A model generated the notes under the pieces. The model did not search any database, was not told the DNA's origin, and saw only the letters and a program-made list of their open reading frames with translations. Source: Flavobacteriales bacterium (GTDB lineage: Bacteria; Bacteroidota; Bacteroidia; NS11-12g; UBA955). From it: a stretch of 41,515 nucleotides of DNA. Position numbers and translations under genes: made by a program. Positions 1 to 41,515 of this stretch are shown here, in pieces. Location of the stretch: NCBI GenBank assembly GCA_947487175.1, contig CANKVM010000014.1, positions 1-41,515 on the forward strand. Direction: 5' to 3'. Position 1 is the stretch's first letter. Every line of letters begins with the position of its first letter.

Positions 1-2
1 CT

Positions 3-3000
3 TGGATTGAGTTTGCAACTGATGTAAACGCGGTAATGTATGCTTATATCGATCGTAAAAAGAAATTCCCGGTTACCACACTTTTGCGTGCTATCGGTTT
101 CGAAAGTGATAAAGATATTTTAGATATTTTTGGATTAAGCGAAGAAGTGAAAGTTTCTAAAGCTGGTCTGAAAAGAATTATTGGTCGTAAATTAGCCGCA
201 AGGGTTTTACGTACCTGGATTGAAGATTTTGTTGATGAAGATACTGGTGAAGTTGTTTCTATTGAGCGTAACGAAGTTATTTTGGAGCGTGATACAGAAA
301 TTACTGAAGACCATATTGATGTTATTGTTGATGCAAATGTTAAATCTATCATCTTAAGTACTCAAGGTGAAGGCGACATTGATTACAACGTAATTTATAA
401 TACTTTACAAAAAGATACTTCTAACAATGGTAAAGAAGCATTAGAAGTGATCTATCGTCAATTAAGGAATGCAGATCCACCGGATGAAGAAACAGCTCGC
501 GGAATTATTGAGCGTTTATTCTTCTCAGATAAGCGTTACGATTTAGGCGAAGTTGGTCGTTATAGAATTAACCAAAAGTTGGAAATTAATACTCCAATGG
601 ATGTTAAAGTATTAACGAAAGACGATATTATTTCAATTATCCGTTATTTGATTGAACTTTACAACGGTTCAGAAATATTAGATGATATTGATCACTTGAG
701 TAACCGTCGTGTTCGTACAGTTGGTGAACAATTGTATGCTCAGTTCGGTGTAGGTTTAGCAAGAATGGCTCGTACCATTCGTGAGAAAATGAATATTCGT
801 GACAATGAAGTATTTACCCCACAAGATTTGGTAAATGCGAGAACATTGTCATCGGTAATCAATTCTTTCTTTGGAACTAACCAGCTTTCACAGTTCTTAG
901 ATCAAATTAATCCACTTGCCGAAATTACACACAAACGTCGTTTGAGTGCACTTGGGCCTGGTGGTTTGAGTAGAGAACGTGCAGGTTTTGAAGTACGTGA
1001 CGTACATTATACCCATTATGGTCGTTTATGTACCATCGAAACTCCAGAAGGTCCAAACATTGGTTTGATTTCTTCGTTGTGTGTTCACGCGAAAATCAAC
1101 GGTATGGGATTCTTGGAAACTCCGTATAGAGAAGTAGTTGATGGAAAAATTTCTGGTGTAATTACTTATTTGAGTGCAGAAGAGGAAGATGGCAAAACAA
1201 TTGCACAGGCCAATGCTGTATTGGATGAAAAAGGTAACTTTATTACTCCTTATGTGAAAAGTAGAAAAGAAGGTGATTTTCCTTCAGTTCTTTCTTCACA
1301 ATTGGATTATATGGACGTTGCCCCTAACCAGATTGTTTCTATTGCTGCATCGTTGATTCCTTTCTTGGAGCATGATGATGCCAACCGTGCATTGATGGGA
1401 TCGAACATGCAACGTCAAGCAGTTCCATTGTTGAAGCCTGAAGCTCCAATTGTTGGTACTGGTTTGGAAGAAAAAGTTGCGAGAGATTCTCGTTCTATGA
1501 TTAATGCGGAGGGAAATGGTGAAGTTGTTTCTGTTGATGCGCGTGAAATTACAATTCGTTATGATCACAATGATGATGATGATTTGGTAAGTTTCACAGG
1601 TGATACAAAATCTTACAGCTTAATTAAATTCCGTAGAACTAACCAAAATTCATGTATCAATTTGCGTCCTTTGGTTCGCAAAGGTGATAAAGTAAAAAAA
1701 GGTCAAGTTATTTCTGAGGGATATGCTACTCAAGGTGGTGAATTGGCTCTAGGAAGAAACTTGCAAGTAGCCTATATGCCATGGCAAGGTTATAACTTTG
1801 AGGATGCGATTGTAATTTCTGAAAAAGTTGTAAAAGACGATTGGTTTACTACTATTTATATTACTGAATACGAATTAGAAGTTCGTGATACTAAGCGCGG
1901 TGAAGAAGAATTAACAAACGATATTCCAAATGTGAGCGAAGAAATGACGCGTAACTTGGATGAAAATGGTTTGATTCGTATTGGTGCTGAAGTAAAAGAA
2001 GGCGATATTCTAATTGGTAAAATTACTCCTAAAGGAGAAACTGAACCATCACCTGAAGAAAAATTGTTAAGAGCAATTTTCGGAGATAAAGCGGGCGATG
2101 TGAAAGATGCTTCTTTGAAAGCGCCTCCAGGTGCACAAGGAGTTGTAATTACTAAAAAATTATTCAGCAAAACTAAAAAAGATAAAGCAGTTCGTACAGC
2201 TGATAAAGGCAAATTAAATCGCCTTGAAGAAGATCACAAAAAAGAACTAGCGGCATTGAAAGACGAATTGGTTAAAAAACTATTCCAATTAGTGAATGGT
2301 AAAACTAGCCAAGGAGTTTACAATATGTACAGTGAGGAATTGATTCCAAAAGGTACAAAATTCTCTCAAAAGAATTTGTTGAGTATTGATTATTCAAATG
2401 TGAACTATCATAATTGGGCATCTGACGACGAAAGAAATGAATTAATTGTACGTGCGTTGACAAACTATATCAACTTGCATAACGATAAAATTACAAACTT
2501 TAAGCGTGAGCATTATTCAATTAGTGTGGGTGATGAATTGCCAACAGGAATTCTTCAATTGGCTAAAGTTTATGTTGCTAACAAACGTAAATTGAAAGTT
2601 GGAGATAAAATGGCAGGTCGTCATGGTAACAAGGGTATTGTTGCAAGAATTGTACGTGAAGAGGATATGCCATTCCTAGATGATGGAACTCCTATGGATA
2701 TCGTTTTGAATCCATTGGGTGTACCTTCTCGTATGAACTTGGGTCAAATTTATGAAACTGTATTGGGATGGGCTGGTAAAGAATTAGGTGTGCGTTTTGC
2801 AACCCCAATTTTTGACGGTGCGTCTTTAGATGAAATCAAAGAATACACAGACAAAGCAGGTGTTCCTACAAATGGTTTGGTGTATTTGAATGATGGATTA
2901 TCAGGAAACAAATTTGATCAACCAACAACAGTGGGTGTAAGTTACATGTTGAAACTTGGTCACATGGTTGATGATAAAATGCATGCGCGTTCAATTGGTC

Positions 3001-3278
3001 CTTATTCGTTGATTACTCAACAACCATTAGGTGGTAAGGCTCAATTTGGTGGTCAGCGTTTTGGTGAGATGGAGGTTTGGGCATTGGAAGCATTTGGTGC
3101 GGCTAATATCCTTCGTGAAATCTTAACAATTAAGTCTGATGACATCACTGGTAGAGCTAAGGCATATGAAGCCATTGTGAAAGGTGATAACATTACAAGC
3201 ATTAATACCCCTGAGTCGTTTAATGTATTGTTGCACGAGCTCCGTGGTTTGGGCTTAGAAGTAACCTTTTTGGATTAA
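3..3278 (+). CDS. rpoB: DNA-directed RNA polymerase subunit beta (5'-truncated by window)
   Basis: Beta subunit of RNA polymerase, forming half of the catalytic cleft. The reading frame is open from base 3 and already reads as internal RpoB (WIEFATDVN), so the ATG at base 36 is an internal methionine and the real start lies upstream of the window. The rifampicin region is clear: QLSQFLD followed by [15 protein letters not shown], with the usual drug-contact residues (E. coli Q513, D516, H526, S531 equivalents) unchanged. The conserved ETPEGPN, the GRHGNKG region and the C-terminal [20 protein letters not shown] block are all present. The gene ends 19 bases before rpoC, the usual rpoB-rpoC operon. 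Identification is certain; only the N terminus is missing. Confidence 0.99.
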
Positions 3279-3297
3279 TATTCCCTAAAAAAACAAG

Positions 3298-6200
3298 ATG
3301 CAAATTCAAAAGAAAACACAAAAAATCGGAAGCAATTTTAGCAAGATTAGAATCTCGTTAGCTTCTCCTGAAAATATACTTCGTCGTAGCTTTGGTGAGG
3401 TTGTAAAACCAGAAACCATCAATTACAGAAGCTATAAACCTGAAATGGGTGGATTGTTCTGTGAGCGTATTTTTGGTCCAATCAAAGATTACGAATGTCA
3501 TTGCGGTAAATACAAAAGAATCCGTTACAAAGGAATCGTTTGTGACCGTTGTGGTGTAGAAGTAACTGAGAAAAAAGTACGTAGAGAGCGTATGGGACAC
3601 ATCAATTTGGTGGTTCCTGTAGCGCATATCTGGTATTTCCGTTCTTTACCAAATAAAATTGGATATTTATTGGGTATCCCTACTAAAAAGTTAGACATGG
3701 TTGTTTACTACGAACGTTATGTAGTAATTCAAACGGGTAATGCTACGAATGTAGGATACTTAGATCTTTTGACAGAAGAAGAATATCTAGATATTCTAGA
3801 TTCTTTGCCAAAAGAGAATTCAATGTTAGACGATCATGATCCTAACAAATTTGTTGCCAAAATGGGAGCAGAAGCGTTAGAAGATTTGTTGAAACGTGTG
3901 AACTTGGATAAATTAAGTTACGACTTAAGAATTCAAGCAGCTACAGAAACATCTCAACAGCGTAAGCAAGAAGCACTTAAGCGTTTGAAAGTAATTGAAG
4001 GTTTCCGCAGTGCGCAAACTACCGGTGAAAACAGACCAGAGTGGATGATTATGAAGATGTTGCCTGTAATTCCACCAGAATTGAGACCTTTGGTTCCTTT
4101 GGAAGGTGGACGTTTTGCAACCTCTGATTTGAATGATCTTTATCGTCGTGTAATTATTAGGAACAACCGTTTGAAGCGTTTGGTTGAAATCAAAGCTCCA
4201 GATGTAATTCTTCGTAATGAAAAACGTATGTTGCAAGAAGCGGTAGATTCTTTATTAGATAATACCCGTCGTGCATCTGCTGTTAAGTCTGAAGGTAACC
4301 GTCCGTTGAAATCTTTGAGTGATATGCTTAAAGGTAAACAAGGTCGTTTCCGTCAAAACTTATTAGGTAAGCGTGTTGATTATTCAGGTCGTTCTGTAAT
4401 TGTAGTTGGACCAACACTTAAATTAAATGAGTGCGGTTTACCAAAAAATATGGCTGCTGAATTGTTTAAACCATTTATCATTCGTAAGTTAATCGAAAGA
4501 GGAATTGTTAAAACTGTTAAAACAGCGAAGAAAATAGTTGAGAAAAAGGATCCAGTAATTTGGGATATTCTTGAGAATATTTTGAAAGGACATCCGGTAT
4601 TGCTTAACCGTGCTCCTACGTTGCATAGATTGGGTATCCAATCTTTCCAACCTAAGTTGATTGAAGGTAAAGCAATTCAATTACATCCTTTGGTGTGTGC
4701 TGGTTTCAACGCCGATTTTGACGGTGACCAAATGGCGGTACACGTTCCATTAGGAAATGCTGCAATTGCTGAAGCTCAATTGTTAATGCTTGCTTCTCAC
4801 AATATCTTAAATCCTGCTAATGGTATTCCAGTAACAGTGCCATCACAGGATATGATTTTGGGATTGTACTATATTACTAAAGAAAGACTTTCAACCGATA
4901 AACATCAAGTTATTGGTCAAGGTTTGTCTTTTTACGGTGCAGAAGAAGTAATTATTGCATATAACGAAAAACGTGCTGATTTGCATGCGAAAATTAAATG
5001 TCGCGTGAGAATCAAAGAAAACGGTGAATTGATTTGGAAAGTAATTGACACAACTGTTGGTCGTGTATTATTTAACGAAGTAGTTCCTTTAGAAGTTGGT
5101 TATATCAATGAATTGTTAAAGAAAAAGAATTTGCGTGACATCATCTCTGAAATTATTCGTTTCTCAGGTGTTGCTGCTGCAGCTGAATTCTTAGATAATA
5201 TTAAAAATCTTGGTTTCCATTATGCGTTTAGAGGTGGATTAAGCTTTAACTTAAGTTATGTGCGTATTCCAGATGAGAAAAACATTTTGGTAAACAAAGC
5301 AATGGAAGAAGTAATTGAAATCCAATCGAATGCCGATATGGGATTCATTACCAACAACGAGCGTTATAACCAAGTAATTGATTTATGGACAAGGGTGAAC
5401 AACCAATTGGCTAGAGTATTAATTACTGACTTACAAAATGACGATCAAGGATTCAACCCAATTTATATGATGTTGGATTCTGGAGCGAGGGGTTCTAAAG
5501 AACAAATTCGTCAGCTTGGTGGTATGAGAGGTTTGATGGCTAAACCGCAAAAGAACATTGGTGGTGCTGGAGATACAATTGAAAATCCAATTATTTCTAA
5601 CTTTAAAGAAGGTTTGAACGTATTGGAATATTTCGTATCTACCCACGGTGCTCGTAAAGGTTTGGCAGATACAGCGTTGAAAACTGCGGATGCGGGTTAT
5701 TTAACTCGTCGTTTGCATGACGTTGCTCAAGATGTTGTTATCATTGAACGCGATTGTGGTACTTTACGTGGTATTAACATGAGTGCAGTTGTTGAAAATG
5801 ATGAGATTACAGAATCATTATACGATCGTATTTTAGGTAGAACTGCTTTAGACGATATTTATCATCCTACAACAGGAGCAATGGTATGCGCAGCAGGTCT
5901 TGAAATAGATGAAATCAAAGCTAAAGATATCGAAGATGCTGGAATTGAGGAAATCGAAATCCGTTCAGTATTGACTTGCGAAACTTTAAGTGGTGTTTGT
6001 GCGCGTTGTTATGGACGTAACTTGTCTACTGGTAGAATGGTTCAATCTGGTGAAGCTGTTGGTGTAATTGCAGCACAGTCAATTGGAGAACCAGGAACTC
6101 AGTTAACACTTCGTACATTCCATACAGGGGGTGCGGCATTGAATATTGCGGCTGAAAATACACTTGAAACTAAGTATGAAGGTGTAGTGAGTATTGATAG

Positions 6201-7596
6201 CATGAGAACTGTTATTAAAGAAGTTACTGATGATTCAACTGGTGATATCAAGCAAACAGAAATCGTATTGGGTCGTTCAGGTGAAATTAGAATCTTAGAT
6301 CCTAAAACCAAAACTATTATCACAAGTTTCAACGTACCTTATGGTGCGCATCTTTTGGTAAAAGAAGGAATGAAGGTGAAAAAAGGTGATAAAATGTGTA
6401 CTTGGGATCCATTTAACACGTTGATTATATCTGATATTGATGGTGCCGTAAGTTACGAGCAAATCATTGAAGGTATTAACATGCGTGAAGAAGGTGATGA
6501 GCAAACAGGATTGTCAGAATTGGTAATCATTGAGAGCAAAGACAAAACCAAAGTACCAGTTATTCGCGTTGAGGGTGAAGAAGGAACAGTTAAAACGTTT
6601 AACATGCCTTTGAAAGCAATTTTGGTAGCTAAGAAAAATGCCGTTATTAAAGCCGGTGATATTTTGGCTAAAATTCCAAGAAGTGCTACAAGAACCCGTG
6701 ATATCACAGGTGGTCTTCCTCGTGTAACTGAATTATTTGAGGCTAGAAATCCTTCAAATCCAGCCGTTGTTGCTGAAATTGATGGTATCGTAACCTATGG
6801 TATTTCAAAAAGAGGTAACCAAGAAATTATCATTAACTCTAAAGATGGAGAAGTGAAGCACTATCAAGTTGCTTTGTCTAAGCACATTTTGGTGCATGAT
6901 GGTGATTATGTTCGCGCAGGTCAACCTTTGTCAGATGGTGCTATTACCCCTCAAGATATCTTAAGAATTGAAGGTCCAGCTTCAGTACAACGTTATGTAT
7001 TAAATGGAATTCAAGAGGTTTACAACCTTCAGGGTGTAAAAATCAACGATAAGCATATTGAAGTAATTGTACGTCAAATGATGCAAAAAATGGAAATTAT
7101 GGATCCAGGAGATACGCGTTTCCTTGAAAGTGAAGCCGTTGATAAATGGACTTTGCAAAGAGAAAATGATTGGATTTATGACAAGAAGTTTGTAAGTGAT
7201 GCAGGCGAAAGTACTGAAATGCATGCTGGACAGATTGTAAGTTTGAAAGACTTACGTCAAGAAAATAGCGCATTGCGTCGTCAAGATAAAAAAGTGGTAC
7301 AATACCGTGATGCAGTTCCTGCAACAGCAACTCCAATTTTGCAAGGTATTACCAAAGCGTCTTTGGGTACTCAAAGCTTTATGAGTGCTGCTTCTTTCCA
7401 AGAAACTACAAAAGTTTTGAATGAAGCCGCAATTTCTGGTAAAGTAGATGAGTTAAGAGGTTTGAAAGAAAATGTAATCGTAGGTCACTTAATTCCAGCG
7501 GGTACAGGTATGCGTCGTTTCGACAACGTAGTAACTGGATCGCTAGAAGAATACGAACGTTTGATGGCAACCAAATACGAAGAAGAGGAAGCTTAA
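3298..7596 (+). CDS. rpoC: DNA-directed RNA polymerase subunit beta'
   Basis: Largest subunit of RNA polymerase, 1432 residues, complete. The N-terminal zinc site uses C67, C69, C82 and C85. The catalytic Mg2+ loop NADFDGDQM carries the three aspartates D473, D475 and D477. A second zinc site is visible as C820, C894, C901 and C904. The trigger-loop region ([16 protein letters not shown]) follows. The ATG at 3298 gives the expected N terminus, 19 bases after the rpoB stop, so the two are co-transcribed. A strong hairpin terminator follows the stop codon. Length is normal for Bacteroidota. Confidence 0.99.
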
Positions 7597-7613
7597 TTTA
7601 ACTTAATCCATAC

Positions 7614-7645
7614 AAAAGGGCTACCTAAATGGTAGCCCTTTTTTT
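7614..7645 (+). terminator. Rho-independent terminator of the rpoBC operon
   Basis: An 8-bp GC-rich stem GGGCTACC / GGTAGCCC with a 5-base loop TAAAT is followed by seven T residues. It starts 18 bases after the rpoC stop codon. The four A's before the stem can pair with the T tract, so it may also work weakly on the other strand. Confidence 0.93.
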
Positions 7646-7646
7646 G

Positions 7647-7682
7647 TTTAGACAGTTTAGACGGATTAAACAGAATAGACGG
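7647..7682. repeat. Four-unit 9-nt tandem repeat (TTAGAC family), third copy
   Basis: Four consecutive 9-base units: TTTAGACAG, TTTAGACGG, ATTAAACAG and AATAGACGG, followed by ATT. It begins two bases after the T tract of the rpoC terminator. The same 9-mer, also in four units and also followed by ATT, occurs at 26341-26376 (minus orientation) and 31165-31200. This copy is the most diverged and lacks the mini-hairpin half found at the other two sites. Confidence 0.8.
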
Positions 7683-7776
7683 ATTCAATTGAATTGCTTG
7701 TATATTCAATTAATACGTTTAATCACATATTGATATGGTTCGTTAAAATAAGTTATTTTTCTTATTTACAATGTCC

Positions 7777-7784
7777 TATGTTTG
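7777..7784 (+). promoter_or_regulatory. TAnnTTTG promoter core of the TM2 gene
   Basis: TATGTTTG matches the Bacteroidota -7 consensus. Only 6 bases separate it from the ATG at 7791, so the mRNA would have almost no leader. No clear TTTG box lies 19-21 bases upstream. Confidence 0.45.
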
Positions 7785-7790
7785 TGAATT

Positions 7791-8003
7791 ATGAAATCAA
7801 AAACAGTAGCATTATTATTATGGTTTTTTCTTGGTTGGATATCAGCACATAGATTTTATGTGGGTAAAACAGGAACCGGAATTCTATATCTAGTTACAGG
7901 TCAGCTTATAGGATTTGGTTGGGTTGTAGATCTTTTCTTAATTGGGTCTATGGTAGACAATTATAATAACAAAAAGAAATTTGATCAATTACAAATGAGA
8001 TAA
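7791..8003 (+). CDS. TM2 domain-containing small membrane protein
   Basis: A 70-residue protein that is essentially one TM2 domain: a first membrane segment (about residues 5-18) ending in GWISAHRFYVGKTGTGILY, then a second segment (about 29-52) rich in G and ending in DLFLIGSMVDNYN. The pattern of G/H/RFY/G and D-x-F at the second helix is typical of the family. The molecular function of bacterial TM2 proteins is not established. It stands alone between the rpoC terminator and a convergent ABC exporter, with its own promoter core 6 bases before the ATG. Confidence 0.9.
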   Translation: MKSKTVALLLWFFLGWISAHRFYVGKTGTGILYLVTGQLIGFGWVVDLFLIGSMVDNYNNKKKFDQLQMR

Positions 8004-8036
8004 TTACAAATTTATAAAGATCTTGCCCAAAGGTTG

Positions 8037-9797
8037 TTATTTCAAATAACCCTCTTGGCTATTTTTATACAAATTGTTGTAAACGCCATTCAAACTGATA
8101 AGTTTTTCGTGATTTCCGCGCTCGATAATTTGTCCCTTATCAATTACTATTATTTCATCGCAGTTTTGAATTGTACTTAATCTGTGTGCAATTACAATGG
8201 CTGTTCTTTTTGCTAACAGGAGTTGAATTGCGTTTTGAATTAATTCTTCTGTGTGCGAATCAATTGAACTTGTTGCCTCATCCAATACAATCATATCGGG
8301 CTTCATTGTAAGTGCCCTAATGAATGAAATCAACTGTCTTTGTCCTTGAGAAAGTGATAAACCTCTTTCCTTTACATTGAAATCAAATCCACCAGGTAAT
8401 TTTTCAATAAAATCATAAGCGCCTATTTCTCGGGCAACTTTTTCAATTTCAGAGGAACTTACATCCTGATTTTTAAGCACCAAGTTGCTTTTTATACTCC
8501 CCGAGAATAGAAATACATCTTGCAAAACAACAGCAATTCTCTTTCTTAAAGTAGGTAAGTGAAAGTCGTTTACGTTTTTGCCGTCAATAAGAATATCGCC
8601 TTTTTGGTGTTGGTACATTTGGGTAACCAAATTGGCAATGGTTGTTTTTCCACTGCCTGTTGCCCCCACAATGGCCAACGATTTGCCTGCTTCAATGGTA
8701 AATGAAATGTCCCTCAATATCCAATTTTCATCATTATAAGCAAACCAGATATTTTTGAATTCAATATCTCCATTTATTTTTTGAGGGATGAAACTTCCGG
8801 TTTTTTCAATGTTTTCTTCAGAATCGATAAGCAAGAATATCCTTTCGGCACTTACAATTCCCATTTGGATATTGTTAAATCGATCTGCAATAGCGCGAAC
8901 AGGTCTAAAAAACAAGTTAATGAACATGATAAATGCTGTTAGTTCACCCAAATGGATTGCTTGGTGCAAAACGGCTTGGCTACCATAACTTACAATTATT
9001 GCAAAAGCAACCGCAATTAACGCTTCAACAATTGGAAAGAATATAGAGTAATAGAAAACACTTCTGATATTGGCATCTTTGTGTTTTTTATTGATGGCTT
9101 CGAATTTTTCATATTCGCGTTCTTGCTGATTGAACAGTTGAACAATTTGCATGCCCGTTATTCTTTCTTGTAAAAACGCATTCAAATTGGCAACTTGGTT
9201 GCGTACTTCCTGAAATGTATCGCGAATACCTTTTCTGAATTTGTTTGCACTATACATCAAAACAGGAATCACCAATAAGGTTAAAAATGTAAGTTTTACA
9301 TTGATGTAAAACATACAAACCAAGATGGCAATAATTTGAATCAGGTCACCGAGAATAGTAATAATTCCCGATGAAAATAAGTCTGTGATTGTTTGAATGT
9401 CGGAGATGCTTCTTGTTACGGCAGTTCCGACTGGTGTTTTGTCAAAAAAGCTTAATTTTAATCGAATAAGATGGTCATAAACAAACTGTCGGAGTTTTAA
9501 AATAATTGATTGGGCAATTCTCTCCGATAAATATGCATTTACGAATCCAAGTCCTGCTTGTATTACCAACCAAATAACCAAAATGCCACACCAAAAAGAC
9601 AGCAAGTGGAATTTATTGGCTAAAATTACTTGGTCAATTACAATTTTATATAAGTAGGGTTGTGTTGCAGTAAGTAAACTTTGAATAATTGTTAAAGAAA
9701 TAGCGAGTACAATCCATGTTTTTTGAAATTGTGCCAATTTGAGCAATCTCAATAATAAATGCCATTGTGAGGTGAATTTGGTTTTCTTCTCGGTCAT
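8037..9797 (-). CDS. ABC transporter, fused permease and ATPase (MsbA/MdlB-like exporter)
   Basis: A 586-residue half-transporter. Six membrane helices occupy about residues 25-320 (ABC transporter type 1 fold), followed by a nucleotide-binding domain from about 345. The Walker A GATGSGKTT is near residue 380, the Q-loop follows (VLQDVFLFSG), the signature LSLSQGQRQ is near 481, Walker B MIVLDEATSS is near 500, and the switch histidine is in IVIAHRLST. All catalytic residues are present, so it should be an active homodimeric exporter of lipid or drug-like substrates; the substrate cannot be read from sequence. It is a single gene, convergent with the TM2 gene and divergent from dNK, with a TAGTTTTG core 7 bases before its ATG. 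Confidence 0.93.
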   Translation of the reverse strand: MTEKKTKFTSQWHLLLRLLKLAQFQKTWIVLAISLTIIQSLLTATQPYLYKIVIDQVILANKFHLLSFWCGILVIWLVIQAGLGFVNAYLSERIAQSIILKLRQFVYDHLIRLKLSFFDKTPVGTAVTRSISDIQTITDLFSSGIITILGDLIQIIAILVCMFYINVKLTFLTLLVIPVLMYSANKFRKGIRDTFQEVRNQVANLNAFLQERITGMQIVQLFNQQEREYEKFEAINKKHKDANIRSVFYYSIFFPIVEALIAVAFAIIVSYGSQAVLHQAIHLGELTAFIMFINLFFRPVRAIADRFNNIQMGIVSAERIFLLIDSEENIEKTGSFIPQKINGDIEFKNIWFAYNDENWILRDISFTIEAGKSLAIVGATGSGKTTIANLVTQMYQHQKGDILIDGKNVNDFHLPTLRKRIAVVLQDVFLFSGSIKSNLVLKNQDVSSSEIEKVAREIGAYDFIEKLPGGFDFNVKERGLSLSQGQRQLISFIRALTMKPDMIVLDEATSSIDSHTEELIQNAIQLLLAKRTAIVIAHRLSTIQNCDEIIVIDKGQIIERGNHEKLISLNGVYNNLYKNSQEGYLK

Positions 9798-9804
9798 TAC
9801 GGCA

Positions 9805-9812
9805 CAAAACTA
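9805..9812 (-). promoter_or_regulatory. TAnnTTTG promoter core of the ABC exporter
   Basis: On the minus strand TAGTTTTG lies 7 bases before the ATG at 9797. It fits the -7 consensus fully. A TTTG box at the expected upstream distance is not evident. Confidence 0.45.
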
Positions 9813-9885
9813 CTTTGAAGTTTCCAATTGCCCTAATTCTATTAGTGTCTTCGGGTAATTGTGTAAAACTTTTGTAGGTAAATGA

Positions 9886-9918
9886 TTTGCATAACCCCTT
9901 AAGGATTAGTTAATATTG
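9886..9918 (+). promoter_or_regulatory. Promoter of the dNK operon
   Basis: A TTTG box (9886-9889) is followed 21 bases later by TAATATTG (9911-9918), which is one mismatch from TAnnTTTG. The ATG at 9923 comes 4 bases after the core, implying a leaderless or near-leaderless transcript for the operon that follows. Confidence 0.55.
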
Positions 9919-9922
9919 CAGT

Positions 9923-10540
9923 ATGGCTCGTCACATTGCAATTGCTGGAAATATTGGTGCAGGAAAAACTACTTTAACTCATTTGTTATCTAAACATTAT
10001 GGTTGGGAAATGCAATTGGAAGATATGGATGACAATCCATACATTTCTGATTTTTACGAAGACATGCAACGTTGGAGTTTTAATTTACAAGTATATTTTT
10101 TAAATACGCGTTGGAAACATGTTCAAGATATTCGCAAAGGCGAAAAAACGGTTGTTCAAGATCGTACCATTTATGAAGATGCCTATATTTTTGCGCCAAA
10201 TTTACATTCAATGGGTTTGATGAGCACGCGTGATTTTGAAAATTATAGCCGCATATTTGAAAATATCAGCACCCAAATTGCACAACCAGATTTATTGATT
10301 TATTTACGTGCCTCAATTCCTAAATTGGTTGATCAAATTCAAATGCGTGGACGTGATTATGAAGATGCCATTCGTTTGGATTATTTAAAAAGATTGAATG
10401 AGCGTTATGAAGCATGGATTGGCGATTATAAAGGCCAATTGTTGATTTTTAACGTAGACGATATGGACTTTCAAGAAAACCCAGAAGATCTATCTCAAAT
10501 TATTGCACAAGTTGAAAGCACATTGAACGGTTTGTTTTAA
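9923..10540 (+). CDS. Deoxynucleoside kinase (deoxyadenosine/deoxyguanosine kinase family)
   Basis: Phosphorylates deoxynucleosides to monophosphates in the salvage pathway, using ATP or another NTP. The 205-residue protein begins with the P-loop GNIGAGKTT (residues 8-16), then the substrate-binding W and Q residues (RWSFNLQVYFLNTRW), the DRT motif (QDRTIYEDAYIF, equivalent to ERS in animal enzymes) and a lid-like arginine region (QIQMRGRDYE). Length and motifs match bacterial dAK/dGK proteins. Which base is preferred cannot be told from sequence. It heads a tightly packed operon, and its TAA overlaps the ATG of the thioesterase remnant (TAATG). Confidence 0.92.
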   Translation: MARHIAIAGNIGAGKTTLTHLLSKHYGWEMQLEDMDDNPYISDFYEDMQRWSFNLQVYFLNTRWKHVQDIRKGEKTVVQDRTIYEDAYIFAPNLHSMGLMSTRDFENYSRIFENISTQIAQPDLLIYLRASIPKLVDQIQMRGRDYEDAIRLDYLKRLNERYEAWIGDYKGQLLIFNVDDMDFQENPEDLSQIIAQVESTLNGLF

Positions 10541-10653
10541 TGTCTTTAGATTACACAGAATATCTTTCTTTGGTTCAGGTTCGCCCTGATGATATTGATT
10601 TATTTGGCCATTTGCACAGTGCTAAATACTTAAATACAATTCCTTACATTTGA
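10540..10653 (+). pseudogene. N-terminal remnant of a 4HBT (hotdog) acyl-CoA thioesterase
   Basis: A 37-codon frame whose ATG overlaps the dNK stop codon (TAATG). It reads as the first strand and helix of a YbgC/FadM-type thioesterase: VQVRPDDIDLFGHLHSAKYL corresponds to the family pattern VrwsDxDafGHvnNa.Yl, including the catalytic-loop aspartate and the GH pair. It then runs into TGA at 10651-10653. A full 4HBT protein has about 130 residues, so roughly 100 are missing, and the next gene starts 2 bases further on. The simplest reading is a deletion that removed the rest of the gene and brought the BatA-like gene up against it. The alternative is a short functional peptide, which I think unlikely. 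Confidence 0.7.
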
Positions 10654-10655
10654 AT

Positions 10656-12671
10656 ATGCATTTTCAACAGCCTGGTTTTTTGTGGGGACTTTTGTTAATT
10701 TTACTTCCAATTATTATTCATTTATTTCAGTTTAGAAAGTTTAAAACAATTTACTTTCCTGGGGTTTTTAGATTGATAGAACAATTGAATGCTTCTAAAA
10801 AACAAAAAACGATCAAACATTGGTGGCTTTTGATTACGCGGTCTTTGGCAATTTTATTTTTAGTTATGGCTTTTTCAATGCCTTCTTGCAATGAACAACA
10901 TCAAGTAACAACACTCGAAAATAAAATAGTGCTGGTGATTGATTGTTCACCAAGTATGCTGCTTCAAAATAATGGCGAAGTGTTGTTAGAAAAAGCCAAA
11001 AATGCAGGACGTAAAATTATTGAAAACGCGAATACAAATACAAAATTCGCAATTATTGCAAATCATTCTCAAATGTCGCAACAGTGGCTAGATTCCAGAG
11101 CGGCATTGAATATGATTAGTGAAATTCAAGCCAATCAAATACCTGAATCACTTGCAGATTGGATGAAAAATATTGATCCCTTAATTGCCAGTAATGACGG
11201 TAGCAATTTGTTTGTTTATCTTATTACCGATGCCAAGCAAGATGTTTTTGAGGGATATAAGAACATCAATTATACCAATGCAATTTGGAAGGTTGTAGAA
11301 ATTGAATCTACAGACCCCATAAATTTCTCAATTGATTCTGCCTATGTTACAAATCCATGGAATACCAATAATAAATCCCAAACAATTACAGCTCAAGTGT
11401 CATGTTCACAAACTGATTTTGTGGGAAGTCTGAATGTTCAGTTAATATCCGCTGATAAAATCATTGGCAATTTCAAAGCTGAATTCAATAAACAAAACAA
11501 ATTAGAAGTGAATTTCTTATTGCCGAATATTTCACTGAATAAATTGCAATTGCGCTTGGAAGACAATTCAATTCAAGCAGACAATACTTTATTGCTTCAT
11601 TTGAATACGAGTGAAGAATTTCCTCTGGTTGTGAGTGGAAATAATTCCTTTGTCAATAAGTTAATAAAAGCCCAATCTATTTTTCAAGTAACACAATTTA
11701 GCGGGTTTGAAAAATTGAATACCACAGTTAAAACCGTTGTTTTTTGCAATGCAGAAAATATCAATGTCAAAACGTTATTCAGCATATCTGAGTTAACGCA
11801 AAAAGGGATCAATGTTGTTTGTGTTCCTCAATCAAAAAATATAAATTCAGATGACTTTTTTGGGCTTAAAGTCAAGTTGAAAAAAGAAAAATATGCTATT
11901 TCTTCAAGTGGTTTAAATAATGATATTTTCAAAAGCGCATTTACTGAGGCCATTGATGAAAAAACACAAATGCCTTTTGTGACGGAATATTTTCAAATTG
12001 AAAAACAGAATGATCCAAATTGGCAAACCATTTTAACATTAGAAAACAACGATCCAATTTTATTGAAAAAAGAGTCGGGCAATGGCACTATTTGGTTATG
12101 GTTGTCAGATTTTGAATCGGGGAGTATTTCCTTTGCCAAATCATCTTTGTTTTTGCCTTTGTTTACCCAATTATTCATGGGGAACTTCCATGAATCCAAA
12201 CCTATATTCGGATATTTGAACTCAAACAATCCAATGCCCATATGTCGTGTGAAGGAATTTAACATTGAAAAAGGTGCAGTTTTAAGATATGAGCAATCTG
12301 AATGGATGGCGAATTTAGAAATGAGTGAAAATGGACTTGCTTTTAACACACAATTCCAATCCAACAAACCGGGTTACTACGCTTTGTGTCCCTCAAAAGA
12401 AAATAAGTTTAAGGAAATCGTTGCGCTGAATGCACTTCGAACAGAAAAAGATTTAAAATCAATTTCTTTAGAAAGAAAAAATGAAATGCAACAGTTGGGT
12501 GTTAAATTTGTAAAAGAACAACAAATGTTGAATAAATTAACAATGATTCAAGCTGATAATTCACTGTGGCGATTATTTTTATGGCTATCCGCTCTATTTT
12601 TTGCTGGGGAAGTTGTATTATTGGTGTTGAAATATAAAAATAAACAAACGAATTCGGTTAAAACTGTATGA
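10656..12671 (+). CDS. BatA-like membrane protein with degenerate von Willebrand A domain
   Basis: A 671-residue protein from the ATG at 10656; a TTG two codons upstream is possible but overlaps the thioesterase remnant. The N terminus is the aerotolerance-regulator/BatA domain: membrane helix at about 8-24, then FQFRKFKTIYFPGVFRLI, then a second helix at about 55-75. A vWA-like domain follows from about residue 90 (IVLVIDCSPSM, a MIDAS-like D-x-S-x-S). The middle is glutamine-amidotransferase-like or unassigned, and a final membrane helix lies near residues 640-660. Such proteins are common in Bacteroidota and are related to the Bat operon, but no MoxR ATPase or other Bat gene is present here. 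Function is unknown. Its TGA overlaps the ATG of the next gene by 4 bases. Confidence 0.8.
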   Translation: MHFQQPGFLWGLLLILLPIIIHLFQFRKFKTIYFPGVFRLIEQLNASKKQKTIKHWWLLITRSLAILFLVMAFSMPSCNEQHQVTTLENKIVLVIDCSPSMLLQNNGEVLLEKAKNAGRKIIENANTNTKFAIIANHSQMSQQWLDSRAALNMISEIQANQIPESLADWMKNIDPLIASNDGSNLFVYLITDAKQDVFEGYKNINYTNAIWKVVEIESTDPINFSIDSAYVTNPWNTNNKSQTITAQVSCSQTDFVGSLNVQLISADKIIGNFKAEFNKQNKLEVNFLLPNISLNKLQLRLEDNSIQADNTLLLHLNTSEEFPLVVSGNNSFVNKLIKAQSIFQVTQFSGFEKLNTTVKTVVFCNAENINVKTLFSISELTQKGINVVCVPQSKNINSDDFFGLKVKLKKEKYAISSSGLNNDIFKSAFTEAIDEKTQMPFVTEYFQIEKQNDPNWQTILTLENNDPILLKKESGNGTIWLWLSDFESGSISFAKSSLFLPLFTQLFMGNFHESKPIFGYLNSNNPMPICRVKEFNIEKGAVLRYEQSEWMANLEMSENGLAFNTQFQSNKPGYYALCPSKENKFKEIVALNALRTEKDLKSISLERKNEMQQLGVKFVKEQQMLNKLTMIQADNSLWRLFLWLSALFFAGEVVLLVLKYKNKQTNSVKTV

Positions 12672-13933
12672 CAAATAATCTCCTAATTAAATCTGCAAAA
12701 GTTATTGATTCCAAAAGCAAATGGAACAATCAAGTGGTTGATATTCTAATTGAAAATGGGAAAATTGCAAATATTGCTTCAGAAATAAAATCTGACAATG
12801 TTAAAGCTTTTGATGCAAGTGGGAATTGTATTTCGCTTGGTTGGTTTGATGCATTTGCAACTTCCCCCGATCCAGGTGCCAATTGGAAAGAAGATATGAT
12901 TTCATTGTCTCATGCTGCTAGAATTGGAGGTTTTACGTCTGTTGCCGCACTGTGTGGTTCAAATCCTTTGCCTGAAAATGCAACCGTGATTTCACAAATA
13001 AAACAAACAGCAAATCATTGTGACGTCCAAATTTATCCGTTAGGACTTTCCAGCGAACATCATCAAGGTAAAGAAATGGCGGAAGTATTTGAAATGTTTC
13101 AAGCCGGAAGCATTGGTCAAACCGATGGCATCGTCTCTAGTGCTTCGGTTTCATTAAGAAGTAAGTTGATGCAATATTGTGCATCGTTGAATATTCCATA
13201 TTTGCATTTCCCTTTCGAATCGAAATTAGTTACAAGTGGGGTTGTGAATGAAGGAATTATCAATGTGAATTTAGGATTAAAAGGGTTGCCGGTTGCAAGC
13301 GAAACCATGGCAATTTTGTCTGATTTGGTCATGGCAGAATGGTTAAATGTTCCGTTAAGAATTATTGGAATTAGCAGTGCTGCTTCAGTAGGAATTATCA
13401 GAAAAGCCAAAGCAGATGGTATAGAAGTATATGCAGTAGTTCCAATTATGAATTTGGCTTATAATGAAAATGCAGTTGGTGAATTTGATGAAAACTTTAA
13501 AGTTTACCCGCCTTTGAGAACAGAAGAAGATCGCTTGGCTTTGATTCAAGGGGTTTTAGACGGTACCATTGATGCAATTATGAGTAACCATTGTCCAGAC
13601 GACATTGAATCAAAAAATGTTGAGTTTGAATATGCATCTTTTGGTGCCGCAACTTTGCCTTCATTTTTCAACATGATGATTGATGCATTTGGGTTGGACT
13701 TCAATAAAGTTGTGAATACATTGGCAAATGGTGCCAATAAAATTTACAATATGCCTGTAAAACAGTTTGAAGTGGGAGAAATTACTGACTTTACTATATT
13801 TTCAACTGAAGCAAATCATACATTAACAAAGCAAAATCAAGGTACTAAGGCCTATAATGTTTTGGGATTAAATAAAACATCAAAAGGAAAAGTGATTGCA
13901 GTAGTTTCTAAAGGATTATTGCACAATAATTAA
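12668..13933 (+). CDS. Dihydroorotase homologue, probably catalytically inactive
   Basis: A 421-residue amidohydrolase of the dihydroorotase (PyrC type I) family. The beginning (residues 1-60) is the small beta domain, DILIENGKIANIA. The metal-binding HxH that should follow the G-[WF]-D motif is absent: the sequence is GWFDAFATSPDPG instead of D-x-H-x-H-x-R-x-PG. The catalytic Asp of the usual TDHAPH motif is Asn here (SNHCPDD). The C-terminal YNMPVKQFEVGEITDFTIF matches the family end. Bacteroidota often carry such a paralogue beside a true PyrC elsewhere; a structural or regulatory role in pyrimidine synthesis is an inference. It is translationally coupled to the BatA-like gene (ATGA overlap), with one base to the next gene. 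Confidence 0.82.
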   Translation: MTNNLLIKSAKVIDSKSKWNNQVVDILIENGKIANIASEIKSDNVKAFDASGNCISLGWFDAFATSPDPGANWKEDMISLSHAARIGGFTSVAALCGSNPLPENATVISQIKQTANHCDVQIYPLGLSSEHHQGKEMAEVFEMFQAGSIGQTDGIVSSASVSLRSKLMQYCASLNIPYLHFPFESKLVTSGVVNEGIINVNLGLKGLPVASETMAILSDLVMAEWLNVPLRIIGISSAASVGIIRKAKADGIEVYAVVPIMNLAYNENAVGEFDENFKVYPPLRTEEDRLALIQGVLDGTIDAIMSNHCPDDIESKNVEFEYASFGAATLPSFFNMMIDAFGLDFNKVVNTLANGANKIYNMPVKQFEVGEITDFTIFSTEANHTLTKQNQGTKAYNVLGLNKTSKGKVIAVVSKGLLHNN

Positions 13934-13934
13934 T

Positions 13935-14501
13935 ATGGAAAAATTACAATTGTTTTTTAATCGTCCCGCAGTGCTTCATGGCTTACTTGCTGGAGTTTTG
14001 CTTTTTGCAGTGAAAATGGTTTTTCTTTTTTCTGGTAATTTTGATTATCGTTATTCTCCAACTTTCCCTATGTTGTCGTTTTTGCCTATTTATGCGGCAA
14101 TTTTGATCAGTGGAAAAGCAGAAAGAGCCATTCAAGGTGAAGTCTATACTTATAAAAGAGCTTTGTTTGCGGCCCTAAAAACGATTTCTATTGCGGTTGT
14201 ATTTTCAATATTGGCCGATAAAATTGCGCTTTCTTCTGGCCCGCAAGTTTTAAACCAAGTCATCGAAATTGAAAGGGCGCAAAAATTAGAAATATTCAAA
14301 GCGCTTCCCAATTTATACAACAATAGCCAGAAAGATTTTATCATGTCGAATATCCATCCAAATAATTGGTTGGAAATCATTGGAAAGATGATAGGTTTGA
14401 TTTTTTCAAACGGATTGTTGGCATTGTTAATTGTAAATTCAACCAAGTTTAGAAAGCCTAAAAATGAATGGTTGAATAGCAACGATGCAGAAAATTCATG
14501 A
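13935..14501 (+). CDS. Integral membrane protein, probable DUF4199 family
   Basis: A 188-residue protein with four predicted membrane segments, at about residues 13-32, 42-60, 75-97 and 146-165, and a short charged tail. The arrangement, with a soluble helical stretch between segments 3 and 4, and the position directly after the dihydroorotase homologue fit the Bacteroidota DUF4199 family, though I assign this from memory of the pattern only. No catalytic motif is visible. The start is one base after the preceding stop, and the end overlaps the next gene by 4 bases (ATGA), so it belongs to the operon. Confidence 0.65.
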   Translation: MEKLQLFFNRPAVLHGLLAGVLLFAVKMVFLFSGNFDYRYSPTFPMLSFLPIYAAILISGKAERAIQGEVYTYKRALFAALKTISIAVVFSILADKIALSSGPQVLNQVIEIERAQKLEIFKALPNLYNNSQKDFIMSNIHPNNWLEIIGKMIGLIFSNGLLALLIVNSTKFRKPKNEWLNSNDAENS

Positions 14502-15298
14502 TACGCGAAATTTCTAGTTTTCAAAATGATTGGGTAAAACACATTAAAGTTTTACAAGAGAAAAATCGCGCCCGGAAAAAGGAAGGTGTTTTTCTTGTTG
14601 AGGGACTTATTGAAATCAAATTGTGTATTGAAGCTGGCTATACCATTAGAGAGCTTGCCTTTTGTAAGGATTTGATTTCTGAAGGACATTTGTCTGAGAG
14701 AATTGGAGTTGAATTAGATACAATTGCGAACATATATTTACTTTCCTCTGCCGTTTTTGAATCTTTGGCATATAGGGGTGGGGTAGAGAATGCCATCGCT
14801 ATAGTTTCATATCCAGATAATAGACCTACACTGAATGATTTGAAATCGGACGGTTTGTACTTGGTTGCTGAAGCGGTTGAAAAACCTGGCAATTTGGGTG
14901 CGATTTTAAGAACAGCCGATGCATCCAAAATGGATGCAATTATAGTTTGTGATGAATTGTTGGATGTATTTCATCCTAATGTAATTAGAAATAGTTTGGG
15001 TTGTGTTTTTACCGTTCCGGTAATTGTTTGTAGTTCAAATGATGCCATTGATATGCTTAAGGAGAAAAATATTCAAGTTTTTTCTACTTTTATGGATGAG
15101 TCTATTTCATTATTCGATGCCAACTTAACTGGCGGAGTTGCGCTTGTTGTAGGCGCTGAACATCAAGGTTTGTCAGATTCTTGGAGAAATGTTGGACAAA
15201 ATATCAATATCCCAATGCTTGGTTTTGTTGATAGTTTGAACGTTTCGGTGGCATCTGCAGTTTTAATGTACGAAGCAAGACGTCAACGCATTAAATAA
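14498..15298 (+). CDS. TrmH/SpoU-family RNA 2'-O-methyltransferase
   Basis: A SAM-dependent ribose methyltransferase acting on rRNA or tRNA, 266 residues. The N-terminal substrate-binding domain (about 1-100) starts QNDWVKHIKVLQEKNRARKKEGVFLVEG, typical of RlmB/TsnR-like enzymes. The SPOUT domain (about 115-266) has motif 1 EKPGNLGAILRTADAS with the catalytic Arg and Asn, motif 2 VGAEHQGLSDSW and motif 3 DSLNVSVASAVLMYEARRQR, which forms the trefoil-knot SAM pocket. The RNA target cannot be told. It is the last gene of the dNK operon. Confidence 0.92.
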   Translation: MIREISSFQNDWVKHIKVLQEKNRARKKEGVFLVEGLIEIKLCIEAGYTIRELAFCKDLISEGHLSERIGVELDTIANIYLLSSAVFESLAYRGGVENAIAIVSYPDNRPTLNDLKSDGLYLVAEAVEKPGNLGAILRTADASKMDAIIVCDELLDVFHPNVIRNSLGCVFTVPVIVCSSNDAIDMLKEKNIQVFSTFMDESISLFDANLTGGVALVVGAEHQGLSDSWRNVGQNINIPMLGFVDSLNVSVASAVLMYEARRQRIK

Positions 15299-15316
15299 AT
15301 TTCGTATTATTGTATT

Positions 15317-16645
15317 GTGCAAAAAATAGCAATTCTTGGCGCGGGCAGAAGTGCAGGTTATTTAATTGACCATTTGGCCCTTGTTTCAAAAGCGAAAAGC
15401 TGGGAATTGAAAGTGTATGACCAGAATTTTGAGGGATATTTTTCGTCATTTGGAGAAAATCCCAATTGTATTTTTGAGCAGTCTAATTTGTCTGATCTCA
15501 AAGTATTAGAATTCATTGTTCAATATTCTGATCTTGTAATTAGTGTTTTGCCTCCCACAATGCATTTTGGCGTCGCTCGCTTTTGCGTTTTGCACGGAAC
15601 CCATTTGGTAACTGCTTCCTACATCTCTCCAGAAATGAAGGCATTGCATGATGTGGCAGTTGAAAATGATGTTGTTCTCTTGAATGAGCTAGGTCTTGAT
15701 CCTGGAATTGATCATTTATCTGCAGCCAAAGCGATTTTTGAAATACAAGAACAAGGTGGAGAGATTTTTGGATTTGAAAGTTATTGCGGTGGATTAATTA
15801 CTGAAAACGATTGCATGGGCAATCCTTGGAAGTATAAATTTACATGGAATCCGAGAAATGTAGTTTTGGCTGGGCAAGGCGGGAAAAGCAAATGGCTTGC
15901 CAATGGTGAATTGCATCAAATTGCACCTGCTGAAGTTTTTAAACACATTCAAAGATTTGATTTCCCTGAACTTGGCCAAATTGAAGCTTATCCCAATAGA
16001 GATAGTTTAAGCTACATAGATCAATATCGTTTAAACGGTGTTAAAACGATGCTAAGAGGCACTTTGCGCAGGGTAGGTTATTGTGATGCTTGGCAAATTT
16101 TAATTGATGCCGGTTTTACCGATGATGAAAAAGGACAAGATTTGGTTTTTGCCAACAGAAGAGTTTGGTTTGAATTTATTACAAAGTGTAAAACAGTTGA
16201 AGATTGGTTTATTCAATTGAACTTAACCAACAGTCAAATATTGGAGAAATTAAATTTCTTAGAATTAGATTTAGAAAATACAGATTCAATTGAAAAATTA
16301 AGCCATGCGGCTCATTTACAAAACATCCTTCAAGAAAAATGGAAGCTGAATGATTCTGATAAAGATGAAGTATTGATGGTGCATAAAATTGATTATACAT
16401 TAAACAATAATCAATTCAAATATGCTGCAACTTTGCGCATTATTGGCGAAGGTGGTGCACATACTGCCATGGCCAAAACAGTAGGGCTGCCGTTGGCATT
16501 AGGTGCAATAGCAATATTGGATGGGAGTATTAAAGAACGAGGTTGTTTAATGCCATTTAATGTTTTTTGGGGAAAACAGATATTACTTCAATTGGAAGAA
16601 CTTGGAATACAATTTATTGAGACTACACAACAAATTAATAATTAA
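15317..16645 (+). CDS. Saccharopine dehydrogenase-like oxidoreductase
   Basis: A 442-residue NAD(P)-dependent enzyme. The N-terminal Rossmann fold starts at once with AILGAGRSAGYLIDHL (residues 4-19), and the substrate domain carries LLNELGLDPGIDHLSAAKAI near residue 125, a hallmark of saccharopine reductases (glutamate-forming type). The C terminus (GEGGAHTAMAKTVGLPLALGA) returns to the first domain. It is likely to act in lysine/2-aminoadipate metabolism, but close relatives act on other amino-acid adducts and no lysine-pathway neighbour is present. The start is GTG, 4 bases after TATTATTG (one mismatch from TAnnTTTG), and the gap to the TrmH gene is 18 bases. Confidence 0.82.
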   Translation: MQKIAILGAGRSAGYLIDHLALVSKAKSWELKVYDQNFEGYFSSFGENPNCIFEQSNLSDLKVLEFIVQYSDLVISVLPPTMHFGVARFCVLHGTHLVTASYISPEMKALHDVAVENDVVLLNELGLDPGIDHLSAAKAIFEIQEQGGEIFGFESYCGGLITENDCMGNPWKYKFTWNPRNVVLAGQGGKSKWLANGELHQIAPAEVFKHIQRFDFPELGQIEAYPNRDSLSYIDQYRLNGVKTMLRGTLRRVGYCDAWQILIDAGFTDDEKGQDLVFANRRVWFEFITKCKTVEDWFIQLNLTNSQILEKLNFLELDLENTDSIEKLSHAAHLQNILQEKWKLNDSDKDEVLMVHKIDYTLNNNQFKYAATLRIIGEGGAHTAMAKTVGLPLALGAIAILDGSIKERGCLMPFNVFWGKQILLQLEELGIQFIETTQQINN

Positions 16646-16692
16646 TTATTTGTAGTTTTATCCACAAAGTGTATTTTCAGAATTGATTTTTG

Positions 16693-16700
16693 TATTTTTG
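16693..16700 (+). promoter_or_regulatory. TAnnTTTG promoter core upstream of the WD40 gene
   Basis: TATTTTTG fully matches the -7 consensus, 16 bases before the ATG at 16717. The flanking sequence is very T-rich, so chance is possible. Confidence 0.4.
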
Positions 16701-16716
16701 ATAAAACTTTATTCCC

Positions 16717-17892
16717 ATGATAAAACAATTATTCTTATTTTTTATCGCGTTCTGCTGCAGCATTTTAAATGTGATTGCACAACAAGACACAATAGTTAAT
16801 TTTGAGCAGAATCTACCCGGACACACCAATGCGGTAGAAACTGTAGCGTATTCTAAAGATGGTAAATTTGTAATTTCGGGGAGTTGGGATAATACGGCAA
16901 GATTATACACTGTTGATACTAGCGGTGGTATCACATTTTTGAAATCATTTACAGGTCATTTTGCGGCAGTTACAGCGGTGGCAATTAATTTCCAAAGTAC
17001 AATGGTTGCAACTGGCTCTAAAGACTTTACTGTGAGGGTTTACGATATAGCAACGGGTAAACTTCTATTCGTTTCACGTGATCACAAAGAGGCCATTTCG
17101 AATTTGTTATTCGATCCTGCAGGTTTGATGCTTTTCAGTAGCTCTCATGATGGTTCAATTCGTTTGTACGATGTTGCTAATTTTGAGAATAATAAAGTTG
17201 AAAAAGTCTTGCAATTTGGAACCAAAATCAATGATTGTATTCTGTCTACAGCAAAAGGCGCCTTCTTGGTTGCCTCTACAAAGCCGGTAATTGAACAAAT
17301 AACTTTAAAGAAAAATGTAACGAAATCTTTTGCAGGTCATACGGGGCCAGTAAATTGCTTAGATATGTCCCCCAATAAAAAAATGTTGGCCAGTGGCTCT
17401 GATGATAAATCAATCATTATTTGGGATATGACAACTGCAACTGTTTTGAAGAAATTAACTGGACATGCATGGAAAGTAACGTCAGTTCAATTTTCTCCAG
17501 ATGGCAAATATTTGTTAAGTACTTGTAATACGGGGGAAGTTAAACTTTGGAATTTGGAAACAGGCAAATGCATGACAAATATTCAACCTAAGGGCACCAA
17601 TGCCCGTCAAGGATGTTTCAATGCCAACGAAACAAGAATTGCTGTTGCCAGTTTGCAAAACGGTGGATCTTACGGTGTTTCTATTTATAAAACGCCAATA
17701 CGTTATATTCCATTTGTTAAAAAACAAATGATTAAAGGTAAAAATGGGAAGATGGTACCAGCTCCGTCTTCAGGGCAACCTTTGGAAGATTGGGCATGGT
17801 CTGATGATGCAGACGGAGTGAAATCTGAGAATGTAATTGATGCTCCCAAAAATGCTGACAAACCTAAAATACTTCCTAAAAAGAAAAATTAA
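16717..17892 (+). CDS. Secreted WD40-repeat protein
   Basis: A 391-residue protein with a signal peptide (KQLFLFFIAFCCSILNVIAQ, cut near residue 22). Five to seven WD40 blades fill about residues 28-330. Clear ones read LPGHTNAV...SWDNTARLY, FTGHFAAV...SKDFTVRVYD, HDGSIRLYD, FAGHTGPV...SDDKSIIIWD and LTGHAWKV...TGEVKLWN. The last 60 residues are Lys/Pro-rich and probably disordered. It should form a periplasmic or surface beta-propeller used for protein contacts; no enzyme motif or sorting domain is seen. Its stop codon overlaps the first base of the next ATG, so the Rid gene is co-translated. Confidence 0.87.
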   Translation: MIKQLFLFFIAFCCSILNVIAQQDTIVNFEQNLPGHTNAVETVAYSKDGKFVISGSWDNTARLYTVDTSGGITFLKSFTGHFAAVTAVAINFQSTMVATGSKDFTVRVYDIATGKLLFVSRDHKEAISNLLFDPAGLMLFSSSHDGSIRLYDVANFENNKVEKVLQFGTKINDCILSTAKGAFLVASTKPVIEQITLKKNVTKSFAGHTGPVNCLDMSPNKKMLASGSDDKSIIIWDMTTATVLKKLTGHAWKVTSVQFSPDGKYLLSTCNTGEVKLWNLETGKCMTNIQPKGTNARQGCFNANETRIAVASLQNGGSYGVSIYKTPIRYIPFVKKQMIKGKNGKMVPAPSSGQPLEDWAWSDDADGVKSENVIDAPKNADKPKILPKKKN

Positions 17893-18305
17893 TGAGTGAA
17901 TTATTCAATAGTAGCAAAGCTCCTGAACCAGTAGGATTGTATCCGCATGCGCGTAAGGTTGGTAATTTGTTGTTTTTAAGTGGGGTTGGTCCTAGAGAAA
18001 AGGGAACAAAGGTGATTCCTGGTGTGGAATTAGACGAAAACAGGAATATTGTGAGTTATGATATTGAAATTCAATGCCGTTCAGTCTTTCAAAATGTTCG
18101 TTGGATTCTTGAAGATGCAGGAAGCAGCTGGAATAACATTGTAGATGTTACCGTTTTTCTTACAAACATGAAAGACGATTTTCCCATTTACAACAAACTT
18201 TGGGCTGAATACTTTGGTGAAAATCCACCATGCAGAACAACGCTAGAAATTAATTGCTTGCCTACACCTATTGCCATTGAGTTAAAAGTGATAGCAACGA
18301 TATAA
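17892..18305 (+). CDS. RidA/YjgF family protein (possible enamine/imine deaminase)
   Basis: A 137-residue single-domain Rid protein. These trimers hydrolyse reactive enamines and imines to ketones; some members are 2-aminomuconate deaminases. The family features are present: GLYPHARKVGNLLFLSG, then QCRSVFQNVRWILEDAGSSWNNIVDVTVFLTNM, and the catalytic-site arginine in PPCRTTLEINCLP (R about 117). The conserved acidic residue near the C terminus is in IAIELKVIATI. The ATG shares one base with the WD40 stop. No kynurenine-pathway genes are nearby to support the aminomuconate assignment. Confidence 0.88.
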   Translation: MSELFNSSKAPEPVGLYPHARKVGNLLFLSGVGPREKGTKVIPGVELDENRNIVSYDIEIQCRSVFQNVRWILEDAGSSWNNIVDVTVFLTNMKDDFPIYNKLWAEYFGENPPCRTTLEINCLPTPIAIELKVIATI

Positions 18306-18325
18306 AACGTATTTGATATAAAAAC

Positions 18326-18359
18326 AAAAAAACCTTGACGTAATCTTCAAGGTTTTTTT
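18326..18359. terminator. Bidirectional terminator between Rid and XerC/D genes
   Basis: The inverted repeat AAAAAAACCTTGA / TCAAGGTTTTTTT encloses an 8-base loop between two convergent genes. It ends in T-runs on both strands, so it can stop transcripts coming from either side. Confidence 0.9.
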
Positions 18360-18369
18360 GTTTTATTTG

Positions 18370-19242
18370 TTATTTCCTTGGATGAAGTTGATGAATTTTT
18401 TTCAACTTCTCAAATGAGTTTTTTGTATATACCTGAGTTGCCGATAAATTGGCATGCCCCAATATGTCTTTAATTGCCATGAGGTTTGCTCCATTGTTTA
18501 ACATGTGTGTTGCAAATGAATGTCGCAATACATGAGGGCTAGTTTTTGATGCATGTGAAAACAGTTTTAAATACTTATTTACAAGTCGGTAAACAAAAAC
18601 AGGATATAGCGGTTCTCCTGATTCTAAGGTGAATAAATAACCCCTTTCAATTGTAGAAACGTATATTTTCAGCAAATCTATTCCTTCATCGTGGAGTGGA
18701 ATCAATCTTACTTTGTTCCTTTTGCCCAAAACCCTTAACGTGTTCCTCGATAAATCAACATCGCTGGTTTTTAATCCCACAAGTTCCGATAAGCGCATTC
18801 CTGAAGTATAAAAAAGCAGCAATAGTAATCTGTCTCTTTCACCATGTTCAACTTCATTCCACGGAAACCTTTCAAACATATTTTTTAAATCTTCTGCGGG
18901 AATATCTTTAACTAGGTGTTTTGGTGTTTTGGGTACAGATATTTTGATTAATGGATCATGGTCTATTATACCATCTTTTCTTAGGTGTTTCACTAAGGCT
19001 CTCAGACTTGATATTTTTCTATGAATACTTCTTGGTGCAATTTTGTGCTGCATCATGTCCGACATCCAAGCTCTTACATGTGTAGCTTTGAGTTGATTGA
19101 CACTTGGATTGCCGAGTGAGTTTAAAAATGCCAGAAACTGCTCTAAATCGCCTCTGTAAGCAACGGTGGTATGGATGCTCATCCTTTTATTCTTCTCAAT
19201 GTAAAAGATAAAGTCATCTATATGTTGTTGCCACATGGTCAT
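18370..19242 (-). CDS. Tyrosine recombinase XerC/XerD
   Basis: A 290-residue site-specific recombinase that resolves chromosome dimers at dif. The N-terminal SAM-like core-binding domain spans about residues 5-90 and the catalytic domain about 105-285. The catalytic set is complete: Arg in TSGMRLSEL, His and Arg in HVLRHSFATHML, His in LGHANLS and the nucleophile Y272 in QVYTKNS. The start at 19242 is supported by TATCTTCG ending 4 bases upstream; a second ATG two codons later is also possible. It sits just downstream of rpsU, an arrangement often seen in Bacteroidota. XerC and XerD cannot be separated from sequence alone. Confidence 0.92.
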   Translation of the reverse strand: MTMWQQHIDDFIFYIEKNKRMSIHTTVAYRGDLEQFLAFLNSLGNPSVNQLKATHVRAWMSDMMQHKIAPRSIHRKISSLRALVKHLRKDGIIDHDPLIKISVPKTPKHLVKDIPAEDLKNMFERFPWNEVEHGERDRLLLLLFYTSGMRLSELVGLKTSDVDLSRNTLRVLGKRNKVRLIPLHDEGIDLLKIYVSTIERGYLFTLESGEPLYPVFVYRLVNKYLKLFSHASKTSPHVLRHSFATHMLNNGANLMAIKDILGHANLSATQVYTKNSFEKLKKIHQLHPRK

Positions 19243-19293
19243 AGTACGAAGATAATGGAATTAAGGTACAGAAGTTTTGTGTAATTTAGATAA

Positions 19294-19320
19294 ACAAAAA
19301 AAGCCGCAAAAAGCGGCTTT
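19294..19320 (-). terminator. Terminator after rpsU
   Basis: Read on the minus strand: AAGCCGC, a T-rich 5-base loop, GCGGCTT, then a T run. It lies 22 bases after the rpsU stop and upstream of the xerC/D start, so the recombinase is probably transcribed separately or by read-through. Confidence 0.88.
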
Positions 19321-19342
19321 GAATATATTTTGAGCGGAAGGA

Positions 19343-19540
19343 TTATCCTTCTACTTCTTGAGTTTGCATCTTAAGTTTGTAAGCCGCACGAATTTTTTGC
19401 ATACGCTTGGTGATGCAAGGTTTTTCGAAGGCTTGACGAGAACGTAATTCTTTAACTACGCCAGTTTTTTCAAATTTCTTTTTGAATTTCTTAAGTGCTT
19501 TTTCTAGAGAATCGCTTTCTTTTACGTTTATTACAAGCAT
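19343..19540 (-). CDS. rpsU: 30S ribosomal protein S21
   Basis: A 65-residue basic protein of the small ribosomal subunit. The beginning (MLVINVKESDSLEKALKKFKKK) and the RQAFEKPCITKRMQKIRAAYK region are those of bS21. It carries its own strong promoter (19572-19603) and terminator. Like other Bacteroidota genes it has no purine-rich Shine-Dalgarno of note before the ATG; the roughly 25-base leader is A-rich. In this phylum S21 lies close to the 16S anti-Shine-Dalgarno end, which may relate to this. Confidence 0.95.
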   Translation of the reverse strand: MLVINVKESDSLEKALKKFKKKFEKTGVVKELRSRQAFEKPCITKRMQKIRAAYKLKMQTQEVEG

Positions 19541-19571
19541 GGTATTGTGTTTTTCTTTGTTATTAGGGTTG

Positions 19572-19603
19572 CAAATATAATAAAAAACTCTTTTTTAAAC
19601 AAA
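19572..19603 (-). promoter_or_regulatory. rpsU promoter (TTTG-N20-TATATTTG)
   Basis: On the minus strand a TTTG box (19600-19603) is followed after exactly 20 bases by TATATTTG (19572-19579), a perfect Bacteroidota -33/-7 pair. The ATG of rpsU is 31 bases downstream of the core. Confidence 0.85.
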
Positions 19604-19608
19604 TGTTA

Positions 19609-20751
19609 TTAATCTTTTAAAATTTGTCTTGAAATAACGAGTTTTTGAATTTCACTTGTGCCTTCTCCGATGGTGCACAACTTACAGTCGCGATAGAATT
19701 TTTCTACTGGAAAATCTTTCGTATAACCATAACCTCCAAAAATTTGGACAGCTTCATTGGCAACTCTTACGCAAACTTCGCTGGCGTAGTATTTGGCCAT
19801 CGCGCTTACTTTGGTTACACTTTTGCCATGGTTTTTCAAATGTGCACTTTCTTGTATTAGTAATTCAGCCGCTTCAATTTGAGTAGCCATATCCGCAAGT
19901 TTAAATCCAATTGCTTGGAATTGTGCAATTGGTTGACCAAATTGTTCCCGTTCTTTTGAATATTTCAAAGCAGCTTCGTACGCTCCTTTTGCAATTCCCA
20001 AACTCAATGCAGCAATAGAAATCCTGCCACCGTCTAATACTTTCATTGCCTGGATAAATCCATCACCTACATTTCCTAAAACGTTTTCTTCTGGAATTCG
20101 GCAATCTTCAAATATCATTTCGGCAGTTTCGGAAGCGCGCATTCCCAATTTATTTTCTTTTTTGCCACCTTTAAAGCCCGGAGTTCCTCTTTCAACAACG
20201 AAAGCAGTAATTCCATGCGAGTCTAAAAGTTCGCCAGTTCTAGCCAATACAACAGCAATATCGCCGGTAATGCCATGGGTAATCCAATTCTTTGAACCAT
20301 TTAATACCCATTCATTGCCATCTTTCTTAGCAACACATTTCATACGCAATGCATCTGAACCCGTATTTGCTTCGGTTAATCCCCAAGCTCCAATCCATTC
20401 GGCAGTAGCCAATTTTGGCAACCATCTTTTCTTTTGATCAGCGTTGGCAAATTGCAAAATATGACCCGTGCACAAACTGTTGTGCGCTGCCATACTTAAT
20501 CCAATGCTTCCGCAAACTTTTGATAATTCATCAATAGCGGCATAATATTCTAAATATCCAAATCCAGAACCGTTATATTCTTCAGGTACCAAAACACCCA
20601 TTAATCCAAGTTTTCCAAGTTCTTTAAAAACATGAATTGGGAATGTTTGTGATTCATCCCATTCCATAACATGGGGTCTAACCTTTCTCTCCGCAAAATC
20701 ACGCACCATTTGACGCACCATTTGCACACTTTCGTTTTCCTGAAAATTCAT
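19609..20751 (-). CDS. Acyl-CoA dehydrogenase (short-chain/butyryl type)
   Basis: An FAD enzyme of fatty-acid beta-oxidation that introduces the alpha-beta double bond, 380 residues. It shows the N-terminal helical domain, the central beta domain with [13 protein letters not shown] (FAD and substrate contacts), and a C-terminal helical domain ending in [19 protein letters not shown], where E363 is the catalytic base in the short-chain position. I place the start at 20751 (MNFQENESV): this is the usual family start, and a TAATTTTG promoter core lies just upstream. A longer frame from 20832 would start before that promoter and run into the next gene. No ETF genes are adjacent. Confidence 0.93.
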
Positions 20752-20762
20752 AATTTGCCCTA

Positions 20763-20770
20763 CAAAATTA
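20763..20770 (-). promoter_or_regulatory. TAnnTTTG core of the acyl-CoA dehydrogenase gene
   Basis: TAATTTTG on the minus strand, 11 bases before the chosen ATG at 20751. It lies inside the longer possible reading frame and so argues for the shorter protein. Confidence 0.45.
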
Positions 20771-20824
20771 ACGATATTTTTTGCTGAAAAACTACCATTT
20801 ACAAAAAAATAATTTGGCAATAAA

Positions 20825-21589
20825 TCAATCACGGAAAAGCAAGTATGGTGTCAGTCTAACACTTATTTCACGCGGAATTCCTAAAATTTCATTGAACTTA
20901 TTTACAGTTAATGGGAAATGCGCTTTTTTATATGCCCAAATAATTTTGGCTAGGTCTTTTCCAATGTATGGATGTCTATATAAAATTGCCATTTCACAAT
21001 AATTAATATCTATTTTATTTATCGCTGTTTGGTCTAGTATAAATTGAATATTATTGTTTAACAACAACGAACTATCAAAGTATTTGATTTCTAACAATTG
21101 AAATTTATTGATAAATCCACCTAGCCGTTCTCTGTATTTAATAATTCTTCGGGCAGTTTTGCCACCAATGCCTGGTAACGATTCAAACTCCACACTGTCG
21201 GCCCGATTCAAATCAATGGTATATTTATTAACTTTTATCTGTTTGCTAGCGTTATTTAACGTATGCAGAATGATGGCGCTGTCTAAACTGGTTTTTGCGC
21301 AAAGTTCACTTAATGAACGTATGTTCGGGTTGTGTTTGATGGCTTTCAAAATTTTCAATGCCACACTTGGATAAATACTGAAGTCTTTTCTTTTGAAATT
21401 TGGGTAATTTTGATTTTTAGATTTCAAAAAAAGAAGTGAATCTTGTTTGATATCAATAATAATATTTTTGGCATAAACTGTTTGCCAATAATTGATTTGA
21501 AAAATCAGAAATACAAAACTTCCAAAAAGTGATGTCCCTAAAAATGCAGGTTTGCGAAAAAAAGAAATGCGTTGGGAATGGTGAGCCAT
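20825..21589 (-). CDS. ComEA-like helix-hairpin-helix protein
   Basis: A 254-residue protein with an N-terminal membrane anchor (about residues 14-32) and then a periplasmic part. A helix-hairpin-helix pair is clear in the centre: [35 protein letters not shown]. Two more ComEA-like segments follow (LLEIKYFD..., then [33 protein letters not shown]). An earlier degenerate repeat lies around residues 75-115. HHH domains bind DNA without sequence specificity; membrane-anchored ComEA captures DNA for uptake through ComEC, and a ComEC gene is present at 27828. It may instead have another DNA-related role. It starts 9 bases downstream of the oxoamine synthase stop. Confidence 0.83.
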
Positions 21590-21598
21590 TCCGTAAAA

Positions 21599-22846
21599 TT
21601 ACGAAACTGAAGCGAGTGTTTCTTTGCGATAATCGCCAGAATCCAATTTGCTTTTCACAGATTTAAACGCGTTAATTGTGGTTTCCACGTCTTCTAATGT
21701 ATGAACCGCAGTTGGTATCAAACGAAGCATGATAACTCCTTTTGGTACAACTGGATAAACCACAATGCTACAGAAAATATTGTAGTTTTCTCTTAAATCG
21801 TAAGTCATATGCGTAGCCTCAGGAATTGTTCCGTTTAACAAAACAGGCGTAACTGGGGTAGTGGTAATTCCAATATTAAAACCAGCTTCTTTTAATCCAC
21901 CTTGCAATGCATGCACAATTTTCCAAAGATTGTCTTTGTGTTCAGGTTGAGTGCGAATCATTTCTAAGCGTTTGATAGAACCAACAACCATAGGCATTGG
22001 CAATGATTTTGCATAAATTTGAGAACGCATGTTGTAACGTAAAAACTTGATTACGTTAGGTTCAGATCCGATAAATGCGCCAATTCCTGCCATTGATTTG
22101 GCAAAAGTTGAGAAGTAAACATCGATTCCGTCTTGGCAACCTTGCTCTTCTCCAGTTCCAGCACCGGTTTTACCCATTGTACCAAAGCCATGTGCATCGT
22201 CAACAAATAAACGGAAATTGAATTTTTCTTTAAGGGCAACTATTTCTTTTATTTTTCCTTGAGAACCGCTCATTCCGAAAACACCTTCGGTAATAACCAT
22301 AATTCCACCACCTGTTTCTTCAGCTAATTTGGTTGCCCTAATTAATTGTTTTTCACAGTCTTCAATATTGTTGTGTTTATATACAAATCTCTTTCCAAGG
22401 TGCAATCTAAGTCCATCAATAATACAAGCATGGGCTTCAGCATCATAAACTACCACATCGTGTCGGTCTAATAATGCATCAATAGCGCTTACAACTCCTT
22501 GGTAACCGAAATTCAAAAGAATAACATCTGGTTTTTCTATAAAACTCGCTAAGTCACTTTCTAATTGTTCGTGGTAATTGGAATTCCCGCTCATCATTCT
22601 GGCTCCCATAGGGTATGCCATACCAAATTGCGTTGCAGCATCTGAATCGGCTTTCATTACATCGGGGTGATTGGCAAGACCTAAATAATTATTCAAACTC
22701 CAGTTCAACTTTTCAACACCCCTGAACATCATTCTTGGGCCAATTTGTCCCTCAAGTTTAGGAAAAGTAAAATAACCATGTGCATCATCTGCGTGCATGC
22801 CCAATGGCCCCATTTTGTCGTAAAGTTTGTCGAAAATATCTTTCAT
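21599..22846 (-). CDS. PLP-dependent alpha-oxoamine synthase (serine palmitoyltransferase / KBL-like)
   Basis: A 415-residue fold-type I PLP enzyme that condenses an amino acid with an acyl-CoA. The family marks are present: SLNNYLGLANHP near residue 50, the cofactor-stacking His in DAEAHACIIDG, the Asp-x-x-His in VDDAHGFGTMG, and the Schiff-base lysine K250 in STFAKSM. Relatives are serine palmitoyltransferase, 2-amino-3-ketobutyrate CoA ligase and AONS. The form seen in Bacteroidota (GPLGMHADDAHGYFTFPKLEG start) is often linked to sphingolipid or sulfonolipid synthesis, but the substrates cannot be fixed from sequence. No threonine dehydrogenase or biotin genes are nearby. Confidence 0.88.
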   Translation of the reverse strand: MKDIFDKLYDKMGPLGMHADDAHGYFTFPKLEGQIGPRMMFRGVEKLNWSLNNYLGLANHPDVMKADSDAATQFGMAYPMGARMMSGNSNYHEQLESDLASFIEKPDVILLNFGYQGVVSAIDALLDRHDVVVYDAEAHACIIDGLRLHLGKRFVYKHNNIEDCEKQLIRATKLAEETGGGIMVITEGVFGMSGSQGKIKEIVALKEKFNFRLFVDDAHGFGTMGKTGAGTGEEQGCQDGIDVYFSTFAKSMAGIGAFIGSEPNVIKFLRYNMRSQIYAKSLPMPMVVGSIKRLEMIRTQPEHKDNLWKIVHALQGGLKEAGFNIGITTTPVTPVLLNGTIPEATHMTYDLRENYNIFCSIVVYPVVPKGVIMLRLIPTAVHTLEDVETTINAFKSVKSKLDSGDYRKETLASVS

Positions 22847-22880
22847 CTGAAGTAAACGTTAATCAATAATTAATACAATG

Positions 22881-22888
22881 CAAATTTA
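22881..22888 (-). promoter_or_regulatory. TAnnTTTG core of the oxoamine synthase gene
   Basis: TAAATTTG on the minus strand, 34 bases before the ATG at 22846. No TTTG box is seen 20 bases further upstream. Confidence 0.4.
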
Positions 22889-22915
22889 TTTGTTTTTTGG
22901 AATAAATGAAAAAGC

Positions 22916-23626
22916 TTATTTACCAATTATGAACACACAAGGCACTTTGCCAATTTCTGGTACACTATTTCTCCAATCGGTAATTGTTTTGGTAACAATT
23001 GTTTGGTTTTCGCCATGTAAATCGTATCCAATGCAAAGTTTGAAATCTTGAGGGATGTTTTTAATAAACCACTGAACCAATCTATCTGTTCGATAAGGTG
23101 TTTCAATGAAAATATGTGCAGGCGTTCTTTTTTCATTTTGCCCTAATGTTTTTGCCCAATTTTTTAATTCATCATCTTTCAATGGTGCATACCCATGGAA
23201 TGTAAATGATTGACCATTAAGACCACTTGCTGCCAAGGTTAGTAGTAAACTACTTGGTCCTATCAATGGCGAAACTGTTAAGTTGCGTTTGTGGGCCCAT
23301 TCAACAATTTTATTTCCTGGGTCGGCAATACAGGGCATACCCGCTTCACTGCATACGCCAATTTTGCTTTTGTTTAAATTTTCATTTAAAAAAGCTTCTA
23401 TATCTTGTTGTTTGGTATCTCGGGTTAATTCTAAAATGTCCAAATTTGGAATGTTGATTCCCATTTGCAATCCACTTATAAATCGACGTAATGTTCTTGC
23501 ATTTTCTGCAACCCAGCATGTTATTGTTGATAATTCATTACGAAAATAGGCTGTATCCATTTGTTCCCAACTTTTTTCGCCAATTGGCAAAGGCAATAAT
23601 ACTATTTCACAACTTGTTTTTTGCAT
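22916..23626 (-). CDS. RsmI-like SAM-dependent methyltransferase (tetrapyrrole methylase fold)
   Basis: A member of the RsmI group, which methylates the 2'-OH of C1402 in 16S rRNA. It shows the usual order: VLLPLPIGE at the start, VAENARTLRRFI, IGVCSEAGMPCIADPGNKIVEWAH (the SAM-binding core, around residue 90) and LIGPSSLLLTLAASGLNGQSFTFHGY, then ETPYR. At 236 residues it is shorter than E. coli RsmI (286) and lacks its C-terminal extension; this short form is common in Bacteroidota, and its target may differ. I prefer the ATG at 23626; an upstream GTG at 23662 would add 12 residues (MGNRIYFTSFAP) not seen in the family. Confidence 0.86.
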   Translation of the reverse strand: MQKTSCEIVLLPLPIGEKSWEQMDTAYFRNELSTITCWVAENARTLRRFISGLQMGINIPNLDILELTRDTKQQDIEAFLNENLNKSKIGVCSEAGMPCIADPGNKIVEWAHKRNLTVSPLIGPSSLLLTLAASGLNGQSFTFHGYAPLKDDELKNWAKTLGQNEKRTPAHIFIETPYRTDRLVQWFIKNIPQDFKLCIGYDLHGENQTIVTKTITDWRNSVPEIGKVPCVFIIGK

Positions 23627-23693
23627 TGGGGCAAAACTCGTAAAATAAATTCGATTTCCCACCTAATTTCTTTATTCGAACGCTTTTTAATAC

Positions 23694-23701
23694 TAATTTT
23701 G
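23694..23701 (+). promoter_or_regulatory. TAnnTTTG core of the small membrane protein gene
   Basis: TAATTTTG fits the -7 consensus and ends 4 bases before the GTG start at 23706. This spacing supports GTG as the true start with a leaderless mRNA. Confidence 0.45.
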
Positions 23702-23705
23702 CCAT

Positions 23706-23993
23706 GTGAATTTTTTACGCTCGCTTCAGAATCGCTGGAAGGTTGATTCAATTGGAAAAGTAGTTTTGATTTTATTGGTTTTTTGTTTAACTGGAACAAC
23801 TGTTGTTTATCTCAAAAAGTTTGTAAAGCCATATCTTGGTGATGAATGGTATATCGATTTTGTCTATTACATCCTTATTTTGCCGTTTTATAATATCATT
23901 TTGTTGGTTTATGGTTTTTTGCTAGGACAAGGAAGTTATTTTTGGAACTTTGAAAAACGTTTCTTCTCTAGAATTTTTAAACGTAAAAATTAA
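23706..23993 (+). CDS. Small membrane protein, probable DUF6787 family
   Basis: A 95-residue protein with two predicted membrane helices (about 17-34 and 51-73). Features are an N-terminal LRSLQNRWKVDS, a GxTxVYLKK turn and a C-terminal FEKRFFSRIFKRK basic tail. The RWKV start and the GS-Y-FWNFEKRF end recall a small Bacteroidota family that I know as DUF6787; its function is unknown. The start is GTG because the only nearby ATG (23704) is out of frame and stops at once. It lies 6 bases before the mrp gene and is probably co-transcribed with it. Confidence 0.7.
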   Translation: MNFLRSLQNRWKVDSIGKVVLILLVFCLTGTTVVYLKKFVKPYLGDEWYIDFVYYILILPFYNIILLVYGFLLGQGSYFWNFEKRFFSRIFKRKN

Positions 23994-23999
23994 CCATAG

Positions 24000-25049
24000 A
24001 TGCTTAATAAAGAGAATGTTTTAAAAGCATTGGGTAATGTAGAAGATCCTGATTTAAAGAAGGACTTGGTTACATTGGGTATGATTGAAAAGTTAGAAAT
24101 TAATGATAAAATTGTTTCTTTCGATTTGATATTAACCACACCGGCTTGTCCTATGAAAGACATGTTGGTGAATGCTTGTAAAACAGCCATTAAATATATG
24201 GTTGATAAAGAGGCTGAGGTAAACATACGGGTCGATAGCCGCGTTCAACAAAATGCCCGCCCCGATAACGTTTTGTCAGGGGTTAAGCACGTAATAGCGG
24301 TGGCTTCTGGAAAAGGTGGGGTAGGCAAAAGTACGTTGTCTGCAACTTTGGCAATGAGTTTATCGCACTTAGGTGCCAAGGTGGGCTTGCTGGATGCCGA
24401 TATTTATGGACCAAGCATTCCTACTTTGTTTAACGTGCATCAGTCCCCCGAAATGATTGAAGTCGATGGAAAGCAGCGCATGGTTCCTGTTGAGTCGCAT
24501 GGGTTGAAATTGTTGAGCATTGGATTTATGACAGCTCCTGGGCAAGCAGTAGTTTGGCGCGGTCCTATGATTTCGAGTGCATTTAAGCAGTTTATTCATG
24601 ATGTTGAATGGGGTGAATTGGATTATTTAATTGTTGACCTTCCACCTGGAACAGGCGATGTGCAAATTACTTTGGCGCAGCAAGCATCGTTAACTGGTGT
24701 GGTGGTTGTTACAACACCTCAAGAAATGGCCTTGACGGATGCCCGCAGAGCCATTGACATGTTTTCTTTGGATGCAATTAAAAAGCCAATTATTGGAGTA
24801 GTTGAAAATATGAGTTACTTTATTCCCGATGATGCGCCAGATAAAAAATATCATATTTTTGGAACTGGTGGGGGACAAAAATTGGCTCAGGAATACAATT
24901 TGCCATTCCTAGGTGAGTTGCCGTTAAATCCTTCTATTGGCGCGAATGCGGATTCAGGGAAATGGGATTTTGCCCATGAAAACATGTTGCCATATATTGC
25001 AGTTTCTCAGGAAATTGCAAGAAATGTAAGTATGATGATTGCCAAGTGA
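24000..25049 (+). CDS. mrp: Mrp/ApbC-type iron-sulfur cluster carrier ATPase
   Basis: A 349-residue P-loop ATPase that carries and inserts Fe-S clusters. The N-terminal MIP18/DUF59 domain (about 1-80) includes TTPACPMKD with its conserved Cys. The ATPase domain follows from about 95: deviant Walker A SGKGGVGKST, then LLDADIYGPSIPTLF, LIVDLPPGTGD and VVENMSYFIPD. The CxxC pair used by many Mrp proteins to bind the cluster after ENMSYF is absent; the sequence FIPDDAPDKKYHIFG is what I expect for Bacteroidota homologues. It is followed by a NifU-like scaffold gene, which supports an Fe-S role. Confidence 0.92.
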   Translation: MLNKENVLKALGNVEDPDLKKDLVTLGMIEKLEINDKIVSFDLILTTPACPMKDMLVNACKTAIKYMVDKEAEVNIRVDSRVQQNARPDNVLSGVKHVIAVASGKGGVGKSTLSATLAMSLSHLGAKVGLLDADIYGPSIPTLFNVHQSPEMIEVDGKQRMVPVESHGLKLLSIGFMTAPGQAVVWRGPMISSAFKQFIHDVEWGELDYLIVDLPPGTGDVQITLAQQASLTGVVVVTTPQEMALTDARRAIDMFSLDAIKKPIIGVVENMSYFIPDDAPDKKYHIFGTGGGQKLAQEYNLPFLGELPLNPSIGANADSGKWDFAHENMLPYIAVSQEIARNVSMMIAK

Positions 25050-25050
25050 A

Positions 25051-25082
25051 TTTGTCAATCCATTGAAAAACAACTATCTTTG
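25051..25082 (+). promoter_or_regulatory. nifU-like gene promoter (TTTG-N20-TATCTTTG)
   Basis: A TTTG box at 25051-25054 and TATCTTTG at 25075-25082 are 20 bases apart, a perfect Bacteroidota promoter. The ATG at 25088 follows after only 5 bases, so the transcript should start at or next to the start codon. It overlaps the end region of mrp, so the NifU gene can be expressed independently. Confidence 0.82.
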
Positions 25083-25087
25083 TAATA

Positions 25088-25321
25088 ATGCCATTAGCAC
25101 ATAAAATAGAATCCGTTTTAGATACCATTCGTCCCTATTTACAAGCCGATGGTGGTGATGTTGAGTTGGTAGAAGTTCAAAGCAATAACGATGTTATTCT
25201 GCGCCTTACTGGTGCTTGCAGTAGTTGCTCAATGAGTGAAATGACCATGACGGCGGGTATTGAAGAGAGCTTACGCAAGTCTATTCCAGATTTAGGTAAA
25301 ATTGTCGCAATTAAAGAATAA
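25088..25321 (+). CDS. NifU-like (Nfu) iron-sulfur scaffold protein
   Basis: A 77-residue single Nfu domain. The pattern is complete: IRPYLQADGGDVELVEV, then RLTGACSSCSMSEMTMTAGIEESLRKSIPD, with the C-x-x-C pair that binds a bridging 4Fe-4S cluster between two subunits. It carries no N-terminal A-type domain, unlike NfuA of E. coli. It lies directly after mrp, a frequent pairing, and has its own promoter. Confidence 0.93.
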   Translation: MPLAHKIESVLDTIRPYLQADGGDVELVEVQSNNDVILRLTGACSSCSMSEMTMTAGIEESLRKSIPDLGKIVAIKE

Positions 25322-26198
25322 ATATTACCAAAATTTACTCATTCAACTGCTAGGAATACCCCTTCCTGCTGTTGTATTGACAATTGTATTGTTGAAAAAC
25401 AATGTTCCTGTTTATGAGGTATTTCAATCTTATTCAACCTCTGAAAATGCAAATATTCAGCTCCCAATTTTTGGAGCCATGTTTTTGTTCGCATCTACTT
25501 TGATTATTTATGCTTTGGATTTTTTGAGGGACATGGCCTTTTGGAAAAAATCGGAAATGCAAATTCCTAAATTTGGCAAATTACTTTCTATCGGTTATGT
25601 TATTTTGGGATCCGTTGTCATTGTTGGTTTGGTTATCACCATGATCAAAAATGGCGAGGCAAAAATGATACTCGTTGGTGATGGAATAAAAGGATACTTA
25701 AATGGGTATACTTCTTTAATAATTGGGTTGTTGGGAATTTTTGTGATTATCAAAAGTTCACCCAAACAATATGCAGCCGTGTTCTCTCCATTGATTATTG
25801 CACTAGTGGCATCTATGTCGGTTTTTGCACCAATTTATTTGATATCGGACATAGATGGATTTAAATTATCGGGGGATTTTATTCAGCCTTTAACGTCGTA
25901 CTTTTTGTTATTTTTGGCGAATGTTATTACAGTTTCTTTTTTCGAGAAGGAGAAAGATGCTGAAGGCAATACCCATAATATTTGGAATACCCATGAAAGC
26001 GTGGCAAGAGCTGTCATTTTTGTCGTTCCAACATTGATGATTTTACTGCATTGTTTTTTTTATTGGAATATTCAACAGCATTCTATTTTTTATGTATTTG
26101 CCATTTATTTGTTCATGTATTATTTTCCTTCGTTTTTTAGAGGGTTTTCGGTTTACAGAATTGTTATTGATTTGGCGTTGTTGCTCGTCTGTATTTAG
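25302..26198 (+). CDS. Polytopic membrane protein of unknown function
   Basis: I do not recognise this 298-residue protein. It has about eight hydrophobic segments (near residues 12-30, 54-72, 92-112, 128-148, 158-180, 195-212, 235-255 and 262-296), few charged residues and no enzyme motif. The reading frame opens at a TTG (25302) that overlaps the nifU end by 20 bases. The first in-frame ATG would remove 59 residues including a membrane helix, so TTG or another non-ATG start is more likely, with coupling to nifU. The end (FRGFSVYRIVIDLALLLVCI) faintly recalls small UbiA-like proteins, but the Asp-rich motifs of that family are absent. Its TAG abuts the composite repeat element. Confidence 0.7.
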   Translation: MSQLKNKYYQNLLIQLLGIPLPAVVLTIVLLKNNVPVYEVFQSYSTSENANIQLPIFGAMFLFASTLIIYALDFLRDMAFWKKSEMQIPKFGKLLSIGYVILGSVVIVGLVITMIKNGEAKMILVGDGIKGYLNGYTSLIIGLLGIFVIIKSSPKQYAAVFSPLIIALVASMSVFAPIYLISDIDGFKLSGDFIQPLTSYFLLFLANVITVSFFEKEKDAEGNTHNIWNTHESVARAVIFVVPTLMILLHCFFYWNIQQHSIFYVFAIYLFMYYFPSFFRGFSVYRIVIDLALLLVCI

Positions 26199-26377
26199 TG
26201 CACTTCGTGCGTTTACGCCTTTGGCTGTTTACGCTACGCTGTTTACGCCTTCGGCTGTTTCACCTTCGGTGGTTGACGCTTTGCTGTTTAGGGTTCAGAC
26301 CTAACAACTTTTATAAACCTTCTAATTTCCATAAACCAATCTGTCTAACCCTTCTAATCTGTCTAATCCGTCTAACC
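26199..26377. repeat. Composite intergenic element, copy A (mini-hairpin array plus 9-nt repeat)
   Basis: Fills the whole gap between two convergent stop codons. Bases 26200-26290 hold six mini-hairpins spaced every 14-16 bases and separated by GTTTA-like linkers: GCAC-TTCG-TGC, GCC-TTTG-GC, GC-TAC-GC, GCC-TTCG-GC, CACC-TTCG-GTG and GC-TTT-GC. A 45-base AT-rich joint follows. Then come four 9-nt units (26341-26376; on the minus strand GTTAGACGG, ATTAGACAG, ATTAGAAGG, GTTAGACAG) ending one base from the tdk stop. A second copy in inverted orientation is at 31165-31302. Confidence 0.85.
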
Positions 26378-26911
26378 CTATTTCTGCCAATGCTCCAAAC
26401 ATCTTGGTTCATAAATATTGTTATGACCTACTAAAATGAGTTCGTCGGATTCGATATTGCGAAAAGTGTAATCTGCTTTTTGATTGCAAACTTTGCATTT
26501 TGCTGAAACTTGAATGTGGGTGGTTGCAAGTTTTTTTAGAATTGGCATCGGACCAAAATCATTGTTTAGATAATCTTTATCTAATCCAGCGGCAACCACT
26601 TTGATGTTGTTGCTTAATAGTTCGCCAATGACATCTAAAATCATGGGGCCCATGAATTGAATCTCGTCAATATAAACTTCTTTTAAATTTGGATGTATCA
26701 ACGGATAAATTTCTTCGGCTTTGCCTATTCTATGGGCAATGAGTGATAATCCGCCATGTGAATGAATTAACTGTGCTGAATAGCGATTATCGATAAGCGG
26801 CTTCACCGCTAATTTTTCGTTGATATCTATTTGGCTTTCGTTGTAGAGCCCAATTAAACGGGTGGTTTTCCCCGCAAACATACAGCCAAAAATAAGTGTA
26901 AAATCTCTCAT
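26378..26911 (-). CDS. tdk: Thymidine kinase (type II)
   Basis: Makes dTMP from thymidine and ATP in salvage. The 177-residue protein has the P-loop GCMFAGKTT at residues 9-17, the Walker B-like YIDEIQFMG, the lasso loop VAAGLDKDYLNNDFGPM, and zinc-binding cysteines in CKVCNQKA and in YEPRCLEHW. The normal first residue of the loop motif GPMFSGKT is changed (GCMFAGKT), within the variation seen in the family. Length is slightly short for type II enzymes (about 190). It is transcribed alone, convergent with the membrane protein gene, and its TAG is one base from the 9-nt repeat. Confidence 0.95.
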   Translation of the reverse strand: MRDFTLIFGCMFAGKTTRLIGLYNESQIDINEKLAVKPLIDNRYSAQLIHSHGGLSLIAHRIGKAEEIYPLIHPNLKEVYIDEIQFMGPMILDVIGELLSNNIKVVAAGLDKDYLNNDFGPMPILKKLATTHIQVSAKCKVCNQKADYTFRNIESDELILVGHNNIYEPRCLEHWQK

Positions 26912-26962
26912 ATTTTAATAAAATCAGCGTTGTAATTTCCCCGAAATTTTAGTAATTAGATC

Positions 26963-27796
26963 ATGAACTCAAGAATCACCGAAATTCTAGAAAATTTAGC
27001 AATATTAAGCCAAGCTTTGCATTCAGACCAAAAAAATGTAAATACAATTGACATTTTGGGCGAAATTAAATTGTTGTCGGCTCAATTGTATTTAGAATCT
27101 GATATGGAAATTATTACTTCCAACAAACCTGAGGAAGTTCCTGTTTTTGAGGAAGAAACAAATGAAAATGATTCAACGGAAGAGTTATTTGATGAAGTTC
27201 CAGTTTTTACATTAGTAAAGAATGACCCTGAGCCTGAAATTGAAGAAATTGAAATAGAGGAGAATCCATCAATTGAAAATAATATTGAAGAAGATTTGCA
27301 AGTTTCGCAAGAGATTGACCCTGAAATTACTCCAGAAATAGTAACTCAAGTTCATTTTACACAAACCACAATTAAAATTGAAAACAATCCTACCTTGTTT
27401 GACGAATTAGAGCCTGAATTGACTTTGGAAGAAGCGGAGGATATTGCTAATGAAGTCATTGCAGAAGAGGTTATAGCTGTTTCTATTGTTGAGTCGAAGG
27501 TGGAAAATGAAATCATCATGCCTCCAACTGTTCAAGAAAACATGAAAAAAGCTGAAGCTGCAGCAAATGCCAATTCCATAATTGGGCAGTTTTCTTTAAC
27601 CCGTAGATATGAATTCATGAATTTCTTGTTTGCAGGGGATATGAATAAATTTATTGTATTTGTTTCTGAAATGTTAAGCGCTCCTGCCGGAGAATTGCGA
27701 GAATCAGTTTACGAAAAGTGGTACGATGAAAATCAGTGGAGTAGAAAGTATGAAACTGCTGCCGATTTGAAGAAGAACTTAAGTAAATTATTGTAA
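26963..27796 (+). CDS. Acidic protein with conserved C-terminal domain, function unknown
   Basis: A 277-residue protein in three parts. Residues 1-45 form a helical start (ITEILENLAILSQALHSD). Residues 50-190 are very rich in Glu with Pro/Val/Ile and likely disordered. The C-terminal part, about 195-277, is ordered: SLTRRYEFMNFLFAGDMNKFIVFVSEMLSAP, then YEKWYDENQWSRKYETAADLKKNL. I have seen this ending (LTRR-x-EF-x-NxLF-x-GD) in Bacteroidota proteins of unknown role. No signal peptide or membrane segment is seen, so it is probably cytoplasmic. It lies 31 bases before comEC on the same strand. Confidence 0.75.
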   Translation: MNSRITEILENLAILSQALHSDQKNVNTIDILGEIKLLSAQLYLESDMEIITSNKPEEVPVFEEETNENDSTEELFDEVPVFTLVKNDPEPEIEEIEIEENPSIENNIEEDLQVSQEIDPEITPEIVTQVHFTQTTIKIENNPTLFDELEPELTLEEAEDIANEVIAEEVIAVSIVESKVENEIIMPPTVQENMKKAEAAANANSIIGQFSLTRRYEFMNFLFAGDMNKFIVFVSEMLSAPAGELRESVYEKWYDENQWSRKYETAADLKKNLSKLL

Positions 27797-27827
27797 GCGA
27801 TTTTTTTGTCTTGGAGCATTTGTTCCA

Positions 27828-29615
27828 ATGATAAAAAAAATTCTCGCTCAGTGGCCTTTTTACCTGCCTTTATTAGGAATACTTTTTGGTTTTTTTATAT
27901 CCAATCATATTCAAATACAAGCAACATTTTTGCTTGTATTCTTGGTTATAATTGTGTGCTTTTTTATTTACCAGATTTTCCCCAATTGGAAGTTTGCTTA
28001 TTTTGTTTTTTTGCTTTTTGCTTTTTGTGGATACATCCGGCAAAGTCAAGTTGAAAAACAATTACAATATAATCTTCAGCTTGCTAAGAAATCAAATTGT
28101 GTAAAATTTTTGGTTTCGCAAGATTTGGGTAATCGCAATAAGTGGCATAGATATGAGTGTGAATTGACGTATGCCTTAGGTACTCAATGTTGGATTCCTT
28201 TCCGAAATTGCATGGTTGATTTATATGTGAAAGACAATCCGAATTTGTTGGAAGGACATTATTACAGTTTGAATAAGTTCAATTTTAAGCAATTTGAAAA
28301 TCCTGTGCTGCCCGGTGATTTTAATTTTAAGTCCCTCAAAAATGCCAGAAAATTCATAGGAATCACATTTGCCCGAAATTCTCAAGTTTTCGTGAGCAAT
28401 ACCAAGGTGAATCAATGGATAGAATTTAGGGCAAGGGTAAAATATAAATTAAATAAGGTTTTTGTTGAGGGACTTTCTGTAGAGAATTTGGCCTTAGTGA
28501 GGCAATTAATCTGGGGCGACAAAACCCAAATTGATGAGGATTTGAAAACTGCTTTTCAAGTAAGTGGCACCACCCATGTTTTGTCGGTTTCGGGGATGCA
28601 TATTGCATTGCTTTTTGCGTTTATTTCCTTTTTGGTTGAAACTATTTCACTGCGAAAACAAAAGAGTAAAATGGTCCAACTGTGCATTATTCCATTGCTC
28701 TGGATATATGCATTTTTTACAGGCTTTTCTGCGCCAGTAATTCGGGCAGTTGGCTTTTTTACTTATTACCTTTTGGGCAATGTTCTTTATGGAAGGAAAC
28801 TTAAATTATTACATGTTCTTATGGTTGTAAGTATTATTCAATTATTGGCAAATCCTTTGTCACTATGGGATATTGGGTTCCAACTATCTTATTTGGCAGT
28901 ATTAGGTTTGTCAACTGTGTTGCCATTTATTAAAGGATTTTATGAGGATAGACCTTACTGGCAAAGGTTGATTTTGGATGCTTTTGCAATTAGCATAAGT
29001 AGCACCATCACAACATACCCTTTGTCACTTTATTGCTTTCATCAATTTTCAGTGTGGTTTTTACTGGGCAATTTATTGTTGTTGCCAATGTTTACATTGC
29101 TTATGTATTGGCTATTTATGATGGTGTTTTTGACAGCCTTTTCTGTGCCACTTCACTGGGTGGTTTTTGCCTTGAACAAATACCTAAACGCAATAACTTG
29201 GGTAATGAAATTATCAAATAAACTGCCTAGCCAATTTGTTTTTTCATATGGATTTGACGAAGTTAACTTATTCATTCATCTGCTTTTGATTCATTTTGTT
29301 TTCTATTTGTTTTATAGCAATCACCGATTAAGTTATTGGTCCGTTGTATTGGTTCTGATTTTTAACTTTTTTGTATTTTTAGCCTGTCGTGAGTTTCGAA
29401 AAAGGGCTGAATTCTGTGGCAAGATTGAACTGCCTGAAGGGTATTTCGAAGTGAATAAACAAGGAAATCAGTTAACTGTAATTACTGCAGACAGTATCCC
29501 TCAAAATAAATTAATAAAGCGGTTGGATTATGTAATTCATTCCTATTCGATTGATAGTTTAAAAATCATTAGGGCTAGGCCAATATTGAAAAATAGAAAT
29601 ATCACCAAGTTTTAA
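27828..29615 (+). CDS. comEC: ComEC/Rec2 family DNA-uptake channel
   Basis: Inner-membrane channel that brings single-stranded DNA into the cytoplasm during natural transformation. The 595-residue protein has two or three N-terminal helices, a soluble OB-like domain (DUF4131, about 60-200) and the Competence domain (about 215-510) with THVLSVSGMHIALL, the family hallmark. The C-terminal metallo-beta-lactamase domain found in Bacillus ComEC is absent; after the last helix only about 75 residues remain. This shorter form is common in Bacteroidota. The start is ATG at 27828. A ComEA-like protein is encoded at 20825-21589. Confidence 0.93.
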   Translation: MIKKILAQWPFYLPLLGILFGFFISNHIQIQATFLLVFLVIIVCFFIYQIFPNWKFAYFVFLLFAFCGYIRQSQVEKQLQYNLQLAKKSNCVKFLVSQDLGNRNKWHRYECELTYALGTQCWIPFRNCMVDLYVKDNPNLLEGHYYSLNKFNFKQFENPVLPGDFNFKSLKNARKFIGITFARNSQVFVSNTKVNQWIEFRARVKYKLNKVFVEGLSVENLALVRQLIWGDKTQIDEDLKTAFQVSGTTHVLSVSGMHIALLFAFISFLVETISLRKQKSKMVQLCIIPLLWIYAFFTGFSAPVIRAVGFFTYYLLGNVLYGRKLKLLHVLMVVSIIQLLANPLSLWDIGFQLSYLAVLGLSTVLPFIKGFYEDRPYWQRLILDAFAISISSTITTYPLSLYCFHQFSVWFLLGNLLLLPMFTLLMYWLFMMVFLTAFSVPLHWVVFALNKYLNAITWVMKLSNKLPSQFVFSYGFDEVNLFIHLLLIHFVFYLFYSNHRLSYWSVVLVLIFNFFVFLACREFRKRAEFCGKIELPEGYFEVNKQGNQLTVITADSIPQNKLIKRLDYVIHSYSIDSLKIIRARPILKNRNITKF

Positions 29616-29619
29616 GTAT

Positions 29620-29627
29620 TATCTTTG
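29620..29627 (+). promoter_or_regulatory. TAnnTTTG core of the enoyl-CoA hydratase gene
   Basis: TATCTTTG lies 5 bases before the ATG at 29633 and just after the comEC stop, the same layout as at the nifU gene. No TTTG box is found 20 bases upstream. Confidence 0.5.
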
Positions 29628-29632
29628 TATTG

Positions 29633-30403
29633 ATGTCATTGATTCTCACAAATATTGAAAACAGGGTAGGCACAATTGTCCTCAATAGACCCGAAAAACG
29701 AAATGCATTGAGTGCGCAATTAATTGCTGAGCTTACTTATGCGTTTGAATTATTTAACAATGATGATTCGGTGAAATTGATTTTGTTAAAATCGGCTTCA
29801 TTGCCTTTTTGTGCGGGTGCCGATTTGGCTTATCTTACAGAATTAAGAAATTTTACTTTTGAAGAGAATGTTGAAGATAGTACCAAATTGAAAAATTTGT
29901 TTGAGCTCATTTACACATCTCCCAAAATTACCGTATCTCAAGTTGAAGGTCCAGCCTTAGCAGGTGGCTGTGGTTTAGCAACCGTAACTGACTTTTGTTT
30001 TGCTAGTATTGATGCAACATTTGGTTATACGGAAGCGAAAATTGGTTTTTTGCCTGCTTTGGTTATGGTTTATTTGAGAGAAAAAGTGGGAATGGCAATT
30101 ATGTCCGATTGGATGATTACAGGAAGGGTGTTTGACGCAGATGAAGCATTCAATAAGGGACTTATCTATCAATTGTCGAATAGTGATTCAATTGAACATG
30201 ACGTCAAACAATTTATAGATAAATTATTGGTGGGGGTGAGTGGTCAATCTGTAGCTGGAATTAAATATATGCTTCGCAATATGCCAAGCACCCGTCAAGA
30301 TGCATTGAAATTTGCTGCCGAAATGAATGCAATGGCAAGAAGCAGTGATGATTGCAAACGCGGTATTGATGCATTTTTAAATAAAGAGAAATTGTCGTGG
30401 TAA
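29633..30403 (+). CDS. Enoyl-CoA hydratase/isomerase family protein
   Basis: A 256-residue crotonase-fold enzyme. The oxyanion-hole segments are CAGADLAYL (about residues 62-70) and EGPALAGGCGLATVTDF (about 103-119), and FGYTEAKIGFLPA carries the second catalytic Glu position. The first glutamate position of classical hydratases is not obvious (GLATVTDFCFAS), so the exact reaction (hydratase, isomerase or methylglutaconyl-CoA hydratase) is open. The start is the ATG at 29633; a TTG one codon upstream is less likely given the promoter core. It overlaps tatD by 7 bases, so the two are co-expressed. Confidence 0.88.
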   Translation: MSLILTNIENRVGTIVLNRPEKRNALSAQLIAELTYAFELFNNDDSVKLILLKSASLPFCAGADLAYLTELRNFTFEENVEDSTKLKNLFELIYTSPKITVSQVEGPALAGGCGLATVTDFCFASIDATFGYTEAKIGFLPALVMVYLREKVGMAIMSDWMITGRVFDADEAFNKGLIYQLSNSDSIEHDVKQFIDKLLVGVSGQSVAGIKYMLRNMPSTRQDALKFAAEMNAMARSSDDCKRGIDAFLNKEKLSW

Positions 30404-31164
30404 ATATTATTGACACCCATTGCCATTTATACGCTGAAGAATTCAATGACGATAGGGCTGATGCCATTTCAAGAGCCATTGGGCAAGGCATAAGTAAAAT
30501 TTTATTGCCGAACATTGATTTGGATAGTATTGATGGATTACACAGCTTGGCTGATCAATATCCTGATATTTGTATTCCCATGATGGGTTTACATCCTTGT
30601 TATGTGAAAGAAGATTATCAGGAAGTTTTAAATACTATTTTTGATTTGTTTTCTAAAAGAAAATACTGCGCAGTTGGTGAAATTGGAATGGATTTATATT
30701 GGGATAAAACTACCAAAGATTGGCAAGCAGATGCATTCATTCAGCAGGTAGAATTTGCAATTTCTAAGAATTTGCCTTTGGCAATTCATTCTAGAAATGC
30801 TACCTACGAATTGATTGAATTGTTAAAGCCATTCAAAGGAAAAGTAACTGGTGTATTCCATTGTTTTTCTGAGAGCGAAGAATTGGCTAACGAAATTATA
30901 AAATTGAATTTTTTACTTGGCCTTGGGGGTGTGCTTACATTTAAAAATGCTGGTTTGCCATTGGCACTTGCAAAAGTGGATTTAAAGCATATAATTTTAG
31001 AAACCGACAGTCCTTATTTGGCACCAGTTCCATATAGGGGAAAAAGAAACGAGCCAAGTTATACCCGACTCGTTGCTGATAAATTGGCGGAAATAAAAGG
31101 GATTTCTGCTCAGGAAATTTATGAAGTAACCACTGCAAATGCAGTTGGGTTATTTCTTAAATAG
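30397..31164 (+). CDS. TatD-family metal-dependent deoxyribonuclease
   Basis: A 255-residue TIM-barrel hydrolase. The metal ligands are in place: IIDTHCHLY (HxH, residues 7-9), GEIGMDLYWDK (Glu), LAIHSRNA (His), GVFHCFSES (His) and ILETDSPYLAP (Asp), followed by the PYRGKRNEPSY stretch. Family members act as 3'-5' exonucleases on DNA or as D-aminoacyl-tRNA-deacylase-like enzymes. The start is GTG overlapping the hydratase gene by 7 bases. The TAG stop is directly joined to the 9-nt repeat of composite element copy B. Confidence 0.93.
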   Translation: MVNIIDTHCHLYAEEFNDDRADAISRAIGQGISKILLPNIDLDSIDGLHSLADQYPDICIPMMGLHPCYVKEDYQEVLNTIFDLFSKRKYCAVGEIGMDLYWDKTTKDWQADAFIQQVEFAISKNLPLAIHSRNATYELIELLKPFKGKVTGVFHCFSESEELANEIIKLNFLLGLGGVLTFKNAGLPLALAKVDLKHIILETDSPYLAPVPYRGKRNEPSYTRLVADKLAEIKGISAQEIYEVTTANAVGLFLK

Positions 31165-31302
31165 GTTAGACGGATTAGACAGGTTAGACAGGTTAGACAG
31201 ATTGGGTTTATGAAGTTGTGTTTCTGTTTTCTGCTATGTAAACAGCCGAAGGTGTAAACTACCGACGGTGTAAACAGCGAAGCGTCAACGCACGAAGTGC
31301 TA
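31165..31302. repeat. Composite intergenic element, copy B (inverted relative to copy A)
   Basis: Occupies the entire gap between tatD and the convergent glycosyltransferase. Bases 31165-31200 are four 9-nt units (GTTAGACGG, ATTAGACAG, GTTAGACAG, GTTAGACAG) followed by ATTGGGTTTATG, matching copy A read on the other strand. After a 37-base joint, bases 31238-31300 hold four mini-hairpins (minus strand: GCAC-TTCG-TGC, GC-TTC-GC, ACCG-TC-GGT, CC-TTC-GG) separated by GTTTAC-like linkers. Order and orientation relative to the flanking stops are the same as in copy A. Confidence 0.85.
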
Positions 31303-32040
31303 TTAATAAAGTTTCGATTTGACCAATCCCTTTTTGTGAAGGAAATGTACCAAAGAAACCCTGAGTACTCCCAAGCCATATTTCATGCTGCGGCTGAAAT
31401 TGATAGAAGATGCTTCTTCGAAATATTTGGTAGGACAAGTGATCTCTGCAATTTGATACCCCTTCATGAAAATTTGAGAAACCACCTCATTGTCGAAAAC
31501 GAAATCATCGCTGTTGTTTTCGAAAAGTATATTCTCTAATACTTCACGTTTGTAAGCCCTGTAACCCGTGTGGTATTCGCTCAGCTTTTGGTTAATCAAA
31601 ATATTTTGGGCAAGCGTTAAACATCTGTTGAAAATATATTTGTAAATGGGCATTCCACCCAATAAAGCACCTTTTCCTAATATTCTTGAACCAAAAACAA
31701 CCGGATAAACTTCATTTGCAATAATGTGGCACATTGATGTCAGCAAAAGAGGCGTATACTGATAATCCGGGTGCAACATCACAATGATGTCGGCATTCAA
31801 TTCCAAAGCTTTTCTATAACACGATTTCTGATTTCCACCGTAACCCTTATTTGTTTCGTGCGAAATGATATGTTTGATGCCAATGCTTGTGGCAACTTCT
31901 ACCGTATTGTCGGTGCTTCTGTCATCAACAAGAATTACGTCGTCAACTATGTCGAAAGGAATTTCATTATATGTTTTTTCTAGCGTTTGCATTGCATTGT
32001 ACGCTGGCAAAACCACGATAATTTTTTGTCCTTTGATCAT
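31303..32040 (-). CDS. Glycosyltransferase family 2 (polyprenyl-phosphate sugar transferase-like)
   Basis: A 245-residue GT-A enzyme. The sequence begins KIIVVLPAYNAMQTLEKTYNEI, with ILVDDRSTDNT at the nucleotide-sugar site, NKGYGGNQKSCYRKAL, and a MLHPDYQYTP motif in place of the usual D-x-D. Conserved SRILGKGALLGGMP and SEYHTGYRAYKREVL complete the domain. No membrane helices follow, so it is the soluble type related to dolichol-phosphate mannose synthases. It probably makes a lipid-linked sugar used by the GT-C protein encoded just upstream on the same strand (gap 64 bases when that gene ends at 32105). Confidence 0.9.
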   Translation of the reverse strand: MIKGQKIIVVLPAYNAMQTLEKTYNEIPFDIVDDVILVDDRSTDNTVEVATSIGIKHIISHETNKGYGGNQKSCYRKALELNADIIVMLHPDYQYTPLLLTSMCHIIANEVYPVVFGSRILGKGALLGGMPIYKYIFNRCLTLAQNILINQKLSEYHTGYRAYKREVLENILFENNSDDFVFDNEVVSQIFMKGYQIAEITCPTKYFEEASSINFSRSMKYGLGVLRVSLVHFLHKKGLVKSKLY

Positions 32041-32104
32041 TCTTGTTCCTTATTATTACTCGGTGGCAAACTTCCTTAACTATTGTTTAAAAACCAAGAA
32101 AAGT

Positions 32105-34036
32105 TTAAAAATCATTTACCAAACTATAAAGATGGTTATTGCCTTGTGAAATCGAGATTTTAAACTTGGTAATCTTTAATGGAATTAGGTTATTGTTTTC
32201 AATAAATGTTGAAATACTTCCTTGTGGATTAATTTCGAAGTGATTGCAGTTTGCTGTTAAAATGCAACTAAATTGATTGCTATCTAAATTAGCCCAACGG
32301 TCAAAGCGCTCATTCATAAAATGGATGGTTTGATTTTTCTTATTCGTAACTGTAAAAACCAAATTCATTGTCTTCAACAAAGAGTCAATATTAGTAACTT
32401 TTTGAACGAATTGAACACTAGTTCTTATTTTAATGATTGCATGTTTATAATTCGCTTTGCCTAGGTGTTTTCTCATGCTGTCAATATCAATTTTCGTTGT
32501 GGAAATCCATTTTTCAGATGTTACTGCACTATTTGAAATGGTTGATGGAGAGTATACTTTTTGTTTTTGAGGGACATTTTCTTCGGAAAGCAAATGTCTG
32601 TTGTTATCGGAATTCTCTTTTGAAAACAGATACACTTCGCTTCCAAAATGGAAGCTCTTTATTGAGTATGGATATTCGGTTTCCAATACTGAAATTGCCC
32701 ATTGCGGAATTTCAATTGCATTCGAAACAATCATTTGATTGTAGTTCCAGTTGCGCAAAATGCGAATAAAATCTGTGGGAGTTTTTGCAGTATTCGCAAA
32801 AAAATCATCCCTCAAAAATTGAATTTGAGTTATGTTTTGCTCTTGTTTTTCTTCTTTGTAATAGTTGAAAAAGAAGGGTTCAAATCCAAAAACTAGGGTA
32901 GGAATGTTGTTTGTTTTGTTCTGAAATTCGTACGTATCATGTACCAATTGAGAATATCCTTGGTGGTAGTATTCTTTGAAGTGATTTCGTTTTAAAATCA
33001 AAATTCCAACGTTGGTGCATACAATGGCAGCAAGTATGATTGATGTTGTTTTGAAATTATTATTGTTCAACAAAAGAATGTCCCCCAAGAAAATAAACAA
33101 GAACACAAATCCGAAAACAAAAACCGAATCTTGGAAAATAGGAGCCCTATAAATTGAGTAAAAATACGTAAGTAAAATTGGGAAGATGTATAATAAAAGC
33201 CAGAGCAAGGATTTTCGTTTTGGAATGATTTCTTTGGGATGATTGATCCATTTAAATACAAAAAGCACCAAAAATAAAACAAGATATAATGGTGAAAACT
33301 GAAAACAATATTCGAAATGTTTGAGAACCGAATAGAACGATGGGGTAGGCAACCAACCCGGACTTCCCACTGAGATTTGATGAGTAAAAATTGAAAATTG
33401 AGGGATGTATAACAATATTGCTATGAGGTATGGGATGTAATACTGAATAAGGTTTTTCTGCTTTTGAAGGATCAATCCGGTGGGAAATAAAAGTGCAACG
33501 AAAAGCAAATTGAAATAATGATTGCTGAGGCTCAGGAATATTGCTAGTCCATATAAAATCTGAAACAATCGATTTGACGGTTTGTCAACGATTAATCTTG
33601 ACCATAAATACAAGCTTACAGCGGCTAGAAATTGACCAGAGGAATAGGGTCTGATGGTTTGACTGTAAATTATTGGATATTGCAAGGTGGCTAGAAATGC
33701 CAAGGTGAAAAGAGCGGTTTTGGTATTTGACAATTGCTTGACTGCAAAGAAATAGAATATCAAGGATAACGATCCCATCAATACAAATGGAAGTTTAATG
33801 ACCCATTGTTTGGTGCCAAACAATTTTACATAAAACCACAAAAATGTTTGCACTCCTGCTGGATGCCCATCTGTCCATACTGCTTTTGATAGCATGGTTG
33901 AAAAGTCAGGGTAATTTAAACGGTTTAGGGCTGACAGTTCGTCGTTGGTAAATGGGATTTCAGTGAAATTGAAAAATCGCAATGCAAATCCAAGAATTAG
34001 CAGGGTAATGAAAGAGATTTTTTCTTGTTTTGACAT
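32105..34036 (-). CDS. GT-C fold glycosyltransferase (ArnT/PMT-like), multi-pass membrane protein
   Basis: A 643-residue protein from the ATG at 34036 (MSKQEKISFITLLILGFALR). About 10-12 membrane helices fill residues 8-345; the first periplasmic loop carries FTNDELSAL, with the Asp-Glu pair that binds the lipid-linked sugar in GT-C enzymes, and the HPAG and IRPYSSGQ motifs follow. The last 290 residues are soluble and periplasmic, with little family resemblance. It probably adds a sugar from polyprenyl phosphate to lipid, glycan or protein; the neighbouring GT2 could supply the donor. An upstream ATG (34081) adds 15 residues and would precede a TAATATTG promoter-like core, so I reject it. 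Confidence 0.82.
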   Translation of the reverse strand: MSKQEKISFITLLILGFALRFFNFTEIPFTNDELSALNRLNYPDFSTMLSKAVWTDGHPAGVQTFLWFYVKLFGTKQWVIKLPFVLMGSLSLIFYFFAVKQLSNTKTALFTLAFLATLQYPIIYSQTIRPYSSGQFLAAVSLYLWSRLIVDKPSNRLFQILYGLAIFLSLSNHYFNLLFVALLFPTGLILQKQKNLIQYYIPYLIAILLYIPQFSIFTHQISVGSPGWLPTPSFYSVLKHFEYCFQFSPLYLVLFLVLFVFKWINHPKEIIPKRKSLLWLLLYIFPILLTYFYSIYRAPIFQDSVFVFGFVFLFIFLGDILLLNNNNFKTTSIILAAIVCTNVGILILKRNHFKEYYHQGYSQLVHDTYEFQNKTNNIPTLVFGFEPFFFNYYKEEKQEQNITQIQFLRDDFFANTAKTPTDFIRILRNWNYNQMIVSNAIEIPQWAISVLETEYPYSIKSFHFGSEVYLFSKENSDNNRHLLSEENVPQKQKVYSPSTISNSAVTSEKWISTTKIDIDSMRKHLGKANYKHAIIKIRTSVQFVQKVTNIDSLLKTMNLVFTVTNKKNQTIHFMNERFDRWANLDSNQFSCILTANCNHFEINPQGSISTFIENNNLIPLKITKFKISISQGNNHLYSLVNDF

Positions 34037-34154
34037 AGCGAAAAGCCTTGCAATATTAATCGAATTGGCGGTGATAGCCAAAATAGAATATCTAAGTTTG
34101 AAAATATTTGAAAATTGTCGTTTACCTTTTCTTTCCTTTTTGTATTTAGTGTTT

Positions 34155-34886
34155 ATGGAAAATCAATTGAAAATTTCGATACCAAGTCCTTGTCATGAGA
34201 ATTTATCGCTGATGGATAAAACTGAGAATGGTAAATTTTGTCTAAGCTGTCAGAAAGAGGTTATAGATTTTACCAAAATGACGGATGAAGAAATAGTTTT
34301 ATATTTCGATAAAAAAATAAGTGGCGCAGCAAAAGTTTGCGGTACTTTCAGGGCAGATCAGGTTTTGGAAAAGGAGAAAATGATTGAAATACCCATTCAA
34401 ACTTATTTTTATGCAAAGACCAATCATCAGAAATTTTTATGGATGTTATTTGCTTGTATGGGAATGTTTTTTGTTTCGTGTGATTCAAAAACCAAAGGAG
34501 AAGTGAAAATAACTGTAGTAGATAGTTTGAAAAACATCAACGATGAAGATACAATTGATAATAAAGAAATTCTTTTAACTGGAGATACTATTTATTCTAC
34601 TCAGCCAAACAGAAAACCAAAGGAAATTGAGCGGGCTGAAACGCTTACCGGTGATATCGAATCGGTAACGGGTTATGTGGCACCTGTGGTGAGAGTTGGA
34701 TGTGTTATTCCGGAAGCCATAGAAGAAGAAACAATTGTTACTATTAAGGGTAAAGTTGCATTTCCAAATGATACTTCTAGGATTGAGCAATTGAATGTCC
34801 CTCAAAAAGATACGGCCTCAACTATGAATCAACGTCCTCCCAGTAAGTTTATTGGAATTAAACCGAGAAAGCTTTTTAAGGATTAG
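34155..34886 (+). CDS. Zinc-ribbon-like anchored protein of the Bacteroidota 'CxxC...DF..M' type
   Basis: A 243-residue protein from the ATG at 34155. The N-terminal 60 residues read SIPSPCHENLSLMDKTENG, then KFCLSCQKEVIDFTKMTDEEI, a pattern with one Cys plus CxxC that recurs in many Bacteroidota proteins, often ahead of TonB-like or carboxypeptidase-like domains. A hydrophobic segment (FLWMLFACMGMFFVSC, about 97-112) anchors it. The rest (113-243) is Glu/Thr/Pro-rich with short beta-like stretches and no recognisable domain. Metal binding is inferred. The frame extends 70 codons upstream without a better start. The TAG stop overlaps the stop of the convergent acyltransferase gene. Confidence 0.75.
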   Translation: MENQLKISIPSPCHENLSLMDKTENGKFCLSCQKEVIDFTKMTDEEIVLYFDKKISGAAKVCGTFRADQVLEKEKMIEIPIQTYFYAKTNHQKFLWMLFACMGMFFVSCDSKTKGEVKITVVDSLKNINDEDTIDNKEILLTGDTIYSTQPNRKPKEIERAETLTGDIESVTGYVAPVVRVGCVIPEAIEEETIVTIKGKVAFPNDTSRIEQLNVPQKDTASTMNQRPPSKFIGIKPRKLFKD

Positions 34887-36580
34887 TTGACTTGGATGTC
34901 ATCAACTTTGGTAAGCATCAAAATATCAATTGAATTCTGAAAATCGGGATCAATATTAATTCCTATACACACAGCATTTTGTTCAATATAGCGTCGGAAT
35001 AGAATAGGCAATTTATTGCCATCGGGTTCTACACATTCAACAATACGATCTAGTCGTTTGAAATCTAAATTAGCAGGATTGCTTAACCAATCTGAAACCA
35101 ATTTATTAGGCTCCTTTTTGTAAGGGAAATAGGCATTAAAATGTTTCAGTAGATCTTTATTGCTGTGGTTTTTTAAAATAAACCCAGTAATAAGTGCCTT
35201 TGTAAATGGGTGGTATGAGTTCGGTAAACTTGTTTGACCCAATACGAATTTTATTTCGTTTGAACTTTGAATATATTTTGTAATTCCCTGCCATAACAGA
35301 AATAATGGAAAAGCTTTTTGTTGGTATTCTTCACGCACAAAAGCCCTACCCAAAATTAACGATTGATTCAGTACTTTTTCAATTTCATTGTTTTTGTGGT
35401 AATAATCGTACATGATTGAGTGGTAATTTTTCTCTTTGTGCAATTTGGTACCGTCGCCGAGTCTGTAGGCACCAACAATTTCTTTATTTTCATCATCCCA
35501 CAAAATCAAATGTGCAAACTGTTCGTCGTATTTGTCTAGATCTCTTTCTTTTCCGGATCCTTCATTTACGGATCTGAATGTGACTTCTCTGAGACGTCCT
35601 ATTTCCAATATTAATTCTGGAGACTCATTGTAGGTGGTTAAAAAAACTTGATAATTTCCCTTGGTAATCAAAGGTGAATTGAGCATTAAAATTTCAGATT
35701 CAATTTGTTGTGTATTTCTTTTTTCTGCAATGTTTACTAGAGTTGTTTTTTTAGCTAGTTTAAATCGATTTTTGGTTTTATTGACTAGTGAAATGCTCAT
35801 TAATTTAACCTTTGTTTCCAAATCATTGAGCAAAGCTTCATTGCCGTTAATTCTGCAAGGTTTTCCTATGAAAGAATAAATAGGTCGGCGACGTTTTTTA
35901 AGTCCCTCACGCGGGTATAATGCGGATTTGAATGCAGGATGAATTTTGCCTAATTGATAAAATAATGCGCTGTTTTTTCCTGCAATTGCCCAAGGTAAAA
36001 TGGCGCCTTTATGTTTTAAAATAATTTTTTTAGCGGTTGGATGCCAAAATTGTTCTGATGTTTCTTTCTTCTTGAAATCATAATCGGCAACATCTCCTGC
36101 TGGGAAAAGAATGATGCAATGTCCCTCATCAAGCCAATGTAAAATTGTCCTTATTTGAGATGAGTTTTGAGCCTTTGCTTCAGCATTTTCATAAGGATCA
36201 ACGGGTATTGTAAACGGTTTAATTGGGTCAACTTTGTATGTTAACTCATTTGCAACAATTTTAACATCTTGTCTTACTTTAAGCACCTGGTCAAGAATAA
36301 GTAATCCGTCTGGTATTCCAGTTGGGTGGTTAGCTATAATTAACAATGATTCGGTTGCGGGTATTCGTTCGAGTTGATTATTTGGAATGATGTGTTTGAT
36401 TCTGGAGTTTCTCTTATAGGCAGCAAGGAATTGTTTTGCAGTAAGGCTCTTTACCCTATCGTAAAATTTATTTGCCTTTTTCCACCCGAGAATATTGGAA
36501 ATGATATTAAATGAAAAATCATTCGTTAACAAAGTTTTATTAACGATTTTAACGATTTCTCGTTTTTCAATGAATGCCAT
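34883..36580 (-). CDS. Bifunctional acyltransferase, OlsF-like (aminolipid synthesis)
   Basis: A 565-residue two-domain protein. The N-terminal domain (about 50-270) is a PlsC/LPLAT-type acyltransferase with NHPTGIPDG as the H-x(4-5)-D motif and LFPAGDVAD as the second block. The C-terminal domain (about 305-565) is a GNAT-like N-acyltransferase of the hemolysin/OlsB type (GRLREVTFRSVNEGSGKERDLDKYDE, then GAYRLGDG). This order matches OlsF, reported to acylate ornithine first on the amine and then on the hydroxyl, giving ornithine or glycine lipids. Substrate here is unproven. It is a single gene, convergent with 34155, divergent from 36742. Confidence 0.85.
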   Translation of the reverse strand: MAFIEKREIVKIVNKTLLTNDFSFNIISNILGWKKANKFYDRVKSLTAKQFLAAYKRNSRIKHIIPNNQLERIPATESLLIIANHPTGIPDGLLILDQVLKVRQDVKIVANELTYKVDPIKPFTIPVDPYENAEAKAQNSSQIRTILHWLDEGHCIILFPAGDVADYDFKKKETSEQFWHPTAKKIILKHKGAILPWAIAGKNSALFYQLGKIHPAFKSALYPREGLKKRRRPIYSFIGKPCRINGNEALLNDLETKVKLMSISLVNKTKNRFKLAKKTTLVNIAEKRNTQQIESEILMLNSPLITKGNYQVFLTTYNESPELILEIGRLREVTFRSVNEGSGKERDLDKYDEQFAHLILWDDENKEIVGAYRLGDGTKLHKEKNYHSIMYDYYHKNNEIEKVLNQSLILGRAFVREEYQQKAFPLFLLWQGITKYIQSSNEIKFVLGQTSLPNSYHPFTKALITGFILKNHSNKDLLKHFNAYFPYKKEPNKLVSDWLSNPANLDFKRLDRIVECVEPDGNKLPILFRRYIEQNAVCIGINIDPDFQNSIDILMLTKVDDIQVN

Positions 36581-36741
36581 GTTGTAAAATAACTACTGCA
36601 ATGTTAGCCCAATTCGACTATTTGGTTAATTGATTGTTAACTTTAGGAAAAAACTTAATAATCTGTTTATGCTGCTACACTTATTAAAAGGTGGGTATTT
36701 TGATAAAATACTTTTTCATTGTATCTTCCCCAAACTTTTTT

Positions 36742-39690
36742 ATGGTAAGAAAAATACTTTTATTAACCCTATGTTTTCTAACAATTAATTTCTCAAACGC
36801 TCAGACTGCTCGAGATGTTGCTGTTGAAACTTATGCCGAAGCAAAAGTTGGTGGTGGCGTTTATATCAAATGGATTCCAGATAATACAGCAGTAAAATAT
36901 TATGTTTTTAAACGATTTGGTCCAAGAATGGATTGGTTGTTGTTAGATTCAGTAAGTGGATCTGTAAATAGTTATTTAGACAAGGGATTATTGGTTGGTC
37001 AAGTTGCTGAATACCTTGTTTCAAAAAGCAAAAAAACTTTCGCGTTTTTTGCAAATGGTTATATGCTAACTGGATATGAAGTTGCGCCTAAATTAAATTT
37101 GGGGAAGGTTTTGATGGTTATAGATTCAAATTATTCTGTTCCGTTAAAATCTAAAATTGCGGAATACAAGGATCAATTAACCCGTGAAGGATATACAGTG
37201 GTTTCAAAAGTTGTTTTAAGAACAGAAAAAGTGAGTAGTATCAAATCATGGATTTCTGGCCAATGGCAATCTGATTCTTTCAATATTAAATCTATCTTTT
37301 TATTGGGGCATGTTCCAGTTCCTTACAGTGGAAATTACAGACCAGATGGACAGACAGAGCATACTGGAGCTTGGCCCGCGGATCTGTATTATGGGAATTT
37401 CTACTCAAATTGGTCCGACAATTCAGTAAACAATACCCAAGCTACCAGAAGTGAAAATCAAAATATCCCTTCAGATGGTAAATTTGATATTAGTAGTGTT
37501 AACCCGGGAGGAACGGCATTTTCGGCTATCCAGCGCTGCCAAATACCGGTTGGTCGTGTTGATCTTTATGGTATGCCATCTTTTGGCAATGATACTTTCT
37601 TAATAAAGCGCTATTTAAATAAAGCACTTAATTTCAGAAGGGGCGTTTATAAAGCGGCACCAAGAGGTTTGGTGGATGATAATTTTGGATATTTTGGAAG
37701 TGAAGCATTTGCTTCTGGAGGATTTAGAAATTTCTCTGTACACTTTAAAGATTCTGTTTTTGAACGTGATTACAGAACGAGCATGTCTAAAAACTCTTAT
37801 TTAATGAGTTATGGTTGTGGTACTGGATCATATACTTCTTGTGCTCAGGTTGCTTCTACTTCAACTTTTGCAACTGATAGTTTATTGAATCCTTTCACTA
37901 TGACGTTTGGAAGTTATTTTGGTGATTGGGATAATTCCGATAATTTTTTACGTGCGCCATTGGCCAGCAAAGGCTGGGGATTAGCAAGTGTATGGTCGGG
38001 AAGACCTTATTGGATGTTGCACGAATGTGCCCTTGGTTTGACTTTAGGTCAAGCAACATTAACAACCGTAAATTCATATTATTATTATAATGCCGCTGGA
38101 TTTCAAAGTGGAGTACATACTGCATTGATGGGAGATCCAACGCTTACCTTATATCCTTTGGCATCGTTAAGTAACGTCAAGGCAATAGCGAAATGCACGG
38201 ATAAAGTAAGATTTAGATGGGATTTACACCCAGATAATGTTGATACAGTAGTAGTAGAAGAATTTGTTGGGGGATCATGGAAAATACTTACCAAAACAAT
38301 AGGATCTGATACAAATTTAACATACCGTGCGCCATTGGGAAATCATAAATATTCAATTCGTCCATTAAAATTAATGAAAAGTGCTTCGGGTAGTTGGTGG
38401 CAATACGGAGCACGTCAATATTGCGATGTTAGCGTAAATATTAGGGCAGTTGCCATAGCAATTACATCAACCAAAATAGCTTGTTCTGTTGATTCGGTGA
38501 TTGTTGCCGAATTAAAATTTGGTTCCAATCCAAAGTACAAACGTTCTTGGTATGTAAATGGAAAAATGATACCAGATACAGCAGTATCTTTTAAAAGAAC
38601 CTATGAGACAGGAAATGTTACCGTTTTAATGAAACTAATTACAGATTCTGGATGTATTTATAACGACAGCGTGAAATTTGTGATTAACAGCACACCATCG
38701 GCAAAAACCACACTTCTTACTGCTAAAGATATTTGCTTTAATCAGAAATTCAAGGCAAAAACAAAATCAGCTGGTACCCAAATTTGGACAGTTGGAAAAG
38801 ATACTGTTTCAAGAATTGATTCAGTAGAATATTCAGCAACTGCGCCAGGTAAATATATTATAAAACACAAAATACAGGATGCAAATGGTTGTTTTGATGT
38901 TTCTCAAGATACATTGGTATTTAATGCATTGCCAAATGCGAAGTTTACATCTAATCCAGACACAACGATTTGCGTTGGAAAGTATACTTACACAGCAAAT
39001 GATACAACCAATAGTTTGATATGGAATTGTAAACGAAATGGAACGGGTTCAGATATTATTTATAAGAACCAAAAGTCTGTTGAAATTTTGGCTAACATTT
39101 TTTCTGTGAAATTGATAGCTACAAGTGCTTTTGGTTGCTCAGACTCTTCGCTTAAGGTTGTTAATTTTTATGAAAAACCGAAAATACCGAAAATTATTGT
39201 TGTTAAGTCTGCTAACTACCCTGGTGATACAATTTCAGTGATGGTGAATCCAAATTCGCTCTATCCAAAACCAAATTCTGTGGTTTGGACAAAACCATTC
39301 AATTCTAGTGATTCAATTTTGAAATTTAGGGTTGCGGATACCGGTACCTTGAAGTTTATGGTATATTTTGTTTCTCAACGTGGATGTATTTCAGATACTG
39401 CTTATTACGATCAGTATTTTGGCCTAAGTGGATTGAAGAATTTGGACGCACAAAAGATTATGGCTTATCCAAATCCGAATGCAGGGAAATTCACCTTGTT
39501 GGTTAACGCTCAGGTTGAAAGTCTAAATGTGTTTGATTTGAAGGGACAAAAAATCCAAGCTACTTGGAGCGAGAGTAACTTGAAAAATCAGATTGACGTT
39601 GAGTTAAAAGATGTTCGAAGCGGAATTTATCTCATTCAAGGGCAATATAAAAACGGAATTAAATTTGTTTCAAAATTTGCAATTGAATAA
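36742..39690 (+). CDS. T9SS-exported protein with degenerate gingipain (C25)-like domain
   Basis: A 982-residue secreted protein. The signal peptide (VRKILLLTLCFLTINFSNAQ) fixes the start at 36742. A fibronectin-like stretch precedes a large domain (about 100-460) that resembles peptidase C25: IFLLGHVPVPYSG, PADLYYGNFYSNW, then LMSYGCGTGSYTS and PFTMTFGSYFGDWDNSDN. The gingipain His-Cys pair, 33 residues apart, aligns with C359 and S391 here, so it is probably not a protease. Ig/PKD-like repeats follow (about 480-880). The last 75 residues are the type A sorting domain (IMAYPNPNAGKFTLLV...DVRSGIYLIQGQYKNG), which directs export through the outer membrane and surface attachment. Confidence 0.85.
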   Translation: MVRKILLLTLCFLTINFSNAQTARDVAVETYAEAKVGGGVYIKWIPDNTAVKYYVFKRFGPRMDWLLLDSVSGSVNSYLDKGLLVGQVAEYLVSKSKKTFAFFANGYMLTGYEVAPKLNLGKVLMVIDSNYSVPLKSKIAEYKDQLTREGYTVVSKVVLRTEKVSSIKSWISGQWQSDSFNIKSIFLLGHVPVPYSGNYRPDGQTEHTGAWPADLYYGNFYSNWSDNSVNNTQATRSENQNIPSDGKFDISSVNPGGTAFSAIQRCQIPVGRVDLYGMPSFGNDTFLIKRYLNKALNFRRGVYKAAPRGLVDDNFGYFGSEAFASGGFRNFSVHFKDSVFERDYRTSMSKNSYLMSYGCGTGSYTSCAQVASTSTFATDSLLNPFTMTFGSYFGDWDNSDNFLRAPLASKGWGLASVWSGRPYWMLHECALGLTLGQATLTTVNSYYYYNAAGFQSGVHTALMGDPTLTLYPLASLSNVKAIAKCTDKVRFRWDLHPDNVDTVVVEEFVGGSWKILTKTIGSDTNLTYRAPLGNHKYSIRPLKLMKSASGSWWQYGARQYCDVSVNIRAVAIAITSTKIACSVDSVIVAELKFGSNPKYKRSWYVNGKMIPDTAVSFKRTYETGNVTVLMKLITDSGCIYNDSVKFVINSTPSAKTTLLTAKDICFNQKFKAKTKSAGTQIWTVGKDTVSRIDSVEYSATAPGKYIIKHKIQDANGCFDVSQDTLVFNALPNAKFTSNPDTTICVGKYTYTANDTTNSLIWNCKRNGTGSDIIYKNQKSVEILANIFSVKLIATSAFGCSDSSLKVVNFYEKPKIPKIIVVKSANYPGDTISVMVNPNSLYPKPNSVVWTKPFNSSDSILKFRVADTGTLKFMVYFVSQRGCISDTAYYDQYFGLSGLKNLDAQKIMAYPNPNAGKFTLLVNAQVESLNVFDLKGQKIQATWSESNLKNQIDVELKDVRSGIYLIQGQYKNGIKFVSKFAIE

Positions 39691-39696
39691 TCTATT

Positions 39697-40095
39697 TTGA
39701 ATTGGTTCAAATACATATCCATTTTCTTTTTGTTGTTTGTATCTATTCAATTAGATGCACAGCAACTGAAAAACAGTTCTGGCTCTATTGTTGGATATAT
39801 AGAAAATGGGAGGGTGAAAACCAAATCTGGTTCAATCTGGGGTTACATTGAAGACGGCAGGGTCAAAAATAGTTCAGGAAGTATCATTGGCTATTTTGAT
39901 GATGAGAGAATCAAGAATAGATCTGGTTCAATTATTGGATACTTTGATGGCAATAGGGCCAAGAATAGATCAGGAAGTATTATTGGCTATGTAGATGATG
40001 GGCGGGTGAAAAACAAATCTGGTTCTATCATTGGTTACTATAATTCTGTCAGAAAAATAGAGGTGGCACTCTTCTTTTTCTATTTTTTTTATTAA
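39697..40095 (+). CDS. Secreted 16-residue repeat protein (5-fold beta-flower type)
   Basis: A 132-residue protein with a signal peptide (FKYISIFFLLFVSIQLDAQ) and then six tandem 16-residue repeats of the form GRVKNKSGSIIGYFDD. The end, VRKIEVALFFFYFFY, is aromatic and hydrophobic, a feature I recall from proteins annotated as 5-fold beta-flower. The start is TTG at 39697, six bases after the preceding stop; no ATG is available. The matching 48-bp DNA repeat is visible over 39770-40045. It is probably periplasmic or outer-membrane; function is unknown. It may be co-transcribed with the T9SS cargo gene. Confidence 0.8.
   Translation: MNWFKYISIFFLLFVSIQLDAQQLKNSSGSIVGYIENGRVKTKSGSIWGYIEDGRVKNSSGSIIGYFDDERIKNRSGSIIGYFDGNRAKNRSGSIIGYVDDGRVKNKSGSIIGYYNSVRKIEVALFFFYFFY
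39770..40045 (+). repeat. 48-bp tandem repeat within the beta-flower gene
   Basis: About six imperfect 48-bp units centred on TCTGGTTC-ATT-TTGGATA, in frame with the 16-residue protein repeat. The two units at about 39910 and 39960 are the closest (both contain AAGAATAGATC), suggesting recent duplication; such arrays can change copy number without breaking the frame. Confidence 0.7.
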
Positions 40096-40116
40096 TTCAT
40101 TTGATTGGAATGCTAT

Positions 40117-40132
40117 TGTGACAATTGTCACC
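40117..40132. promoter_or_regulatory. CRP/FNR-type palindrome upstream of the SoxB-like gene
   Basis: Bases 40118-40131, GTGACAATTGTCAC, form a perfect 14-bp palindrome. Read as TGTGA-N6-TCAC it matches the CRP-family consensus except for the last base. It is 96 bases upstream of the ATG at 40228 in an AT-rich gap and has no T tract after it, so it looks like an operator and not a terminator. No regulator gene is in the window. Confidence 0.6.
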
Positions 40133-40227
40133 CAAAATCAATTTATTTTTTATTATTATTGACACATCATTTTAAATTGTTGAATCAAAATACCAACTTT
40201 AGATTATTTTTAAAATAGTCAATTCCT

Positions 40228-41515
40228 ATGAAAAAAGAACACCATCAGAATAATTGTCAGTGCGGATGTAATAACGAAATTACAGAATCAGACAGAAGAA
40301 CTTTTTTAAAACAAGCTTCAACCATGGGGTTGGGATTGGCATTCGGCACTAAAGTTGCCTATGGTCTTTCCAATGATGAATCTACGATTCGTGATATCGA
40401 AAAATCAGAAGCAATTAGAAAAGGCAAAGCGCAACATTTTACAATTCTTCACACAAGCGATATTCATGCACAACTAGATACTCATGATGAGTTTTTTTTA
40501 GAAAATGGAAGTCCTGTTTATAAGAAACGAGGCGGTTTTGCTAGTCTCAAAACCATGATTCGCACTTTGAAATCACAAAATCCATCCAATACCATTGTCA
40601 TTGATGGTGGAGATTGTTTCCAAGGCGGAGGTGTGGCTGCGCTTACCGAAGGTAAAGCAATCATTCCTTTAATGAACAATATTGGCTATGACCTCATGTT
40701 GCCTGGAAACTGGGAAGTTGTTTATGGTAAAGAAATGATGTTGAAAGATCTCGGAGCATATAGTGGCGCTAAAATTTGTGCAAATATGTTCCACAATACC
40801 AAAGATGACTTTGCGGGGGAAATGATATTCCCACCGTATTGGACGAAAAATGTGGCGGGAATCAAAATTGGATTTATTGGTTACAATGATCCATTAACTC
40901 CAAAGCGCCAAAGTCCTGCCTATTCAGAAGGAATAAAATTCACAGATCCTGCCTTAAATGTTGCTAAATATGTTAGGGTTCTGCGTGATTACGAGCAATG
41001 TTCAATGGTGTTTTTAGTTACGCACATGGGTTTAGCGCAACAAGTAGATCTTGCAAACAAAGCCTATGTAGATGGTGTCGATTATATTTTGGGTGCCGAC
41101 ACGCATGAACGCGTAAGAAAACCAATACAAGGAAAATTTTCAAAAGTTACAGAACCAGGTGCTTTTGGATCTTTTGTGTCAAAAATGGACATTGTAGTTG
41201 AAAATGGAATTGTAAAAGAGCACCATTATGCGCTATTAGATGTTGATCCGATTATATATAAACCCGATGCCCAGATGCAGCAACTGGTTAACAAAGCGAA
41301 AGAACCTTTCCAAAAAGAATTGAAAACCGTTATTGGTACCTCTAAAACCACTTTGGTGAGGTATTATGTGATGGAAAATCCTATGGATAATATGATCACG
41401 GATGCCCTCATGTGGAAGTTGAAACCAGATATAGCTCTGTCGAATGGCTTCAGATTTTGTCCGCCACTTGTACCTAACCCTAAAACTGGAATTGCTGAAA
41501 TTACGAACGATTTTT
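40228..41515 (+). CDS. SoxB-like metallophosphoesterase with Tat signal (3'-truncated by window)
   Basis: The frame runs 429 codons to the window edge. Residues 1-20 hold a Cys cluster (NCQCGC). A Tat signal follows with the twin arginines R23-R24 (SDRRTFLKQ) and a hydrophobic stretch, so it is folded before export. The calcineurin-like metal site is present: HTSDIHAQL (D78, H80), IDGGDCFQGG, PGNWEVVYG, LVTHMGL and GADTHER. The NWE form, in place of the NHE of 5'-nucleotidases, and the SNGFRF near the end point to SoxB, the thiosulfohydrolase of the Sox sulfur-oxidation complex. It could also be a related 5'-nucleotidase-like enzyme. Sox partners would lie beyond the window. Confidence 0.75.
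   Translation, partial: MKKEHHQNNCQCGCNNEITESDRRTFLKQASTMGLGLAFGTKVAYGLSNDESTIRDIEKSEAIRKGKAQHFTILHTSDIHAQLDTHDEFFLENGSPVYKKRGGFASLKTMIRTLKSQNPSNTIVIDGGDCFQGGGVAALTEGKAIIPLMNNIGYDLMLPGNWEVVYGKEMMLKDLGAYSGAKICANMFHNTKDDFAGEMIFPPYWTKNVAGIKIGFIGYNDPLTPKRQSPAYSEGIKFTDPALNVAKYVRVLRDYEQCSMVFLVTHMGLAQQVDLANKAYVDGVDYILGADTHERVRKPIQGKFSKVTEPGAFGSFVSKMDIVVENGIVKEHHYALLDVDPIIYKPDAQMQQLVNKAKEPFQKELKTVIGTSKTTLVRYYVMENPMDNMITDALMWKLKPDIALSNGFRFCPPLVPNPKTGIAEITNDF

Follow-up and report, generated by a model that had tools for sequence, protein, structure and literature searches.

Pneumococcal BOX elements are assembled from modules in the order boxA-[boxB]n-boxC. BOX, RUP and SPRITE are small interspersed intergenic repeats which proliferated in one species group, and have been called parasitic by those who described them (PMC3049150). 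Heptamer repeats of the TAACTGA type are reported from Beggiatoaceae, Cyanobacteria and some Bacteroidetes (PMC4679880). In yeast, GC clusters fuse and are reshuffled, which gives new composites by a mechanism left unresolved (PMC4478555, PMC2800124).

The window analysed here is a stretch of 41,515 nucleotides from an uncultivated freshwater member of the Bacteroidota (genome G000). Two of its gene gaps probably carry a lineage-specific, non-autonomous family of composite intergenic repeats, accreting at gene edges and bringing stop codons with them. The composite family has apparently not been described before.

Organization of the elements in the window

ORF analysis places stop codons at 26198 (plus-strand gene), 26378 (tdk, minus strand), 31164 (tatD, plus strand) and 31303 (glycosyltransferase, minus strand), and the gaps are therefore bounded exactly by positions 26199-26377 and 31165-31302. 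The initial annotation had described the two gaps as one composite element in opposite orientation, reaching from stop to stop, and both the sequence and the ORF stops agree with this description. Five genes (tdk, an unnamed ORF, comEC, enoyl-CoA hydratase and tatD) separate the gaps, as had also been stated, and a terminator scan confirmed that no terminator-like match lies inside either of them. The parts follow a fixed order, being module A (9-nt TTAGAC units), module B (10-nt GTTTATAA units), a joint, and module C (DNA mini-hairpins). The features recognised in the window are:

7648-7690, plus strand: module A array, third in the window and degenerate (TTTAGACAGTTTAGACGGATTAAACAG), immediately behind an intrinsic terminator (sequence, BLAST, pattern search)
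26199-26297, minus strand: module C, predicted mini-hairpin array (GCGTAGC, GCCGAAGGC, CACCGAAGGTG, GCACGAAGTGC, others) (sequence; genome-wide stem covariation, GNA loops)
26298-26337, minus strand: joint and module B remnant (GGTTTATAAAAGTTGTTAGG) (alignment)
26338-26377, minus strand: module A, four 9-nt units (TTAGAC three times, TTAGAA once) beside the tdk stop TAG (sequence, comparison)
31165-31203, plus strand: module A, four TTAGAC units of 9 nt in contact with the tatD stop; module B is found here in G007 (sequence, comparison)
31204-31236, plus strand: joint including a single B unit (GGGTTTATGAAG) and an AT-rich stretch (sequence)
31237-31302, plus strand: module C, predicted array of mini-hairpins spaced by GTAAAC/GTCAAC, up to the opposing glycosyltransferase stop (sequence)

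On the plus strand of the second gap the tatD stop is followed by four 9-nt units (TAG-GTTAGACGGATTAGACAGGTTAGACAGGTTAGACAGATT), then by the joint, and finally by mini-hairpins which reach the opposing stop. On the minus strand the first gap reads TAG-G-GTTAGACGG from the tdk stop onward and has four units, one of which is degenerate (TTAGAA). Its mini-hairpins are of the same kind as those of the second gap, and module C abuts the stop of the plus-strand gene located at 25302-26198. The joint CATAAAC-CAATCTG is common to both gaps, the version in the second being longer by one C. The array at 7648-7690 was missing from the features listed in the initial annotation; the intrinsic terminator preceding it is strong.

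Module architecture and mini-hairpins

The family can be written as [A: (RG)(RTTAGACRG)n-RTT] - [B: (GTTTATAARG)n] - joint - [C]. The edges of A arrays are sharp. G is found at position -2 before the first TTAGAC in 190/190 arrays, and the arrays end in RGATT. Arrays of four units are the commonest size in two related genomes, G009 and G011.

Module C is an array of mini-hairpins with C-GNA-G triloops, separated by GT(A/C)AAC spacers, in which stems covary. Judging by sequence, these mini-hairpins are real structures, because the three stem positions of 82 C units of 11 nt pair in 73, 78 and 77 cases (shuffle means 40.5, 39.5 and 75.2, respectively), loops are mostly GAA, GCA or GTA, and the closing pair is C-G in 156/202. 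Folded as DNA or RNA, whole gaps are no stabler than shuffles (RNA z -0.25 to -0.71), and the signal therefore sits in individual mini-hairpins.

Dispersal and distribution among genomes

A BLAST search of the second gap against its own genome gave 74 matches, the best non-self match having E=1.3e-21, and a two-unit A pattern found 90 matches, against 18 for the backward control. For these reasons the repeats of the gaps are not due to chance. The midpoints of A motifs fall inside called genes in only 6/98 (G011) and 1/31 (G000) cases; the copies are many, dispersed and mostly intergenic, as in small interspersed intergenic repeats.

Three-unit A matches number 181 in G011, 93 in G009, 50 in G000, 6 in G007 and 1 in G006. 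None was found in nine other congeners, four of which are at least 96% complete, nor in 43 genomes of other genera. Of 70 genomes of the family only 5 contain strict module C matches. All five belong to the same genus, and the repeats are limited to one clade of it. Matches to the 9-nt pattern in other taxa and in viruses were set aside as unrelated; many either fall within long open reading frames for LD-rich proteins or consist of 9-nt arrays alone, lacking B units. In Rfam no match exceeded the gathering score, the only sub-threshold one being to enod40, within a coding gene.

Location relative to genes and terminators

Element-bearing gaps are enriched between convergent genes (13/67 versus 29/419 for other gaps; OR 3.2, p=0.0035). 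The initial annotation had suggested a mobile element aimed at convergent 3' ends. The dispersed, mobile behaviour and the convergent bias are borne out, but targeting is not, as 29 of the 42 gaps which carry an element in unbiased contigs lie between tandem or divergent genes; the same counts rule out a convergent-only placement. Within tandem gaps, 11 A arrays have the same orientation as the genes and 6 the opposite one. The median length of convergent, tandem and divergent gaps is 216, 250 and 366 bp with an element, versus 64, 51 and 122 bp without.

When the comparison is limited to element-free convergent gaps measuring 30 bp or more, intrinsic terminators are found in 28/41 of them versus 11/42 element-bearing convergent gaps (p=0.0002). 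Set against all element-free convergent pairs, a baseline which includes the short and overlapping pairs that are likely insertion targets, the figures become 28/106 and 11/42 (p=1). The apparent terminator deficit is gone with this baseline, and substitution of terminators by the elements was discarded. A canonical terminator directly precedes several copies (L067, L068, L073 and the array at 7648 in the window).

Comparison of orthologous sites

The tdk gap measures 3 bp in the element-free relative G006 versus 143-268 bp in carriers, and an insertion of about 197 nt is found upstream of ruvX in G011 relative to G007. Together with the absence of A at gene ends of G007, these are differences in presence and absence at orthologous sites between close relatives. 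The segment between the gaps, for which inversion had been raised as a possibility, has kept gene order and orientation, from the plus-strand gene and tdk to tatD and the glycosyltransferase, in G009, G011, G007 and G006.

The joint and B remnant of the first gap can be aligned in G000, G009, G011 and G007, and are the oldest shared part. Module A is missing at the tdk end in the sister G007, which at the tatD end has module B where G000 has A. At all 15 orthologous ends (six distinct genes) where A lies at the stop in G000, G009 or G011, G007 is without A, and repeats of B type stand beside its stop codon. The length of the C-terminus differs in 14 of the 15 pairs (5/6 genes) versus 15/141 control genes. 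The comparison indicates that A came in between the stop codon and B and altered the C-terminus of the protein in five of the six genes. Array content and copy number change fast between relatives. Several loci are occupied also in G007. Module sequence is present in both species at most orthologous positions (146/171 flank pairs), so that current mobility is low and turnover mostly internal.

Alternative explanations

The elements might function as bidirectional terminators or 3'-end stabilisers, the C hairpins stopping or protecting transcripts when present in the RNA of both convergent genes. This is unlikely, although the two window gaps have no other terminator and the convergent bias, as well as the contrast seen in gaps of at least 30 bp, would fit. 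The contrast disappears once short and overlapping pairs are counted, the majority of copies lie in tandem or divergent gaps, where A arrays of tandem gaps take both orientations, and copies are found after canonical terminators. The lack of excess stability in RNA folds and the loop and closing-pair preferences, which fit DNA mini-hairpins, point the same way, and the terminator or 3'-processing signal proposed in the initial annotation is not upheld. It is quite unlikely that the arrays bind a chromosome-organising or RNA-binding protein and owe their position at gene ends to selection. Such a role could account for positions kept between species while the array type goes from B to A, for the four-unit arrays preferred in two species, and for the loci filled also in G007. 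It accords poorly with the fast change of content and copy number and with the absence of A arrays from nine congeners, and we know of no protein that binds them.

Mobilisation by a RAYT (Y1/HUH) transposase, as for REP/BIME repeats, is very improbable. The repeats share with BIMEs a composite, hairpin-rich make-up, dispersed intergenic copies and a patchy occurrence between species (PMC2817692), but no PF01797 protein was found in G000, G007, G009 or G011, control genomes being positive, and the domain is present only in a genome without A arrays (G013). By inspection, the C units read as short arrayed hairpins with GNA loops and GTMAAC spacing, apparently rather than as GTAG/CGTC-tagged palindromes of 20-40 nt. 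Least probable of all is a tyrosine-recombinase system in which folded single-stranded hairpins would serve as integron attC-like recombination sites. C arrays would form single-strand hairpins, and in G000 a Xer-type recombinase of 351 aa is encoded at a distance of about 90 nt from one of the A arrays (L075). Its score against the integron integrase model (TIGR02249) is, however, 165.6 versus a cut-off of 265, no match exceeded this cut-off in 14 genomes, and control genomes give similar sub-threshold matches. No comparable match stands out in G009 or G011, and the genes between elements are ordinary core genes. Reverse transcriptases were not found in carriers either, and none of the three enzyme types considered as mobilisers (RAYT, reverse transcriptase, integron integrase) is thus retained.

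Origin of the repeats

The element is most likely a parasitic repeat. B-C elements would have settled between genes in the ancestor of G000, G007, G009 and G011. A would then have multiplied in the G000/G009/G011 lineage, entering the gene-proximal edge of existing elements and either replacing the native stop codon or pushing it back. Copies abut stops because ancestral gaps were a few bases wide, so that an insertion tolerated by both genes must sit at the stops, and because the modules carry in-frame stops which become those of the gene. Purifying selection that removes insertions from promoters and 5' regions would be expected to produce the convergent bias. The copies probably arose via a single-stranded DNA intermediate or by template switching at hairpins; we infer both this step and the enzyme. 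Some observations count against this reading. Target-site duplications could not be established consistently, present mobility is low, and a mobilising enzyme was not found. The preference for four units in G009 and G011 could hint at selection on the array.

A possible, though rather doubtful, extension is that the repeats represent a new class of mobile DNA. The copied form would be one DNA strand, folded as a row of mini-hairpins with GNA triloops and moved by an enzyme, with dedicated edge modules (A or B) docking at gene ends and replacing the host stop, so that either module could take the other's place at the same genes in sister species.

Comparison with described repeats

Small intergenic repeats are common. 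The present family combines three uncommon features, a fixed-order composite of three array types, covarying stems with loops that follow the same GNA rule as exceptionally stable DNA mini-hairpins, and the exchange of edge arrays at the same gene ends, with re-setting of the stop codons. Nine congeners without A, one genome with one match (G006), one with six (G007) and three species with many form a natural series, in which the spread of hairpin repeats lacking an evident enzyme, and their effect on protein ends, may be studied.

REP/BIME elements are likewise hairpin-based composite mosaics of gene gaps (PMC2817692); they appear to differ in hairpin type, and the carriers studied here are without Y1 transposase. 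Mitochondrial GC clusters, double-hairpin and repetitive hairpin elements are also small hairpins proliferating in gaps (PMC4478555, PMC2800124), but belong to organelles, have no known tie to stop codons, and are without A/B arrays. Staphylococcal STAR elements are interspersed intergenic direct repeats which lengthen and shorten at fixed loci and vary from one species to another, as here; stop-codon supply and a covarying mini-hairpin array do not appear in the available part of their description (PMC3532100). TAACTGA repeats have a 7-nt unit of other sequence, lie mostly just upstream of start codons, and, in what is available of the source, are not reported in multi-module composites (PMC4679880). 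They also have no known mechanism and are patchy in phylogeny; like the present arrays, they form short intergenic tandem arrays confined to ORF ends by in-frame stops, some overlapping the stop of the upstream gene (PMC4679880). Compared by description, pneumococcal BOX elements belong to an unrelated phylum, and the present family differs from them in having two different short arrays and a mini-hairpin array; the two share a modular plan with a variable inner array.

Organization of the composite repeats

The gaps at 26199-26377 (gap 1, at tdk) and 31165-31302 (gap 2, at tatD) have the stop codons of convergent ORFs as exact borders at both ends. They hold one composite in opposite orientations, and the two-part inverted element running from stop to stop reported in the initial annotation is an accurate description of both sequences. 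From the tdk or tatD side inward, the composite consists of:

Module A, on the tdk/tatD side: four 9-nt units RTTAGACRG
Joint, between A and C: one or two B units (GGTTTATAA...)
Module C, ending at the opposing stop: a row of mini-hairpins with spacers GTAAAC/GTCAAC

Genes located between the gaps are tdk, an unnamed ORF, comEC, enoyl-CoA hydratase and tatD; the segment is flanked by an unnamed ORF on one side and by a family 2 glycosyltransferase on the other. A third array of the window (7648-7690), made of degenerate A units (TTTAGACAGTTTAGACGGATTAAACAG), is found downstream of a gene ending at 7596, and is immediately preceded by the intrinsic terminator GGGCTACCTAAATGGTAGCCC-TTTTTTT.

The element is dispersed in the genome of origin (G000; 2.42 Mb in 156 contigs searched). 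BLAST with gap 2 gave 74 matches, and the two-unit A pattern 90, versus 18 for the backward control. The general plan deduced from about 35 copies is an A array, a B array (10-nt units, GTTTATAARG), a joint that varies and frequently ends with AAATTAAAC, and a C array. Modules may be missing, copies doubled or inverted, and some A arrays are broken by a small palindrome (TTATCCCGAAAGCTTTCGGGA). Array edges were examined in 190 A arrays: both are sharp, the left one marked by a G at -2 before the first TTAGAC in 190/190, and the right one by RGATT following the last unit. Several copies are found at contig ends, as expected of repeats that break assemblies. The small palindrome TCCCGAAAGCTTTCGGGA, located in or next to many A arrays (stretches L076, L082, L062, L068, L114 and L170) and present also in the congeneric genome G007, may be a separate mini-element.

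Distribution

A arrays were searched in 57 genomes (own, genus, family and order), and found in five, all of one genus. Three-unit matches number 181 in G011 (MAG CANFLS), 93 in G009 (CANFVI), 50 in G000, 6 in G007 (JAIYAW pond MAG) and 1 in G006, and are zero in nine other congeners and 43 genomes of other genera. The strict module C pattern was similarly detected in 5 of 70 family genomes, all within the same genus. The family is therefore an expansion limited to one lineage. Records with names are MAGs that carry the label Flavobacteriales or Bacteroidetes, and no description of the element was found in the literature searched, subscription papers and preprints being outside its scope. The motif CAGGTTAGACTGGTTAGACAGGTTAGAC, recurring outside long open frames in related viral contigs of IMG/VR (L098, L100, L101, L104, L106, L108, L109, L111), is probably unrelated to the family.

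Module C hairpins

Stems of at least 3 pairs were formed by 202 of 352 inter-spacer C segments from four species, versus about 50 after shuffling. GAA, GCA and GTA loops predominate, and 156 of the 202 hairpins are closed by C-G. In 11-nt segments (n=82) the three stem positions are Watson-Crick in 73, 78 and 77 cases, versus shuffle means of 40.5, 39.5 and 75.2, and the middle pair is nearly evenly C-G (40) or G-C (38). Covariation is real, as seen from pairing above that of shuffles and from both orientations of the middle pair. Triloops of the GNA type with a closing C-G pair, such as d(GCGAAGC), are known as extra-stable DNA mini-hairpins, a motif used in aptamers, and short C stems are less special as RNA than as DNA. 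The more natural reading is therefore that module C acts as a structured DNA strand. Folds of the whole gaps, as DNA or RNA, were not more stable than shuffles.

Stop-codon capture and empty sites

Genes ending at an A array in G000, G009 or G011 were compared to orthologs in the G007 stretches read (15 pairs, 6 distinct genes). The G007 ends lack A, and feature B-type repeats at or just past the stop. Protein ends differ in length in 14/15 pairs (5/6 genes) versus 15/141 control genes; tdk and tatD are each two codons shorter than their G007 orthologs. In one case the stop used in G000, G009 and G011 is formed by the TAG in the first TTAGAC, and that of G007 by the TAA within the first GGTTTATAA. 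Elements plausibly adjoin stop codons because there was little room in the ancestral gaps, the extreme gene end would tolerate insertions, and modules carry in-frame stops that would become those of the host gene. MacGregor has argued likewise for TAACTGA repeats (PMC4679880).

The tdk gap measures 3 bp in G006 versus 143-268 bp in the four carriers (G000, G007, G009, G011). The joint GGTTTATAAAAGTTGTTAGG is alignable in all four, which points to a single old insertion; module A is present in three, not in G007. An A-containing insertion of ~197 nt, absent from G007, precedes a G011 gene that we take, by eye, to be ruvX. Both species carry module sequence in 146/171 orthologous flank pairs; most positions are thus inherited, whereas their content is replaced over time. 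Thirteen A-bearing sites could be matched to G007, which has B units at 9 of them, A at 2 and neither at 2, in comparisons resting on about half of G007 and including few clean empty sites.

The tatD gap of G006 and G004 hosts no element. A small gene, identified by eye as HMA-type, lies in the tatD-glycosyltransferase gap of G006, G009 and G011 (L217, L216, L219). In G000 (31165-31302) and G007 the element is left and the gene is missing, possibly lost by deletion between flanking direct repeats.

Genomic placement and termination

The survey of two MAGs, G011 (about 460 kb) and G000 (about 311 kb), called genes with a purpose-written codon-usage model. Elements occupy 13/67 convergent, 20/326 tandem and 9/93 divergent gaps, absolute frequencies in G000 being inflated because its contigs were partly picked for holding copies, and the comparison among gap types less affected. 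Placement in convergent gaps, proposed in the initial annotation, thus holds as a bias (OR 3.2, p=0.0035; G000 alone p=0.007, G011 alone p=0.08), not as a rule. Selection may be its cause. A arrays in tandem gaps run along genes in 11 cases and against in 6, and element-bearing gaps are much longer than element-free ones in every class. A local hot spot of 14 kb (L229, G011:C1:60500-75000) features A or C arrays, often as A+/A- pairs, in most gaps between core genes, presumably including prfA, rpoN, rbfA, pth, aroQ and purQ, as named by eye.

The lack of a usual terminator in both gaps had been regarded as a hint of terminator function. Intrinsic terminators are found in 11/42 element-bearing convergent gaps and in 28/41 element-free ones of at least 30 bp, which resembles replacement at first sight, but is misleading because convergent gaps of this size largely exist by holding terminators. 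The contrast is gone when all element-free convergent pairs are considered (28/106, p=1). Replacement was accordingly rejected, and the hint is uninformative. Several copies lie directly 3' of a normal terminator (L067, L068, L073, window 7648).

Relationship to known systems

The repeats are plausibly parasitic, and may be copied via ssDNA or template switching. Neither Y1/RAYT transposases, nor reverse transcriptases, nor integron integrases above cut-off were found in carriers; the family thus lacks the hallmarks tested for REP/RAYT systems (a transposase) and for integrons (an integrase). A 351-aa Xer/XerA-type tyrosine recombinase (L075:954-2009, G000:C55) is encoded ~90 nt from an A array, probably by coincidence. 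In its manner of working the family resembles BOX, STAR and REP/BIME sequences, as well as TAACTGA repeats and mitochondrial hairpin elements.
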